Assembly: GCA_008638415.1 (NCBI GenBank)
Contig: VWVT01000002.1
Location: forward strand, 434,001 to 498,000
Reading direction: 5' to 3'
Source: Nocardiopsis sinuspersici
Lineage (GTDB): Bacteria > Actinomycetota > Actinomycetes > Streptosporangiales > Streptosporangiaceae
DNA length: 64,000 nt
A program made the translations under genes and the position numbers. Below the pieces are notes generated by a model that was given only the letters and a program-made list of their open reading frames with translations, searched no databases and had not been told where the DNA came from. Below, one piece after another: positions 1 to 64,000 of the stretch (the stretch's first letter is position 1; every line of letters starts with the position of its first letter).

Positions 1-810
1 GGTTCCACCGGGTACGGACGCTCGTACCGCAAACGCCTGCACAAGGAGTGGGGCGTGGTGGACGTGGAGGACTGCGCGGCCGCCGCGCGGGCCCTGGTGG
101 AACAGGGCGCCGCCGATCCGGAGCGGCTGGCGATCCGCGGGCCGAGCGCGGGCGGGTACACGGCCCTGATGGCGCTGACCGGCGACACGTTCGCGGGCGG
201 GGTGTCCCTCTTCGGCGTGACGGACCTGTTGGGGTTCAGCGACACCACGCACGACTTCGAGTCGCACTTCCTGGACTCCCTGGTGGGAACGCTGCCGGGG
301 TTCGCGGAGCGGTACCGGGAGAGGTCGCCGGTCCACCGGGCCGAGGACGTCGGCGCGCCGGTACTGCTGTTGCAGGGCCTGGAGGACAAGGTGGTGACAC
401 CGGACCAGGCCACTGCTATGGCGACGGCGCTGGGGCGGCGCGGGGCGCCGTACGCGCTGTTGGAGTTCGAGGGCGAGGCGCACGGGTTCGTCTCGCAGGA
501 CGTGCGCGTCCGCGCGCTGGAGGCGGAGCTGGCCTTCTACGCGCGTGTGCTCGGCTTCGAGGCGGACGTGGCGCCGCTGGAGCTGGTGACCACGCCTCCC
601 GAACCGCGCCCGGAGCCGGAGGCCTCCGCGGAGGAGCCTGGTCCGGCCGGGGACACCGGGGACGAAGGTACCGCTGCGTCCGGAGAGGACGAGACCGCCG
701 GGGACACCGCTGCCGCCGAGGCCGACGCGGATCCCGAGGCGCAGGCCACCGGGGCCGTCGGGGAGGCGCCGCGTTCCGCAGGCACCGCGACTCCCGCCAC
801 CTCGGACTGA
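1..810 (+). CDS. S9-family (prolyl oligopeptidase-like) peptidase, C-terminal part
   Basis: The frame is open from base 1, so the N-terminal propeller part lies outside the window. The visible part is the alpha/beta-hydrolase domain. It has the nucleophile elbow GPSAGGY, an Asp in the segment LEDKVVTPDQ and a His in GEAHGF, giving a complete Ser-Asp-His triad. Family knowledge says such enzymes cleave oligopeptides or act as dipeptidyl/acylaminoacyl peptidases; the exact substrate cannot be read here. After the hydrolase domain comes a tail of about 80 residues very rich in Glu, Ala, Asp and Gly, which looks disordered and is unusual for the family. The stop is TGA at 808-810. It converges with recX on the other strand, 43 bases away. 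Confidence 0.85.
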   Translation, partial: GSTGYGRSYRKRLHKEWGVVDVEDCAAAARALVEQGAADPERLAIRGPSAGGYTALMALTGDTFAGGVSLFGVTDLLGFSDTTHDFESHFLDSLVGTLPGFAERYRERSPVHRAEDVGAPVLLLQGLEDKVVTPDQATAMATALGRRGAPYALLEFEGEAHGFVSQDVRVRALEAELAFYARVLGFEADVAPLELVTTPPEPRPEPEASAEEPGPAGDTGDEGTAASGEDETAGDTAAAEADADPEAQATGAVGEAPRSAGTATPATSD

Positions 811-853
811 GCCCGGGCACCGGGGCCGGGCTCGGCCGCCGGACGGCGGCGGC

Positions 854-1441
854 TCAGAGCCCCGGCCCGTCCGGGTCGGTGTCCACGCTCTCGTGTTCGA
901 GCTCCTCGCGGACCAACCGGTAGGACAGGCCCGACGGGTAGCCCTTGCGGGCGAGCGCGCCCAGGGCGCGGCGGATCCGGGTCTCCCTGTCCTTGCCCCG
1001 GCTGTTGGCCAGGCGGCGGCGGGCCAGGGCGCGGGCGGCCTCCTCCTCGTCCTGGTCGCTGAGCTCGCCGACGGCCTCCTGGACGGTGTCCTCCTCCACG
1101 CCGCGGGTGCGCAGCTCCTGGGCCAGCGCACGGCGGGACAGGCGCCTGCTGTGGTGGCGGGAGGACACCCAGGCCCGGGCGAAGGTCGCGTCGTCGATCA
1201 GCCCGGCCTCGCCGAACGTGTCCAGGACCGAGGTGATGACCTCCTCGGGGAACTCCCTGCGGTGCAGTGCCCGCTCCAGTTGGGCGCGGGTGCGCGGGGA
1301 GTGGGTGAGCATCCGCAGGACCAGGGCCCGGACCTTGGCCTCGGGGTCCTCCCCGGGCGAGCCGCGCCCGCCCGGGGAGGGATCGTCCTCTTCGGACCCG
1401 GGTTGGTGGGGCCGGTCCTGGAACCGGCTCCCCTCACGCAT
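854..1441 (-). CDS. recX: RecX, regulatory protein of RecA
   Basis: 195 residues. It carries the three-helix RecX repeats, seen in segments such as [15 protein letters not shown] and [21 protein letters not shown]. RecX proteins bind the RecA filament and limit its activity. The ATG at 1441-1439 lies inside the end of recA, so the two genes overlap by 8 bases and are surely co-transcribed and translationally coupled. A longer open frame continues upstream to 1798, but that extension is a Pro/Arg/Ser-rich shadow of recA. The first 35 residues or so before the conserved domain are acidic and proline-rich, as is common in actinomycete RecX. Confidence 0.93.
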
Positions 1442-2591
1442 CCGTCGCGGGCGCCTTGGTCGTCCTGGCCGCGGCGCGCTTGGCGGGGGCCTTGGCCGCG
1501 GCCACGGCCTCCTTGGCGGACTCGGCGGATCCGGCGGTGTCGGCGGCCGGAGCGGAGGCGGAGTCGGCGGCCGCCCCGGAGGCGCTGTCGTCACCCAGGG
1601 AGGGCACGCCCAGCTTCTCCTTGATCTTCTTCTCGATCTCGTTGGACACGTCGACGTTCTCGCGCAGGAACTTGCGCGAGTTCTCCTTGCCCTGGCCCAG
1701 CTGGGTGCCGTCGTAGGTGAACCAGGCACCCGACTTGCGCACGATGCCGTGCTCCACGCCCAGGTCGATGAGGCTGCCCTCGCGGGAGACGCCCACACCG
1801 TAGAGGATGTCGAACTCGGCCTGCTTGAAGGGCGGGGCCACCTTGTTCTTGACGACCTTGACGCGGGTGCGGTTGCCGACCGCGTCGGTGCCGTCCTTGA
1901 GCGTCTCGATGCGGCGCACGTCCAGGCGCACCGACGAGTAGAACTTCAGCGCCTTGCCACCGGTCGTCGTCTCGGGCGAGCCGAACATGACGCCGACCTT
2001 CTCGCGCAGCTGGTTGATGAAGATCGCGGTGGTGCCGGTCTGGTGCAGCGCGCCGGCGATCTTGCGCAGCGCCTGGGACATCAGGCGGGCCTGCAGGCCG
2101 ACGTGGCTGTCGCCCATCTCGCCCTCGATCTCGGCGCGGGGCACCAGGGCCGCCACGGAGTCGATGACGATGACGGAGATCGCGCCCGAGCGGATCAGCA
2201 TGTCGACGATCTCCAGCGCCTGCTCGCCGGTGTCCGGCTGCGAGAGGAGGAGTTCGTCGGTGTCGACGCCGATCTTCTTGGCGTACTCGGGGTCGAGTGC
2301 GTGCTCGGCGTCGACGAAGGCGGCGATGCCGCCCCCCTTCTGCGCGCTGGCCACCGCGTGCAGGGCGACGGTCGTCTTACCGCTCGACTCGGGCCCGAAG
2401 ATCTCGACGATGCGGCCCCTGGGAAGGCCTCCGATGCCCAGGGCCACGTCGAGGGCGATCGCCCCGGTGGGGATCACCTCGATCGGCGGGCGGTCCTCGT
2501 CGCCCAGACGCATGACGGAGCCCTTGCCGAACTGCCGCTCGATCTGGGCGAGTGCTGTTTCGAGAGCCTTGTCTCGGTCTCCGGATGCCAC
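1434..2591 (-). CDS. recA: RecA recombinase
   Basis: ATP-dependent strand-exchange protein and co-protease for LexA. Visible landmarks are the Walker A GPESSGKT (about residues 66-73), the conserved opening [18 protein letters not shown], the Walker B/L1 region [20 protein letters not shown] and the L2 segment [20 protein letters not shown] choose the GTG at 2591 (385 residues) because AGGGG sits six bases upstream and the product starts [11 protein letters not shown], as in related RecA proteins. An in-frame ATG at 2630 would add 13 residues ([13 protein letters not shown]) but has no ribosome binding site. The C-terminal 50 residues are an Ala/Lys/Ser-rich tail. An SOS box lies upstream at 2704-2717, so damage induction is expected. 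recX overlaps the 3' end. Confidence 0.97.
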
Positions 2592-2684
2592 GGGATACCC
2601 CTGTTGTTGGGTCGATGCCTTTTTCTTCATGATGAGCACGACGCTACGCGGCCGGTACGACAATCGCGACGTCCGGCGTCCGCC

Positions 2685-2698
2685 TGTGGATATCCACA
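2685..2698. promoter_or_regulatory. Perfect 14-bp palindrome in the recA leader (DnaA-box-like)
   Basis: TGTGGATATCCACA reads the same on both strands. Each half resembles the DnaA box TGTGGATAA with one mismatch. It sits about 100 bases upstream of the recA GTG and just downstream of the SOS box, partly overlapping a possible minus-strand -10 hexamer TAGTGT (2701-2696). The position suggests a regulatory role, but no binding protein can be assigned. Confidence 0.4.
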
Positions 2699-2703
2699 CT
2701 ACC

Positions 2704-2717
2704 CGAACTTGTGTTCG
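2704..2717 (-). promoter_or_regulatory. SOS box (LexA operator) of recA
   Basis: CGAAC-TTGT-GTTCG matches exactly the actinobacterial/Gram-positive LexA operator pattern CGAAC-N4-GTTCG. It lies upstream of recA and immediately before a possible -10 hexamer TAGTGT on the minus strand, so bound LexA would block the promoter. Confidence 0.88.
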
Positions 2718-2749
2718 ATGTGACGTACGAAACGCGTACTCATGTGGGG

Positions 2750-2944
2750 TCAGCGCATGGACTCGGGGATGTCGAAGGCCTCGCACACGGCGCGCCACAC
2801 CTCCTTCGGCCCCACTCCGTCGGCGAGCGCCTGCTGGATCGTGCGCGACCCGAGCCCCTCCAGGACGTAGTCCTTGGCCAGGCTCTGCGTGTAGGACTCG
2901 CCGAACTGCTCGTACATGTTGTTCCAGAAAAGCGTGAGTCTCAT
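2750..2944 (-). CDS. DUF3046 family small protein
   Basis: 64 residues beginning [18 protein letters not shown], the typical opening of the DUF3046 family. This small protein of unknown function is encoded next to recA in many actinobacteria. No membrane segment or signal peptide is visible. It is transcribed in the same direction as recA, whose SOS box lies between the two, and divergently from the helicase gene, 77 bases away. Function unknown. Confidence 0.9.
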
Positions 2945-3021
2945 CCGGCCCAGTATCGGTGATCGGCGCGCCCGCCCCGCCCCGGCGGATTTCTGTCACG
3001 GCCCCCGGGCACACTGGCGGC

Positions 3022-6000
3022 ATGAGCCGTGCGCCGCATCCCCTCGAACGCTTCGGTCCGGCCGCCCGGGCCTGGTTCGACCAGGCCTTCCCCGCCGGTC
3101 CCACCCCCGCGCAGACCGGGGCCTGGGAGTCGGTCTCGCGGGGAAGGAACACCCTGGTGGTGGCCCCGACCGGCTCGGGCAAGACCCTGTCGGCCTTCCT
3201 GTGGTCGCTGGACCGGCTGACCTCGGCGCCGGTCCCCGAGGACCGCGCCCGCCGCTGCCGGGTGCTGTACGTGTCCCCGCTCAAGGCCCTGGCGGCGGAC
3301 GTGGAGCGCAACCTGCGCGTCCCCCTGGCCGGGATCGCGGCCGCCGCCAGGGCCGCAGGGCGTGAGCTGTCCCCGGTCACCGTGGGGGTGCGCACCGGCG
3401 ACACCCCCGCCGGCCGGCGGCGCGGGCTCGCCGACCGGCCGCCGGACGTGCTCATCACCACACCGGAGTCGCTGTTCCTGGTCCTCACCTCCCGCGCCCG
3501 GGAGGGACTGGCCGGCGTGGAGACGGTGATCGTCGACGAGGTGCACGCGCTGGCGGGCACCAAGCGCGGCGCGCACCTGGCGCTGAGCCTGGAGCGGCTG
3601 GACGCCCTGCTGGACCGCCCGGCACAGCGGATCGGGCTGTCGGCGACCGTGCGCCCGAAGGAGGTGGTGGCGGAGTTCCTCGGCGGCGCCGACGTCGTCT
3701 CGCCGCCCGACTCCCCCGGCATGGACCTGCGCGTGGTGGTGCCCGTCCCCGACATGGACGACCACGGGGCGCCGGGAACGCCCCCGGCGCCGCCGGGCGG
3801 CTCCCGCGGCGGCGGGTCCCTGTGGCCGTACGTGGAGGCGCGGGTCCTGGACCTGGTCGGGTCCCACCGCTCCACCATCGTGTTCACCAACGGCCGCCGC
3901 ACCGCCGAGCGTCTGTGCGCCCGCCTCAACGACCTGCACGCCGAGCGGCACGGCCTGGAACTGCCGCCGGAGGAGGTGCCCGCGCGGGTCATCGCCCAGT
4001 CCGGGCAGAGCCGCGGCGGCGCCCCGGTCATCGCGCGAGCCCACCACGGCTCGATGTCCAAGGCCGAACGGGCGCTGATCGAGGACGACCTCAAGGCGGG
4101 GCGGCTGCGCTGCGTGGTGGCCACCTCCAGCCTGGAGCTGGGCGTGGACATGGGCTCGGTCGACCTGGTGGTACAGGTGGCCTCGCCCCCGTCGGTGGCC
4201 AGCGGCCTCCAGCGGGTGGGCCGGGCCGGGCACCAGGTGGGCGAGACCTCGCGCGGGGTGTTCCTCCCCCAGTTCCGGGGCGACCTGCTGTCGACGGCCG
4301 TGGTGGTGGAGCGGATGCGCGCGGGCGGTATCGAGCGCCTGGAGACGCCGCGCGCCCCGCTGGACGTGCTGTCCCAGCAGATCGTGGCCATGGCCGCCAT
4401 GGACGACTGGCCCGTGGCCGGGCTCGCCGACCTGGTGCGACGGGCCGCGCCCTTCTCCGGCCTGTCCGACCCGGTGCTGGAGTCGGTCCTGGACATGCTG
4501 TCGGGGCGCTATCCCTCGGACGAGTTCGCCGAACTGCGCCCGCGCCTGGTGTGGGACCGGGAGGCGGACGTGGTGAGCGGTCGGCCGGGCGCGCAGCGGC
4601 TGGCGGTGGTCGGCGGCGGCACCATCCCGGACCGGGGAACGTACGGGGTGCACCTGGCCGCGGAGGGCGCGGCCCGGGGGCGTGCGCCCACCCGGGTCGG
4701 CGAACTGGACGAGGAGATGGTCTACGAGTCGCGGGTGGGCGACGTGTTCGTGCTGGGGTCCACCTCGTGGCGGATCGAGGGGATCACCGCCGACCGGGTG
4801 CTGGTCTCGCCCGCGCCGGGGCGGCCGGGGCGGATGCCGTTCTGGAAGGCCGACGCGCAGGGCCGCCCGGCCGAGCTGGGACGCGCGGTGGGCGCGCTGA
4901 CCAGGGAACTCGCCGAGGCGGAGCCGGATGAGGCGCTGGCCCTGGCCGAGGGCCTGGGGCTGGACCGGTGGGCGGCCCGGAACCTGGTGGCGTACGTGGC
5001 CGACCAGCGCGAGGCCACCGGCCAGGTGCCCGACGACCGGACCGTGGTCGTCGAGCGCTTCCGCGACCAGGTCGGCGACTGGCGCGCGGTGGTGCACTCC
5101 CCCCTGGGCGCCCGGGTGCACGCGCCCTGGGCTCTGGCGATCGCGCACCGGGTGCGGGCGCGGTTCGGAACGGACGCGCAGGTCGTGCACGGCGACGACG
5201 GGATCGTGCTGCGGCTGCCGGACAGCGGCGGGGACGGGCTCGACCGGCCGGGCCGGCTGGCCGGCCTGGTGGCGCTGGACCCCGAGGAGGCGGAGGCGGC
5301 GGTCACCGACGAGCTCCCCGGGTCGGCGCTGTTCGCCGCCCGCTTCCGCGAGTGCGCGGCGCGGGCCCTGCTGCTGCCCCGGCAGCGCCCGGACCGGCGT
5401 ATGCCCCTGTGGCAGCAGCGGCTGCGGGCCTCGCACCTGCTGTCGGTGGCGGGCCGGTACGGGTCGTTCCCGATCGTGCTGGAGACGGTGCGCGAGTGCC
5501 TGCGGGACGTGTTCGACGTGCCCGCGCTGGTGGAGGCGCTCGCGGACATCCGGGCCCGCCGCACACGCGTGGTCGAGGTGGACACCGACCGGGCGTCGCC
5601 GTTCGCGCGGTCGCTCCTGATGGAGTACACGGCGGCCTTCCTGTACGAGGGGGACGCTCCGGCCGCCGAGCTGCGGGCGCAGGCGCTCACCCTGGACCCG
5701 TCGCTGCTGTCCGACCTGCTGGGGCGGCCGGACCTGCGTGAGCTGCTCGACCCGGGGGTGGTGGAGCACGTCGGCGCGCTGTTGCAGCGCACGGCCGAGG
5801 GCACGGGCGCGAGGGACGCGGAGGGCACGGCGGACCTGCTGCGCGAGGTCGGCCCGCTGACCACCGCCGAGGCCGCCGAGCGCGGTGCCTGGCGGGAGTG
5901 GCTGGAGGCGCTGGAGGCCGCAGGCCGGGTGGTGCGGATGGTCGTGGCGGGCGCCGAGCGGTGGTGCGTGGTGGAGGACGTGGCGCGGCTGCGCGACGCC

Positions 6001-7557
6001 CTCGGCGCCGAGCCGCCCGCCGGTGTGCCCGAGGCCCTCCTGGAACCGGTGGAGGAGCCGACGCGCGACCTGGTGTCGCGGTACGCGCGCACGCACGGAC
6101 CCTTCACCGCCGGTGAGGCCGCCGGACGGCTGGGGCTCGGGCGCGACGTGGTGGAGGGCGTGCTGCGTGAGCTGTCCCGCCGGGGGCGGGTGTCCGTGGG
6201 CGGGTTCCGGCCGGACGGGGCGGGCACCGAGTGGTGCGACGCCGAGGTGCTGCGCCGGTTGCGGCGCGGCTCTCTCGCGCGGTTGCGCCGGGAGGTGGAG
6301 CCGGTCGCCCCGGAGGCGCTGGCCCGGTTCTCGCCGCTGTGGCAGCGCGCCGTGCCGGGTGAGCGCCGGCGCGGGCCGGACGCCGTGTTCGAGGCGGTGG
6401 AGTCGCTGCGCGGGGCGCCGCTGGCGGCCTCGGCACTGGAGTCGCTGGTACTGCCCGCACGGGTGGAGGACTACGCGCCCCACAGGTTGGACGAGCTGAC
6501 CCAGGCGGGCGAGGTGGTGTGGGCCGGTGCGGGGGCGCTGCCCGGACAGGACGGGTGGGTGTGCCTGTTCCCGGCCGAGGAGGCGCCCCTGCTGCTGCCC
6601 GAGCCGGTTCCTCCCGAGGAGGGCACACTGCCGCACACGGTGCTGGAGGTGCTGCGTGAGGGCGGAGCGCTGTTCTTCCGCGACGTCGCCGACCGGACGG
6701 CGAGGGCCGTGGGCGGTTCCGCGGTCACCGACGGGGACCTGGTCGCGGCGCTGTGGGAACTGGTCTGGTCGGGCTGTGTCACCAACGACACCCCGGCGCC
6801 GCTGCGCGCCGTGCTGGGGTCGGGGCCCGCTCCGCGCCGTGCGGCGTCGCGGCGGTCCCCGCGTGCGGTGGGGCGCCGCCCGGTGATGCCCACCCGGTCG
6901 GGTCCGCCCGCGGCCGCGGGGCGGTGGTGGGTCCTGCCGGAGCGCGAGGGCGATCCCACCAGGGCCGCCCTGGCCCGGCTGGAGGCTCGGCTGGAGCGCC
7001 GGGGCGTGCTGGTGCGCGGCTACCAGGGCGGACGGATCTCGCCTGAGGAGTACCGGGTGCTGCGGACGCTGGAGGAGTCGGGCCGGGTGCGCCGGGGCTA
7101 CTTCGTGGAGGGGCTGGGCGGTGCCCAGTTCGCCCTGCCCGGCGCGGTGGACCGCCTGCGGGCGCTGTCCGGGGGCGGGGCGGAGGCCCCCGTGGTCCTG
7201 GCGGCGACCGACCCGGCGAACCCGTTCGGCACGGACCTTCCCTGGCCGCGGGGAGAGGAGGATCCGGGGCAGCAGGCCAGACCGGGCCGGACGGCGGGCT
7301 CCCTGGTGGTGGTCGACGACGGCCGGCTGACCCTGTACGCGGGCCGGGGCGGCCGTTCGGTGCTGACCTTCGGTGCGCCGCCCGACCTGCTGGAGCGGGC
7401 GGCCCGTGCCCTGGTCGGGGCGGTGCGGGACGGGCGCGTGGCGTCGTTGACGGTGGAGCGCGCGGACGGGGCGGAGGTGTTCGGCAGCCCTCTGGACACC
7501 GCGCTGGTGGCGGCCGGGTTCCACGTGACCCCCAAGGGGCTCCGCCTGCGCCCCTAG
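3022..7557 (+). CDS. lhr: Lhr-type ATP-dependent DNA helicase
   Basis: 1511 residues, the size of full-length Lhr superfamily-2 helicases. The motor core has Walker A APTGSGKT (about residues 49-56), the DEVH box in [15 protein letters not shown] (about 173), motif III LSAT, motif [11 protein letters not shown] and motif [10 protein letters not shown]. The long C-terminal region with winged-helix and beta-barrel parts is present. Lhr proteins translocate 3' to 5' on single-stranded DNA and act in repair. The start is the ATG at 3022 because the product begins [19 protein letters not shown], in line with the family; 21 codons of upstream open frame look non-coding. A large minus-strand open frame across this gene is a shadow. 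A DNA glycosylase gene often accompanies lhr in actinomycetes but is not seen here. Confidence 0.94.
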
Positions 7558-7619
7558 GGCATGTACGGCGAATACTCACCCTGCTGCGCGACGGGCGGCA
7601 TCCACCACACACGCCCTAG
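7554..7619. mobile_element. 66-bp inverted-repeat scar (possible decayed IS ends or tiny MITE)
   Basis: CTAGGGCATGT at 7554-7564 is mirrored by ACACGCCCTAG at 7609-7619 (one mismatch in 11). The outer CTAG and the GGGC(A/G)TGT core resemble ends of IS elements common in streptomycete-type genomes. It starts inside the lhr stop codon. No transposase lies between the ends. A single related copy, CTAGGGCGTGT, sits at 17318-17328 after the Rrf2 gene. The rest of the 7558-7763 gap shows no gene. Confidence 0.35.
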
Positions 7620-7763
7620 ACGGTCGATGCCAAGGGGCCGGTGAGCGAGCGGAGGGCCTCTTGCCCCCTGGACCGGAGCCAGTCGCCTCGGGGAGGGATC
7701 CAGGCCTCCGACGGGGTTCATGACCGCCCGCGGCCGGGACTCGGCGTGGCTCCGAAGAGGCCG

Positions 7764-8306
7764 TCACCACTTTCGGTGCACGGTTGCCTTGCCACCGGTC
7801 ACCAAGCTTGCCGGCGGGACGTCGTCGGCCACGACCGCGCCGGCGGCGACCACGGCGTCACGGCCGATGCTGACGCCGGGCAGGATCGTGGCACCGGCAC
7901 CGATCCACGCATTCTCCGCCACGTCGATGGGCGCGCCGGTGAGGTACAGCCGCCGCTCCTCGGGATCGACCGGGTGGCCGCTGGTGATGAACGTGACCTT
8001 CGGTCCGATCATCACGCGCTCGCCGAGACGGATGCCGGCATAGTCCAGGAACGTGCAGTTCTGGTTGATGAAGACGCGTTCGGCGAGGTCGAGGTTCAGG
8101 CCGTGGTCCGTGAAGAAGGGTGGATAGATCGTGGCTTTCGGCGGCAGTGGCCTGCCGAGGATCTGTTCGAACAGTTCCGCCTTGCCCGCCTCGTCTTCGA
8201 AAGGCAGGACGTTCAGGCGGGAGGTGAGCTCGGTGGCCCGCAGGACCCTCTCGGCCATGGCCTGGAACTCGGCGCTGTGGATGCGCATGAGACGGTCGCT
8301 GGACAT
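7764..8306 (-). CDS. Hexapeptide-repeat sugar O-acetyltransferase (maltose/galactoside acetyltransferase type)
   Basis: 180 residues. An N-terminal helical Mac-type domain (about 1-60) is followed by left-handed beta-helix hexapeptide repeats such as VMIGPKVTFITSGHP and AWIGAGATILPGVSIGRDAV. The catalytic His is in TSGHP. The family transfers acetyl from acetyl-CoA to hydroxyl groups of sugars; the true acceptor is unknown. The ATG at 8306 is chosen for AAAGGA eight bases upstream; the longer frame to 8546 is not protein-like. It stands alone, convergent with lhr. Confidence 0.88.
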   Translation of the reverse strand: MSSDRLMRIHSAEFQAMAERVLRATELTSRLNVLPFEDEAGKAELFEQILGRPLPPKATIYPPFFTDHGLNLDLAERVFINQNCTFLDYAGIRLGERVMIGPKVTFITSGHPVDPEERRLYLTGAPIDVAENAWIGAGATILPGVSIGRDAVVAAGAVVADDVPPASLVTGGKATVHRKW

Positions 8307-8410
8307 ACCAGGATCCTTTCCGTGTACCAGTGGCCGGACAGGACTCACCGGATGACCAGAGCCGGGGGGGTGGCGCCGGAGGCGCGAATGGGGGGCGTCC
8401 ACGATCGTCT

Positions 8411-8640
8411 TGCGACGAGCCACCCGGACACCCTCGCGACGGCACTCTACGTGAGGACCGACGACCCGCTGGAGGCGTCCCCGCATCCGGCGCCGTGGCC
8501 CGGCCGTGGGGACCGCCCCGCGGCTCACCGACGCCGGACTCGCCACACCGGCGATGACGCGGGCCGTGCTCGGCTTCGCCTCTGAGGTCGGGTGGTGCCG
8601 CAGTTGGCCGCGAAAACGGCTGGACGAGACGGCCGTAACC
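8411..8640 (+). pseudogene. Remnant of an IS982-like transposase (N-terminal part, frameshifted)
   Basis: One frame reads PDTLATALYVRTDDPLEA, and the next frame, from about 8500, reads APRLTDAGLATPAMTRAVLG then FASEVGW and PRKRL. Together these follow the opening of streptomycete IS982-family transposases (TLATALYV..DD..., APRLTDAELVTLAVMQALLG, F.SEARWLR). The two parts are in different frames, no start is preserved, and the similarity stops near 8620, well before any catalytic Asp/Glu. It fills most of the 8307-8681 gap; the rest (8307-8410) shows no gene. Confidence 0.55.
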
Positions 8641-8681
8641 GATCAGGATGACGCCCGTCCGGAAGAGTGCGGGGAGGCGCG

Positions 8682-9197
8682 GTGGAGTACGCGTGGATCC
8701 GGCCGATGCGGCCGGAGGACACGTCCCGGCTGGTGGAGGTGTCGCTGGCGGCGGACACGGTGTTCGCCGGGGCCGGTGTGGTCCTGCCTCCCGACGATCC
8801 CCGGGAGATGCTCGCGCACGCGGAGCGGGTCCTGGTGGCCGGCGACCCGGTGACGGGCGCCCCCGTGGTCGGCCTGGCCGCGACCGTGGCCGTGGACGGC
8901 CGACCGCACCTGGAGCAGCTCGCCGTGCACCCCGGCCACGGCAGGCGCGGGATCGGCGGCGCCCTGCTGGAGGCGGTGTGCGCCGAGGCGGCGGCCGCCG
9001 GTCACGCCCGTCTCACCCTCACCACCTTCCGCGACCTGCCGTGGAACGGCCCCTGGTACGCGAGGCGGGGCTTCACCGTGCTGCCCCGGGATGAGTGGGG
9101 CCCCGGCCTGGAGCAGGTGTGGGAGGCCGAGGGACGGGCGGGGATCCGGGTGCTGCCGCGCGTGGTGATGGTGCGGGAGCCGTCCCCGCCGGCCTGA
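8682..9197 (+). CDS. GNAT-family N-acetyltransferase
   Basis: 171 residues with the GNAT acetyl-CoA signature LEQLAVHPGHGRRGIGGALL, followed by the conserved helix and the strand WYARRGFTVL. GNAT enzymes acetylate amines of small molecules or proteins; the substrate is not predictable. The GTG at 8682 has GGGGAGG just upstream (8671-8677). Another GTG at 8667 would add five residues but lies before that site. Monocistronic, in an accessory-looking region next to a transposase remnant. Confidence 0.85.
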   Translation: MEYAWIRPMRPEDTSRLVEVSLAADTVFAGAGVVLPPDDPREMLAHAERVLVAGDPVTGAPVVGLAATVAVDGRPHLEQLAVHPGHGRRGIGGALLEAVCAEAAAAGHARLTLTTFRDLPWNGPWYARRGFTVLPRDEWGPGLEQVWEAEGRAGIRVLPRVVMVREPSPPA

Positions 9198-9296
9198 GGA
9201 CCCCCGGCCACGCGCCCCGGCCGGTACCGGCCCACCGAGGTCCTCCACACCCGCCCTAGGATCGGGACGCCGTGTCCCCCCGCACCGGAGGCCCCC

Positions 9297-10049
9297 TTGC
9301 AGAACCCAGAGCGCGCTTCGAGCCGTCACCGGCCTCCGGAGGGGACCGGCGGTCCGGCCGCCGGACCCGTGACGCCGCGGCCGGAGCACCCGACCCGGCC
9401 CTTCGCTTCCCGGGTTCGGGGCCCGCTGCTGATCGGGCTCGGCCTGGTGTGTGTGCTGGTGGTGGCGGTCGCCCTGGTGGTGGCGACCGACCGGCTGACC
9501 GTCCCCGACGCCGAGGTGGCCGCCGAGACCACGGAGGCGGCCGTGCCTTCTCCCAGCGGCTACTCCACCTTCAGCGACGAGTACGTCGTCCTCCGTCATC
9601 CCCGGGGATGGGACCCCTTGGACGCCACGGAGGGTGCACGCCGGTTCCAACCCGGCACCCTCTCCGAATTCCGGTTCACCTCGCCCTCCGGCGAACACCA
9701 GGTATGCCTCAGCGTCTTCGAGTTGGAGGAGGACGAGGAGCGCACCGCGCGCGAGCACCAGGAGGGCTGGGAGTCCGACCTCATGGAGTACTCGAGCATC
9801 TCGGAGTGGCAACGGCTCAGCCTGGAGGAGGTCCCGTCCGCGCCGCCGGGATGGGACACCTCTCACATGGAGGTGACCTACCACAACAGCGGCTGGGACC
9901 AACCCGACCGGTGGATGCTGTGGAGGTACACCGTCATCGCGAAGGAGAGCAGGGGGTACTACCTCCAGTTCAACGTTCCCGCGTCGGAGCAGGAGGAGTA
10001 CGCGCCGGTCGTGGAAGAGGTCTTCGGCTCCTTCGAACCGGTGCTCTGA
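9297..10049 (+). CDS. Membrane-anchored exported protein of unknown function
   Basis: 250 residues. About 40 cytoplasmic Pro/Arg-rich residues precede one transmembrane helix (LLIGLGLVCVLVVAVALVVA, about 44-63). The outside part of about 185 residues is rich in acidic and aromatic residues (HPRGWDPLDATEG, GWDTSHMEVTYHNSGW). The fold resembles the photosystem/PsbP-like or LpqN-type serine-threonine-kinase-associated exported proteins, but this is only an impression. The start codon is TTG at 9297, supported by GGAGG six bases upstream. A -10-like TAGGAT lies at 9257-9262. No operon partner. Confidence 0.7.
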   Translation: MQNPERASSRHRPPEGTGGPAAGPVTPRPEHPTRPFASRVRGPLLIGLGLVCVLVVAVALVVATDRLTVPDAEVAAETTEAAVPSPSGYSTFSDEYVVLRHPRGWDPLDATEGARRFQPGTLSEFRFTSPSGEHQVCLSVFELEEDEERTAREHQEGWESDLMEYSSISEWQRLSLEEVPSAPPGWDTSHMEVTYHNSGWDQPDRWMLWRYTVIAKESRGYYLQFNVPASEQEEYAPVVEEVFGSFEPVL

Positions 10050-10061
10050 GGAATCCGCCGC

Positions 10062-10089
10062 GCCCCGGCCGGGGAGGAGGGGCCGGGGC
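10062..10089. terminator. Bidirectional hairpin terminator
   Basis: GCCCCGGCC (10062-10070) pairs with GGCCGGGGC (10081-10089) over a 10-base loop. It sits between the convergent genes ending at 10049 and 10185. No U-tract, as usual in high-GC actinomycetes. Confidence 0.65.
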
Positions 10090-10184
10090 ACAGGACGCGG
10101 ACGAGGGCACGCGGCCTCCAACGGGAGGACGTGTCCGCCGGCCAGTGCCTTGGGAGGGCTCCCACGGCCCCGGAGGGCGCCGGT

Positions 10185-11399
10185 TCACACGGTGGAGGAG
10201 AACACGTCCTCCCGGGCGCGTTCGAGGGCGTGCAGGAGCGCGCCGCGCACGACCGGACTGCCCTCCACCCCGCCCAGGGCGACCTCGGTGGCGTTGGGGG
10301 CTATCCGGGCGGTGGCCGCCTGGACCCGCTCGGCGAGCTTGGCGCCGCCCGCGCGGGCGACGTCGCCGCCGAGCACCACCAGCCCGGGGTCGAGGATGAC
10401 CGTCACCGCGGCCACACCCCGGGCCAGGCGCTCGGCGAAGGCGTCCAGGAAGGCGTCCCCCTGCGGGGTCCCCGCGGTGGCGGCCGCCGCGACGACCTCG
10501 GTGACGTCGGTGCCCTCGATGCCGTACCCGGCGGCGAGCTCGACCACCTGTCCGGCCTTGACCAGGGCCTGGAAGCCGTGCGGCAGTTCGCGGTTGGCAC
10601 CGTCGCGCAGGGACTCGTACCCGCCGGACAGCCCCACGTCGGTGGGCATGGGAGCGCCGGGCACGGGCAGGTAGCCGATCTCGCCCGCGCCGCCGGAGCG
10701 CCCCCGGTGGATGCGGCCGTCGATCATGGTGGACATGCCGACGCCGCCGTTGGCGCTGAGCCAGATGAGCACGAACTCGGCCACGCCCGCGGCGGCGCCC
10801 TCGGAGTGCTCGGCCAGGGCGGCCAGGTTGACGTCGTTCTCGATCACGACCGAGCGCTTGAGGTCGGCGCGCAGGGCCTCCAGGACACCCTCGTGCCAGG
10901 ACATCAGGTCGAAGGAGAAGCGGATGTCGCCGGTGCGGGGGTCGACGACGCCCGGGGTGCCGATGACGCAGGCGCGGACCCTGCCCAGCGGGACCCCGGC
11001 GGTGTCGGCCAGGCGCATCACCGCGGTGTGCACGAGCGCGACGGGGTCGTCCGAGGCCCGGGGGTCGACGGTGACGTCGCTGATGATCCTCCCGGTGATG
11101 TCGGCGATCGTCGCGGTCACCCGCTGCGCGCTGACGTCCAGGGCGGCGACGTAGGCGCTCTCGGGCACCACCGCGTACAGGGCGGCGTTGGGCCCCCGTC
11201 CGCCCGCCTGGCTGCCCACCACGCGCACCAGGTCCCGCTCCTCCAGCCGCGCCAGCAACTGGGAGGCCGTCACCTTGGACAGACCGGTCCGCGTTCCCAG
11301 CTGAGTCCTTGTCAAGGGTCCCGCGGATAGCAATAGTTCCAGCGCCGCGCGATCATTGAGCTGGCGTAGAAGCCGGGGCGTCCCTGGACGTTGAGACAT
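10185..11399 (-). CDS. ROK-family transcriptional regulator
   Basis: 404 residues. An N-terminal winged helix-turn-helix (about 1-75, LTRTQLGTRTGLSKVTASQL) is followed by a ROK sugar-kinase-like domain (IGTPGVVDPRTGDIRFSFDL, ENDVNLAALAEH, SANGGVGMSTMIDG). The usual ROK zinc motif CxCGxxGC after GEIGY is absent, so it is probably a sensor without metal or kinase activity. It is divergent from the sugar transporter genes at 11656 and is very likely their repressor. A near-palindrome lies in the shared intergenic region at 11428-11440. The inducing sugar is inferred to be GlcNAc or a chitin fragment from the gene neighbours. Confidence 0.9.
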   Translation of the reverse strand: MSQRPGTPRLLRQLNDRAALELLLSAGPLTRTQLGTRTGLSKVTASQLLARLEERDLVRVVGSQAGGRGPNAALYAVVPESAYVAALDVSAQRVTATIADITGRIISDVTVDPRASDDPVALVHTAVMRLADTAGVPLGRVRACVIGTPGVVDPRTGDIRFSFDLMSWHEGVLEALRADLKRSVVIENDVNLAALAEHSEGAAAGVAEFVLIWLSANGGVGMSTMIDGRIHRGRSGGAGEIGYLPVPGAPMPTDVGLSGGYESLRDGANRELPHGFQALVKAGQVVELAAGYGIEGTDVTEVVAAAATAGTPQGDAFLDAFAERLARGVAAVTVILDPGLVVLGGDVARAGGAKLAERVQAATARIAPNATEVALGGVEGSPVVRGALLHALERAREDVFSSTV

Positions 11400-11427
11400 A
11401 ACCGTGACACCTCACCCTGTTTTTATT

Positions 11428-11440
11428 AGGAAAGTTTCCT
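11428..11440. promoter_or_regulatory. Candidate ROK operator between regulator and transporter
   Basis: AGGAAA-G-TTTCCT is a 6-1-6 palindrome in an AT-rich patch (TTATT...GTTAATTT), very unlike the surrounding sequence. It lies 29 bases upstream of the ROK ATG and 216 bases before the binding-protein ATG. ROK/NagC-type regulators commonly bind such AT-rich palindromes. A further hairpin GGCCCG...CGGGCC occurs at 11483-11499 in the transporter leader. Confidence 0.6.
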
Positions 11441-11655
11441 GTTAATTTAGCTCACAACCTCACAGGAGGTCACGTCCTGGCAGGCCCGCTTTTCGGGCCC
11501 TTCCGGTACCCGCGCCGGCGGGGCGGCCAACGTGCGATCCCAGCACAACCCCCACGAAGACGTCGAGTCGCGGGGATGGTCCCTCGATCATCCCAGGTCG
11601 ATTCGAGCACAGGCGTCGAACCCCAGCGCGCCGTGCGAAGGGAGAAGAGGTACAC

Positions 11656-12930
11656 ATGAGGTTCCCCAAGATCGCAGCGGCCACGTCCGTGGTCCTGCTC
11701 GCCGCGGCATGCGGCGGCAACTCCGAATCCGGCGGCGGTGAGGCCGACAGCCTGACCGTCTGGGTCATGGGCACCTCCCAGGAGCCCCTCGTCGAGTACT
11801 TCGAGGACACCGAGGCACGCTTCCAGGAGAGCCACCCGGGTGTCTCCGTCGAGGTCGAGTTCATCCCGTGGCCCGACGCCCAGGAGTCCATCACCAACGC
11901 CCTCGCCGGCGGTGACGCACCCGACGTCCTGGAGGTCGGCAACGACCAGGTGTCGAGCTGGGCCGCACAGGGCGCCCTGATGGACATCACCGAGCAGGTC
12001 GAGGGCTGGGACGCCGCCGCGGGCATCGACCCGAAGGCCCTGGAGTACGGCACCTACGAGGGCGTCCAGTACGGCGTTCCGTGGTTCTCCGGCGTGCGCA
12101 CCCTGTACTACCGCGCGGACTGGCTGAAGGAGCTCGGCCACGAGCCGCCGGAGACCTGGGACGAGCTGGTCGAGGTCGCCGAGGACATCAAGGCCGAGTA
12201 CGAGGTCCCCGGCTTCGCCGCGCCGACCGACTTCACCAACGGCATCGCCAGCTTCATCTGGAGCAACGGCGGCGAGATCGCCGTGCAGAACGGCGACACG
12301 TGGGAGGGCAGGCTCACCGACCCCGCCACCGTCGAGGCCATCGAGTTCTACGCGGGCCTGACCACCGACGGCATCTCCCCCCAGGACTACGTCGGACAGA
12401 ACGAGCTCATCGCCCTGGCCGACATGGCCAACAGCGAGCTGGGCATGTACATCGACGGCGGCTGGGCCCTCACCTCCATGGAGGAGCAGGCCGGCGACCC
12501 GTCCGTCATCGAGGACATCGCCGCCGCGCCGATCCCCGGCGCCGAGGGCATCGCCCCGGCCTTCGCGGGCGGCTCCGCCCTGACGGTGTTCACCACCACC
12601 GAGCACCCGGACCTGGCCTTCGACCTGCTGACCGTCCTCGGTGACGAGGAGGGCGGCAAGGGCTACGCCGACGTCGCGGGCTTCTTCCCGGCCTACCCGC
12701 ACCTGCTGGAGAGCGAGGAGTACCAGGAGGACCCCGACCGCGCCGCCGCCGCGACGCAGATGCAGAACACCCGGTTCTTCCCGACCACCCCGCGCTGGAC
12801 CGCGGCCGACCAGGACAACAAGATCCTGCCGAGCGCCGTCCTGGAGATCGTGCAGGGCGGTGACTCCGAGAAGGTCCTGGAGGCGGCCAACGAGGAGCTC
12901 ACCTCGATCCTCAACGAGCCGGTCGAGTAG
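11656..12930 (+). CDS. Carbohydrate ABC transporter substrate-binding lipoprotein
   Basis: 424 residues. The signal peptide ends in the lipobox LAAAC, so Cys19 would be lipidated and the protein tethered outside the membrane. The mature part is a family-1 solute-binding protein (SLTVWVMG, FEDTEARFQESHPGVSVEVE, GDAPDVLEVGNDQ, GVPWFSGVRTLYYRADW). ATG at 11656 with AAGGGAGAAGAGG upstream. First gene of a transporter operon with two permeases and a GH3 enzyme downstream and a divergent ROK regulator upstream. The substrate is probably N-acetylglucosamine or chitooligosaccharide, inferred from the NagZ-like enzyme and not from binding residues. Confidence 0.92.
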   Translation: MRFPKIAAATSVVLLAAACGGNSESGGGEADSLTVWVMGTSQEPLVEYFEDTEARFQESHPGVSVEVEFIPWPDAQESITNALAGGDAPDVLEVGNDQVSSWAAQGALMDITEQVEGWDAAAGIDPKALEYGTYEGVQYGVPWFSGVRTLYYRADWLKELGHEPPETWDELVEVAEDIKAEYEVPGFAAPTDFTNGIASFIWSNGGEIAVQNGDTWEGRLTDPATVEAIEFYAGLTTDGISPQDYVGQNELIALADMANSELGMYIDGGWALTSMEEQAGDPSVIEDIAAAPIPGAEGIAPAFAGGSALTVFTTTEHPDLAFDLLTVLGDEEGGKGYADVAGFFPAYPHLLESEEYQEDPDRAAAATQMQNTRFFPTTPRWTAADQDNKILPSAVLEIVQGGDSEKVLEAANEELTSILNEPVE

Positions 12931-12960
12931 CCGGACCCGCCTCACCGTGCAGAGCTGTGG

Positions 12961-12992
12961 GCGGGCGGGGCCCGCACCAGGACCCCGCCCGC
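12961..12992 (+). terminator. Intra-operon hairpin between binding protein and permease
   Basis: GCGGGCGGGG (12961-12970) pairs with CCCCGCCCGC (12983-12992) over a 12-base loop. It sits in the 91-base gap after the binding-protein stop and before the permease ATG. Such hairpins often reduce read-through or protect the upstream message, so that more binding protein than permease is made. Confidence 0.6.
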
Positions 12993-13021
12993 CGCGTCCG
13001 GCCCACTCGATTGCGAAGACC

Positions 13022-14014
13022 ATGGCACAAACCGTCGAACCAGCGACCCCGCGCGGGGCCGAGGAGCCCGTCAAGGCCCCCGTGGCCGAACCCGCGCCGC
13101 GCCGCCGCACGTTTCCCACCCCGTACCTGCTCATAGCTCCGGCCCTGATCCTGCTCGCGATCGTGCTGCTGTGGCCGATCGTGCAGATGGTGTGGTACTC
13201 GCTCACCAGCTTCACCACCCGCAACCTCCTGCCGAACCAGCCCGGTCCGGCGTGGAACGGCTTCGCCCACTACCGGACGCTGCTGACCGACCCCGAGTTC
13301 TGGGCGATCCTGCGCAACACGGTCGTCGTCTGCGTGCTGATGGTCGGCAGCACGATGGTGCTGGGCACCCTCGTGGGACTGCTGCTGCACAGGCTCCCCA
13401 AGTGGTTCTCGGCGTTCGTGGCCCTCGGCATGATGCTCGCGTGGGCCACCCCCGCGCTGAGCGCCTCCCTGGTCTTCCGCTGGCTGTTCCTGCCCGAGCG
13501 GGGGCTGGTCAACGTCGTGCTGGACCGGCTGCCGGACTGGCTCGTGGGCGGCGGGTGGCTGAACTACAACTGGTTCCTCGAACCGCTCTCGCTGTTCTTC
13601 ATCCTGATCACGGTGATCGTCTGGCAGTCCTTCCCCTTCGTCGCCGTCTCCGTCCTCGCCGGGCTCAAGAGCATCCCGCACGAGCTGTACGAGGCCGCGA
13701 GGATGGACGGCGCCGGCGCCTGGAAGGCCTTCTGGAACGTCACGTTCCCGATGCTGCGTCCGCTGTTCGCCCTGCTGCTGGTCCTGCAGATCATCTGGGA
13801 CCTGCGGGTGTTCACCCAGCTGTACATCCTGGCCAACAGCTTCCAGAACAAGGACGTCTACCTGCTCTCGTACTACATCTACCAGCAGGGCTTCAGCGCC
13901 AGTCCGGCCAACTACGGCATGGGCTCGGCGATCGCGGTGGTCATGACCGTGATGATCCTCGCCGTCACCGCGTACTACCTGCGCATCATGATCCGCCAGG
14001 GGGAGACCCGATGA
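13022..14014 (+). CDS. Sugar ABC transporter permease (MalF/UgpA type)
   Basis: 330 residues with six predicted membrane helices, the first at YLLIAPALILLAIVLLWPIV. The permease EAA loop is visible as ELYEAARMDGAGAWKAFWNV, the contact site for the ATPase. The ATG at 13022 gives a normal-length protein; the open frame reaching back to 12641 overlaps the binding-protein gene and is not coding there. It overlaps the next permease by 4 bases (ATGA). No ATPase gene is in the operon, so a shared MsiK-type ATPase elsewhere is the likely partner. Confidence 0.93.
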   Translation: MAQTVEPATPRGAEEPVKAPVAEPAPRRRTFPTPYLLIAPALILLAIVLLWPIVQMVWYSLTSFTTRNLLPNQPGPAWNGFAHYRTLLTDPEFWAILRNTVVVCVLMVGSTMVLGTLVGLLLHRLPKWFSAFVALGMMLAWATPALSASLVFRWLFLPERGLVNVVLDRLPDWLVGGGWLNYNWFLEPLSLFFILITVIVWQSFPFVAVSVLAGLKSIPHELYEAARMDGAGAWKAFWNVTFPMLRPLFALLLVLQIIWDLRVFTQLYILANSFQNKDVYLLSYYIYQQGFSASPANYGMGSAIAVVMTVMILAVTAYYLRIMIRQGETR

Positions 14015-14979
14015 CCGCGACCGACAACACCACCCGCCCCGCCCCGGACCGGCCCGCCACCGGAGGCGCCGGGGCCGGCGCGACGGGCCGCTCCGGGCGC
14101 GTCCGCCGCCGCAGCCCGGCGCGCCGCCTGCGCTCGGTCCCGCTGTACCTGGCCGGTGTCGCGGTGTTCCTGTTCTCCGTCTTCCCGGTGTACTGGATGG
14201 TCATCACGGCCTTCAAACCGGTGGGCGAGATCTTCACCCGCGACCAGACCGTCCTTCCGAAGGCGCCGACGACGGAGCACTTCGACAGGGTGCTCAACGG
14301 CCAGCTGATCCCCGGCGTGAACTTCTGGCAGTTCCTCGGCAACAGCCTGTTCGTCACCGTCTCCGCCGTGGCCATGGGGGCGTTCCTGTCGCTGCTGGCC
14401 GCCGTGGCCGTGGCGCGGTTCCGCTTCCGGCTGCGCACCACCTTCATCATCCTGCTGATGGTGATCCAGATGGTGCCGATGGAGGCGATGATCATCTCGA
14501 TCTTCATCAACTTCCGCCACCTGTCCGACATCAGCGGCGTGGAACTGCTCGGCAACCTGTCCGGCCTGCTCGTCGTGTACACGGCCGTGTCCCTGCCGAT
14601 CACCATCATGATGCTGCGGGGCTTCGTCGCCGCGGTGCCCAAGGAGCTGGAGGAGGCCGCGGCCATCGACGGCGCCGGCCCCTGGACCGTCTTCTGGCGC
14701 ATCCTGATGCCGCTGGTCGCGCCGGGCCTGGTCGCGGCGAGCATCTTCGCCTTCATCACCGCCTGGAACGAGTTCATCGTCGCCCTGACGTTCCTGGGCC
14801 GCAGCACGGACCACTACACGCTGCCGCTGACCCTGTCCTACTACTTCGGGCGCTTCGGCACCGAGTGGGGACCGATCATGGCGGCCTCCACGCTGCTGAC
14901 CATCCCCGTGATGCTCTTCTTCCTGTTCGTCCAGCGGCGCATGGTCTCCGGCCTGACCATGGGCGCGGTCAAGGGCTGA
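14011..14979 (+). CDS. Sugar ABC transporter permease (MalG/UgpE type)
   Basis: 322 residues. About 50 Pro/Gly/Arg-rich N-terminal residues precede six membrane helices. The EAA loop is ELEEAAAIDGAGPWTVFWRI. The ATG at 14011 overlaps the stop of the upstream permease by 4 bases, indicating translational coupling. Together with that permease it would form the membrane channel for the sugar delivered by the lipoprotein at 11656. Confidence 0.93.
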   Translation: MTATDNTTRPAPDRPATGGAGAGATGRSGRVRRRSPARRLRSVPLYLAGVAVFLFSVFPVYWMVITAFKPVGEIFTRDQTVLPKAPTTEHFDRVLNGQLIPGVNFWQFLGNSLFVTVSAVAMGAFLSLLAAVAVARFRFRLRTTFIILLMVIQMVPMEAMIISIFINFRHLSDISGVELLGNLSGLLVVYTAVSLPITIMMLRGFVAAVPKELEEAAAIDGAGPWTVFWRILMPLVAPGLVAASIFAFITAWNEFIVALTFLGRSTDHYTLPLTLSYYFGRFGTEWGPIMAASTLLTIPVMLFFLFVQRRMVSGLTMGAVKG

Positions 14980-15121
14980 CCGCCTCCCTCCGGGACGGAT
15001 CCCGCGCGACGGGCGCCGCGGGACCCGCCCCGGACACGCACGCCCCCGATCACGTACCCGCCCCCACGCCACACGTCTGCCCCGCCCCGGGCACCCCTTC
15101 GCTCACCGAACGGAGTCCGTC

Positions 15122-16594
15122 ATGCCGTACGACCCGACCCTGGCGCGTCTGGCCAACGCCACGCTGCTGGTGCCCTTCGAGTCCTACCAAGCCCCGCGCT
15201 GGGTCCTGGATGGTCTGGCGGACGGCATCGCCGGTGTCTGCCTGTTCCACAACAACCTCGACGGCCCGGAGCAGGTGGCCGCGCTGAACGCCTCCCTGGC
15301 CGAGGCCACCGACACGCCCCTGATCTCCCTGGACGAGGAGGGCGGCGACGTCACCCGTATCGGCCAGGCGCGGGGCAGCGACTACCCGGGCAACGCCGCG
15401 CTGGGCGCGGTGGACGACCCGGGCCTGACCCGGGCCACCCTCCGCTCCCTGGGCGGACGCCTGGCCGAGCTGGGCTTCAACCTGGACCTGGCCCCGTCGG
15501 TGGACGTCAACGTCGCCGACGACAACCCGGTGATCGGCACCCGCTCCTTCGGCGCCGACGCCGCGCTCGTGGCCCGCCACGCGGCCGCGGCCGTGCTGGG
15601 CCTGCAGGAGGCGGGCGTGGCCGCGTGCGCCAAGCACTTCCCCGGCCACGGCGCGACCTCCCAGGACTCCCATCACGTACTGCCGCGCGTGGAGGCCGAC
15701 GCCGACCTGCTGCGGCGCCGTGAGCTGCTGCCGTTCCGCGCGGCGGTGGAGGCGGGGGTCCGGTCGATCCTGACCGCGCACATCGAGATGCCCGGGCTGG
15801 GCGGTGACGGGCCGGCCACGCTCACCCCGCACATCCTCAACGACCTCCTCCGCGGTGAGCTGGGCTTCACCGGGACCGTGGTCAGCGACGCCATGGAGAT
15901 GCAGGGCGTCAGCGGCCGGATCGGCATCCCCGAGGCCAGCGTGCGCGCGGTGGCCTCCGGGGTGGACCTGCTGTGCCTGGGCAGGTTCGTCTACGCCGAC
16001 CAGGTCGAACTGGTCCGCGACGCCCTGGTGGACGCGGTCCACGAGGGCCGTCTGCCCGCGGAGCGCCTGGAGGAGGCGGCCGCGCGCAACGCCGAACTGC
16101 GCACCTGGATCCGGGAGTCGGCCTCCCGGCGCGCGGCCGTCCCCGAGGCGGACGGCGTGGGCCTGGCCGGTGCCCGCCGCGCGCTGCTCGTGAGCGGTGA
16201 CCTCCCGCCGCTGAACGACCCGTACGTGGTGGAGGTGGACGCCCCCTCCGGCATGGCGGTGGGCGAGGTCCCGTGGGGTCTGGGCCCCTGGTTCCCCGAC
16301 GTCGAGCGGGTCTCCCCCGAGGAGGCGCACGCCGAGCGGCTGGCGGCCGGCGCCCGGGGCCGCGACCTGGTCGTGGTGGTGCGGGACGCGCACCGCTACC
16401 CCGGCACCCAGGCGCTCGTGAGCCGCCTGCTCAGCCTCCGGCCCGAGGCCGTGGTGGTGGAGATGGGCCTGCCCGTCTGGCGCCCCGGGTCCGGGACCCA
16501 CGTGAGCACCTACGGTGCCGCGCACGTGAACGGACTGAGCGCGGCCGAACTGCTGGGGGGCGCGGTGGGCGTCCCCTCCCCCGGCGGGAGCTGA
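15122..16594 (+). CDS. Glycoside hydrolase family 3, beta-N-acetylhexosaminidase (NagZ-like)
   Basis: 490 residues. The NagZ-type signature KHFPGHGATSQDSH contains the catalytic general-acid Asp/His pair, and the nucleophile Asp is in VVSDAMEMQGV. The N-terminal TIM barrel (about 1-330) is followed by an extra alpha/beta domain of about 150 residues. No signal peptide is visible, so it is probably cytoplasmic and removes terminal GlcNAc from imported chitobiose or cell-wall sugars. ATG at 15122 with GGAG upstream. Last gene of the transporter operon, 142 bases after the permease and followed by a strong terminator. Confidence 0.92.
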   Translation: MPYDPTLARLANATLLVPFESYQAPRWVLDGLADGIAGVCLFHNNLDGPEQVAALNASLAEATDTPLISLDEEGGDVTRIGQARGSDYPGNAALGAVDDPGLTRATLRSLGGRLAELGFNLDLAPSVDVNVADDNPVIGTRSFGADAALVARHAAAAVLGLQEAGVAACAKHFPGHGATSQDSHHVLPRVEADADLLRRRELLPFRAAVEAGVRSILTAHIEMPGLGGDGPATLTPHILNDLLRGELGFTGTVVSDAMEMQGVSGRIGIPEASVRAVASGVDLLCLGRFVYADQVELVRDALVDAVHEGRLPAERLEEAAARNAELRTWIRESASRRAAVPEADGVGLAGARRALLVSGDLPPLNDPYVVEVDAPSGMAVGEVPWGLGPWFPDVERVSPEEAHAERLAAGARGRDLVVVVRDAHRYPGTQALVSRLLSLRPEAVVVEMGLPVWRPGSGTHVSTYGAAHVNGLSAAELLGGAVGVPSPGGS

Positions 16595-16615
16595 CCCCCT
16601 CCCGCCCGGCGGGAG

Positions 16616-16652
16616 CCGAGGGCCCGGTCCTGGACGGGGGCCGGGCCCTCGG
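16616..16652 (+). terminator. Terminator of the sugar transporter operon
   Basis: CCGAGGGCCCGG (16616-16627) and CCGGGCCCTCGG (16641-16652) form a perfect 12-bp stem with a 13-base loop, 22 bases after the GH3 stop codon. No U-tract follows. Confidence 0.8.
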
Positions 16653-16676
16653 GCTTCCACGTCCTCGGCAAACGAA

Positions 16677-16747
16677 GGGGACAGAAAGAATAAAGGGGGA
16701 CATACCATCACACGCAGCCCCGGGGTGGGAACGTCACCGATGTCCCC
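16677..16747. promoter_or_regulatory. Repeated GGGGACA heptamers upstream of the Rrf2 gene
   Basis: GGGGACA occurs at 16677-16683 and GGGGACAT at 16696-16703, with the inverted copy ATGTCCCC at 16740-16747. The first two are 19 bases apart, the last two form an inverted repeat with a 36-base gap. The stretch is unusually A-rich. It may be an operator cluster; no protein can be assigned. Confidence 0.3.
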
Positions 16748-16842
16748 GAAACCCGGTAGGAGAAGTACCCTTACCCTGAAGCACTCCGAGCCGTCGGCAC
16801 ACCTGTCGGCGCTCGGTGCCCCATTCGCCCTTCTAACCACGG

Positions 16843-16848
16843 CATAAT
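16843..16848 (+). promoter_or_regulatory. -10 hexamer giving a leaderless Rrf2 transcript
   Basis: CATAAT, one mismatch from TATAAT, ends seven bases before the ATG at 16855. That places the transcription start on or next to the start codon. No Shine-Dalgarno sequence lies before the ATG, which agrees with a leaderless message. No clear -35 box is visible. Confidence 0.5.
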
Positions 16849-16854
16849 CACAGC

Positions 16855-17319
16855 ATGCGCCTTTCAGCCCGGGTCGACTACGCGCTACGCGCGGCGGCGG
16901 AGCTCGCCGTCGCCGAGGAGGGGCCGGTGACGGCCGAGCAGCTCGCACGCGCGCAGGACATCCCCGGAAAATTCCTCGAGAACATCCTCACCCAGCTACG
17001 CCGTGCCGGCCTGGTGCGCAGCCAGCGCGGGCCCGTCGGCGGGTACTGGCTGGCCCGACCCGCGGCGGAGATCTCCCTGGCCGACATCATCCGCGCGGTC
17101 GACGGACCCCTCGCCAACGTGCGCGGGGAGCGCCCCGAACACGTCGACTACGACGGCGCGGCCCGCAGCCTGCAACAGGTGTGGATCGCCCTGCGCGCGA
17201 GCGAGCGCGTCATCCTGGAGGGCGTCAACCTCCAGCACCTGGTGACCAACGAGCTGCCCGCGACGGTGCGCACCCTGGCCGAGGACCCCGAGGCCTGGGT
17301 CAACCACACCCACCGCTAG
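16855..17319 (+). CDS. Rrf2-family transcriptional regulator without cysteines
   Basis: 154 residues. The winged helix-turn-helix opening MRLSARVDYALRAAAELA and the stretch IPGKFLENILTQLRRAGLV, then RGPVGGYWLARPAAEISLAD, are typical of Rrf2 proteins. IscR, NsrR and RsrR bind an iron-sulfur cluster through cysteines; this protein contains no cysteine at all, so it cannot hold a cluster that way. Its signal is unknown. The message is probably leaderless, and repeated GGGGACA motifs lie 110-180 bases upstream. It converges with clgR; a strong bidirectional terminator separates them. Confidence 0.9.
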   Translation: MRLSARVDYALRAAAELAVAEEGPVTAEQLARAQDIPGKFLENILTQLRRAGLVRSQRGPVGGYWLARPAAEISLADIIRAVDGPLANVRGERPEHVDYDGAARSLQQVWIALRASERVILEGVNLQHLVTNELPATVRTLAEDPEAWVNHTHR

Positions 17320-17357
17320 GGCGTGTCCGGTGCGGCCGGCGAGGCCCCGACGCGCGA

Positions 17358-17385
17358 AAGGAGCCGACCCCCGGGTCGGCTCCTT
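17358..17385. terminator. Bidirectional terminator between Rrf2 gene and clgR
   Basis: AAGGAGCCGACCC (17358-17370) and GGGTCGGCTCCTT (17373-17385) form a perfect 13-bp stem with a 2-base gap. It serves two convergent genes and carries an AA/TT edge on both sides. Confidence 0.85.
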
Positions 17386-17429
17386 CACGTGGTCACGATG
17401 GCGATGGACGGACAGTTCCGAGGAGGGGG

Positions 17430-17786
17430 TCAGACCCCCACCATGTCGGCGACATGGGGAACGCGATCCGGTACCGGGTCGATGCCGAGGTCCTGGGCGG
17501 AGACGGGGTCGGTCGTGACCGAGTCGCCCAGCAGCGCGGCCTCCTGCAGCTCGGCGAGGGCAAGCTGGTCGGAGACCTCCCTCAGTACCTGGGAGAGCGG
17601 GACGCCGAGCGCCCCGCAGATCGAGGAGAGCAGTTCGGAAGATGCTTCCTTCTGCCCGCGCTCGACCTCCGACAGGTAGCCGAGGGACACACGTGCATCG
17701 GCCGACACCTCGCGGAGGGTGCGGCCCTGGCGCTGCCGGAGCCGCCTGAGCACGTCACCAAGTAGGTGACGAAGCAGGACCATCAT
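17430..17786 (-). CDS. clgR: ClgR-type XRE regulator of Clp protease genes
   Basis: 118 residues. The helix-turn-helix segment ([20 protein letters not shown], then [20 protein letters not shown]) matches ClgR/PopR, the activator of clpP and related genes in actinomycetes, itself a Clp substrate. The C-terminal tail DMVGV ends in hydrophobic residues, as in degron-bearing ClgR proteins, although the classic AA ending is missing. Two ATG codons stand in tandem at 17786; GGGAGGGAG is five bases upstream of the first. It is the last gene of the minus-strand block after cinA, with a 160-base gap that holds a possible ClgR operator. Confidence 0.88.
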
Positions 17787-17869
17787 TCGCGCTCCCTCCC
17801 ACCGGTAGCGACCTTCATATACAACACCGTACCTGCCCCACGCCCGATTCGGGCACCTCTTGCCGTCCT

Positions 17870-17887
17870 GTTCGCTGGAGGGGGAAC
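17870..17887 (-). promoter_or_regulatory. Candidate ClgR operator upstream of clgR
   Basis: GTTCGC-TGGAG-GGGGAAC resembles the reported ClgR box GTTCGC-N5-GCG with one mismatch in the right half, and forms a GTTC...GAAC dyad. It lies 84-101 bases upstream of the clgR ATG. Autoregulation of clgR is known in relatives; binding here is inferred. Confidence 0.45.
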
Positions 17888-17946
17888 CACGTCCGGGGGT
17901 GGTTTTGTTCCCCCGGGACGAGGGGAGGAGGGCCTGACCGAAGGGT

Positions 17947-18504
17947 TCAGGTCCGGGTGCTTTCCTCCGTGCTCCCGCGAACGACCGAGTCCAGGAGCGA
18001 CAGCGCCCCCTCGACCGTTCGGTATCGGATACCCGCACGGTCCCCGGTGAAACGGAACTGACGGACACGGGTCTGATCACCCGGCATGGCGACGGCCACG
18101 TGGACGGTGCCGACGGGCTGTCCGTCCTGGGCCTCGGGGCCGGCCACGCCGGTCACCGCGACGCCGTAGTCGGCTCCCAGCAGTCGGCGGACGCCCAGCG
18201 CCATGTGCTCGGCCACCCCGGGGTGGACGGCGCCGTGCTCGGCCAGGAGGTCTTCCGGGACACCCAGCACACCGGCCTTGACGTCGGTGGCGTAGGCGAC
18301 CACCCCGCCCCGGTAGGAGCCGGAGGCGCCGGGAACGGCGGTCAGGTGGGCGCCGACCAGGCCGCCGGTCAGCGACTCGGCGGTGGCACAGGTGGCGCCG
18401 CGGTCCAGCAGGGCCCGGTGGGCGGCCCCGGCCGCGGTGAGCGCCCCGGACCGCGGTTCCGGGTCCTCCGGGCCCAGGTCGGCCCGGTGCTCCTCCCGCC
18501 TCAC
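17947..18504 (-). CDS. cinA: CinA C-terminal domain protein (nicotinamide-nucleotide amidase)
   Basis: 185 residues covering only the CinA amidohydrolase domain. Signature segments are [40 protein letters not shown] and [20 protein letters not shown]. The domain converts nicotinamide mononucleotide to nicotinate mononucleotide in pyridine nucleotide recycling. The N-terminal molybdopterin-binding-like domain found in longer CinA proteins is absent, as in other actinomycete copies. The start GTG at 18504 overlaps the pgsA stop by 4 bases (GTGA), so the two are coupled. Confidence 0.9.
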
Positions 18505-19106
18505 TCCGTGTGCCCTCCTCGGGCGCGGACCGCGCGGACGGCGTCGCGCACGTAGGTCAGGCCGGTCCACAGCGTGATCGCGAGCGCCGCGCCCATCGCC
18601 ACGTGGGCGAACCAGGTGAGGACGCCGCTGAGGGGGAGCACCTGCAGGGGGAACAGGTAGACGCTGATCGCGACGATCTGCAGGACCGTCTTGAGCTTGC
18701 CGCCCTGGCTGGCGGGCATGACCACGTAGCGCAGGACCGCGAAGCGCAGCGCCGTGACGCCCCACTCGCGGACCAGGATGGCGATGGTGACCCACCACCA
18801 CAGGTCGCCCTGGAGGGAGAGCACCACCAGCGCGGCGCCGGTGAGCGCCTTGTCGGCGATGGGGTCGGCGATCTTGCCGAAGTCGGTGACCAGGTTGTGC
18901 CGGCGGGCGAGCTCGCCGTCGACGCGGTCGGTGATGGCGGCCAGCACGAAGACCGCGAAGGCGGCGAACCGCCACCAGGAACCGTCCAGGAACATGAGCC
19001 ACACGAAGAGCGGCACCATGACCAGGCGGCTCATCGTGAGGATGTTCGCGATGTTCCACAGCGGAACGCGGGGGGCGGGCGTGGCCGCGGGCTCGTGGTC
19101 GCTCAT
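18501..19106 (-). CDS. pgsA: CDP-diacylglycerol-glycerol-3-phosphate 3-phosphatidyltransferase
   Basis: 201 residues, an integral membrane enzyme that makes phosphatidylglycerolphosphate. The CDP-alcohol phosphotransferase motif is complete: DRVDGELAR, then eight residues, G, KIADPIAD with the spaced Asp residues. Several hydrophobic helices are visible ([34 protein letters not shown]). The ATG at 19106 overlaps the rimO stop by 4 bases. Part of the rimO-pgsA-cinA operon. Confidence 0.94.
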
Positions 19107-20539
19107 CTGCGCACGGCTTCCGGCTGGGCGTCGTCCTGCTCCGCGACGAGGTCGGCTCCGGCCGACTGGATGACGGTGGCGCGCACCAGGTCGCCGACGG
19201 CGAGGTCCCCGCCGTACAGGATCGTGCTGCCGTCCACATCGGGTGCCTGGTGCTCGGCGCGGCCCTCGTAGGCCCCGTCCTCCAGCACCGACTCCACCAG
19301 GACCCTCACCTGCGAGCCGATCCGTTCCTCGGCGCGCTGGGCCATCAGCTCCTCGGCGAGCCGGCTGAGCCGGTCCACGCGCTCGGCGACGGTCTCGTCG
19401 GGCAGCTTGCCCTCGTGGGTCGCGGCCTCGGTACCGTCCTCGTCGGAGTAGCCGAACACGCCGACGGCGTCCAGTCGGGCCTCGGTGAGGAAGGAGACCA
19501 GGTCCTCGAACTCGGCCTCGGTCTCGCCGGGGAAGCCGACGATGAAGTTGGAGCGGGCGCCGGCCTCGGGTGCGCGTTCGCGGACCGCGCCCAGCAGCTC
19601 CAGGAAGCGCTCGCGGTCACCGAAGCGCCGCATCCGGCGCAGGAGGGCGCCGCTGGCGTGCTGGAAGGACAGGTCGAAGTAGGGGACCACGCCGGGGGTG
19701 CCGGTGAGGACGTCCACCAGCCCGGGTCGGACCTCGGCGGGCTGGAGGTAGCTGACGCGGACCCGCTCCAGGCCCTCGACGGCGGCCAGGCGGGGCAGGA
19801 GCGTCTCCAGGGCGCGCACGTCGCCCAGGTCCTTGCCGTAGGAGGTGGAGTTCTCGCTGACCAGGAACACCTCGCGGACGCCCTCGCCCGCCAGCCACTC
19901 GGCCTCGCGGACGATCTCGTCGGGGTCGCGGGAGATGTAGGAGCCGCGGAAGGCGGGGATCGCGCAGAAGGTGCAGCGGCGGTCGCAGCCGGAGGCGATC
20001 TTGAGGTTGGCCACCGGTCCGCCGGTCAGGCGGCGGCGCGGGACCGCGGCACGGTAGGGCAGCTCGGTGCCCTCGGCCCCCGCGGAGTCGGAGAAGTGGC
20101 CGGGCACGTGCACCTGGGAGGCGTCGCGCTCGGCCGGGCTGATCGGCAGCAGGGTGCGCCGGTCGCGGGGGTCGTGGGGGGCGAGGGGGCGCCCGGCCAC
20201 GACGTCGTCGAGGCGGTCGGTGATGGCGGCGTAGTCGTCGAAGCCGATGACCTGCGCCTCGGGCAGGGCCTCGGCGAGCTCGGAACCGTACCGCTCGGCC
20301 ATGCACCCGGCGGCGACGACCTTCCCACCGTTCTCCGCGGCTCCAAGGAGGGTCTCGATGGAGTCCTGTTTCGCCGCGTCGATGAACCCGCAGGTGTTGA
20401 CGAGGGTGACGTCGGCCTTGGTGTCGCCGTCGACGAGGTCCCAGCCTCCGGCTGACAGGCGCCCGGCCAGCTCTTCGGAGTCGACCTCGTTACGCGCACA
20501 CCCCAGGGTGACAAGTGAGACAGTACGGCGCGATGACAT
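19103..20539 (-). CDS. rimO: Ribosomal protein S12 methylthiotransferase RimO
   Basis: 478 residues. An N-terminal UPF0004 domain binds one iron-sulfur cluster ([37 protein letters not shown]). The radical-SAM core has the CxxxCxxC motif in [21 protein letters not shown]-terminal TRAM domain follows. RimO adds a methylthio group to Asp of ribosomal protein S12. The ATG at 20539 ([18 protein letters not shown]) fits the family; the upstream extension to 20647 is not conserved-looking. A weak GGAAG precedes the ATG. First gene of rimO-pgsA-cinA. Confidence 0.95.
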
Positions 20540-20710
20540 GGCTTCCAAGCGTATGGGAGAGCTTCGAGTGGTGCGGGGGCCGGCCGGCAGCGGTTGGACC
20601 GCGTCCGGGGCGCGGCGTCGCATGGCGCCGCCCGCAGCCCCCCACACTACCCTGACCGGCTCACCCTCCCGTACTCCGGCCCGGCTTCCCGCCGCCGGCC
20701 GGCGGCCCCG

Positions 20711-22108
20711 TCACTGGACCAGGCCGTCCGCGCCGACGGTGACCTCCTTGACCTCCCCGGGCAGCCCGGCGGGTTCGAGCTCCTCGCCGTCGACGGTGAT
20801 GCTGACCGCCCCGGCGTCGCCGAGCCACAGGTTGAGGTTCTCCTCGGTCACGTAGTCCTGCTTCTCGCCCTCCAGGAGGAAGCCCACGTACAGGCTCTCG
20901 CCGTCGGCTCCCGTGACCTCGATCCAGCTGCGCGCGGAGGCGCTGAGTTCGACGGTGAACTCGGCGGGCTCCGGCGGAGCCGCCTCGGTGCCCTCCCCGG
21001 CGGCGCCGGGGTCCACCGCGGAGCCGACGGTGCTCTCGCCGGTGGAGGAGTCGAAGGCGGCCCTCAGCGGGTTGCCCGCGTCCCAGTCCTGCCACGTGCG
21101 GACGCCGATGAGGACGGACAGGGCGACGATGGCGCAGACGACGGCCCAGGGCCAGTGGCGCCGGACCGCCTCGAGCCGCCGGCGGCCGGTGCCGAGGGGG
21201 CGCGGCGCGGGTCTGCCGCCGCGCGCCCTGCCGCCTCCGGCGTGCCTGCCGCCCCGGAACACGCCCTTCGCCGACCTGTCGTACACGGGGATTCCGTTCA
21301 TCGGCCCGCCGTGTGCGTGTCCCCCGCCGTGCGTGTGCCCCCCGTCGTACACGGGTCCCCCGTCGTACGCGCGGTGTCCGTCGTCGTACACGGGTCCCCC
21401 GTCGGGGGCGCGGTGCCCGCCGTACGCGTGGTACTCGTCGTAGCCGCGGTGGCCGTCGGAGACGGGGTGCCCGTCGCCGTACGCGCGGTGCTCCCCGAGG
21501 GGAACGTGGTGCCCTGCCTCGTAGGCGCGGTGCCCGTCGGAGACGGGATGCCCTTCGCCGTACGCGCGGTGCTCCTCCCCGGCACCGCGGGGTTCGGGAA
21601 CCCGCGTGGACCGGACGTCCCGGAGGTCCTCCTCCCCCTCCGGAGAACGGCCCAGGATCTGCCGGCGTTCGAAGTGGCCCCAGCGCTGGGCGCCGACCCC
21701 GGAGTCGTCGTCGCCGAAGCGGTGCGTCGGTGACGAGGACCGTGCGTCCTCCTCCCTGGCCTCCCGCGCGTCCTCCCGCGTGGCCGCCGCGGCGCGCGCC
21801 GCGGCGGCCGCGCGGATCCCCTCGGGTGTGGCCGCCGGGTGGCGCTGCAGAGGAACGAAGGCGGGTATGGCGCCCTTGGCGTGCTCTCGGTCGTACTCGT
21901 CCAGGAGTGGTGCCGGGTCCAGGCCGAGCGCGCGGCAGATGCCGCGGATGTGTCCGCGTGCGTAGAAGTCCCCGCCGCAGGGGACGAAGTCCTCCCGCTC
22001 GATGCCCATGAGGACGGGTTCCCGGATACGTGTACGGGCGCTGAGGTCCGCGACCGTGTACCCCGCCGCGACTCGGGCGGCGGACAGGGTCTGGCCGATC
22101 GTCGCCAT
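20711..22108 (-). CDS. RodZ-like membrane HTH protein with a His/Tyr/Gly-rich repeat linker
   Basis: 465 residues. Residues 1-70 are a RodZ-type helix-turn-helix (TIGQTLSAARVAAGYTVADL). Then comes an Ala/Arg/Asp-rich segment, followed at about 179-268 by low-complexity tandem motifs such as EHRAYGEGHPVSDGHRAY, GGPVYDDGHRAYDGGPVY and GGHTHGGGHAHGG. A single membrane helix (HWPWAVVCAIVALSVLIGV, about 318-336) is followed by an extracytoplasmic DUF4115 domain (FTVELSASARSWIEVTGADG). RodZ links the cytoskeleton to cell-wall growth; RodZ-like proteins of this shape are common between ftsK and rimO in actinomycetes. The repeat linker is the odd part. ATG at 22108 with GGGGGGAG upstream. Confidence 0.85.
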   Translation of the reverse strand: MATIGQTLSAARVAAGYTVADLSARTRIREPVLMGIEREDFVPCGGDFYARGHIRGICRALGLDPAPLLDEYDREHAKGAIPAFVPLQRHPAATPEGIRAAAAARAAAATREDAREAREEDARSSSPTHRFGDDDSGVGAQRWGHFERRQILGRSPEGEEDLRDVRSTRVPEPRGAGEEHRAYGEGHPVSDGHRAYEAGHHVPLGEHRAYGDGHPVSDGHRGYDEYHAYGGHRAPDGGPVYDDGHRAYDGGPVYDGGHTHGGGHAHGGPMNGIPVYDRSAKGVFRGGRHAGGGRARGGRPAPRPLGTGRRRLEAVRRHWPWAVVCAIVALSVLIGVRTWQDWDAGNPLRAAFDSSTGESTVGSAVDPGAAGEGTEAAPPEPAEFTVELSASARSWIEVTGADGESLYVGFLLEGEKQDYVTEENLNLWLGDAGAVSITVDGEELEPAGLPGEVKEVTVGADGLVQ

Positions 22109-22308
22109 GCGCACTCCCCCCGCTACTGTGCGTTTATGCCGGAACCCACTCTGCCTGCTCAAGGGGTGTTCTCGCAGGTCACCACGCCCCATGAAGCCCC
22201 CAAGATCACACCAAATCGGGCAGGCCCGTTCCTAAGGGATGCGAGTGGAGGTTCGGGAATCCGCGCCACGGGTCACGAGACTCCGGCGCGTCCCGCGCCC
22301 GCCCCGTG

Positions 22309-22330
22309 CCCGCCCCGTGCCCGGGGCGGG
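22309..22330 (-). terminator. Terminator directly after ftsK
   Basis: CCCGCCCCG (22309-22317) pairs with CGGGGCGGG (22322-22330) over a 4-base loop, immediately next to the ftsK stop at 22331-22333. It separates ftsK from the RodZ-like gene downstream on the same strand. Confidence 0.7.
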
Positions 22331-24850
22331 TCAGGAGCCGCGGATGTCGGCCAGGACGGCGGGAAGGTCGTCGGGGGTGACCAGCACGTCGCGGGCCTTG
22401 GACCCCTCGCTGGGACCGACCACGTCACGGCTCTCCATGAGGTCCATCAGGCGACCGGCCTTGGCGAAGCCGACGCGCAGCTTGCGCTGGAGCATGGACG
22501 TGGACCCGAACTGGGTGGTGACCACCAGCTCGACGGCCTGCAGGAGCAGGTCGAGGTCGTCGCCGACGTCCTCGTCGATCTGCTTCTTCTTGGTCTCGGG
22601 GGCGGCCACGTCCTCGCGGTAGCTGGGCGCGGACTGCTGCTTGCAGTGGTCGACGATCCCCCGGATCTCCTTCTCCGCCACCCAGGCGTTCTGGAGGCGG
22701 ATGGGCTTGCCCGCGCCCATCGGCAGGAAGAGGGCGTCGCCCTTGCCGACCAGCTTCTCGGCCCCGGGCTGGTCGAGGATGACCCGGCTGTCGGACAGGC
22801 TGGAGGTGGCGAAGGCCAGGCGTGAGGGCACGTTGGCCTTGATCAGGCCGGTGACGACGTCGACGCTGGGCCTCTGGGTGGCCAGTACCAGGTGGATGCC
22901 GGCGGCGCGGGCCAGCTGGGTGATGCGCACGACGGCGTCCTCCACGTCGCGGGGGGCGACCATCATCAGGTCGGCCAGCTCGTCCACGATCACCAGCAGG
23001 TAGGGATAGGGCTCGTAGTGGCGCTCGCTGCCGGGCGGGGCGGTCAGCTCACCGGTGCGCACGGCGGCGTTGAAGTCGTCTATGTGCCGGTACCCGGAGG
23101 CTGCCAGGTCGTCGTAGCGGCGGTCCATCTCCCCCACCACCCACTGCAGGGCCTCGGCGGCCTTCTTGGGGTTGGTGATGATGGGGGTGATCAGGTGCGG
23201 GATGCCCTCGTACATGGTCAGCTCGACCCGTTTGGGGTCGACCAGGATCATCCGCACCTCGTCGGGCGTGGCGCGCATCATCAGCGAGGTGATCAGCCCG
23301 TTGATGCAGGTGGACTTACCGGCGCCGGTGGCACCGGCGACCAGCACGTGCGGCATCTTGGCCAGGTTCGCGACCACGTTGGAGCCCTCGACGTCCTTGC
23401 CCAGGCCCACCAGCATGGGGTGGTCGTCCGAGGTCGCCGCCGGGGACCGCAGCACGTCGCCCAGGCTCACGATGTCCTTGTCGGTGTTGGGGATCTCCAC
23501 ACCGATCGCGGACTTGCCGGGGATGGGCGACTGGATGCGCACGTCGGCGCTCTTGACGGACAGGGAGATGTTCTTGGCCAGGGCGGTGACCTTCTCGACC
23601 TTGACCGCCGGTCCCAGCTCGATCTCGTAGCGGGTCACCGTCGGACCGCGGGTGAAGCCGGTGACGTCGGCGTCGATGTTGAACTGGGTGAGCACCCCGG
23701 ACAGGGCCGCCACGACCTCGTCGTTGGCCTTGGTGCGCGGCTTGGACGGGCTGCCGGGTTTGAGCATGGTCGGCGCCGGCAGCTCGTAGTCGCCCTCCAC
23801 CACGCGGGAGGGGATGGTCAGCTGCTCGGTGGTGGCGGGCGCCGGCGTGGGGTCGGGGACCTTCACCTTCTTCCCGCGCGCGGACTTCCTCCCGGTCCCG
23901 GCCTCCTCGGCCGTCCCCGCCCCCGTCTCCTCGGCCCCGGCCGGCAGTGCGGCCTTCTCCTCCTCCTCGCCGGGGAGCGCGGCCTCGGGCCCACCGGACA
24001 GCACCGGGCTGTCGTAGGGGCGCTCGTGGTCGCCCGCCACGGTCCCGGCGCCCGCCTTGCGGGGCTTGCGCCCGCGCGGCTTGGCGGGCTTACCCGCCGT
24101 GTCGTCGCCCAGGATGCCGAGCCCCGAGTCGGGCCCGCCGTCGCGCTCCAGGAGCGCGGTGAACAGGGTCTGCAGGCGCTCGGGGATGCGGCGGATGGGG
24201 GTGGCGGTGACCACCAGCACGCCGAAGAGCAGCACCAGGAACAGCAGCACCCCGGTCAGCCAGGGGGTGACCACGGCGCTGAGCGGCCCGGAGGCGACGA
24301 AGCCGATGAGCCCGCCCGCCCCCTGGAGGGCCTCCAGGCCGTCGGAGGGCCGCGGGATGCCGCGGGCGATGTGGATCAGGCCCAGCAGGCCCAGCATGAT
24401 CGCGGTGAAGCCGATGAACAGCCGTCCCGCGTCACCCTCCCGGCCGCTGCCGGGGGTGCGCATCAGCCTGATCGCGATCGGCAGGAACAGCAGCGGCAGG
24501 ATCGGGGAGAACGTGCCGAAGCCGCCGACCACGACCATGCGGGTGTACTCCAGCAGGAGCCCCTCGCTGCGCCACCACACGGCGGCGGCGATGAGGACTC
24601 CCGCGGCGAGCAGGATCAGCCCGGCCCCGTCGCGGCGCAGGTCGGGGTCCAGGCCCCGGGCACTGCGTCCGACCGCACGGGCGGAGCCGCCGACGGTGTG
24701 CGCGACCAGCTTCCACAGCACCAGCAGGAACTGGCCGAACATGGTGACGGCGAGGGCGATCGGCCCGTCGGGCATGCGCTTCCTCGCCGCGGACCTGCGC
24801 GCGGCGGGCTTCTTGCGTCCGGAACCTCCGGAGGAGGCGCGCGTGGCCAT
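22331..24850 (-). CDS. ftsK: DNA translocase FtsK
   Basis: 839 residues. A basic N-terminus is followed by about four membrane helices (up to residue 220), an acidic/Ala-Pro linker (about 240-350) and the motor. Walker A is GATGAGKST (about 506-513) and Walker B is LLVIVDELADLM. The DNA-reading gamma domain is at the end (RKLRVGFAKAGRLMDLMESR). FtsK/SpoIIIE proteins pump chromosomal DNA across the closing septum. ATG at 24850 with GGAGG nine bases upstream. It lies 246 bases after rnj, separated by a 20-bp-stem terminator, so it is probably transcribed from its own promoter. Confidence 0.95.
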   Translation of the reverse strand: MATRASSGGSGRKKPAARRSAARKRMPDGPIALAVTMFGQFLLVLWKLVAHTVGGSARAVGRSARGLDPDLRRDGAGLILLAAGVLIAAAVWWRSEGLLLEYTRMVVVGGFGTFSPILPLLFLPIAIRLMRTPGSGREGDAGRLFIGFTAIMLGLLGLIHIARGIPRPSDGLEALQGAGGLIGFVASGPLSAVVTPWLTGVLLFLVLLFGVLVVTATPIRRIPERLQTLFTALLERDGGPDSGLGILGDDTAGKPAKPRGRKPRKAGAGTVAGDHERPYDSPVLSGGPEAALPGEEEEKAALPAGAEETGAGTAEEAGTGRKSARGKKVKVPDPTPAPATTEQLTIPSRVVEGDYELPAPTMLKPGSPSKPRTKANDEVVAALSGVLTQFNIDADVTGFTRGPTVTRYEIELGPAVKVEKVTALAKNISLSVKSADVRIQSPIPGKSAIGVEIPNTDKDIVSLGDVLRSPAATSDDHPMLVGLGKDVEGSNVVANLAKMPHVLVAGATGAGKSTCINGLITSLMMRATPDEVRMILVDPKRVELTMYEGIPHLITPIITNPKKAAEALQWVVGEMDRRYDDLAASGYRHIDDFNAAVRTGELTAPPGSERHYEPYPYLLVIVDELADLMMVAPRDVEDAVVRITQLARAAGIHLVLATQRPSVDVVTGLIKANVPSRLAFATSSLSDSRVILDQPGAEKLVGKGDALFLPMGAGKPIRLQNAWVAEKEIRGIVDHCKQQSAPSYREDVAAPETKKKQIDEDVGDDLDLLLQAVELVVTTQFGSTSMLQRKLRVGFAKAGRLMDLMESRDVVGPSEGSKARDVLVTPDDLPAVLADIRGS

Positions 24851-25018
24851 CGGGGGTCACCTCCGGGAGGACGGGGTCGTTCGGACGGTCGGGCACGGCG
24901 GCCCGCCACGGCGAGCAGCCTACTGGGGTGTCCACGCCGTTGGCCTCCAACGGCACGGCGTGTCGTCCGAACGGGGCGGCGCGGCGGCCTTCCGCCCGGA
25001 GGCGCGGGACCCGGGCAC

Positions 25019-25060
25019 GCGAACGGCCCGGGCGCGCCGTGGCGCGCCCGGGCCGTTCGC
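25019..25060 (-). terminator. Very long hairpin terminator of the dapA-rnj operon
   Basis: A perfect 20-bp stem with a 2-base turn. The left arm 25019-25038 starts GCGAACGGCCCGGG and the right arm is 25041-25060. It lies 37 bases after the rnj stop. Together with the rest of 24851-25096, which holds no gene, it separates rnj from ftsK. Confidence 0.85.
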
Positions 25061-25096
25061 CGTACCGTGCTCCGGGTCAGACCCCGGTGCTCCGGG

Positions 25097-26782
25097 TCAG
25101 ACCTCGACCAGGACGGGGATGATCATGGGACGGCGACGGTAGGTGTCGCTGACCCAGCGGCCCGTGTTGCGGCGGATGAGCTGCCGCAACTGGTGGGGGT
25201 CGTTGACCCCGTCCCGCGCCGCCTTGTCCAGGGCGTCCTGGATCCTGTCGACGACGTCGTCGTAGGCGTCCGCGCTGATGCCCGCGCCGCGGGTGTGGAT
25301 CTCGGGCTCGCCCATGATCTTGCCCGTGGTGGAGTCCACGGCCACGACGACGGAGACGAAGCCCTCCTCGCCGAGGATGCGGCGGTCCTTCAGCGAGGCC
25401 TCGGTGACGTCGCCGACCGAGGAGCCGTCCACGTACACGTACCCGGCCTGCACCGCGCCGACGATCTTGGCGCGGTTCTTGTACACGTCCACGACCACGC
25501 CGTCCTCGGCGATGACGATGCGGTCCTTGGGCACGCCCGTGAGCTTGGCCAGGTCGGCGTGGGCGCGCATGTGCCGCCACTCGCCGTGCACCGGCATGAA
25601 GTTGCGCGGACGCACCATGTTGAGCACGTACAGCAGCTCGCCCGCGGGCGCGTGCCCGGACACGTGCACCAGGGCGTTGCCCTTGTGCACGACGTTGGCT
25701 CCCCAGCGGGTCAGGCCGTTGATCACCCGGTTGACCGAGTTCTCGTTGCCCGGGATCAGGGAGGAGGCGAGCAGCACGGTGTCGCCCTGCTCGATCCGGA
25801 TCTGGTGGTCGCGGTTGGCCATCCGGCTGAGCGCCGCCATCGGCTCGCCCTGCGAGCCGGTGCAGACCATGAGCACCTCTTCGGGGCGCACCTGGTCGAG
25901 CTGCTTGGCGTCGATGATGGTGTCACCGGGAACGCTCAGGTAGCCCAGGTCGCGCGCGATGTTCATGTTGCGGACCATGGACCGGCCCACGAACGCGATC
26001 TTGCGCCCGTGCTGGACGGCGGCGTCGATAACCTGCTGGACACGGTGCACGTGCGAGGCGAAACAGGCCACCACGATGCGCTTCTCGGCCTGCCGGAACA
26101 CCTTGTCGATGGCCTCGGTCAGGTTGCGCTCGTTGATGATGAAGCCGGGCTGCTCGGCGTTGGTGGAGTCCGACAGCAGCAGGTCGACGCCCTCGTCGCC
26201 GAACCGGGCGAAGCCCGCCAGGTCGGTCAGGCGTCCGTCCAGCGGCAGCTGGTCCATCTTGAAGTCGCCGGTGTGCAGCACCGTCCCGCCCGGGGTGCGG
26301 ATGCCCACGGCGAGCGCGTCCGGGATGGAGTGGTTGACCGCGAAGAACTCCAGGTTGAAGGGGCCGCAGTCGTGCCGCTCCCCCTCCTCCACCAGGACGG
26401 TCTCCGGCTTGATGCGGTGCTCGCCCAGCTTGGCGGTGATCAGCGCCAGGGTGAGCTTGGAGCCGACGAGCGGGATGTCGGGCCGCTCGCGCAGCAGGAA
26501 CGGCACACCGCCGATGTGGTCCTCGTGCCCGTGGGTGAGCACGATCGCCTCGACGTCGTCGAGCCGGTCCCGGATGTGGTCGAAGTCCGGCAGGATCAGG
26601 TCGACGCCGGGCTGCTCCTCCTCCGGGAAGAGCACGCCGCAGTCCACGATGAGCAGGCGTCCGCCGTACTCGAAGACCGTCATGTTGCGGCCGATCTCGC
26701 CGAGGCCGCCCAGGGGGACGACGCGCAGTGCGCCCTTGCCCAGGGGCGGCGGCGGACCCAGCTCGGGGTGCGGATGACTCAT
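25097..26782 (-). CDS. rnj: Ribonuclease J
   Basis: 561 residues. The metallo-beta-lactamase core has LTHGHEDHIGG (the HxHxDH zinc site), HTGDFK and SDSTNAEQPG; the beta-CASP part includes FASHVHRVQQ and HVSGHAPAGELL. RNase J has 5'-exonuclease and endonuclease activity and matures or degrades RNA. The ATG at 26782 overlaps the dapA stop by 4 bases. The rnj 3' end carries a 20-base tandem duplication (25068-25083 repeated at 25088-25103) that spans the stop codon without changing the protein before it. Confidence 0.95.
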   Translation of the reverse strand: MSHPHPELGPPPPLGKGALRVVPLGGLGEIGRNMTVFEYGGRLLIVDCGVLFPEEEQPGVDLILPDFDHIRDRLDDVEAIVLTHGHEDHIGGVPFLLRERPDIPLVGSKLTLALITAKLGEHRIKPETVLVEEGERHDCGPFNLEFFAVNHSIPDALAVGIRTPGGTVLHTGDFKMDQLPLDGRLTDLAGFARFGDEGVDLLLSDSTNAEQPGFIINERNLTEAIDKVFRQAEKRIVVACFASHVHRVQQVIDAAVQHGRKIAFVGRSMVRNMNIARDLGYLSVPGDTIIDAKQLDQVRPEEVLMVCTGSQGEPMAALSRMANRDHQIRIEQGDTVLLASSLIPGNENSVNRVINGLTRWGANVVHKGNALVHVSGHAPAGELLYVLNMVRPRNFMPVHGEWRHMRAHADLAKLTGVPKDRIVIAEDGVVVDVYKNRAKIVGAVQAGYVYVDGSSVGDVTEASLKDRRILGEEGFVSVVVAVDSTTGKIMGEPEIHTRGAGISADAYDDVVDRIQDALDKAARDGVNDPHQLRQLIRRNTGRWVSDTYRRRPMIIPVLVEV

Positions 26783-27750
26783 ACGGATCCCTCCGTGAGG
26801 CGCTCGACGCGCACGGCGCTGGCGGGGACGGCCTGGTGTGGGGCGAGGCCGATGGGGCCCTTGACGCCCGCGGCGGCCAGGTCCTCGCGGAGGAGGGCCT
26901 GGAGCTCGGACGAGGCGTCGGCGAGCGGTGTGCGCACCGGGCCCGAAGGCAGCCCGAACAGGTTGAGCACGGCCTTGGTGGTGATGACGCCCTGCGTACG
27001 GAACATACCGGTGTAGACCGGGGTGAGGCGGCGGTGGATGGCCAGGGCCTGGCCGACCTCGCCCTTCTCGAAGGCGTCGATCATGTCGCGCAGGTCGGAG
27101 CCGACGATGTGGCCCACGACGCTGACGAACCCGGCGGCGCCGACGGACAGCAGCGGCAGGTTGAGGATGTCGGTGCCGCAGTAGAAGGCCAGGTCGGTGC
27201 GCTCCATGACCCAGGAGCTGGCGCCGACGTTGTCCTTGGCGTCCTTGTTGGCCACGATGCGCGGGTGCTCGGCCAGCCGGACCAGGGTCTCGGAGGCGAT
27301 CGGCGTCCCGGTGCGGTGCGGGATGTCGTAGAGCATGACCGGCAGGTCGGTGGCGTCGGCGATCGACGTGAAGTGCCGGATGAGGCCTTCCTGCGGCGGC
27401 TTGTTGTAGTACGGAGTGACCGTCAACAGGCCGTGCGCCCCCGCCTTCTCGGCCGCCTTGGCCAGCCTGATGCTGTGGCGGGTGTCGTTGGTACCGACCC
27501 CGGCGACGACCGTGGCGCGGTCGCCGACGGACTCCACGACGGCTCTGAGAAGGCGGTCCTTCTCGTCGTCGCTGGTCGTGGGCGACTCACCGGTGGTGCC
27601 GCTGATGATGAGCCCGTCGTTGTGCTGCTCGTCGACGAGGTAGGCGGCCAGTCTGGCCGCGCCCTCGTAGTCGAGCTCCCCGTCTTCGAGCATCGGGGTG
27701 ACCATCGCGGTCAGCATCTTGCCGAACGGGCGGTTCTTGGTGTCCACCAT
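26779..27750 (-). CDS. dapA: 4-hydroxy-tetrahydrodipicolinate synthase
   Basis: 323 residues, the first committed enzyme of lysine and diaminopimelate synthesis, condensing pyruvate with aspartate semialdehyde. Seen are SGTTGESPTTSDDEK, the catalytic Tyr in LTVTPYYNKPPQEGL and the Schiff-base Lys in RIVANKDAKDN. The ATG at 27750 gives MVDTKNRPFGKMLTAMVTPM, the normal opening of the family. No good Shine-Dalgarno sequence precedes it. Coupled to rnj by a 4-base overlap, an arrangement conserved in actinomycetes. Confidence 0.95.
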   Translation of the reverse strand: MVDTKNRPFGKMLTAMVTPMLEDGELDYEGAARLAAYLVDEQHNDGLIISGTTGESPTTSDDEKDRLLRAVVESVGDRATVVAGVGTNDTRHSIRLAKAAEKAGAHGLLTVTPYYNKPPQEGLIRHFTSIADATDLPVMLYDIPHRTGTPIASETLVRLAEHPRIVANKDAKDNVGASSWVMERTDLAFYCGTDILNLPLLSVGAAGFVSVVGHIVGSDLRDMIDAFEKGEVGQALAIHRRLTPVYTGMFRTQGVITTKAVLNLFGLPSGPVRTPLADASSELQALLREDLAAAGVKGPIGLAPHQAVPASAVRVERLTEGSV

Positions 27751-28096
27751 CGTGTGTGAAAGGCGTGCGGACCGCCGCCCGCGGGCGGTGGGGTCCGTGG
27801 TAGCCCCTCCTCCTCTCGGTGTGCGTCGGCAGCTGTGGACGTCCCGTGTCTTCTTCTTTCGTGCACGGGTGGGCGGCACTGCGTGTCCGCCACCGCGACC
27901 GGCGTGTACACGACGGTCGCGGGAAAGATCTGGGGTGCCCCTGGGGGCGCGGGATCCGGCTCCCGCCAGGCCACCGTCCTCGTGGGTCGAGGTTGATGGC
28001 TCCGAGAATGTGAACCTACCCGTCCCGGGCCCGTACCATCCGGACGGGCCCGGGGTCCGCACGCAGGTCAGGGCGGACGGGAGGGTTGTGTGACTG
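27751..28096. other. Gene-free interval with a GC palindrome in the dapA leader
   Basis: No convincing gene in 346 bases. On the dapA side lies a perfect 14-bp palindrome CCGCCCGCGGGCGG at 27775-27788, flanked by GGACC/GGGTCC, which could form a hairpin about 25 bases before the dapA start. The remainder probably holds the dapA promoter and the end of the membrane-protein transcript. No known riboswitch pattern was recognised. Confidence 0.5.
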
Positions 28097-28477
28097 CTAG
28101 TCGTCCCCGCCGTCGGGAAGGAACATGCTCAGCAGCCAGCTCACGATGGTGACGACTATCGCGCCCCAGAAGGCGGGCCAGAACCCCTCGATGTGGAAGG
28201 GCAGGTCGAACAGCCCGGCGATCCAGTCCGTGAGCAGGAGCAGGAGTGCGTTCACCACCAGGCCGATCAGGCCCAGTGTCAGAGCGTAGAACAAGCACCC
28301 GACTGCTTTGACGATCGGTTTGATAATCGCGTTGACCACGCCGAAGATCGCGCCGACGGCGAGGTAGACCAGGATCTGTCCGACCGTGTCCTGCGCCGTG
28401 ACGTTGATCCCGTCGATCAGAAAGACAGCCGCCCAAAGGGCGAGCGCGTTCACGATAACTCTGATAATGAGGCTCAC
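28097..28477 (-). CDS. Phage-holin-family (DUF360-like) membrane protein
   Basis: About 126 residues with four hydrophobic segments (IIRVIVNALALWAAVFLI, ILVYLAVGAIFGVVNAII, LTLGLIGLVVNALLLLLT, FWGAIVVTIVSWLLSMFL). The GVVNAIIKPIVK stretch is typical of this small family, annotated as holin-like although most members are chromosomal and of unknown role. I prefer the GTG at 28477; a TTG at 28504 would add nine residues without a ribosome binding site. It is divergent from the GNAT gene at 28576. Confidence 0.8.
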   Translation of the reverse strand: MSLIIRVIVNALALWAAVFLIDGINVTAQDTVGQILVYLAVGAIFGVVNAIIKPIVKAVGCLFYALTLGLIGLVVNALLLLLTDWIAGLFDLPFHIEGFWPAFWGAIVVTIVSWLLSMFLPDGGDD

Positions 28478-28575
28478 AAGGTAGATGTTCCCATGCCGTG
28501 GCAAGGTCCGGGAACTCCGGTGTAGGTGACCTTGCCGTCAGGCGTGTCGCAGCCCCCCTCGAAGGAGATTCCACC

Positions 28576-29130
28576 GTGTCCAGTGCCCAGTTCGTCCGCC
28601 CCGCCCGTGCCTCCGACGTGGACACCGTCGTCGACGTCCAGGTGGCCTCCTGGCGGGCGGTGTACGGGGCGCTGCTGCCCGAGGACGTGGCCGACGCGCT
28701 GGGCGGTGAGGAGGCCCGTGAACAGTTCCGGGAGCAGTGGACCGCGGCCCTGCAGTCCCCGCCCACCTCCAGGCACAGGCTGGTGGTGTCCACCGACGAG
28801 GTCGGCGGGGTGCGGACGGTGACCGGTTTCGCGGCGTTCGGCCCGGCCGGGGACCCGGACGTGTGGCCCGCCACGGACGCGGAGGTCTTCGCCCTGCACG
28901 TGGACCCCGACCGGGCGCGCCAGGGACACGGCAGCCGCCTGGTGAACGCGTGTGTGGACCACCTGGTGGACGACGGCTTCACCACCGTGCACGTGTGGGT
29001 GCCCGAGGCCGACAACGCGCTGCGCGCGTTCTTCGAGGCCTCCGGGTGGCGCCCGGACGGCGCCCGCCGCGAGATCGACATGGGAAGGCTGCTCCCGATG
29101 GTGCGCCTGCACGCGGCGATCTCCCGCTGA
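28576..29130 (+). CDS. GNAT-family N-acetyltransferase
   Basis: 184 residues. The motif A region is LHVDPDRARQGHGSRLVNAC, preceded by strands that include VTGFAAFGPAGDPD and followed by FFEASGWRPDGARREID. The opening FVRPARASDVDTVVDVQVAS and WRAVYGALLPED is typical of RimI-like small-molecule acetyltransferases. The GTG at 28576 is chosen because AAGGAGA lies seven bases upstream; the frame open back to 28498 lacks such a site. Substrate unknown. Its stop lies 156 bases before menA. Confidence 0.88.
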   Translation: MSSAQFVRPARASDVDTVVDVQVASWRAVYGALLPEDVADALGGEEAREQFREQWTAALQSPPTSRHRLVVSTDEVGGVRTVTGFAAFGPAGDPDVWPATDAEVFALHVDPDRARQGHGSRLVNACVDHLVDDGFTTVHVWVPEADNALRAFFEASGWRPDGARREIDMGRLLPMVRLHAAISR

Positions 29131-29286
29131 GCCGCCCGCCCCGCCGCCCGCCCCGCCGCCGGCCCGGCACGGCACGGATGGGCGGACGCGGGTTGGGGAC
29201 CGCTCTGGGCAGGCACTACCTTGGGGTGGTTGTCTCGGCGCGCACCGGGTGGTACGCGCCGTCGTCGAGCGGGGAGGGACCGGCGC

Positions 29287-30159
29287 GTGGCCACGGTCAG
29301 TGAATGGGTCTCGGGGCTGCGTCCCCGTACACTTCCGAACTCCGTCGTGCCGGTGGCGGTCGGCACGGCCCTGGCCGTCGCCCTGGACGGGTTCGTCTGG
29401 TGGAAGGCGCTGCTGGCCCTGGCGGTGTCCATGGCGCTGCAGGTCGGCGTGAACTTCGCCAACGACTACAGCGACGGCGTGAAGGGCACCGACACCGAGG
29501 AGCGGACGGGCCCGGTCCGCCTGACCGCGACCGGCCTCGCCGCGCCGGGACAGGTGCTGGCGGCGGCCCTGGGCAGCTTCGCCCTCGCCGGTGCGGTCGG
29601 CCTGGTCCTGGTGGCGACCTCGTCGTGGTGGCTGCTGCTGGTGGGCGCCCTGGCGATCGCGGCGGCCTGGTACTACACCGGCGGCCGCGCCCCGTACGGG
29701 TACCGGGGCCTGGGCGAGGTCTCGGTGTTCGTGTTCTTCGGCGTGGTGGCCGTGGTGGGCACGGTGTTCGTGCAGCTCGGCTCGGCGCCGTGGCAGGCGT
29801 GGGTGGCGTCGGTGCCGGTGGGGCTGCTGTCCTGCTCGGTACTGGTGATCAACAACCTGCGCGACATCCCGACCGACCGCGAGACCGGCAAGATCACCCT
29901 GGCCGTGCGGCTGGGCGAGGCGGGCACCCGGCGCCTGTACGCGGGGGCGATCGTGGTCGCCTACGCGGCGGCGCTGGCGCTGACCCCGGTGTCCTGGTGG
30001 ACGCCGCTGGTCCTCTTGTCGGTACCGCTCGCGGCGTCGCCGGTGCGGCGCGTGCTGGGCGGCCAGGCCGGCCGCGACCTGGTGCTGGGCCTGGGAGAGA
30101 CCGGCAAGCTGCAGATGGCCTTCGGCCTGCTGCTCTCGGTCGCGCTCTTGCTGGGCTGA
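29287..30159 (+). CDS. menA: 1,4-dihydroxy-2-naphthoate polyprenyltransferase
   Basis: 290 residues, a UbiA-family membrane enzyme that attaches the isoprenoid chain in menaquinone synthesis. The first Asp-rich motif is NFANDYSDGVKGTDTEE and the second is NNLRDIPTDRETGK. About eight membrane helices can be seen. GTG at 29287 with GGGGAGG about nine bases upstream; the codons back to 29221 are not protein-like. The methyltransferase gene 173 bases downstream is not clearly MenG. Confidence 0.92.
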   Translation: MATVSEWVSGLRPRTLPNSVVPVAVGTALAVALDGFVWWKALLALAVSMALQVGVNFANDYSDGVKGTDTEERTGPVRLTATGLAAPGQVLAAALGSFALAGAVGLVLVATSSWWLLLVGALAIAAAWYYTGGRAPYGYRGLGEVSVFVFFGVVAVVGTVFVQLGSAPWQAWVASVPVGLLSCSVLVINNLRDIPTDRETGKITLAVRLGEAGTRRLYAGAIVVAYAAALALTPVSWWTPLVLLSVPLAASPVRRVLGGQAGRDLVLGLGETGKLQMAFGLLLSVALLLG

Positions 30160-30171
30160 CCGCGGTGCTCC

Positions 30172-30193
30172 CCGGGGCCCGCGAAGGCCCCGG
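30172..30193 (+). terminator. Terminator hairpin after menA
   Basis: CCGGGGCC (30172-30179) and GGCCCCGG (30186-30193) form an 8-bp stem over a 6-base loop, 12 bases after the menA stop. Confidence 0.6.
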
Positions 30194-30332
30194 AGGCCTC
30201 CGGCCGGCGGCGGCTCCCGGGCCGACACGCCGGACGGCCGACCGCACAGCGGTCTCCCGCTTCGCCGGAGCACAGTAGGATGCGGCCCCACCCCAGACAG
30301 GCGCGTACGACACGGCAGAGAGAGATGACACC

Positions 30333-31016
30333 GTGCCCAGTGAGAACACCGCCCCCGACCCCCTCGAACAGGCTCCGGACCCGCAGGCGTGGGCGGAGCG
30401 CTCGGCCCGGCAGGCCGCCGCGTTCGACGCGATCGGGGAACGCTACGACGAGGCCTTCCCCCGGAAGGAGGGCCAGGAGGAGCGGGTACGGCGGCTGCTG
30501 GACCTCCTGCCGCCCGACGCGCACGTACTCGACCTGGGATCGGGCACGGGTCTGCCCACCACCAGACAGCTGGCGGCCGCCGGCGCGCGGGTCACCGGCT
30601 ACGAGATCTCCGGGCGGATGATCGAGATCGCCCGTCGGAACGTGCCGGAGGCGACGTTCGTCCAGGCCGACATCCTCGACCTGGAACCGGCGGAGGCCTC
30701 CTACGACGCCATCGTGGCGTTCTTCTCCCTGCTGTGCCTGCCCAAGGCACGCATCCCCGAGGCGCTGAGCCGTATCCGCGCCTCCCTGACGCCGGGCGGG
30801 CTGCTGTGCCTGTCCATGGTGGAGGCCGACCTGGACGACGCTGCGATCCCGTTCCTGGGCTCGGACATCCGGGTGTCGGGCTACCCGCGCGAGGAGCTGC
30901 GCCGGGTGGTGGCGGGGGCCGGGCTGATCGTGGAGGACGAGCGGGTCGTCTCCTACGAGCCCGAGGGCGCCCGGCCCGAGGTCCAGGTGTTCCTCACCTG
31001 CCGCCGCGGCGCGTAG
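30333..31016 (+). CDS. Class I SAM-dependent methyltransferase
   Basis: 227 residues. The SAM-binding motif I is VLDLGSGTGLPTTRQLAAAG, followed by the acidic residue in VTGYEISGRMIEIARRN, motif II FVQADILDLEP and motif IV YDAIVAFFSLLCL. The later part LTPGGLLCLSMVEAD is also typical. The acceptor is unknown. It is near menA but does not carry clear MenG/UbiE features. The start is GTG at 30333 behind GAGAGAGA; a -10-like TAGGAT lies at 30276-30281. Convergent with dapB. Confidence 0.85.
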   Translation: MPSENTAPDPLEQAPDPQAWAERSARQAAAFDAIGERYDEAFPRKEGQEERVRRLLDLLPPDAHVLDLGSGTGLPTTRQLAAAGARVTGYEISGRMIEIARRNVPEATFVQADILDLEPAEASYDAIVAFFSLLCLPKARIPEALSRIRASLTPGGLLCLSMVEADLDDAAIPFLGSDIRVSGYPREELRRVVAGAGLIVEDERVVSYEPEGARPEVQVFLTCRRGA

Positions 31017-31037
31017 ACGCCCCGGGAGGGCGCTGGG

Positions 31038-31067
31038 AGGGCCGCGCCCGGCACGGGGGGCGGCCCT
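31038..31067. terminator. Terminator between methyltransferase gene and dapB
   Basis: AGGGCCGC (31038-31045) pairs with GCGGCCCT (31060-31067) over a 14-base loop and is followed by TCTCCT on the plus strand. It serves two convergent genes. Confidence 0.65.
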
Positions 31068-31071
31068 TCTC

Positions 31072-32816
<1,745 letters not shown>

Positions 32817-32884
32817 GGTGCCTCCTGCGTCCCGGGCTGGTCCGGGACGGGACGGGTGCGGTTGCGGAAGGTGGAGGGGTCCCC

Positions 32885-33622
32885 TCAGCCCAGCGGGTGG
32901 ATCTCGGTGCGCTCCCCCGTGGCCACGACCACCGAGTCGTCGGGGACCTCGCGCCAGCCGGGTGCGTCGTCGAAGGGCTCCGAGGCGAGGAAGACCCCTC
33001 CACCGGGCTCGCGCAGGGTGAACAGGGTGTCCCCGGCGGCCGTGCCGACGAGCGCGCCGCCGTCGCTGGCCAGCAGGTTGTAGCGGCCCCCGGAGTGCTC
33101 GCGGGCCTGGCGGACCACGCCGGCCAGGGCTCCGGGCAGGTCGCCCGAGGCCCGCCACAGCCGCACGGTGTGCGCGAACAGGGGCGCGGAGTCCAGGGCG
33201 GCACGGGCGTCCAGCACACCTCGCGGCGGAGGCGAGGAGAACGCCGCGGCGAGCGCCTCGTCGTCCTTGACCGCGCCGTTGTGGCTGAACAGCAGCCGGT
33301 CGGCCCGGAAGGGCTGGGCACCCGACTCCTCGGAGCCGAACCCGGGGGTGGCGTCGCGGACGGCGGCCACCACGCACCCGGAGGTGATGGCGCGGGCGGC
33401 GTCGGCGAAGGACGCGTCGCCCCACATGGGCATGGCCCGGCGGTAGCGCAGCGGCTCGGCGTCCTGCCGGGGATACCAGCCGACGCCGAACCCGTCGGCG
33501 TTGACGGTGCCGTACCTCTGCATGCGCGGTGCCCAGGACTGGACGTACAGCGACCGGGGCGCCGCGTACAGCAGCTCGTGCACCGTGCGCGGCGGCCCCA
33601 GGTAGGCGAGGTGGCGGCACAT
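32885..33622 (-). CDS. egtC: Gamma-glutamyl-hercynylcysteine sulfoxide hydrolase EgtC
   Basis: 245 residues, a class II glutamine amidotransferase fold. The catalytic Cys2 follows the initiator Met (MCRHLAYLGPPRTV). NADGFGVGWYP and FSHNGAVKDDEAL mark the Ntn-hydrolase site. It removes the glutamate from the EgtB product. The ATG at 33622 shares one base with the egtB stop (TGATG), so translation is coupled. Confidence 0.94.
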   Translation of the reverse strand: MCRHLAYLGPPRTVHELLYAAPRSLYVQSWAPRMQRYGTVNADGFGVGWYPRQDAEPLRYRRAMPMWGDASFADAARAITSGCVVAAVRDATPGFGSEESGAQPFRADRLLFSHNGAVKDDEALAAAFSSPPPRGVLDARAALDSAPLFAHTVRLWRASGDLPGALAGVVRQAREHSGGRYNLLASDGGALVGTAAGDTLFTLREPGGGVFLASEPFDDAPGWREVPDDSVVVATGERTEIHPLG

Positions 33623-34959
33623 CAGGCGGGTTCCGCGTCGCGTGCGCAGCGGAAGCCGCTGAAGATCTGCCGCCGGACCGGGTGGTCCCAGTTGCGGAAC
33701 GTGGACCGGGCGGCGGTGGGGTGGGTGGCCCAGGAGCCGCCCCGCAGCACCTTGTACCCGTCGTCGAAGAAGGCCTCCGAGTACTCGCGGTACGGGAAGG
33801 CCCTGAACCCGGGGTAGCCGGTGAAGGTGGTGGAGGTCCACTCCCACACGTCGCCGACCAGCTGCTGCACGCCCAGCGGGGAGGCGCCTTCGGGGTGGCG
33901 CCCCGCCGGGGAGGGGCCCAGCCTGCGCCGGCCCAGGTTGGCGTGGTGGGGCCCCGGTTCGGTCTCCCCCCACGGGTAGCGGCGGGAACGGCCGGTGCGC
34001 GGGTCGAAGCGGGCGGCCTTCTCCCACTCGGGTTCGCTCGGCAGCCGCTTGCCCGCCCAGGCGGCGTAGGCCCGCGCCTCGTGGAAGCTGACGTGCTGCA
34101 CGGGCTCGTCGTCGGGCACCATCTCGCGGCGGCCGAACCTGCGGCGGGACCACCCGTCGCCCTCGCGGGCCCAGAAGGCCGGGGAGAGGGCGCCCCTCTC
34201 CTCCCGCCACTCCCATCCCTCGGGGGTCCACCAGCGGCGGTCCTGGTAGCCGCCGTCGTCCATGAACTCCCGGTAGGCCGCGTTGGTGACGGGCGCGGTG
34301 TCGATCCAGTAGGGACCCAGGTCGACGGTGCGGGCCGGGCGCTCGTTGTCGTAGGCCCAGGGGTCGTCGTCGGTGCCCATGGTGAACTCGCCCTCGGGCA
34401 CGAGCACCTCCTTCTGGGCGGGCGGGCGCAGCATGGCGACGTCGGCGGTCTCCTCCAGCAGGACGGGCTCGCCCTTGCGGAGCTGGTGGGTGGCGAGCAT
34501 GGTCTCACCGTGCTGGTGCTCGTGCTGGATGACCAGGTGGTAGACGAGTCCCGCCTCCAGCAGGGGGGACCGGTCGCCGCGCGGTCCGGGCACACCGAGG
34601 TCGGCCGAGTCCAGGACGTCGAGCACCTCCCCGCGTACCCGGTCGTTGTACGCACGGGCCTCGTCCGGGCGCAGCAGCGGCAGGCTGACACGTTCGGCGC
34701 GCGAGTTCTCGAAGGCGTCGTAGAGGCCGTCGATGTCGGGGCGCAGCGCCTCGCGCCCCCCGGCCGCGCGCAGCAGCCACTGCTCCTCGTAGTTGCCGAC
34801 GTGCGCCAGGTCCCACACCAGCGGCGACATCAGGGGCGAGTGCTGGGCGAGCAGCTCCTCCTCGTCGAGGGCGTCGAGCGTCAGCCCGTTGCTGCTGGCC
34901 CTGCTGCGGTCGAGTTCGGCGGCGATGCGCTCCTTGGCGCGCTCCTGTGCGTGGTTCAC
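33622..34959 (-). CDS. egtB: Ergothioneine sulfoxide synthase EgtB
   Basis: 445 residues. A DinB-like N-terminal domain supplies the iron ligands: His in LVWDLAHVGNYEEQW and the HxxxH in HLVIQHEHQHGETM. The C-terminal formylglycine-enzyme-like domain has VPEGEFTMGTDDDPWAYDNE and LRGGSWATHP. It joins hercynine with gamma-glutamylcysteine using O2. The GTG at 34959 has GGAGG six bases upstream and overlaps the egtA stop by 4 bases (GTGA). Confidence 0.95.
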   Translation of the reverse strand: MNHAQERAKERIAAELDRSRASSNGLTLDALDEEELLAQHSPLMSPLVWDLAHVGNYEEQWLLRAAGGREALRPDIDGLYDAFENSRAERVSLPLLRPDEARAYNDRVRGEVLDVLDSADLGVPGPRGDRSPLLEAGLVYHLVIQHEHQHGETMLATHQLRKGEPVLLEETADVAMLRPPAQKEVLVPEGEFTMGTDDDPWAYDNERPARTVDLGPYWIDTAPVTNAAYREFMDDGGYQDRRWWTPEGWEWREERGALSPAFWAREGDGWSRRRFGRREMVPDDEPVQHVSFHEARAYAAWAGKRLPSEPEWEKAARFDPRTGRSRRYPWGETEPGPHHANLGRRRLGPSPAGRHPEGASPLGVQQLVGDVWEWTSTTFTGYPGFRAFPYREYSEAFFDDGYKVLRGGSWATHPTAARSTFRNWDHPVRRQIFSGFRCARDAEPA

Positions 34960-36254
34960 CGTGCTCCTCCAGCGTGTCCGGAGTCGGGACCCGCGGACCG
35001 CTCCGCGGGCTGCCGCCCGCGCACCGGGCGCGGTGCGGGCACGCGCGGCCGCGTCCGGGCGGGGCTGGTCCCCCGCCGCGTGTAGCGGTCGGCGTAGTCG
35101 TTGACCAGGACGGACAGGGCGGCGGCGCCCATGCGCGGCAGTGCCTCGACGGCGGCGTCGAAGCAGGTCCGGGCGCACCGGGCGACCTCGGGGTCGGTGA
35201 TGCCGTGCTGGGCGGACCGCATCCACAGGCGGCGGTCGGGGAAGCGCCCCCGGCACAGCCTCTCGGTGGACTCCTCCGCCACGGCCCGGGCGCGGGGGTC
35301 GTCGACCAGGGCGGCGGCGAGCGCCACCGGGACCGGCCACCAGTGCGTGGGGAGCGCGTCGATCATGCGCAGCTCCCACCAGCCGCGCGGGCGCACGGGC
35401 GGGAAGAGCGTACTGAGGTGGAAGTCCAGGTCGGCGCGGGTGATCGGACGGGGCCCCTGCCCGTCGATCCACTGGGCGAGGGTGACGCCGGGGTCCGCGG
35501 TCCAGGAGGTGCCCGTGTCGGTGCACGCCGGGACCGCCATGACGTTCGCGGCCAGCGCGTACTCGGCCCACGCCGTGGCGGGGTCGGGGTGGCTGCCCTC
35601 GTCCAGGACCGGCCGGGTCCGGGTGGAGTCGATGGTCGCCCAGATGGCCCAGCGGGTGGACTCCCAGCCGGTGGGACGGCCCCGCCAGAAGGCGGAGTTG
35701 GCGAAGGCGGCGACGAGCACGGGGCCGAGCCGGTGGCTGAGCTCCCAGCGGGCGCGGACGTCGGCGGCGTCCGCGCCGATGTCCAGGCACACCTGGAGCG
35801 AGGCGGTGCTGCACATCATGGTGTGGCCGCCGGAGTACCGGTGGTTGGCGAAGAACCGCTCCATGGCCGTGTAGCGGGGCTCCCGGAGCTGGAGCCGCGG
35901 CGGGCGCGCGGTGTCGAGCGCGGTCTCCACCAGGTGCAGCCCGGATTCGGCGAGGGTCTTGCCGATGTGGCCCAGGTCGGCCGAGAGCGCCTCGTGCGCC
36001 CGCGCCGGTCCTGGGAGGGCGGGCGAGCTGAGTTCGAGCTGTCCGCCGGGTTCGAAGGTGATGCGGCTCCCCCCGGGCGGGGGGCCGCCCGCCTCCACCA
36101 GCGCCGCGAGGCGGTCGACGGAGACGGGTGCGTCCGGGTCGGCCAGGTCGGTGACCAGCCACTCGGTCTCGGCGCCGACCTTTCCGGGAGGGCCGGTCTT
36201 GAAGCAGATGCCGTTGATGTACTCGTGAACGTCTTCCGTGGTCATCCGGGCCAT
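34956..36254 (-). CDS. egtA: Glutamate-cysteine ligase EgtA
   Basis: 432 residues of the GCS2-type ligase family. It forms gamma-glutamylcysteine from glutamate and cysteine with ATP, for EgtB. Seen are VGAETEWLV, FEPGGQLELSSPALPG, RYTAMERFFANHRYSGGHTM, then MCSTASLQVCLDIG and WWELRMIDALP. The start ATG at 36254 gives MARMTTEDVHEYINGIC; a second ATG three codons later is possible. First gene of egtABCD. The 219 bases upstream contain a small GTCATC/GATGAC hairpin (about 36275-36293) and no gene. Confidence 0.93.
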   Translation of the reverse strand: MARMTTEDVHEYINGICFKTGPPGKVGAETEWLVTDLADPDAPVSVDRLAALVEAGGPPPGGSRITFEPGGQLELSSPALPGPARAHEALSADLGHIGKTLAESGLHLVETALDTARPPRLQLREPRYTAMERFFANHRYSGGHTMMCSTASLQVCLDIGADAADVRARWELSHRLGPVLVAAFANSAFWRGRPTGWESTRWAIWATIDSTRTRPVLDEGSHPDPATAWAEYALAANVMAVPACTDTGTSWTADPGVTLAQWIDGQGPRPITRADLDFHLSTLFPPVRPRGWWELRMIDALPTHWWPVPVALAAALVDDPRARAVAEESTERLCRGRFPDRRLWMRSAQHGITDPEVARCARTCFDAAVEALPRMGAAALSVLVNDYADRYTRRGTSPARTRPRVPAPRPVRGRQPAERSAGPDSGHAGGAR

Positions 36255-36473
36255 GGGCTACCCCCTCGACAGCGGTCATCCCTGCCGGATGACGCCTGAC
36301 GATTCCAAGTCCTGCCCACGACGACGTCAGACGGAACGCGTGTAATGCCCACGAATCTCCGAAGAAGTCAGGACACTCCCGATACGAACGACGTGCACCG
36401 GAATCGGGAGGCCAGGTGGTAGAGGCCTTCGCGGTGGGTGGGCGGGCCCCCACCCACCGGCGTGTGACGACCC

Positions 36474-36739
36474 TCACATTCCGGTGAACTCCCGGAGCCG
36501 CTCCTCGACGACGGCCCGTTCCTCCTGGTCGAGGACGATGCCGAACACCTCCTCCAACAGCCGCCCCACCTCTTCGACGGGCACCTCGCGCTCCTCGCTG
36601 GTGCCGTCGGGCGCGGAGACGGTCAGGGTGGTGTCCGTCAGCCGGTGCTGGAGGCCCGGACCGGTGTACTGGGCCACCAGCCCGCCCCGGAACGGCGAGC
36701 GCGGGTGGCCGACCAGGTGGTGGGTCAGCTTCTCGGCCG
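36474..36739 (-). pseudogene. Arylamine N-acetyltransferase, C-terminal fragment
   Basis: This frame encodes TAEKLTHHLVGHPRSPFRGG and LVAQYTGPGLQHRLTDTTLT, then EEREVPVEEVGRLLEEVFGI, which resembles the third domain of arylamine N-acetyltransferases. It continues the broken gene at 38114-38779 across the TnpB element. The frame also runs back into the element to 36791, giving a spurious ATG, so an annotation pipeline would call a 105-residue hypothetical protein here. Confidence 0.8.
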
Positions 36740-36743
36740 TGAA

Positions 36744-36900
36744 CGACCGAGCTTGCAGTTGAACACCTGACTGGCTGCCAGGAACATCCACCGCGTCTGA
36801 CCCGCGAACCCAGGGGAACGCGGGTGGGACGTGTGACTACCGCCCCGCGTCCCACACGTCCTGGCTCCGACGGGCCAGGACACGGGAAGCGTTCCGGTCC
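36744..36900 (-). ncRNA. Candidate omega-RNA (reRNA) region at the tnpB 3' end
   Basis: TnpB nucleases use a guide RNA made from the end of tnpB and the right end of the element, with the guide read from the DNA just past that end. Here the interval holds the final tnpB codons and a hairpin CCCGCG...CGCGGG (36802-36825, with an inner CCC/GGG pairing). The predicted guide would begin at 36739 on the minus strand, CGGCCGAGAAGCTGACC. The extent is a guess from family knowledge; no transcript signal is visible. Confidence 0.4.
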
Positions 36901-37985
36901 GCGTGCGCAACGACACCACACGACCGGCAGGTGAACACAGCCTGGGAGATCCGGTTGTGCCGGTGGGTGCAGGAACACTCGGCGCACTCCTGGGAGGAGT
37001 AGGCCGGATTCACGAACACCACTGGCACACCGGCCCGCTTGGACTTGTAGGAGATGAAGCCCGCGAGTTGGGCGAAGGCCCAGGAATGCAACGCGACCCG
37101 TTGGGGCTTTCTCTGCCGTACCCTCTGCCGGATGCCCGTGAGGTCTTCCAGGGCGATTCCGCGCAAGGTGCGTTCGGCCTCGGCCACGATGCGTTTGGAA
37201 ATCCGGTGGTTGGCGTCCCGGGAACGGCGGGACTCCTTACGGCGCTGACGTTTGAGCAGCCGCCTGGTGGACTTGGTGCCTTTCTTCTGCAATTTCTGGC
37301 GCAGGCGCTGCTGTCGTCGGCGGTACCGGTTGGGTTTACGCCCGGCTAGGACCTGCCCGTCGCTGGTGGTGGCGATGTTGACGATCCCCAGGTCCACCCC
37401 GAGGAAGGAGCCGGGCTCGATCTCGGGGGCGTCAGGGACGTCGACGGTGACCGCCAGGAACCAGGTGCCGTCCCGGCAGAGCAGGTCGGCCTCGCCGTGT
37501 TTGTACTCGGCCAGGGCCTTGATCTGGTCGGTTGATCCGGCGAACGGCACGTCCTTCAACCGGCCCTGGAAGGTCCACAGCGAGATCGTGCGCGCATCCA
37601 GGGCGAAGGACAGGTTGCGCGCATCATAGGGGTGCCCGGAGTCGGGGCGAAAGGTAATGGGCCTGGACTCGATCCGCTCCCGGCGCACCGAACCCTTCGG
37701 GCCGTAGTTGCCGTGGTTCAGGTTCGAGCGGCGGGTGCGGTAGGCGTCGCACACTTTCTTGATGGTGTGCTGGGCGGCCTGAGACCCCACCCCGGCCTCG
37801 CGCAACTGCTGGTAGGTGTGCTTGCGCAGCTCATAGTTGCGCGTCACCCCGCATTCGTGGGCCACCTGCGCCACCCAGGTGGCGTGGGTGTTGAGATCGC
37901 GCAGGGTCGACTCCAGCACCGTGGCCTGCTCGGGCGACGGCGTGAGCTTGAGCTGCACGACGATCTTCGACACACCCACCATCAT
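36837..37985 (-). CDS. tnpB: TnpB RNA-guided nuclease
   Basis: 382 residues. All three RuvC catalytic acids are in place: Asp198 in FLGVDLGIVNIA, Glu280 in GIALEDLTGI and Asp363 in AHADRNASRVLARR. A four-cysteine zinc finger lies between the last two (Cys334, Cys337, Cys353, Cys356; QECAEC and FTCRSC). A basic helical stretch RRRQQRLRQKLQKKG follows the first RuvC strand. Nothing suggests inactivation. Two tandem ATG codons open the gene at 37985. TnpB cuts DNA next to a short motif and helps the element persist; no TnpA transposase is in the window. It is read in the same direction as the NAT gene it interrupts. Confidence 0.93.
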   Translation of the reverse strand: MMVGVSKIVVQLKLTPSPEQATVLESTLRDLNTHATWVAQVAHECGVTRNYELRKHTYQQLREAGVGSQAAQHTIKKVCDAYRTRRSNLNHGNYGPKGSVRRERIESRPITFRPDSGHPYDARNLSFALDARTISLWTFQGRLKDVPFAGSTDQIKALAEYKHGEADLLCRDGTWFLAVTVDVPDAPEIEPGSFLGVDLGIVNIATTSDGQVLAGRKPNRYRRRQQRLRQKLQKKGTKSTRRLLKRQRRKESRRSRDANHRISKRIVAEAERTLRGIALEDLTGIRQRVRQRKPQRVALHSWAFAQLAGFISYKSKRAGVPVVFVNPAYSSQECAECSCTHRHNRISQAVFTCRSCGVVAHADRNASRVLARRSQDVWDAGR

Positions 37986-38113
37986 GCAACCGGCCAGTGA
38001 CAGAACGCAGCCAAAAGCAGCCCGGTGTGACCCCCGTCACCAGAGGACCGGTGTGGTTTGCGCGGCGATGCCTCCCGGGGCTTCAGCTCCGGGGCTCCTC
38101 GCCAAAGCGAAGC

Positions 38114-38779
38114 TGAAGATCGCGTAGTCCTGGCGCACCGCCGCGGCGGTGGCGAAGGAGTACTGCGGGCGCCACTCCCGTCCGTCGAAGGAGCGCAGCA
38201 GCCACTCGTCCTCGCCCACCTCCGCCACACGGTCCAGGCGCAGCCCCCACCCTCCCTGGACCTCCTGGTGGCCGTCGGTGAGGGGACCGGTTCGAGCAGG
38301 CCCCCGCCGCCGAAGCCGACGTCGGCCAGCCAGGGCCCCTCGTCCAGGTCCACGCGTAGCAGGGAGTGGGTGGAGGGCCGGGGACCTCCGGTCGCACCGG
38401 ACAGGACCCGGGCGGCGAACCCGGTGACCGCGAAGCCCAGGCGGTCGAGCACGGCCGCCAGCAGGAGGTTCTGCTCTTAGCAGTATCCGCCCCTGCGCCG
38501 GCGGACCATCTTGTCCACCAGCGAGGGCACGTCCAGCGGGATCGTGCGCCCCAGGACGATCTGAAGGTTCTCGAAGGGGATGGCGGCCAGGTGGGCGCGG
38601 TGTACGGCGCGCAGGGTGTCCAAGGTGGGCGGCAGGTCGCCGGACAGGCCCACACGGGCCAGGTAGGCGTCCAGGTCCAGCTCCGCGCCGTGCCAGAAGT
38701 CGCGGTCGGTGGTGAAGCGCTCGGGGCGTGGTGCCGGAGCGGAGACGTCGGGGCCGGGGATGACGGTTTCAGATGGCAT
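38114..38779 (-). pseudogene. Arylamine N-acetyltransferase, N-terminal part (nonsense and frameshift)
   Basis: The frame from ATG 38779 reads DFWHGAELDLDAYLARVGL, AIPFENLQIVLGRTIPLDVP and RRRRGGYC, the NAT signature with its catalytic Cys. The next codon is TAA (38479-38477) where relatives have Tyr or Phe, and the frame then continues EQNLLLAAVLDRLGFAV and THSLLRVDLDEGPWLADVGF. At about 38280 a C is missing from a C-run, so the frame changes to LTDGHQEVQGGWGLRLDRVA, then WRPQYSFATAAAVRQDYAIF. At 38114 the TnpB element begins. Restoring one base makes the two pieces together 933 bases, a multiple of three. NAT enzymes acetylate aromatic amines; this copy cannot. Confidence 0.88.
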
Positions 38780-38913
38780 GTCGGTCCTGAACCGGGTCCG
38801 CGAAAGCGCTGTTCCGCTGCGGCTCCCCCTCTCCGTGGCCGGATCCGGTCATGGAGGACAGGTGTGTCCGGTGTGTTCGCGGAGACGTCCGCGGCCGGTG
38901 CCCCGCCCCGGCC

Positions 38914-39993
38914 TCAACCGGTGTCCGCCTCCCGGCCGCGGATCCGTCCGGCCGTGTCGGCCGCCGCCCAGTGGCAGGCCACCCGCCGCTCGGCGCCGCC
39001 CTCCAGGATCGCCGGGTCCTCGGTGCGGCAGCGGTCGGCGACCCCCGCGCGCTCGGCCTCGCCCGAGGCCAGCACCGGGCAGCGCGGATGGAACCGGCAC
39101 CCCCGGGGCACGCGCTTGGGGTCCGGCGGCTCGCCGGACAGCACCACCGGCTCGCCCTCCGCGTCCGGCAGCACCGACAGCAGCGCCCGGGTGTAGGGAT
39201 GGGCCGGCGCGGCCAGCACCTCCTCCACCGTGCCCAGCTCCACCACCCTGCCCAGGTACATCACCGCGACCCGGTCGGCGATGTTCCACGCCAGTCCCAG
39301 GTCGTGCGTGGCCACCAGGGCCGACAGCCCCAGGCCGGCGCGCAGGTCCAGGATCAGGCGCAGGATCTCGCCGCGCACCGACGCGTCCAGGGAGGCCACC
39401 GGCTCGTCGGCCACCAGCACCTCGGGGCCCAGCACCAGCGCACCCGCGATCACCACGCGCTGGCGCTGGCCCCCGGACAGCTCGTGCGGGTAGCGGGGGA
39501 AGAACCGCTCCGGCGGGCGCAGGCCCGCCTCGGCCAGTGCCGCGCCGACCCGGTCGGACTCGTCGGCGGTGGTGCCCCCGTGGATGCGCAGACCCTCGGC
39601 CACGGACTCGTAGACGGTGCGGCGCGGGTTGAGCGAACCGGTGGGGTCCTGCTGCACCAGTTGCACCCGGCGCCGGTAGCGGCGCATGTCGCGGGAGCCG
39701 TAGCGCAGTGGGACTCCCTCGAACACCACGTCGCCGCCGGTGGGCCGCTCCAGGCCCAGCAGGGTCCGGGCCAGCGTGGTCTTGCCGCAGCCGGACTCCC
39801 CCACCAGCGCCACGATCTCCCCCGCGGCGATGTCGAGGTTGACGCCGTCCACGGCACGGGCGGTGCCCCGTCCGCCGCCGGGGGCGAACCCGGCCGCGAA
39901 GGCGACCTCCACCCCCCTGGCGCTCAGGACGGGGACGGTTCCCTCCCCGGACGTGGGCGGGGTCTCGTGGGAGTCGGTCTCGGTGGTGCTCAA
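38914..39993 (-). CDS. Oligopeptide/dipeptide ABC transporter ATP-binding protein (OppF/DppF type)
   Basis: 359 residues. Walker A VGESGCGKTTLA, Q-loop QLVQQDPTGSLNPRRTV, signature YPHELSGGQRQRVVIAGALV and Walker B VLVADEPVASLDASV. The C-terminal oligopeptide extension with the RxxPxGCRFHPRCP cysteine motif is present. The start is a TTG at 39993 that overlaps the upstream ATPase stop by 4 bases (TTGA), with GAGGAGA nine bases before it; no ATG or GTG start fits better. Last gene of the five-gene operon. The 134 bases between this operon end and the NAT start hold no gene. Confidence 0.93.
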   Translation of the reverse strand: MSTTETDSHETPPTSGEGTVPVLSARGVEVAFAAGFAPGGGRGTARAVDGVNLDIAAGEIVALVGESGCGKTTLARTLLGLERPTGGDVVFEGVPLRYGSRDMRRYRRRVQLVQQDPTGSLNPRRTVYESVAEGLRIHGGTTADESDRVGAALAEAGLRPPERFFPRYPHELSGGQRQRVVIAGALVLGPEVLVADEPVASLDASVRGEILRLILDLRAGLGLSALVATHDLGLAWNIADRVAVMYLGRVVELGTVEEVLAAPAHPYTRALLSVLPDAEGEPVVLSGEPPDPKRVPRGCRFHPRCPVLASGEAERAGVADRCRTEDPAILEGGAERRVACHWAAADTAGRIRGREADTG

Positions 39994-41012
39994 GGGCGCT
40001 TCTCCTCTGTGGGGGCGGCCGTCAGCGGTCGGGCGGGACCCACGTGCACGCACGCCGCCTGCCGGGTGGAGGCGCCCTCGGCGTCGGGGTCCACCGGCCA
40101 CAGGGGCGGGTCGACCGTGGCGCACACGGTCTCGGCCACCGCGCAGCGCGGCCGGAAGACGCAGCCCGGGGACCGGTCCGCCGGATCGGGCGGGTCGCCG
40201 GGCAGGCCCCGTGGCGCCAGGCGCGAGGCCGGGTCGCCGATGCGGGGGAAGGCCGCGCTGAGCGCGTCGGCGTAGGGGTGCGCGGGCTCGTGCACGACCT
40301 CCCGGGCCGGTCCCTGCTCCACGATCCGCCCCGCGTACATGATCGCGACCCGGTCGCAGGTGGAGGACAGCACGGACAGGTCGTGGCTGATCATCAGCAT
40401 GCCGATGCCGTGTTCGGCGACCAGCCGCTTCAGCAGGGTCAGGATCTGCGCCTGGATCATCACGTCCAGGGCGGTGGTGGCCTCGTCGGCGATGACCAGG
40501 CGGGGCTCGCACGCCAGCGCCATGGCGATCATGACCCGCTGGCGCTGGCCTCCGGACAGCTGGTGGGGGTAGTCGCGGTACCGGGAGTCGGGCAGGCCTA
40601 CCTGCTCCAGGAGCGCGGTGACCCGTGCGGGCACCTCCCCGGCGGGGACCGTGCCGTGGACGGCCATGGGCTCGGCGATCTGGTCGCCGATCCGCCGGAC
40701 CGGGTTGAGCGAGTGCATGGCGCCCTGGAAGACGATGGAGGCGCCCGCCCAGCGGACCGCGCGCAGGCGGCCCCAGCGCATGTCGAGGACGTTCTCGCCC
40801 TCCAGGAGCACCTCGCCGGTGACACCGGCGGTCCCGGGCAGCAGGCGCAGCAGGGCCAGGGCGACGGTGGACTTGCCGCTGCCGGACTCCCCCGCCAGGC
40901 CCAGGGTGCCGCCGGGGTCCAGGGCCAGGTCCACGCCGCGTACGGCGGGGACGTCGCCGCCGCCGGTGCGGTAGGTGACGCACAGGTCGCGGACGTCGAG
41001 CAGGGAGGTCAA
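39990..41012 (-). CDS. Oligopeptide/dipeptide ABC transporter ATP-binding protein (OppD/DppD type)
   Basis: 340 residues. Walker A LAGESGSGKSTVALALLR, Q-loop SIVFQGAMHSLNPVRRIG, signature YPHQLSGGQRQRVMIAMAL and Walker B LVIADEATTALDVMIQ. The C-terminal cysteine motif reads SPGCVFRPRCA. The start is probably TTG at 41012, two bases after the upstream permease stop, with GGGGG six bases before; the frame back to 41120 overlaps the permease and is not coding. Pairs with the second ATPase to drive import. Confidence 0.93.
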   Translation of the reverse strand: MTSLLDVRDLCVTYRTGGGDVPAVRGVDLALDPGGTLGLAGESGSGKSTVALALLRLLPGTAGVTGEVLLEGENVLDMRWGRLRAVRWAGASIVFQGAMHSLNPVRRIGDQIAEPMAVHGTVPAGEVPARVTALLEQVGLPDSRYRDYPHQLSGGQRQRVMIAMALACEPRLVIADEATTALDVMIQAQILTLLKRLVAEHGIGMLMISHDLSVLSSTCDRVAIMYAGRIVEQGPAREVVHEPAHPYADALSAAFPRIGDPASRLAPRGLPGDPPDPADRSPGCVFRPRCAVAETVCATVDPPLWPVDPDAEGASTRQAACVHVGPARPLTAAPTEEKRP

Positions 41013-41014
41013 CG

Positions 41015-41995
41015 CTACCCCCGGAGTCGCGGGTTGATGACGGATTCGAGTGCCCGGCCGCACAGGGTGAAGGACAGCGCGACCAGGGCGATCGCCAGGC
41101 CGGGCGGGACCATGTACCACCAGATCCCGGAGCTGATCGCGCCGGCGTTGCGGGCCGCCTCCAGGACGCCGCCCCAGGACACGACGGTGGGGTCGCCCAC
41201 GCCGAGGAAGGCCAGGGTGGACTCGGCGATGATCGAGGTGGCCACGAGCAGGGTGGTCTGGGCGAGCACGACCGGCATGACGTTGGGCAGGACGTGCCAG
41301 GCCATGACGTGGGCGTGGCCGCCGCCCAGGGCACGGGCCCGCTCCACGTAGGGGCGGGCCTCCACGGCCAGGGTCTGGGCGCGCACCAGCCGGGCGGTGG
41401 CGGGCCAGACGGTGAGGCCGATGGCGATGATGATGGTGCCGGTGCCGCGCGGCAGCACGGCGGCCAGGGCCACGGCCAGGACCAGGGTGGGCAGGACCAG
41501 GAACCAGTCGGTGACGCGCATGAGCGCCGAGGACACGATCCTCCCGGCGGCGCCGCCTGAGGCGCCGAAGTGCCCGGCGGTCATCCCGACCAGGGTGCCC
41601 AGGACCACGGAGACGGCCGTGGCCAGGAAGCCCACCGTGAGCGAGACGCGGGAGCCCCAGATGACCAGGTCCAGGATGGAGCGGCCGAAGTTGTCGGTGC
41701 CGAGCGGGTACTCGACGCTGGGCGGCTGGTAGGCGGCGCCGGGCGCGCCGGTGATGGTGAGGTCGGCCTGGTCGACGAGGAGCGGGGCGGTCAGCGCCAG
41801 GGCGCCGATGGCCAGCAGCGCGGCCAGGCCGAACAGTCCGGCGCGGTTGCGGGCGTACTCGCGGGCGAAGCGGCGCAGGGCCTCGCGGCGGCGCCTGCGG
41901 GCGAGGGCTCGGGGTGTGGCCGGCGCGGCGCCTTCGGCCCGGTCGGTCCGGTCGCCGGCCTCCGGGGTGCCGGGCGTCCCGGCGGGGGCGCTCAC
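41015..41995 (-). CDS. Oligopeptide/dipeptide ABC transporter permease (DppC type)
   Basis: 326 residues. After a Pro/Ala/Arg-rich N-terminus come the DppC-type N-domain (YPLGTDNFGRSILDLVIWGS) and five to six membrane helices. The cytoplasmic loop is YVERARALGGGHAHVMAWHV. GTG at 41995 overlaps the preceding permease stop by 4 bases. Confidence 0.93.
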   Translation of the reverse strand: MSAPAGTPGTPEAGDRTDRAEGAAPATPRALARRRRREALRRFAREYARNRAGLFGLAALLAIGALALTAPLLVDQADLTITGAPGAAYQPPSVEYPLGTDNFGRSILDLVIWGSRVSLTVGFLATAVSVVLGTLVGMTAGHFGASGGAAGRIVSSALMRVTDWFLVLPTLVLAVALAAVLPRGTGTIIIAIGLTVWPATARLVRAQTLAVEARPYVERARALGGGHAHVMAWHVLPNVMPVVLAQTTLLVATSIIAESTLAFLGVGDPTVVSWGGVLEAARNAGAISSGIWWYMVPPGLAIALVALSFTLCGRALESVINPRLRG

Positions 41996-43071
41996 GGGCG
42001 CACCCGGGGGTCGAGCAGCGGGTACACCAGGTCGGCGAGAAGGTTCATGAGGATCACCGAGGCCGCGAAGACCACGAACAGGCCCTGGACGAGGCCGAGG
42101 TCGGGCACGCGCAGGCCGGAGTAGAAGAGCTGTCCGAGGCCGGGCCAGGAGAACACGGTCTCCACGAGGATCACGCCGGACACGACCTGGCCGAGGTTGA
42201 GGAAGACGAGCGTCACGGTGGGCAGCAGCGCGTTGGGCACGGCGTGCCTGCGCCGCACGAGGGTGTCGCGCAGGCCCTTGGCCCGTGCGGTGGTGAGGTA
42301 GTCGGCGCCCTTCTCGTCCATGAGCGAGGAGCGCATGATCATCAGGTACTGGGCGTAGATGACCGCGACCATGGTGGCGACGGGCAGCACCATGTGCCGT
42401 GCGGTGCTCAGTGCGGTCTCCAGGGCCCCGTCGGCGCCGGGGGCGACCATGCCGCCGGTGGGGAACAGGCCGGGCACGAACCCGCGCCCGGAGGCCAGGA
42501 ACACGATGAGCAGCAGGCCGAGCCAGAACGTGGGCACCGACCAGAGGAACAGGGCCACGGCGGTGTTGACGCGGTCGCCGCGGCCGCCCGGCCTCCACCC
42601 GGCGCGGGCGCCCAGGAACAGGCCCAGGAGCGCGGCGACGACCGTGCCGGTCCCGGCGAGCAGGACCGTGGGGCCGAGGCGGTTCAGGATGAGCTCGGCG
42701 ACGGGTTCGCGGTACTGGAAGGACGTGCCGAGGTCGAAGCGGAGCAGCCCGGCCGCGTAGTCCAGGAACTGCTGCCACAGCGGTTGGTCGAGGCCGAACT
42801 GGCGGCGCAGCTCCTCGCGCTGTTCGGCGGTGACCTCGCGGCCCTCGGTCATGGCGCGGACGGGGTCGCCGGGCAGGATCCGGAAGAGGAAGAACCCGGC
42901 GACGACCACGGCGGCCAGGGAGGCCAGCGCGGTCGTCAGGCGTCCGGCCACGTAGCGCGCGACCCGGCCGGCGCGGCCCGCGCGGCCGGGACCGGCGGGG
43001 TCCGCCGGGACGGGGGCGTCGTTCGCCCCGGGCCCGGGCGGATCCCCCGCCCTGGTGGGAGTACTGGTCAC
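41992..43071 (-). CDS. Oligopeptide/dipeptide ABC transporter permease (DppB type)
   Basis: 359 residues. First helix at LTTALASLAAVVVAGFFLFR, then RILPGDPVRAMTEGREV and LRRQFGLDQPLWQQFLDYAA, typical for DppB. The loop motif is YLTTARAKGLRDTLVRRRHA. GTG at 43071 overlaps the binding-protein stop by 4 bases. Confidence 0.93.
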   Translation of the reverse strand: MTSTPTRAGDPPGPGANDAPVPADPAGPGRAGRAGRVARYVAGRLTTALASLAAVVVAGFFLFRILPGDPVRAMTEGREVTAEQREELRRQFGLDQPLWQQFLDYAAGLLRFDLGTSFQYREPVAELILNRLGPTVLLAGTGTVVAALLGLFLGARAGWRPGGRGDRVNTAVALFLWSVPTFWLGLLLIVFLASGRGFVPGLFPTGGMVAPGADGALETALSTARHMVLPVATMVAVIYAQYLMIMRSSLMDEKGADYLTTARAKGLRDTLVRRRHAVPNALLPTVTLVFLNLGQVVSGVILVETVFSWPGLGQLFYSGLRVPDLGLVQGLFVVFAASVILMNLLADLVYPLLDPRVRP

Positions 43072-44924
43072 TCGCGGTCCTCCCTGGTGGCGCGTCGGCG
43101 GAGCAGCAGGAATCCCCCGCCCGCGACGAGGACGAGCACGACGGTTCCGACGCCGATCCAGGCCCCGGTGGAGGGCCCGGAGGCGGCGGCTCCGGCCTCG
43201 GCGGAGGCGGGTTCGGCGGACCACCAGGCCCAGTAGCCGTCCTGGCCCCAGATGTTGCCGCCCTCGGCGGGCTCGTACTGGATGGAGGCGATGTGGTCGG
43301 TGCGGTAGGCCTCCATGATGTTGGGGTAGGCGAGGACGTTCACGACGGCCTCGCGGTGGAGGACCTCCTGGAGCCGGTGGATGATCTCGGCCCGGGCCTC
43401 GCGGTCGTACTCGGCGAGCTGGGCCTCGTAGAGCTCGTCGTACTCCTCGTCGCAGAAGTAGGCGTCGCCCTGCATGGTGCCGGGCTCGGTGGGCAGGGCC
43501 CCGCAGGTGTGGATGCTGAGGACGTAGTCGGGGTCGGGGTTGACCGTCCACCCGGTGAAGATGAGGTCGTACTCGCCCGCGAAGAGGGCGTCGCTGAGTA
43601 CGCCGGGGTCGACGGTGAGGTTCCTGACCTCGATACCGATGTCGGCGAGGCGCTCGACCAGGACCAGCCCGGCGTTGACGTTGGCGGGGCGGTCCTGGTG
43701 GACGTGCATGCGCAGTTCGAGGCGGTCGCCGTCGGGTGAGACGCGCACGCCGTCCCCGCCCCTCTCGTACCCGGCCTCGTCGAGCATGGTGTTGGCGGCC
43801 TCGGGGTCGAAGTCGGGGAGGGCGCCGCCGCCCTCGGGCTCCCAGTGGAAGTCCTCGTAGCGGGGCGGGATGTAGCCGCCCGCGGCGACGGCCTGGCCGC
43901 CGTGCGCCTTGTCGACGATCTCCTCGTTGTCGACGGCCATGGCGATGGCCTGGCGCAGGGTGCGGTCGGCGAGGGCGGGGTGGCCGTCGCCGAACTCCTC
44001 GCCGTCCTGGGTGACGGCGCCGGGGTTGACGGTGAAGGCCTGGAAGCGCTTGCCCTCGGCGACGTTGACGTGGATGTCCTCGGTGGTCCGCAGGGCTTCG
44101 GCCTGGGCCTGGGTGAGCTCGTAGACGAAGGAGACCTCGCCGCTGCGCAGGGCCTCGACCGCGGCGTCCTTCTCGGAGTAGTAGCGCAGGACGATCCGGT
44201 CGAAGCCGGGGGCGCCGCGCCAGTGGTCGGGGTTGGCCTCCAGGGTGATGGACCTGCCCCGGTCGTGGCCGGTGAGGACGAAGGGGCCGCTGCCGACGGT
44301 CGGGAACTCCTCGTTGCCGTACTCGGCGAAGGCGTCCCCCTCCTCCTCCAGGATCGGCTCCCAGACGTGCCGGGGCACGACCGGGACGTTGAGGGAGGCC
44401 ATCGTGGCCTGGGGCTGGTCGAGTTCGACGACCACGGTGCGGTCGTCCTCGGCGGTGACCGACTCGAAGCCGGAGACGTAGTTGCCGTTGGCGACGGCCG
44501 CGGCCTCGTTCTCCATCATCGTGGTGAAGGTCCAGACCACGTCGTCGGCGGTGAGGGGCTCGCCGTCGGAGAAGGTGACGCCGTCGCGCAGGTGGAAGGT
44601 CCAGGTGAGGCCGTCCTCGCTGGACTCCCAGGACTCGGCCAGCGAGGGGGCGGGCTCGTTCGTCTTGGGGCTGACGGTGATGAGGGAGTCGTAGACGTGG
44701 CGGAGGACGTTGGTGGTGACGGCGAGCTGGGCCGTGAAGGGGTTGAACGAGTCCACCTGCTGGGAGGTGGCGATCGTGAGGGTGTCGCCACCGTCCTCGT
44801 CCGCCGCGGCGGGGGCGGAGGCGAGGGCGGGAACCGCGGCCAGGAGCAGGGCGGTACCCGCGGCGGCGGCACGGCGGAGGCTGGGGGGTCGAAGGAGGCC
44901 GGAGGAATGTCCGTGGGAGTTCAT
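43068..44924 (-). CDS. Family-5 ABC substrate-binding protein with a C-terminal membrane anchor
   Basis: 618 residues. A long signal peptide (RRAAAAGTALLLAAVPALAS, cleavage near AAA-DEDGG) lacks a lipobox cysteine. The mature part is a peptide/nickel-type binding protein (TLTIATSQQVDSFNPFTAQL, SLAESWESSEDGLTWTFHLR). At the end a small Ala/Ser linker leads into one membrane helix (WIGVGTVVLVLVAGGGFLLL) and RRRATRED, a stop-transfer signal. Thus it would be held by its C-terminus instead of by lipid. ATG at 44924. First gene of the operon; the ligand (peptide or other) is not predictable. Confidence 0.92.
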   Translation of the reverse strand: MNSHGHSSGLLRPPSLRRAAAAGTALLLAAVPALASAPAAADEDGGDTLTIATSQQVDSFNPFTAQLAVTTNVLRHVYDSLITVSPKTNEPAPSLAESWESSEDGLTWTFHLRDGVTFSDGEPLTADDVVWTFTTMMENEAAAVANGNYVSGFESVTAEDDRTVVVELDQPQATMASLNVPVVPRHVWEPILEEEGDAFAEYGNEEFPTVGSGPFVLTGHDRGRSITLEANPDHWRGAPGFDRIVLRYYSEKDAAVEALRSGEVSFVYELTQAQAEALRTTEDIHVNVAEGKRFQAFTVNPGAVTQDGEEFGDGHPALADRTLRQAIAMAVDNEEIVDKAHGGQAVAAGGYIPPRYEDFHWEPEGGGALPDFDPEAANTMLDEAGYERGGDGVRVSPDGDRLELRMHVHQDRPANVNAGLVLVERLADIGIEVRNLTVDPGVLSDALFAGEYDLIFTGWTVNPDPDYVLSIHTCGALPTEPGTMQGDAYFCDEEYDELYEAQLAEYDREARAEIIHRLQEVLHREAVVNVLAYPNIMEAYRTDHIASIQYEPAEGGNIWGQDGYWAWWSAEPASAEAGAAASGPSTGAWIGVGTVVLVLVAGGGFLLLRRRATREDRE

Positions 44925-44978
44925 GTGCGGCCCCTGTCAGAGGATCGTGTGGTGGGAGGCGCGCCACCGCCGCCCTGG

Positions 44979-45000
44979 GGTTGGTGGTTGTTTACCAACC
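44979..45000 (-). promoter_or_regulatory. Inverted repeat upstream of the peptide transporter operon
   Basis: GGTTGGT (44979-44985) and ACCAACC (44994-45000) form a 7-bp inverted repeat with an 8-base AT-rich spacer, 55-76 bases before the binding-protein ATG. It may be an operator. The rest of the 44925-45164 divergent region holds no gene. Confidence 0.45.
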
Positions 45001-45164
45001 TGCGGTGATCGGCGTCAATGATCTACGGGGAGCGCCGTGACATTGGAATACATTCGCCTCTGGGAACCGGGGACGGAGTGGTCCCTGTGCGCCGCGTGAC
45101 GTGCGGGTCGTCCACCGCCACCCCGCGTTGGCAGTGAATGCCGTACTCCGCTACGGTTCCGGCC

Positions 45165-45878
45165 ATGATGGGGCACTCTCACGCACTGAGCGGCGTGGTC
45201 GGTTGGATGGCGGTCGTCCCGCTGGTTCAGGGCATGGAATTTCCCGGACTCAGCTTCGACCTGGGACCCGGCGAGATCGTCGCCGGGTCCCTGGTCTGCG
45301 CCGGTGCGGCCCTGCTGCCCGACCTGGACCACAAGAGCGCCACGGTGACCAAGACCTACGGCAAGGTCACCGAGACGCTGGGCGGCATGCTCGGCTTCCT
45401 CTTCGGCGGTCACCGCATGGGAACGCACTCGTTCTTCTTCGCGATCCTCGTGGGCGTGCTGGTCCAGTTGCTGGCCCTGTGGTCGGAGCTGGCCGTCCAG
45501 ATCTTCGTGTTCCTGCTGATCGGCATCGCCCTGCAGGGCCTGGGATTTGGCCTGGACAAGAACCGCGTCGCCTCGGGGATCATCAACGCGATGGTCACGG
45601 GAGGGATCACGCTGGCCCTGTTCACCGCCGGGGTGAACTACAGCTGGCTGGGCCTGGCGGTGGCCTTCGGCGTGGTGCTGCACTTCTTCGGCGACATGAT
45701 CACCAAGATGGGCGTGCCGATCTTCTGGCCCTTCTACAAGAAGCGCTTCGGCCAGGACAAGGGCTTCGTCACCGACGGCCCCGTCGAGCAGAAGCTGGTC
45801 ACCCCGCTGCTGACCATCGGCGTCATCGTGGGGACGGTGTACCTCTTCGACTGGCCCTCCCTGTTGCCCGAGTACTAG
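45165..45878 (+). CDS. Membrane-bound metal-dependent hydrolase family protein (DUF457/YdjM-like)
   Basis: 237 residues with several membrane helices (GEIVAGSLVCAGAALLPDLD, FFFAILVGVLVQLLALWSEL, QIFVFLLIGIALQGLGFGLD). The conserved metal-ligand pattern of the family is seen: GHSHALSG near the start, LLPDLDHKSA, GGHRMGTHS and HFFGDMITKMGVPIFWP. YdjM/DUF457 proteins are LexA-regulated in some bacteria and of uncertain function. I place the start at the first of two ATG codons (45165); ORF extension to 45138 lacks support. A tandem repeat array begins at the base after its stop codon. Confidence 0.85.
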   Translation: MMGHSHALSGVVGWMAVVPLVQGMEFPGLSFDLGPGEIVAGSLVCAGAALLPDLDHKSATVTKTYGKVTETLGGMLGFLFGGHRMGTHSFFFAILVGVLVQLLALWSELAVQIFVFLLIGIALQGLGFGLDKNRVASGIINAMVTGGITLALFTAGVNYSWLGLAVAFGVVLHFFGDMITKMGVPIFWPFYKKRFGQDKGFVTDGPVEQKLVTPLLTIGVIVGTVYLFDWPSLLPEY

Positions 45879-46431
45879 TGCTTCCTTCGGGGCTCCGCTC
45901 CGCTTCGCCCACCCCTCGCCCTCCGCCACCCCCAGCGGACGCCCGCGGCGCGGCGCCCTCCGTGTCCGGACGCCTTGGAGACGGGAGCCTTCGGCTCCTC
46001 CGAAACCCCGCCGGCGCTCTGGTGCCTTCCTTGGGGCTCCGCTCCGCTTCGCCCCGTGTCCGGACGCCTCGAAGGCGGGAACCTTCGGCGCCCCCGAAGG
46101 GTTCACTCGTACCTCGTGAACCCTCCTACGCCACCTCCAGAACCCCGCCGGCGCTCTGGTGCCTTCCTTGGGGCTCCGCTCCGCTTCGCCCCGTGTCCGG
46201 ACGCCTCGAAGGCGGGAACCTTCGGCGCCTCCGAAGGGTTCACTCGTACCTCGTGAACCCTCCTACGCCACCTCCAGAACCCCGCCGGCGCTCTGGTGCC
46301 TTCCTTGGGGCTCCGCTCCGCTTCGCCCCGTGTTCGGACGCCTCGAAGGCGGGAACCTTCGGCGCCTCCGAAGGGTTCACTCGTGCCTCGTGAACCCTCC
46401 TACGGCACCTCCAGAACCCCGCCGGCGCCCG
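45879..46431. repeat. 137-bp tandem repeat array, three full units plus one degenerate unit
   Basis: Units at 46021-46157, 46158-46294 and 46295-46431 start with GGTGCCTTCCTTGGGGCTCC and are almost identical (a handful of substitutions). A diverged unit of about 142 bases precedes them from 45879. Each full unit holds at least two hairpins: CCTTCGG...CCGAAGG and AGGGTTCAC...GTGAACCCT (in unit one 46098-46106 with 46116-46124). The period is not a multiple of three, so the frames that stay open across the array are not a protein. There are no unique spacers, so it is not a CRISPR array. The remaining 46432-46531 holds only a promoter-like TAGGCT (46519-46524). Confidence 0.95.
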
Positions 46432-46531
46432 AACCACACCCCCAGGGGGCTGAGGCAGGACTCGCCACGCACCCCGGGACACAGCGGCCCGGTCCGGGTG
46501 ATGCGGGAGGTGCTGTTCTAGGCTGGCGGGC

Positions 46532-47191
46532 GTGACACGATCCTCAGAGGGCCTGACTCCGGAACTGCACGCCTACATCGTCGACCACAGCGAGCCCGTG
46601 GACGAGGTGCTCGCCGACCTGGCCGAGGAGACCGCTCGGCTCTTCCCCGACTACCGGGGGATGCAGATCGGTCCCGAGCAGGGTGCCTTCACCACCCTGC
46701 TCACCCGGGTCTGCGGCGCCCGCGACGTCGTGGAGGTCGGGACCTTCACCGGCTACTCCTCGATCTGCTTCGCGCGCGGCCTGCCCGCGGACGGCCGCCT
46801 GCTGGCCCTGGACGTCAGCGACGAGTGGACCTCCGTCGCCCGCCGCTACTGGGAGCGCGCCGGGGTCGCCGGCAAGATCACGCTCAGGCTCGGCCCGGCC
46901 CTGGAGTCCCTGCGCGCGCTCCCCCCGGAGCCCCAGTTCGACCTGGCCTTCGTGGACGCCGACAAGGAGGGCTACGTCGGCTACTGGGAGGAGCTGGTCC
47001 CCCGCATCCGCCGGGGCGGCCTCATCCTGGCCGACAACACCCTCTCCCACGGGCGCGTGGTGGACACCGCCGACACCTCCCCGGTGGTGCGGGGCATCCG
47101 CGACTTCAACGACCGCCTGGTCGCCGACGAGCGCGTCGAGCAGGTGCTGCTGCCCGTAGGCGACGGCCTCACCCTCGCCCGTAGGCACTGA
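46532..47191 (+). CDS. O-methyltransferase (CCoAMT-like, family 3)
   Basis: 219 residues. SAM-binding motif VVEVGTFTGYSSICFARGLP, acidic loop LLALDVSDEWTSVARRYWER, and the metal-binding FVDADKEGYVGYWEEL with ILADNTLSHGRVVD. The family uses a divalent metal to methylate catechol-like hydroxyls; the natural substrate here is unknown. The GTG at 46532 lies seven bases after a TAGGCT hexamer and has no ribosome binding site, so the message may be leaderless. Confidence 0.9.
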   Translation: MTRSSEGLTPELHAYIVDHSEPVDEVLADLAEETARLFPDYRGMQIGPEQGAFTTLLTRVCGARDVVEVGTFTGYSSICFARGLPADGRLLALDVSDEWTSVARRYWERAGVAGKITLRLGPALESLRALPPEPQFDLAFVDADKEGYVGYWEELVPRIRRGGLILADNTLSHGRVVDTADTSPVVRGIRDFNDRLVADERVEQVLLPVGDGLTLARRH

Positions 47192-47291
47192 CGGGTCCCG
47201 CCGGGGCCCGCGGACACCGATATCCCACAGTCGTCCACAGAAGGGGATTTCCCCGAACGCGGTACGCCCGTCTTCGGTAATGTCCGGTGCC

Positions 47292-48437
47292 ATGCGCCTG
47301 CTGCACACCTCGGACTGGCACCTGGGTCGCTCCTTCCACAGGGAGAACCTCATCGGCGCCCAGTCCGCCTTCCTCGACCACCTCGTCGACACCATCCGCG
47401 AACGCCGGATCGACGTCGTCGCCGTGGCCGGCGACCTCTACGACCGCGCGCTTCCCTCGGTGGACGCCGTCCGGCTGTTCGACCGGGCGCTCAGCCGCAT
47501 CCGCGAGACGGGAGCCCGCGCCGTCCTCATCAGCGGCAACCACGACTCCATGACGCGGATGTCCTTCGCCACCGGCCTCATCGACGCCTCGGGCGTCCAC
47601 CTGCGCAGCTCCCTGGACGGGGTCGGCGCCCCCGTCGTCGTCGACGACGAGCACGGCCCCGTCGCCTTCTACGGCATCCCCTACCTCGACCCGGAACTCG
47701 CCCGCCACCAGTGGGACCTGCCCGAGCGCGGCCACGCCACGGCCGTCGGATACGCCATGGACCTGGTCCGCGCCGACCTCGCCGAGCGCCCGGGCACCCG
47801 CTCGGTGGTCCTCTCGCACGCCTTCGTCACCGGCGGAGAGCCCTCCGACAGCGAACGCGACATCTCCGTGGGCGGCGCCTCGCACGTGCCCGTCCGGGTC
47901 TACGACGGGGTCGACTACGTCGCCCTGGGCCACCTGCACGGACGGCAGGCCATCACCCCGTCCGTGCGCTACGCGGGCAGCCCGCTCGCCTACTCCTTCT
48001 CCGAGGAGCACCACGTCAAGGGCTGCTGGGTGGTGGAGCTGGACGCCGACGGCCTGGCGGACGCGGAGTTCGTCGAGGCGCCAGTCCCCCGCCCGCTGGC
48101 CCGGATCCGCGGCCGGATCGAGGACCTGCTCACCCTCCCCGAGTGGGACTCCCACACCGACCACTGGCTCCAGATCACCCTCACCGACCCCCGCCGCCCG
48201 GCCCACCCCATGGACCGGCTGCGCGAACGCTTCCCCCACACCCTGGTCCTGGACTTCGCTCCCGAGGGCGCCGCCCCCGACACCCGCCCGGTCGCCGCCT
48301 CCGTCGCCGACCGCAGCGAGCGCCAGGTGGTCGCCGACTTCGTCGAGTGGGCCCGCGGCACCCCCGCCACCCCCGAGGAGGAGGCCCTCGTGAACACCGC
48401 CGTCGAGCAGGTCCGGTCCCAGGAGGGAACGCGCTGA
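47292..48437 (+). CDS. sbcD: Exonuclease SbcCD subunit D
   Basis: 381 residues. Metallophosphoesterase motifs are complete: TSDWHLGRSF, GDLYDRALP, SGNHDSMTRM, SHAFV and GHLHGRQ. With SbcC it processes DNA hairpins and blocked ends. I choose the ATG at 47292 (MRLLHTSDWHLG); an ATG at 47280 adds four residues. A possible -10 TAATGT (47278-47283) would make the transcript nearly leaderless. It shares one base with the sbcC start. Confidence 0.95.
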   Translation: MRLLHTSDWHLGRSFHRENLIGAQSAFLDHLVDTIRERRIDVVAVAGDLYDRALPSVDAVRLFDRALSRIRETGARAVLISGNHDSMTRMSFATGLIDASGVHLRSSLDGVGAPVVVDDEHGPVAFYGIPYLDPELARHQWDLPERGHATAVGYAMDLVRADLAERPGTRSVVLSHAFVTGGEPSDSERDISVGGASHVPVRVYDGVDYVALGHLHGRQAITPSVRYAGSPLAYSFSEEHHVKGCWVVELDADGLADAEFVEAPVPRPLARIRGRIEDLLTLPEWDSHTDHWLQITLTDPRRPAHPMDRLRERFPHTLVLDFAPEGAAPDTRPVAASVADRSERQVVADFVEWARGTPATPEEEALVNTAVEQVRSQEGTR

Positions 48438-51400
48438 TGCGGTTGCACACCCTCACCATCGAGGCGTTCGGCCCGTTCGCGGGCACCGAGAAGGTGGACT
48501 TCGACCGCCTCAGCGCGGGCGGGCTCTTCCTCGTCCACGGCCCCACCGGCGCGGGCAAGACCTCCGTGCTGGACGCGGTGTGCTTCGCCCTGTACGGCAG
48601 CGTGCCGGGCGCACGCGGCAAGGACCGCTCCCCCAAGAGCGACCACGCGCCGCTGGACCGCGTCCCCCGGATCACCCTGGAGTTCACCGTCCGGGACCGC
48701 CGTGTCCGCGTCGAGCGCAGCCCCCGCTGGGAGCGGCCCAAGAAGCGCGGGACCGGCACCAGGGTCGAGAACGCCAAGGTCCTCGTCCAGGAGCGGCTCA
48801 ACGGCCGCTGGGAGGGCGTCACCAACCGCCCCGACGAGGCCGGGCAGTTCGTCGGCGACCTGGTGGGGCTCACCCTCGAACAGTTCTGCCAGACCGCCAT
48901 GCTCCCCCAGGGCGACTTCGCCCGGTTCCTGCGCGCCAAGTCCGACGAACGGCGCGACTCCCTGGAGCGGATCTTCAACACCCGCGTGTTCCGCGACGTG
49001 GAGGAGTGGTTCAAGGAGCACGCCAACAGGCTGCGCCGCGAGGTGGAGTCCGCCGACGACCGGGTGCGCGCGGTCGCGGGCCGGATCGCCGAGGTCGGCC
49101 GGTGCACCGCACCCGACCTGCCCGAGGAGCTGTCGGCGTGGGCCGCCGAACTGGCCGCCGTCACCACCGCGACCGCGCGCGACGCCGCCTCCGTGGCCGC
49201 GGAGTTCACCGGGGCACGTGAGGACGCGCGGCTGGCCCTGGCCGAGGGACGGGAGCTGCGCGACCGCCAGGATCGGCTGGCCTCCGCGCGCCTGCGCCGC
49301 GCCGAGCTCGCCGAGCACGCCGACTGGCGCGCGGAGGCCGACACCCGGCTCGACGCGGCCGAGCGCGCCGATTCGGTGCTGCCGTTCCTGCGCGCCCGCG
49401 ACAACCGGCGCACCGAGCTGGACAAGGCCGAAATGGCCGTCACCGACCACCTGGCCCTGGTCAGCGGCCTGCCGGGGGTCGACACCGCGGACCTGTTCCC
49501 CCCGGAGCCGGGCGGGCCGGGCCCCGAGGAGGCGCTGCGCGGCGCCGAGCGGGAGCGCCGCGACGAGCTGGCACGTCTGGAGCTGCTGCGCGGGGACGCC
49601 GAGCGCCGCCGATCCCTGGGTCGCTCCGTCACCGAGCTCACCCGGCACCTGGGCGAGATCTGCGACCAGTGGGACCACCAGCGCGGGCTGGTCGCCGACC
49701 TGCCGCCGCAGGTGGAGCGGTTGACCGACCGGCTGCGCGGTCTGCGCGACCGGGCGGGTCTGGTGGAGTCGGCCGAGACCGTCCTGGCCGCCGCCGAGCG
49801 GCGCCGGGACGGGGCCGTGGAGGCGGAGCGCCTCGGCCGGGAGCTGGAGGCGGCCCGGGAACGGCACCACGCGGCGGTGGACGCCGCCCAGGAGGCCCGC
49901 GACCGCGCCCAGGAGCTGCACGAGCGCCGGATCACCCACATGGCCGCCGAACTGGCCGGGAACCTCGCCGACGGTGAGCCGTGCGCCGTGTGCGGGTCGG
50001 CGGAGCACCCCGCCCCCGCCCGGCCCTCCGGAGAGGGGCTGGTGTCCCCGGATGAGGAGGAGCGGGCCCGGGCGGCCGCCGACACCGCCGCCGCCCGGCG
50101 CACCGAGGCGGAGAACGCCGTGACGGCGCTGCGTGAGCGGTGCGAGGCCGCCCGCGAGCGCGCCGAGGGCCGCACCCCCGAGTCCGCCCGCGAGGAGGTG
50201 CGGGCCCACCGCCTGGCGCTCTCGCAGGCCCGGGACGCCGTCGGTGAGGCGCGCCGCGTGGAGGAGGCGCTGGAGAGGGCCGCCGCCGACCTGGAGCGGG
50301 CCCGTGCCCGCGAGGGCGAACTGCTCCGCCAGGAGACCCGGGTGGAGGCCGACCGGGAGAACGCCGTCCGCGAGCACGAGAGGCTGACCGCGCGGCTGGA
50401 TCGGGCACGCGGGGACGACGCGGGGCTGGACGAGCGGATCACCAGGCTGAGCGGCGAGGCCGACCTGCTCCGCGCCGCCGCCGAGGCCGCCGTCGCCCGG
50501 GACCGCGCGGCCGAGGAGCTGCGCGCGGCCGCCGCCGAGGCCGAGCGGGCGCGGGCCGAGGTCCGGTTCGCCGACGAGGCCGGGGTGTGGGAGGCCGTCC
50601 TGGACGAGCGGCGGCGGCGTGAGCTGCGTGAGCGCGCCCGTTCCTTCGACGGCAAGTGGGCCACCGTCGAGGCGGCGCTGGCCGATCCCGGCCTGGCCGC
50701 CGCGGGGGAGCTGCCCGCCCCGGACCTGGAGGCGCTGGACGCCGAGGCCCGAAGCGCCTCGGACACCGCCGACCGCGCGGTGACCTGGCGGAGCACGCTG
50801 GAGCAGCGGGCGAGCCGGCTCACCGAGCTGCGCGGGGACCTCCGGAGGCAGTTGGCGGACTGTGAGCCGGTGCTGCACCGCTACACGGTGGCCGAGGGGC
50901 TGCGCGGCCTGGCGGCGGGGACCTCCCCCGACAACACCGACCACGTGCGCCTGTCCGCCTACGTGCTGGCCTCCCGCCTGGAGCGGGTGGTGGCCGCCGC
51001 CAACGACCGCCTGGTGACGATGTCGGACGGCCGGTACGAGTTGCGGTACACGGTGGACAAGGCCGCCGGTGACGGGCGCGCGCGTTCGGCCGGAGGCCTG
51101 GGCATGCGGGTGGTCGACGCCTGGACGGGGGTGGAGCGCGACCCGGCCACGCTCTCGGGCGGGGAGACGTTCTTCAGCTCGCTGGCCCTGGCCCTGGGGC
51201 TGGGCGACGTGGCCAGTGCCGAGGCGGGCGGCGCGGACATCGACACGCTGTTCGTGGACGAGGGCTTCGGCACCCTGGACGAGGACACCCTGGAGGAGGT
51301 GCTGGACGTCCTGGACCGGCTGCGCGACGGCGGCCGCGCCGTGGGCGTGGTGAGCCACGTCGCCGACCTGAGGCAGCGGGTGTCGACGCGGCTGAGGGTG

Positions 51401-51442
51401 GTCAAGAGCGCCTCGGGGTCGAGGGTGGAGCACGTGGGCTGA
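48437..51442 (+). CDS. sbcC: Exonuclease SbcCD subunit C
   Basis: 1001 residues. N-terminal half of an ABC-ATPase with Walker A GPTGAGKTSVLDAVCFALYG, long Arg/Glu/Ala-rich coiled coils, and a zinc hook at CAVCG (about residues 515-518). The second coil leads to the C-terminal half with TLSGGETFFSSLALALGLGD and LFVDEGFGTLD. It overlaps sbcD by one base (TGATG), with AGGAGGG in the sbcD end as its ribosome binding site. A very long opposite-strand open frame here is a shadow. Confidence 0.96.
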   Translation: MRLHTLTIEAFGPFAGTEKVDFDRLSAGGLFLVHGPTGAGKTSVLDAVCFALYGSVPGARGKDRSPKSDHAPLDRVPRITLEFTVRDRRVRVERSPRWERPKKRGTGTRVENAKVLVQERLNGRWEGVTNRPDEAGQFVGDLVGLTLEQFCQTAMLPQGDFARFLRAKSDERRDSLERIFNTRVFRDVEEWFKEHANRLRREVESADDRVRAVAGRIAEVGRCTAPDLPEELSAWAAELAAVTTATARDAASVAAEFTGAREDARLALAEGRELRDRQDRLASARLRRAELAEHADWRAEADTRLDAAERADSVLPFLRARDNRRTELDKAEMAVTDHLALVSGLPGVDTADLFPPEPGGPGPEEALRGAERERRDELARLELLRGDAERRRSLGRSVTELTRHLGEICDQWDHQRGLVADLPPQVERLTDRLRGLRDRAGLVESAETVLAAAERRRDGAVEAERLGRELEAARERHHAAVDAAQEARDRAQELHERRITHMAAELAGNLADGEPCAVCGSAEHPAPARPSGEGLVSPDEEERARAAADTAAARRTEAENAVTALRERCEAARERAEGRTPESAREEVRAHRLALSQARDAVGEARRVEEALERAAADLERARAREGELLRQETRVEADRENAVREHERLTARLDRARGDDAGLDERITRLSGEADLLRAAAEAAVARDRAAEELRAAAAEAERARAEVRFADEAGVWEAVLDERRRRELRERARSFDGKWATVEAALADPGLAAAGELPAPDLEALDAEARSASDTADRAVTWRSTLEQRASRLTELRGDLRRQLADCEPVLHRYTVAEGLRGLAAGTSPDNTDHVRLSAYVLASRLERVVAAANDRLVTMSDGRYELRYTVDKAAGDGRARSAGGLGMRVVDAWTGVERDPATLSGGETFFSSLALALGLGDVASAEAGGADIDTLFVDEGFGTLDEDTLEEVLDVLDRLRDGGRAVGVVSHVADLRQRVSTRLRVVKSASGSRVEHVG

Positions 51443-51446
51443 CCGG

Positions 51447-51470
51447 CCCGGTCCCGCTCCCGGGACGGGC
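51447..51470 (+). terminator. Terminator after sbcC
   Basis: GTCCCG (51451-51456) and CGGGAC (51461-51466) pair over CTCC, with flanking CCCG/GGGC adding partial pairs. It lies nine bases after the sbcC stop. Confidence 0.55.
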
Positions 51471-51541
51471 GGCGCCGGCCACTGCGCTCGGGCCCTTCGC
51501 ACACCCACCCCGGATCCGGCCGCCCTCCGACCGGTGCGACA

Positions 51542-51970
51542 ATGACCAGCGTGAATTCGCTGGTCGACATCGCCGTGTTCGGAATCGTGGGCGCCATCAT
51601 GATGGCGGCCCTCATCGGTCTGCTCCTCGTGCTTCCAGGGGGTGCCCGCGAGGCGCCGCCCGGGGTGCGGGTGGCGTTCGGAGCCGCCTCGGTGGTGCTC
51701 CTGGTGGCGCTGCCGGTACTGGCCGCGGCCAACACGCTGTCCGCCGGCTCCGGCTTCTGGACGGCGTTCGCCGTGGCCAGTTGCGTCGTGGCCGTCGTGT
51801 ACGCGGTGAACGTGGCGATGCTGCCGCTGGTGGCCCGCCGCCAGGCCGCGTCCGGGGACCGGTCCGCCCTCGCATCGCTGCGTCCGTCCCTGCCGGTCCT
51901 GGCCGTGGGCCTGCTGGTCTGCCTGACCCTGGGGCTGGTGGGCGCGTCCGTGGCCGCCCTGATCATCTGA
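51542..51970 (+). CDS. Small four-helix membrane protein, function unknown
   Basis: 142 residues with four hydrophobic helices (IAVFGIVGAIMMAALIGLLL, FGAASVVLLVALPVLAAA, TAFAVASCVVAVVYAVNVAM, LPVLAVGLLVCLTLGLVGAS). No recognised motif or signal peptide. ATG at 51542 with no obvious ribosome binding site. It stands between sbcC and the convergent CopD-CtaG gene, with strong hairpins on both sides, and is probably monocistronic. Confidence 0.7.
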   Translation: MTSVNSLVDIAVFGIVGAIMMAALIGLLLVLPGGAREAPPGVRVAFGAASVVLLVALPVLAAANTLSAGSGFWTAFAVASCVVAVVYAVNVAMLPLVARRQAASGDRSALASLRPSLPVLAVGLLVCLTLGLVGASVAALII

Positions 51971-51990
51971 CCCCGGCTCCCCGCTCCCAC

Positions 51991-52014
51991 GCCCCGCGCC
52001 CTCCGGCGCGGGGC
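51991..52014. terminator. Perfect hairpin terminator between convergent genes
   Basis: GCCCCGCGCC (51991-52000) and GGCGCGGGGC (52005-52014) form a 10-bp stem with a CTCC loop, followed by TTCTC. The rest of 51971-52258 shows only a short direct repeat GCGGGCTCCGTGCG and no convincing gene. Confidence 0.8.
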
Positions 52015-52258
52015 TTCTCACGTGGCGGGCTCCGTGCGATGGTCCCAGTGCGGTGGGCCCCGTGCGGCGCGCCTCCGCATCGCGGGCTCCGTGCGTGGGC
52101 CGCGAGTTCCGTACGCCACGGGTGTCCGGCGGGGCGTTCGCCCCGTGGGACTCCGAGCGCCGACGCCCGGGGAGGGGCCTCCGACGCGGCGGCGGGGGCG
52201 CACCCTCCGGTACGCCCCCGCGCGGATCCGCCCGTGCGCCGCTCACGGCGCCGCGTCC

Positions 52259-54472
52259 CTATCCGTTCGGCTCGACCTGTCCGCCGGGCTTCGCGTCCGC
52301 CTCCGGCTCGGGCCGCCCGTCCGCCCGCTCCTGCGGCTCCGGGGCGCCCGGGGCCACCGCGGCCTCCGTCGCCGCGGCGCCAGCGGCCGGGCCCGCACCC
52401 GCACCCGCACCGCGCGAGCGCCGGTCGAGTTCGGCCAGGTAGGCGTTGTAGGCGTCCATGTCGGCGTCGTCGGAACCACCCCGGCGGCTGTGCCGTTCGC
52501 GGCGGCGCTCCTCCTTCTCGTCGTCGCGCGCCCACTGCCGGACCAGCGCGATCATGACCAGCGCGGTGGGGATCTCGCCCAGCGCCCAGGCGACGCCGCC
52601 GCCCTTGTACTGGTCCTCGGCCTGTCCCTCCATCCACGGCACCTCGAACTGGCCGTAGAAGTCCATCGCCAGCGGCGCCGACTGCATCATGATCGTGATG
52701 CCGAAGAAGGCGTGGAACCCCATCACCACCAGCAGCAGCAGGATCCGCAGCAGGAAGGGCACCTTCCTCGGGGCCGGGTCCACGCCCACGATGATCCAGT
52801 AGAAGAGGAAGCCCACGAGGAGGAAGTGCACGCTCATGAACATGTGGCCCAGGTGGTCGTTCATCAGCGTGGCGAACAGCGGGGTGAAGTACAGCGCGTA
52901 GGGGCTGAGCACGAACAGCGGGGCGGCGACCGCCGGATGCGTCACCACCTTGGAGTAGCGGCTGTTGAGGAACAGGTTCAGCCACTCGCGCGGCCCCCGG
53001 TCCCCGCGCCGCGCGGCGGGCCGGAACCCGCGCAGGGCCAGGGTGACCGGCGCGCCCAGCACCAGCAGGATCGGGGTGAGCATCGACAGCACCATGTGCT
53101 GGATCATGTGCGTCGAGAACATCACCATCGAGTAGGTCGCGAACCCGCTCAACTGTGTGACGACGATCGTCAGCAGCCCCGCCATGAAGGCCACCGTGCG
53201 CCCGACGGGCCAGGCGTCGCCCCGGCGCCGCAGCCGCACCACGCCGGCCGCGTACAGCCCTCCCCCGAGCACCACGACCATGGCGAAGAACAGGTCGGGG
53301 CGCCACAGCGTGAGCAGGTTCGCGGCGCTCATGGGCGGCGGGACCGGGAAACCGAGGATGATGGTGGCCGGGTCGACGGTGCTCTCCAGCGGCGGGGGCG
53401 GCGCGGTGCGCCCCAGTCCGACGGCCACACCGATGACGGCGGCCATGATGAGCACCTCGACCAGTGCCACGCGCAGGAACAGCGGGCGCCGGAAGGCCTC
53501 TCCCGCCGGGCCCTCCGGCGCGTCGTCGAGGCGCTTGAAGGTGAACTCGCGCTGCATGTAGCCGAACGCGCCCAGGACCACGAACAGGATGGTCTTGACC
53601 AGGATGATCAGCCCGTACTCGGTGGTGAGCAGGTCCCCGGGGGAGTACAGGCGCGCCAGCGCGCTGGCCACGCCGCTGACGGCCACGCCGGCGTAGGCCC
53701 ACAGGGCCATGCGGCTGAACCGGTTGGCGGCCACCGACGGGGCCTGCGCGTCCCGGCGCGTCGCGTGGTAGGTGAGGGCGGCCAGGCCGCCCACCCACAC
53801 GCTGATGGAGATGACGTGCATGGCCAGTCCGGTCACGGCCAGTTCGTGCGCCCCGGAGGAGGCCGAGTGGCCGGTCAGCGCCGGGGGCGTGATCGCGACC
53901 AGGGCGAGGACGAGCAGCCACAGGCCCCCGGTGGCGCTGGTGGTCGTGCGGCCGAACAGGGCGATGCCGGTCGTGAACAGGACGACGAACATCAGCGCGA
54001 TGCCGCCGGAGATGGATCCGGCGTAGGCGGTGACCTCGTCGACGCTGACCTGGCCGACGGCCCTGGCCAGGAACTCCGAGGTCTGGAAGTAGAGGGTGAA
54101 CACGGCGGAGACGGCCCACGCCAGGGCCGCCCAGGTGGCGCCGTGCACGTAGCCGACCGCCTGTCGGGACAGCCGGCCCTTGTGGGAGGGCAGCAAAACC
54201 GTCGCGAGCAGCAGCAGGCCGATGGCCACGACCCCGGAGGCGTCCATGGCTGTCTTGGCCAGCGGCAGGCCCCAGCGGACGGCCTCGCCGGCGTCGGGCA
54301 GGCCCGGGATGACCTCGGGGAAGGCGGCGCCGCCGAGAAGGAGGGTGAGGCTCAGACCGAGCAGGCACAGGGCCGCGGCGGCCACGGCGAAGAGGGGGAC
54401 GCGCCCCGGGCCCGGGGCGTCGTCATGGTGTTCCTGAGGAGGGGATTTCGGGTTCAGTGCGGGAGGAGCCAC
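52259..54472 (-). CDS. CopD-CtaG fusion membrane protein (copper uptake / cytochrome oxidase assembly)
   Basis: 737 residues and about 14 membrane helices. The middle (about 150-330) resembles CopD (HELAVTGLAMHVISISVWVG, LWAYAGVAVSGVASALARLY). The C-terminal half is a caa3-type CtaG domain (MVMFSTHMIQHMVLSMLTPI, LFATLMNDHLGHMFMSVHFL, GFHAFFGITIMMQSAPLA) with conserved His and Met residues likely to bind copper. A disordered Ala/Pro/Glu tail of about 90 residues ends the protein. It probably supplies copper to cytochrome c oxidase. The start is GTG at 54472, with GGAG six bases upstream. Confidence 0.9.
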   Translation of the reverse strand: MAPPALNPKSPPQEHHDDAPGPGRVPLFAVAAAALCLLGLSLTLLLGGAAFPEVIPGLPDAGEAVRWGLPLAKTAMDASGVVAIGLLLLATVLLPSHKGRLSRQAVGYVHGATWAALAWAVSAVFTLYFQTSEFLARAVGQVSVDEVTAYAGSISGGIALMFVVLFTTGIALFGRTTTSATGGLWLLVLALVAITPPALTGHSASSGAHELAVTGLAMHVISISVWVGGLAALTYHATRRDAQAPSVAANRFSRMALWAYAGVAVSGVASALARLYSPGDLLTTEYGLIILVKTILFVVLGAFGYMQREFTFKRLDDAPEGPAGEAFRRPLFLRVALVEVLIMAAVIGVAVGLGRTAPPPPLESTVDPATIILGFPVPPPMSAANLLTLWRPDLFFAMVVVLGGGLYAAGVVRLRRRGDAWPVGRTVAFMAGLLTIVVTQLSGFATYSMVMFSTHMIQHMVLSMLTPILLVLGAPVTLALRGFRPAARRGDRGPREWLNLFLNSRYSKVVTHPAVAAPLFVLSPYALYFTPLFATLMNDHLGHMFMSVHFLLVGFLFYWIIVGVDPAPRKVPFLLRILLLLVVMGFHAFFGITIMMQSAPLAMDFYGQFEVPWMEGQAEDQYKGGGVAWALGEIPTALVMIALVRQWARDDEKEERRRERHSRRGGSDDADMDAYNAYLAELDRRSRGAGAGAGPAAGAAATEAAVAPGAPEPQERADGRPEPEADAKPGGQVEPNG

Positions 54473-54843
54473 GCGCCACTCCGTCGTCGGTCTCGTTTCG
54501 ATGGCTGGTCAGCGCCCTTGGCCGTTGGCCGCCTCGCTGCTGTCCAGTCACTTCCGGCAGGGGCCGCGCACGGAGGAACACCTCGACCAAGGTTAAACCG
54601 TTTACTACACGGTGTCGGACTTGGGCGCCCCCGGCCACCCCCGTACACGTCCCGAACCCGAGACGTGCCCGGGAGGATGTCGTGTTTCCCCCTCACCGAG
54701 GGGCCTCCCGCGATACGCTCGTCCTCCGGCCGAGACGACTTCCCCGCCCGCCGTTCGACCACTCCTCCCCCGTGCCGCGGGCTCCTCCGCGGCTCCTCAC
54801 AGCACACCCTCCCGTCGCGAGCGTAGTGAAAAGGGGACCGGCG
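54473..54843. other. Divergent promoter region with a TAAAC-C-GTTTA palindrome
   Basis: No gene in 371 bases. At 54594-54604 lies TAAAC-C-GTTTA, a 5-1-5 palindrome in an AT-rich patch, about 125 bases before the CopD-CtaG GTG and 240 before the plus-strand ATG. It is a plausible operator for the copper-related gene, but no regulator is assigned. Confidence 0.45.
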
Positions 54844-56091
54844 ATGACCGTGTTCGACAGTGTGGTCAGGTCCAGGCGCGTGGTCGCCGCCGACGGGGTC
54901 GCCCCCGCCTCCGTCGGAGTGCGCGACGGCCGGATCGAGGCCGTGGACGCCTACGGAGCGGACATGCCCGCGCGCGAGGTGACCGACCTCGGCGACGTGG
55001 CGCTGCTGCCCGGCGCCGTCGACGTGGACACCGGCGCACACGCGCCGGGGCAGGGCCTGGCCGAGTCCTACCGCCTGGTGGGCACGGCCGCCCTGCGCGG
55101 CGGGGTGACCTGCGTCGTGGCCTCCCCCGCCCCGGCCCGGCCCGCCATCACGTGCGCGGACGCGCTCCAGACCCACCAGCGCGCGGCGGCGCCCTCCCCG
55201 GTTCCGGTGCTGTTCCTGGGCGGGGTGACCCCAGGCACCGGCCCGCTCGACCTGGCCGACCTGCAGGCGGCGGGCGCGGTGGCCTTCCGCTGCTCCCTGT
55301 CGGACGGGGGAGCCCCGGACATGGCGTCCCTGGGCGACGCCCGGCTGCGCAAGTCGATGGCCGAACTCGCGGCACTGGACAGCGTGCTCCTGGTGCACGC
55401 CGAGGACGCCCGGGAGCTGGGGACCCCGCCGGTGTCGGCGGAGCAGCGGCCGCCCCGGGCGGAACGGCGCGGACTGGAGCGGGTGATCGCGGCGGCCCGC
55501 GTGGTGGGGGCGCGCACGCACGTGTGCCCGTTCACGGCGGCCGAGTGCGCCGCGCTGCTGGCGGCGGCGGGGCCGATCGGGGTGGAGCTGTCGGCGCAGA
55601 CCTGCCCGCACTACCTGTGCCTGCCCTCGGAGTCGCTGGCACAGGATTCGCCCGCCCACGCCTGTCGTCCCCCGGTGCGCTCGGACGCCAACCGCAGGGC
55701 GCTGTGGAGCGCGCTGCTGGCGGAGGAGTCGTCGATCACCACGGTGGGGTCGGGGCACCTTCCCGCCCACGGCCTGTACACGCTGGAGTGGAGCCTGTCC
55801 GCACTGTGGACGGCGGCGCACCGGCGCGGTGGCGGACTGGCCGACCTGGCCCGGTGGACGGCCGAGGCTCCCGCGCAACTGCTGGGACTGGGCGGCAAGG
55901 GGCGGATCGCGGCGGGCTTCGACGCCGACCTGGTCGCCTTCGACCCCCTCGCACGGGTGGCGGTTCCGGGCGTGGATCCGAGCCCGTACGCGGGTAGGGA
56001 ACTGGTGGGCCGCGTGGAACGCGTGTGGATCGCGGGACGCGGGACCGGGCCGGAGGGCGGTCGCGTCGGCTCCCCCGCCGACGGTCCGTGA
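54844..56091 (+). CDS. Dihydroorotase/allantoinase-like protein lacking most metal ligands (probable pseudoenzyme)
   Basis: 415 residues with the overall cyclic amidohydrolase layout: small beta part (VRDGRIEAVDAYG), barrel, and closing LLGLGGKGRIAAGFDADLVA. But the metal site is eroded. The PGxxDxHxH motif reads PGAVDVDTG (His to Asp62 and Gly64), the carboxylated Lys is Arg149 (AVAFRCSL), the CHVS histidine is Pro229 (HVCPFT), and the TDH Asp is Gly (SGHLPAH). Only His185 in VHAED remains. The reading frame is intact and codon use normal, so it seems kept for another role. ATG at 54844 with AAGGGGA upstream. It precedes ald by 207 bases. Confidence 0.85.
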   Translation: MTVFDSVVRSRRVVAADGVAPASVGVRDGRIEAVDAYGADMPAREVTDLGDVALLPGAVDVDTGAHAPGQGLAESYRLVGTAALRGGVTCVVASPAPARPAITCADALQTHQRAAAPSPVPVLFLGGVTPGTGPLDLADLQAAGAVAFRCSLSDGGAPDMASLGDARLRKSMAELAALDSVLLVHAEDARELGTPPVSAEQRPPRAERRGLERVIAAARVVGARTHVCPFTAAECAALLAAAGPIGVELSAQTCPHYLCLPSESLAQDSPAHACRPPVRSDANRRALWSALLAEESSITTVGSGHLPAHGLYTLEWSLSALWTAAHRRGGGLADLARWTAEAPAQLLGLGGKGRIAAGFDADLVAFDPLARVAVPGVDPSPYAGRELVGRVERVWIAGRGTGPEGGRVGSPADGP

Positions 56092-56298
56092 CGCGGCCGG
56101 ACGAGGTCCGGTCACAGGCCGGACGGGGCGCTTCGGAGCGAACCCGCCCGCACCGGGTGCGAACTCGTGTCCCATCCCACGCATTCGCTTTACACGTTGC
56201 CAACAAGGTCGCCGACAGTCATGCATGTTGACGATGGCGGCGAGGGGCCTTCGCAGGTCACAGTGGGGATATCAACGGAGATACCAGTAGGAGGAACC

Positions 56299-57420
56299 GT
56301 GCGCATCGGCGTACCCCGTGAGATCAAGAACCACGAGTACCGGGTGGCCATCACTCCTGCGGGGGTCCACGAACTGGTCAGCCGGGGCCACGAGGTGGTC
56401 GTCGAACGCGACGCGGGCCTCGGATCCTCCATCCCCGACTCCGAGTACGCGGCGGCGGGTGCCCGCATCCTGGAGACCGCCGACGAGGTGTGGGCCGCGG
56501 GCGACCTCATCCTGAAGGTCAAGGAGCCGATCGCGGCGGAGTACCACCGCATGCGCGAGGGGCAGACCCTCTTCACCTACCTGCACCTGGCCGCGTCGCG
56601 CGAGTGCACCGACGCGCTGCTGGAGCGGCGGGTGACCGGTATCGCCTACGAGACCGTGCAGCTTCCCGACGGCTCCCTGCCGCTGCTGGCCCCGATGTCG
56701 GAGGTCGCGGGCCGCCTGGCCACGCAGGTGGGGTCGGTGACCCTTCAGCGTCCCAGCGGCGGGCGCGGCGTCCTGATGGGCGGGGTGCCGGGTGTGCGCC
56801 CGGCGCGGGTGACCGTGGTCGGCGCGGGCGTGTCCGGCCTGAACGCGACGCAGGTCGCGGTGGGCATGGGCGCCGACGTGACCGTGCTGGACCTGAACGT
56901 GAACAAGCTGCGGCACGTGGACTCGATCTACCGGGGCCGCGTCAAGACCGTGGTGTCCAACGCGTTCGAGCTGGAGCAGTCGCTGCTGGAGTCCGACCTG
57001 GTGATCGGCGCGGTGCTGGTGCCGGGGGCCAAGGCGCCCAAGCTGGTGTCGAACGAGCTGGTGTCGCGGATGCGCCCGGGCGCGGTGCTGGTGGACATCG
57101 CCATCGACCAGGGCGGCTGCTTCGAGGACTCGCGTCCCACCACGCACGCCGACCCCACGTTCCAGGTGCACGACACCGTGTTCTACTGCGTGGCGAACAT
57201 GCCGGGGGCGGTGCCCAACACCTCCACCCACGCGCTGACCAAGGACACCCTGCGCTACACGGTGGCGCTGGCGGAGAAGGGCTGGCGGCGGGCCCTGGCC
57301 GAGGACGAGGCGCTGGCCGGGGGCCTGAACACCTTCGACGGCGACGTGGTGTCGGCGCCGGTCGCCGAGGCGCACGGGCTCAAGCACCGTCCGCTGGACG
57401 AGGTGCTGGCCACGGGCTGA
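56299..57420 (+). CDS. ald: Alanine dehydrogenase
   Basis: 373 residues. [20 protein letters not shown] at the start, catalytic Lys in LILKVKEPI, His in FTYLHLAAS, and the NAD-binding loop [20 protein letters not shown]. It interconverts alanine with pyruvate and ammonia. The GTG at 56299 has AGGAGGAACC just upstream; a frame back to 56167 exists but lacks support. The leader (56092-56298) holds CATGCATG and AT-rich motifs but no gene. A very strong terminator follows. Confidence 0.96.
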
Positions 57421-57442
57421 GAGACGGCGGGCTCTGCTTCGC

Positions 57443-57480
57443 GGGCCGTCCGCGGCGCCGGTCGGCGCCGCGGGCGGCCC
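57443..57480 (+). terminator. Strong terminator after ald
   Basis: A 17-bp stem (57443-57459 with 57464-57480, one U-G pair) over a GGTC loop, 22 bases after the ald stop. The left arm starts GGGCCGTCCGCGG. Confidence 0.85.
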
Positions 57481-57678
57481 CGTTCCGTGAGGGGCCGTCG
57501 GCCCGCGGCGAGGGCACGGGGCGGCCGGAGGGAGCCTCCACCTGGCCGGCCAGGTGGCGCGGACCGCACCGCGCGGGCTGGTCGTGCAGGTCGGCCGGGG
57601 GTACCGTCGAGAGGACAGCCCGTGTCCGGCCCGGTGGCCGGACGACCGGCGGGAGGACGAGCACCGAGGTGGGACAGC

Positions 57679-58836
57679 GTGGCACACACCGACTCGGCGA
57701 CCGCGACCCGGATCGTCGAACTCGAGCTGATCCGGCTGCGGCCCCAGTCGGGCGTACGGGGCACCGGAGCCGACGGCCCCGTCCTGGTCCGTGTGGCCGA
57801 CGGCGAGGGCGTCAGCGGCTGGGGAGAGCTTCCACGCGCCACCGGGCCCCAGTGGGAGGCCCTGGCCTCGGCCTTCGCCCCCGCCCTGCTGCGCCACTCC
57901 TGGAGACGGCCCACCGAGGCGGGTGAGGCGTGGGCGGACCTGCCCTGGGACCCGGCGGTGGCCGGCGCCCTGGACACCGCCTGCTGGGATCTGTGGAGCC
58001 GCCAGCGCGGCACTCCGCTCTCGCACGCCCTGGGCGGTGAGCGCACCGCGCTCACGGCGGGTGTGACCCTGCCCCGGCAGGTGACCGTGGAGTCGGTGGT
58101 CACCGAGGTCAACCGGCAGGTCGGGGCGGGATTCAGGCGGATCCGGCTGGAGGTCGAGCCGGGTTGGGACGCCGACGTGGTACGTGCGGTGCGGGGCAGC
58201 TTCCCGTTCCTGGTCCTACAGGCCGACGCGGGCGGACGGTACACCGAGTCCCCCGCCGACCTGGACGCACTGCGCGTCCTGGACGGACTCGGCCTGCTGG
58301 CGATCGAGGACCCCTTCGCCCCGGGTGACCTGGCCGCGCACGGCCGCCTGGCCTCGGAGCTGCGCACCCCGGTGGCTCTGGGCCGGTCGCTGGACTCGGT
58401 GGAGGACCTCGGCGAGGCGATCCGCGCCGAGGCCGGTGGAGCGGTGAACGTGGACCTGACCCGGCTGGGCGGCCTGACGTCCGCCCGCCGCGCGGTGGAC
58501 CGCGCGGTGGACGCGGGCTGGCAGGTCTGGTGCGGCTCCTCGGCGGTGACGGGGGTCGGGCGTGCGGCCGCGGTCGCGCTGGCGTCCCTGTCGGGGGCGA
58601 CCCTGCCGGTGGAGATGCCCGGCGCCGGAGGCCGCGGCCGCGACCTGGTGGTCCCGCCGGTACGCGCGCACGACGGGGTGGTGCCGGTCCCGTTGACGGA
58701 GAGCGGCCTGGGACACGGAGTGGACCGCACGGCGGTGGCCGGACGCACCGCGCAGACCCTGCTGGTGGACGCCGACGGCACGCGCGAGGCCCTCGCCGAA
58801 CGCGGCGGCGGAGCCCGCCGCGGCCGGGGCCGCTGA
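57679..58836 (+). CDS. Enolase-superfamily (MenC-like) protein lacking the catalytic lysines (probable pseudoenzyme)
   Basis: 385 residues. The fold matches o-succinylbenzoate synthase (GWGELPRATGPQWEAL, GALDTACWDLWSRQRGTPL, FRRIRLEVEPGWDADVVRAV). The KxK acid/base motif is RxE (Arg156, Glu158), the third metal ligand region DES is GRS (235-237), and the opposite Lys is Asp259 (NVDLTRLGGL). The first two ligands, Asp183 and Glu210, remain. So normal enolase-superfamily chemistry looks impossible. The frame is intact. GTG at 57679 with GAGGTGGGA upstream. It is separated from ald by a terminator. Confidence 0.82.
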   Translation: MAHTDSATATRIVELELIRLRPQSGVRGTGADGPVLVRVADGEGVSGWGELPRATGPQWEALASAFAPALLRHSWRRPTEAGEAWADLPWDPAVAGALDTACWDLWSRQRGTPLSHALGGERTALTAGVTLPRQVTVESVVTEVNRQVGAGFRRIRLEVEPGWDADVVRAVRGSFPFLVLQADAGGRYTESPADLDALRVLDGLGLLAIEDPFAPGDLAAHGRLASELRTPVALGRSLDSVEDLGEAIRAEAGGAVNVDLTRLGGLTSARRAVDRAVDAGWQVWCGSSAVTGVGRAAAVALASLSGATLPVEMPGAGGRGRDLVVPPVRAHDGVVPVPLTESGLGHGVDRTAVAGRTAQTLLVDADGTREALAERGGGARRGRGR

Positions 58837-58874
58837 TCCCGAGCCGCCTTCCGGGAGGGACTCCCCCTCCCCTT

Positions 58875-58890
58875 TAACCGAACAGCGTTA
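58875..58890 (+). promoter_or_regulatory. Candidate operator upstream of the MaoC-like gene
   Basis: TAACCGAACAGCGTTA has TAAC/GTTA arms around an 8-base centre, typical of TetR-type sites. It overlaps a possible promoter with -10 TAGAGT at 58893-58898, about 50 bases before the GTG at 58948. The regulator is unknown. Confidence 0.4.
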
Positions 58891-58947
58891 GGTAGAGTTG
58901 CGGCACCGTCCGGCTCCCGTTCCGGACCCGACGACTGTGGAGGCGCG

Positions 58948-59403
58948 GTGCGCGTATTCGCCGACATCAACGAGGTCATCGCATCCCAGGGCGAGCACCT
59001 GGGCTACACCGACTGGGTGACCATCGACCAGGAACGGATCTCCCTCTTCGCCGACGCGACCGAGGACCACCAGTGGATCCACATCGACCAGGAGAAGGCG
59101 GCGTCGGGTCCGTTCGGCGGCACCATCGCACACGGGTTCCTGACCCTGTCGATGCTGGCCCACTTCTCCCAGTCCTCCATCTCACTCACCGAGAAGCCCA
59201 GCATGTCCATCAACTACGGGCTCAACAAGGTGCGCTTCCTCCAGCCGGTCCCCTCCGGCGCGCGCATCCGTGACGGCATCGAGCTCAGCTCGGTACAGGA
59301 GTCCCCCAAGGGCTACCTGGTGACCACGACCCACACCGTGGAGATCGAGGGCCAGGAGCGCCCCGCCCTGGTCGCCGAGTCGCTCGGCCTCTGGGTGCCG
59401 TAG
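58948..59403 (+). CDS. MaoC-family (R)-specific enoyl-CoA hydratase-like protein
   Basis: 151 residues forming one hot-dog domain. The catalytic stretch is ATEDHQWIHIDQEKA followed by GPFGGTIAHGFLTLSML, close to the hydratase-2 motif. SSISLTEKPSMSINYGLNKV and the core VRFLQPVPSGARIR are typical of the NodN/MaoC branch. It probably hydrates trans-2-enoyl-CoA. GTG at 58948 with GTGGAGG upstream. No operon partner. Confidence 0.9.
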   Translation: MRVFADINEVIASQGEHLGYTDWVTIDQERISLFADATEDHQWIHIDQEKAASGPFGGTIAHGFLTLSMLAHFSQSSISLTEKPSMSINYGLNKVRFLQPVPSGARIRDGIELSSVQESPKGYLVTTTHTVEIEGQERPALVAESLGLWVP

Positions 59404-59449
59404 GCCCCTCCCCGCCGGCGGCACGGCCCCGGAGGGCTCTGGAGGCGGC

Positions 59450-59669
59450 GGAGGCGGGGACAGGTACCGCGGCCGAAGGCCGTCGTTCGGGGTTGGTGGC
59501 GGGCGACGGAGAGGCGGGCGCTGGAGCCGGAGGCTCTCCGTTGAGGGTGGTGGGAGGGTGACGGAGAGGCAGGGACCGGAGCCGAAGGCTCTCCGTTGAG
59601 GGTGGTGGGAGGGTGACGGAGAGGCAGGCGCTGGAGCCGAAGGCTCTCCGTTGAGGGTGACGGGCGGGC
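59450..59669. repeat. 55-bp tandem repeat, about four units
   Basis: Units start at 59505, 59560 and 59615 with GACGGAGAGGC and contain GGAGCCGAAGGCTCTCCGTT, with GAGCC/GGCTC able to form a small stem. A diverged unit occupies 59450-59504 and the last unit diverges near its end. The array fills most of the 330-base gap between the convergent MaoC-like and glycosyltransferase genes, which holds no gene. No spacers, so not CRISPR. Confidence 0.93.
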
Positions 59670-59733
59670 ACGAGCCCTCCCACCGCGGACACCGAGGGCT
59701 CCCGCCCCTGGGCCGCCCGGAGCAGGCACCGCC

Positions 59734-61428
59734 TCAGCGAACGATGCGGCGCAGCACGCGGCGGACCAGGTCCGGGGTGAACCAGCGCAGCTTGCGCTCG
59801 GCCCGCTCCGCACGGCGCCGCAGGCTCCTGGCCTCGTTCTCCGCGCGGCTCAGGCGCCGGCGCAGAAGGGCCGCCTCACCCCCGGCGGCTCCGGTCTCCT
59901 CCGCCGCGGCGGAGGGGACCGCGAAGATCCCCTCCCCGCCCGCCCAGTGGATACCGCAGACCTGCTCCACCAGCCGGTCGCGCTCCTCCTCCCCCGCGTC
60001 GGGGGAGAGGTGGCGGGCCCTGGCGTAGGCGGCGGTGCGCTCCATCCGCAGCACCCCTCCTCCCCGCGCGTCCCCGGGCGGAAGCGAGCGCAGCAGCCCC
60101 GCCCCCGTGCGCTCGGCCGCCCGCAGGAGCTCGTCGAGGGCTCCGGGCGCCAGCCGCGCCCCGGCGGGCACCCGCAGCAGGAAGGGCGTCCGCGGATCGT
60201 GCTCCGGCCCGGAGCCGGTGAACCGCACCCGGGGATCGCCGCGGAAGAGCTCCCGGACCAGCCGCAGGTCCAGGTGCTCCTCCTCCAGCAGGGGCCTGCG
60301 CCCCTCCTCCAGCGCGTCCCACGAGCCGACGAGCCACAGCCGGATGTCGGGGGTGATGCCCGACAGCAGCGCCGAGGCGGTGGCTTCCACGTCCTCCAGC
60401 GCGACACCGTCCACGTCCATCACCGCCTCCAGCGCCGGCACCTCCCACAACCGCCCCGGGCGCCGGGTGCGCAGGTGGAAGTAGGGCACGCGGTTGGCCA
60501 CGAACGGCATTCTGTAGCGGGTCCCCGCCTCGTGGCGGGTCTGCATCTGGGTGCGGCCCAGGTGCCAGCTGCTGGTGTCCAGGTCCGGGACGAAGACCGC
60601 CCCCTGCTGGGAGGCGCGGTAGCCGAACTCGCTGTCGCCTCCCAGGATGAGCTCGGTGTCCATCCCCCCGGCCCCGTCGAACAGCGTGCGGTGCAGTGAC
60701 CCGGTGGCGCCCACGAACACCTTGTACGCCTTGTGGTGGGCGGTGCGGAGCCGGTCCTGCCTGTCGATCGTCCGCTCCACCCAGTGCGGTTCGGCGCTCT
60801 CGCGGTCGAACAGGTCCGCCGCCCGGCCGGCGCGCACCTGTTCGGCCACGTACCCGGGGTTCATCGTCTCGGGGTCGAAGTCCACGAACATCTTGTGGCC
60901 CATGACCACCGCGTAGTCGACCAGGTGGTGCCAGCGCATCTGCGACTCCACGTGCTCGCGGTAGACCAGCATGTCCGCGTCCAGGCGCAGGACCACCTCT
61001 CCGGAGGAGTCCGCCACACCCGTGTTGACGGCGTGCCCGGAGCCCCAGCCCCCGGAGGCGGAGGTGATCAGCCGCGTGTTCTCCGGGCGCACCGGCGGCA
61101 GGGTGAGCGGCTCGGGCGAGCCGTCGTCCACCACGACCACCTCCGTCAGGTGCGCCGGGTAGCTCTGCGCGGACAGGGAGGCCAGCACCATCGCGAGCTT
61201 GTCGGGATGGCCGTGCGCGGGGATGACCACCGACACCGACAGCGTCGGCGTCCACTCCCCCAGCGGCGGCGGCTGGAGCACCGAGTAGTCGTTGCGCCAC
61301 AGCAGTGGCATGGGACGGCCGTCGGAGCCGTGGGGGCCGGTGCTCCGGATCTCCGTCACCGGGTCCGTCCGCCCTCGGCGCTGACCGGGTACCAGGCCCG
61401 ATCCGGAAGCGTGGTCTGAGGTGCTCAA
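59734..61428 (-). CDS. Family-2 glycosyltransferase with a C-terminal helical extension
   Basis: 564 residues. The GT-A domain (about 55-300) has VSVVIPAHGHPDKLAMVLAS, VVVVDDGSPEPL and the DxD-like VVLRLDADMLVY. A middle domain follows, then a basic coiled-coil tail (RRRLSRAENEARSLRRRAER) ending AERKLRWFTPDLVRRVLRRI. The start is probably TTG at 61428, overlapping the upstream gene stop by 4 bases (TTGA), with GGGAGGAC before it. No signal peptide; likely a cytoplasmic enzyme of surface glycan synthesis. Sugar unknown. Confidence 0.88.
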   Translation of the reverse strand: MSTSDHASGSGLVPGQRRGRTDPVTEIRSTGPHGSDGRPMPLLWRNDYSVLQPPPLGEWTPTLSVSVVIPAHGHPDKLAMVLASLSAQSYPAHLTEVVVVDDGSPEPLTLPPVRPENTRLITSASGGWGSGHAVNTGVADSSGEVVLRLDADMLVYREHVESQMRWHHLVDYAVVMGHKMFVDFDPETMNPGYVAEQVRAGRAADLFDRESAEPHWVERTIDRQDRLRTAHHKAYKVFVGATGSLHRTLFDGAGGMDTELILGGDSEFGYRASQQGAVFVPDLDTSSWHLGRTQMQTRHEAGTRYRMPFVANRVPYFHLRTRRPGRLWEVPALEAVMDVDGVALEDVEATASALLSGITPDIRLWLVGSWDALEEGRRPLLEEEHLDLRLVRELFRGDPRVRFTGSGPEHDPRTPFLLRVPAGARLAPGALDELLRAAERTGAGLLRSLPPGDARGGGVLRMERTAAYARARHLSPDAGEEERDRLVEQVCGIHWAGGEGIFAVPSAAAEETGAAGGEAALLRRRLSRAENEARSLRRRAERAERKLRWFTPDLVRRVLRRIVR

Positions 61429-63491
61429 CGGTGTCCTCCCGTGTACTCGGTCACTCCGCCGGGTCGTCCCAGGGGTTCGGGTACCCCCTCCATCAGGGCG
61501 CTGGGGCGCCAGCCGGACCACTGCTTGGTGCTCTTGCGCACGAAGTAGCCCGGGTCCTCGTTCCAGGTGTGGCCCTCGGCCACGCGGCGCAGCATGTAGC
61601 ACAGCCCGTGGGCGCGGTAGATGCGCCCGCCGACGCGCCGCACGGCCAGGAGGAGCTGGCTGTCGATCGCCCGGGGCAGGGGGCGGAAGCCGCCGACCTC
61701 CTCCAGCACCGAGCGGTCGGTGAGGATGGTCCCTCCCGCGACGTGGGGTGAGGGGAGTTCCGAGTGGTAGCTCCTCCACGCGGTCAGGTCCAGTTCCTGG
61801 AGGTAGACGTAGTCCGTGCTGCTGCCCACCAGGTCGGCCCCGGAGTAGGTGCGCGCCAGCATCAGGTCGGCCAGGTGTTCGGGGCCGTACCAGTCGTCGT
61901 CGTCCCACTTGGCGATGATCGGCCCCGAGGCGCGGTCGACGGCGTCGTTGAGCACGGCCCCGAACACCTGGTCCGCGGGGGCCTCGTGCACGATGACCCG
62001 CGCCCCCGTGGCGGTGAACTCGGCGACGGCCGAACTCACCTCGGGCAGGTCGGCGGAGAATCCGTGCAGGGTCAGCACCACCTCGAAGCGCACGTGGCGC
62101 TGACGGGCGATCTGGGCGAGCGCGAACCCCACCATCTCGGGGCGCCGGGTGCACATGACCACCGAGACCAGGGGGTCGGGCGGCAGCGGGACCCCGGCCC
62201 GCCGGGCCAGGGAGCGCCAGCGGGTGAGCTGGCCGTGGGTCCGCAGGGCGGCGCGGCGCAGCCGGATGCTGTGCTCCTCGCGCAGGAGCGGGTCGCGCAG
62301 CGCCTCCTCCCCCGCCGCGGTCAGCAGGTCGGCCAGGGGGTGGCCGAGGGCGCTCGCCCAGGCCGGGACGGGGCCGCTGACCGTCGGTACGCCCGCGGCC
62401 GCGAGGGAGGCGACCGCGCGCACCGCGGCCGCGGGTCCGCTGTGCCCGGACCAGTCCACCCGTACGCCGCGCAGGTAGCGGGCCCGGCCGATGTCCAGAT
62501 CGGTGACCGTCCCGTTCTCGGGGATCACGGCCAGGACCTTGTTCCCGTCGCGGATGACAGCGTGCTGGTCGTGGACCGTGAGGTCGCCCATGGGGCCGCC
62601 GGACTTGCGCGCGAAGCCGCAGGGGTTGATGACGCGTTCGTCGATGGGTGCGACCAGTTCCGCGGGGTCCGCCTCCCGCACACGCGGCGGGGCGCCCTCG
62701 CCGGGCCTCCACGTGTGGTGCCCGCTCCCGTGGTGCCCGTTCCCGGAGCGGGTCAGCCGCTCCCAGGACCCGGCGGCGGTGGTCTCCAGGTCCAGGCAGG
62801 GGACTGCCTCGTCCTCCCAGTCGGGCGGCGGGCCGCCGTCGTGGGTGCGTACGACCAGGTCGACGACCGGTGTGACCCGGCGCAGCGGGACGGGGCCGGT
62901 GGCGCTCACGCCCGAGGCCGAGGCGTCGCCGGAGCGCCACAGCGCGCCCTCGGGCCCGTGCAGCCCTCCCAGGGGAACGGGCCTGGGGCCGCGCCTGCGG
63001 CCGCCCGTCCCGTGCAGGACGGTCTCCAGGGCCGAGGCGGTGTCGGTACCGCCGGGGAAGAACAGCTCGCACACCCAGCCGCTCTTGCCCGTGCGGCGCA
63101 GCCGCAGCTCCTGGAGGCCGTGCCATTCGTTGATACCGGGAGGGGCGGGCAGCAGGGGTCCCTGGTGGCCCGGCATGTCGGCCACGACCGCGACCAGGTG
63201 TACGGCGGGCGGCAGGTGGACCGCGGTGGTGAGGGAGCGGCGAAGGTCGGTGAGGCTGGCCGCGACGACCGCCAGCAGCCCGACCTCCTCCGCCTCTCCC
63301 CGCCCGCCCACGCCCCTCACCCGGACCGGTTCGCCCATGGGGCGGGTGTCCAGGTCGACGATCCGGTCACGGACCCCGAGCCGGAGCCAGTCGAAGTAGA
63401 CGCAGCCCCGCCCCTGGAATCCGGTGTGGCACAGCACCGCGGGTTCGTTTCCGCGTGTGCGCAGGCCCTGGCGGAGTACGGAGGTGATCAT
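61425..63491 (-). CDS. Large glycosyltransferase, GT2 domain at the C-terminus
   Basis: 688 residues. The first 450 or so form an unassigned region (WHGLQELRLRRTGKSGWVCE, LVAPIDERVINPCGFARKSG). The GT2 domain is at about 460-660: LVSVVMCTRRPEMVGFALAQ, VLNDAVDRASGPIIAKWDDD (the DxD site, followed by DWYGPEHLADLM) and HVAGGTILTDRSVLEEVGGF. ATG at 63491 (MITSVLRQGL) with GAGGT upstream; the open frame to 63620 crosses a terminator hairpin and is not coding. Coupled to the next glycosyltransferase by a TTGA overlap. Confidence 0.85.
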   Translation of the reverse strand: MITSVLRQGLRTRGNEPAVLCHTGFQGRGCVYFDWLRLGVRDRIVDLDTRPMGEPVRVRGVGGRGEAEEVGLLAVVAASLTDLRRSLTTAVHLPPAVHLVAVVADMPGHQGPLLPAPPGINEWHGLQELRLRRTGKSGWVCELFFPGGTDTASALETVLHGTGGRRRGPRPVPLGGLHGPEGALWRSGDASASGVSATGPVPLRRVTPVVDLVVRTHDGGPPPDWEDEAVPCLDLETTAAGSWERLTRSGNGHHGSGHHTWRPGEGAPPRVREADPAELVAPIDERVINPCGFARKSGGPMGDLTVHDQHAVIRDGNKVLAVIPENGTVTDLDIGRARYLRGVRVDWSGHSGPAAAVRAVASLAAAGVPTVSGPVPAWASALGHPLADLLTAAGEEALRDPLLREEHSIRLRRAALRTHGQLTRWRSLARRAGVPLPPDPLVSVVMCTRRPEMVGFALAQIARQRHVRFEVVLTLHGFSADLPEVSSAVAEFTATGARVIVHEAPADQVFGAVLNDAVDRASGPIIAKWDDDDWYGPEHLADLMLARTYSGADLVGSSTDYVYLQELDLTAWRSYHSELPSPHVAGGTILTDRSVLEEVGGFRPLPRAIDSQLLLAVRRVGGRIYRAHGLCYMLRRVAEGHTWNEDPGYFVRKSTKQWSGWRPSALMEGVPEPLGRPGGVTEYTGGHR

Positions 63492-63588
63492 GGGGCGACC
63501 TCGGTGGTGTGGGAGGCGGAGTCGCGACCCGTGGGACGCGCACCAGTTCCGAGTGCCCAGAGTAGTCAAATAATCACTGACAGCACTT

Positions 63589-63632
63589 GGGCACGGCGGT
63601 GTGTCGTGGACAGCCGACACACCGCCGTGCCC
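63589..63632 (-). terminator. Strong terminator between glycosyltransferase genes
   Basis: A perfect 18-bp stem: 63589-63606 pairs with 63615-63632 over an 8-base loop; the left arm starts GGGCACGGCGG. It lies 32 bases after the stop of the gene at 63664. An AT-rich stretch (about 63560-63585) between it and the next start may hold a promoter. Confidence 0.85.
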
Positions 63633-63663
63633 CTCCCCCGCCCGGAAGGCCCTCAGGACCGGA

Positions 63664-64000
63664 TCAGCGGGCCAGCTTCCGCAGCACCCTGCGGGCCAGC
63701 CCGGGGGTGAACCAGCGCAGCTTGCGCTCGGCCCGCCTGGCCCGTGCCCGCATCCGCTCCACCTCGGCGAGCGCCTGGTCGAGCTTGCGCCGCAGCGCCT
63801 CGGGGCTCTCGGGCCCGGCCTGTCCCTCCTCCTCCGGGACCACGAAGTCCGTCCCGGGCATCCAGTGGGTGCCGTAGACCTCCTCCACGCCCCGGTCCAG
63901 CTCCTCGGCCGCGGCCTCCGGCCAGAAGCGGCGGGCCCTGGCGTAGGCGAAGACCCGCTCCAGGCGCAGGACGCCGTCGCCCCGGGTGGCCCCGGGCATG
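63664..64000 (-). CDS. Glycosyltransferase-like protein, C-terminal end (runs out of the window)
   Basis: The last 111 residues of a protein whose start lies beyond base 64000. The segments RLERVFAYARARRFWPEAAA, GTHWMPGTDFVVPEEEG and the ending AERKLRWFTPGLARRVLRKL closely parallel the C-terminus of the glycosyltransferase at 59734-61428 (RMERTAAYARARHLSPDAGE, AERKLRWFTPDLVRRVLRRI). It is therefore most likely a paralogous GT2 enzyme of the same cluster. Confidence 0.75.
   Translation of the reverse strand, partial: MPGATRGDGVLRLERVFAYARARRFWPEAAAEELDRGVEEVYGTHWMPGTDFVVPEEEGQAGPESPEALRRKLDQALAEVERMRARARRAERKLRWFTPGLARRVLRKLAR

Follow-up and report, generated by a model that had tools for sequence, protein, structure and literature searches.

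Between the two pieces of an arylamine N-acetyltransferase (NAT) gene in the window, by which we mean the whole 64,000-nucleotide stretch of DNA analyzed here, lies a complete TnpB-only element of 1389 bp on the minus strand (36724..38112) with no target duplication. It is very probably an IS1341-type insertion, derived from an IS605-type actinobacterial family, that entered NAT on the 3' side of TTCAG and may be retained through a guide RNA. The boundaries, the target, the conservation of the fold, the catalytic residues and the anatomy of the family are directly supported by the comparisons given below.

Element boundaries and the interrupted NAT gene

As the original prediction had it, a TnpB-only element separates two pieces of NAT, both matched by Pfam Acetyltransf_2: the 5' piece at 38113..38779 and the 3' piece at 36474..36723 (both minus strand), with tnpB, supported by profile matches, at 36837-37985 between them. 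The same prediction had drawn the element at 36740-38113, taken 36724-36739 as NAT sequence and rejoined the gene as ATC TTC A/CG GCC. A search of 40 genomes of the genus with the right-hand NAT piece as query gave 29 NAT loci from other genomes, of which 22 were aligned at the junction (L173 and L175-L180 were excluded as partial or distant). Window bases 36724-36739 are absent from all 22 orthologues, and with the flanks joined at 36724/38112 all 22 align gap-free over the 20 columns around the join; the reading frame spans 299-384 aa in 19 of them and is shorter in L153, L164 and L166. In the window, the order is ATCTTCAG, the element and CCACCAC, and the inserted length equals 3 x 463 bases. 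The right end of the element is at 36724, 16 bases from the one first drawn. Reconstructing the empty site from mappable ends was thus sound in principle and wrong at 36740, and the proposed junction is absent from all 22 orthologues, none of which reads through it. The earlier boundaries, with a guide starting at 36739, do have in their favor a locally open junction after deletion of 36740-38113 and TTCA at both proposed ends; however, with the 16 bases present in 0 of 22 orthologues and recurring as the tail of other copies, we give that version next to no probability. Its left TTCA is indeed in the host flank, whereas the right one, at 36740-36743, falls in the loop region of the element's terminal hairpin.

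Besides the insertion, NAT carries two further lesions in its 5' piece, an in-frame stop at 38477-38479, directly after the catalytic-cysteine motif RGGYC, and a one-base deletion near 38286. The insert is a multiple of three in length, but removing it does not restore an intact frame, given these two lesions. The pieces sum to 917 bases (250 + 667), one under 918 (250 + 667 + 1, or 3 x 306) because of the one-base deletion, and 918 bases fits the 305-aa orthologue in L152; the 933 bases reached earlier were right as arithmetic and not as a gene length. In the genome G023, NAT (L176) matches in fragments only, and, together with the lesions in the window, this suggests that the gene may be decaying in more than one lineage.

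Two other copies of the element provide further empty sites. Against the joined flanks of L122, nine relatives were aligned, and each has CAG directly before the join (CCAG in six, TCAG in three) and no gap there; small gaps occur upstream of the join and are large in L220. For L125, eleven relatives served for the same comparison; two of them (L231 and L232) cover one left-flank base only, and the other nine have TTCAG (seven) or TCCAG (two), followed directly by ATCAA or GTCAA. Since the three empty sites (window, L122 and L125) agree, the base after TTCA belongs to the host and the element ends in ..TGAC. That this base might be owned by the element in the window's lineage was considered and rejected on the same three sites. 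Insertion on the 3' side of a fixed short target without target duplication, a hallmark of IS200/IS605 elements, is therefore seen at the empty sites of three copies. Another hallmark, a subterminal hairpin at each end, is present as well: on the left an imperfect palindrome (38074..38094, minus strand), recognized by eye in the aligned left ends and closer to perfect symmetry in a number of other copies, as in L142 (CCCGGGGCTTCAGCCCCGGG), and on the right a hairpin with covariation. At the site where G023 carries the L122 copy and several relatives are empty, the window's own genome (C4; L217, ~1234-1500) holds an additional ~267 bases that include an inverted repeat (CTTGTACTTACAGC...GCTGTAAGCACAAG).

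The host target, which is also the predicted TAM, is TTCAG at 38113..38117 (minus strand), as judged from the orthologues, the empty sites and a tally of left flanks. These five bases precede the NAT join in 16 of the 22 orthologues, and the other six are one or two bases off (CTCAG, CACAG, TACAG, TTTAG, TGCAG and TTCAA). The expectation of a left target TTCA, possibly longer, is borne out by TTCA in the left host flank and TTCAG at this site. For the tally, left ends were located by a profile that excludes the flank; matches with E up to 0.01 were counted and weaker left-end matches omitted. TTCA stands at the left boundary in 23 of 28 relatives that bear tnpA or a tnpA remnant, in 10 of 14 other copies and in 4 of the 10 genus copies that lack tnpA (the window, whose row had been dropped as a duplicate of L191, would make this 5 of 11); among random 7-base windows of the same loci, 79 of 10,400 contain it. 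The core TCA is present in 8 of the 10 left flanks of the tnpA-less genus copies. The low TTCA rate in the window's clade speaks against a strict TTCA there and may reflect a less strict TAM or decayed flanks in this tnpA-less clade. Because the base following TTCA differs by subfamily (G, A or C), a claim beyond this lineage is safer if limited to the four-base core TTCA.

Conserved tail, right-end fold and predicted guide

The element as first drawn was searched for in the 40 genus genomes. The 20-mer TTCACGGCCGAGAAGCTGAC occurs with up to two mismatches at 31 places in 16 of the 40, compared with 3 places in three genomes for the reversed pattern; many of the matches mark the right ends of other copies, and some are clearly at other places; five of the 31 have the variant TTCACGGCCGAGCAGCTCAC and resemble a conserved site without relation to the element. 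Among 21 right-end rows including the window (L044 duplicates L127, and L123 duplicates L124), GAGAAGCTGAC is exact in 17, one or two bases off in L126, L139 and L140, and absent from L138. A profile of the last 29 bases then yielded 33 distinct right ends, in which positions within the tail are near-invariant, a property that the profile itself favors; the 12 bases past ..TG(A/G)C, which lie outside the profile, have no consensus. Bases 36724-36739 are the conserved tail of the family, and right ends of other copies lie 16 bases further on than 36740, contrary to what had been predicted for them. We also considered whether these 16 bases could be the flank of a previous donor, carried along by a mis-cut right end, as their absence from the NAT orthologues and their length, that of the guide described for ISDra2 (PMC8612924), might suggest. 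With the tail found on copies at unrelated sites and its first half pairing in the terminal hairpin with double changes, a transduced donor flank is refuted, and we assign it a negligible probability.

Fourteen right ends of 185 bases each were aligned, and the right end is predicted to fold, with covariation, as an omegaRNA-like scaffold made of the 3' end of tnpB and the right end (36724..36908, minus strand; the 5' limit at 36908 is our choice). In this scaffold, 96.2% of cells are paired, compared with 89.7% in shuffled alignments, 46 cells are changed on both sides (shuffled mean, 17.9) and the covariation score is 0.279 (shuffled, 0.165), all counted on a structure taken from the same alignment with two outer pairs omitted. 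Sliding the structure by 1-3 columns lowers pairing to 38-44%. Pairs changed on both sides are less striking in number, with 13 versus 10.0 after shuffling, and 28 of 500 shuffles reach 13. Helix 1 lies partly within the tnpB coding sequence. Helix 6 is the terminal hairpin CTCGGTCGTTCACGGCCGAG (36732..36751, minus strand), with 97.3% of cells paired and two of eight pairs changed on both sides, and is followed by the conserved terminal octamer AAGCTGAC (36724..36731, minus strand), the last bases of the element. No Rfam family matched the 1701 bases searched, at E values up to 1.

By analogy with ISDra2, whose reRNA is described as ending in ~16 nt of flanking DNA (PMC8612924), the predicted 16-nt guide is CCACCACCTGGTCGGC (36708..36723, minus strand), host NAT sequence that forms the first bases past the mapped right end. 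The guide would thus start at 36723 and not at 36739; with the right end at 36724, the 16-base guide first proposed is scaffold, and a cleavage test built on it would use scaffold as guide. The corrected boundaries change the experiment, in which the guide to use is CCACCACCTGGTCGGC beside TTCAG. In the window's own genome, a search for TCAG plus the guide with fewer than three mismatches returned the insertion site only, which itself lacks TCAG.

This genome (6.1 Mb) holds one full copy of the element, one 5'-truncated copy and six more distant tnpB matches. In the truncated copy (L133, C6:178913-179374), the C-terminal part of tnpB remains, and the right end is intact and followed by another flank; if transcribed, this copy could supply a second guide in trans to the window's TnpB. 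In G028, the ends of closely similar copies (L134, L136, L137, L142 and L143) lie at contig ends or a few hundred bases from them, which suggests a multi-copy element collapsed by assembly. L124, L132 and L135 share a similar right flank in three genomes, so this insertion may be old and vertically inherited. Many genomes of the genus contain a match to a short part of the element query (631-656), for which inspection of three loci gave no explanation.

The nuclease and the missing transposase

TnpB (382 aa; 36837..37985, minus strand) matches NCBIfam guided_TnpB (NF040570; E=9.3e-57) with 193 bits, above the curated cut-off of 100, as well as Pfam Cas12f1-like_TNB and OrfB_IS605; among solved structures, its sequence matches Cas12f and TnpB/IS605 OrfB chains best, over the C-terminal half only. 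That the nuclease keeps all its catalytic acids, as originally stated, is confirmed: no change is seen in the RuvC residues D198, E280 and D363 across an alignment of 24 relatives, nor in C334, C337 and C353 of the zinc finger, with C356 nearly invariant. Pairwise dN/dS among seven tnpA-less TnpBs ranges from 0.245 to 0.415 by a simple counting method, values that average the time before and after tnpA loss, including the time before insertion; purifying selection on tnpB in the tnpA-less clade would be the simplest reading. A gene kept without tnpA might instead encode a domesticated, TldR-like regulator rather than a transposon nuclease. Intact RuvC acids make this very improbable, as do the bases past the right end, which differ between copies, so that guides are not conserved.

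tnpB is the only gene recognized between the ends of the element. A third hallmark of IS200/IS605 elements, a Y1 transposase, was not found in the surroundings of the window's tnpB, where tblastn detected no similarity to tnpA. Relatives differ in this respect, and the tnpA that they carry is of the Y1 type, in place of the serine recombinase that marks the IS607 group. Among the 80 named relatives (the best 80 of 178 confirmed), a divergent Y1 tnpA or a remnant of one lies upstream of tnpB in 46, none is seen over 800 or more bases read in 31, and the sequence is too short in 3; with the genus loci and the window, the corresponding numbers are 49, 33 and 28 of 110 tnpB loci, 5 of the 115 loci given being without a tnpB match. 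L129, from the same genus, is 1753 bp long and carries tnpA between ends closely similar to those of the window element (86% identity over 42 bases on the left and 84% over 181 bases on the right).

In a tree of 77 TnpB proteins, built by a quick method (the careful search was unfinished), rooted for drawing only and containing artefactual long branches for L148 and L132, a fully supported branch separates the window, L121, L122, L125, L126, L127, L128 and the artefactual L148 from the other 69 rows, which include all the tnpA-bearing ones. The window's TnpB thus groups with six full-length tnpA-less genus copies that sit at different sites with different left flanks. As the left 250 bases of these six align to those of the window without large gaps, a single loss of tnpA is the simplest reading, with dispersal in trans thereafter. 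Elements with both ends placed measure 1388-1394 bp (L121, L122, L125, L126 and L127), which leaves no room for tnpA.

IS1341-type elements have been shown elsewhere to be mobilized in trans. Y1 transposases occur in 13 of the 40 genus genomes; none was found in the draft genomes G014, G012 and G023, each of which has at least two element-matching places, those of G012 being near-identical. Two other IS605-type elements in the window's own genome, L203 (C7:130500-134900) and L204 (C3:101500-105600), each contain a Y1 gene, with tnpA and tnpB in divergent orientation, and are possible helpers for the window element. The TnpA at C7:131499 is 71% identical to that of L016, the ends of its element look different by eye, and no end similarity was found between the window element and these two Y1-bearing elements.

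The mechanism we propose starts from fuller family members, in which a Y1 tnpA in divergent orientation separates the left end from tnpB; the window element would be derived from such members. It would have inserted into NAT on the 3' side of TTCAG without target duplication, presumably through a Y1 transposase supplied in trans. An omegaRNA would then be formed from the right end together with the 3' portion of the tnpB transcript, with host sequence from 36723 as its guide; such a right-end RNA is assumed from the analogy above to be transcribed. After excision, TnpB would cut the TTCAG-flanked empty allele, and repair from an occupied copy would retain the element.

A dead fossil, with an immobile element, a silent tnpB and NAT decaying together with its insert, is the less probable reading, with a real but minor share. 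The two further lesions in NAT, the missing tnpA, the single full and single truncated copy in the own genome and TTCA kept in only a minority of the clade's left flanks all point that way, whereas tnpB is open with all catalytic residues kept, and dN/dS is well under 1 in the tnpA-less clade, though averaged over time before the insertion. For the clade as a whole we tentatively suggest, with somewhat less than even confidence, a subfamily with tnpB alone, in which the transposase was lost a single time and a borrowed one then served for dispersal through the genus, with nuclease and scaffold staying under selection; with the same reserve, selection might extend even to genomes in which no Y1 gene is found today (G014 and G023). 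If so, tnpA-bearing, tnpA-decaying and tnpA-free stages of one family could be read side by side.

Comparison with known systems

Our literature search found nothing joining TnpB with Nocardiopsis; TnpB with TTCAG gave only an unrelated match, and for other TTCA pentamers no TnpB was among the matches listed.

The nearest functional parallel is the ISDra2 TnpB/reRNA system of Deinococcus radiodurans, described in PMC8612924 as having a RuvC TnpB, an RNA derived from the right end (predicted here), a pentanucleotide 5' of the left end that serves as both target and TAM, and a host-derived guide past the right end. For ISDra2, the TAM is TTGAT, as found in the donor joint, and activity has been demonstrated, whereas the window element has TTCA(G), no tnpA and predicted activity.

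Closer in sequence are IS605-type elements of Streptomyces, Actinopolymorpha and the same genus, such as L021, L016 and L129, with TnpBs 61-67% identical to that of the window and a similar left end with a palindrome; L016 and L021 share the TTCA target, and L129 has CTCA. Unlike the window element, these relatives carry a divergent Y1 tnpA. For Haloquadratum, IS200- and IS1341-type genes in divergent orientation and terminal-only derivatives are described (PMC3119063).

IS1341 is defined in PMC9956272 as tnpB flanked by ends, and the window element agrees with the group described there in having tnpB as its only recognized gene, in its length (1389 bp, within the 1252-1393 bp of the shorter elements) and in its protein (382 aa, within 362-489 aa). 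Whether IS1341 members are autonomous or decayed IS605/IS607 elements is called unclear in that account, which favors independence for its own set. Unlike that set, the window family has identified tnpA-bearing relatives with similar ends, which favors derivation from such elements followed by further dispersal, and the family is also relevant to the question whether IS1341 elements with tnpB alone arose by decay of IS605 or are independent. The window element itself is a well-bounded IS1341-type derivative of a known kind; what makes it of interest is the series that leads from tnpA-bearing to tnpA-free relatives.
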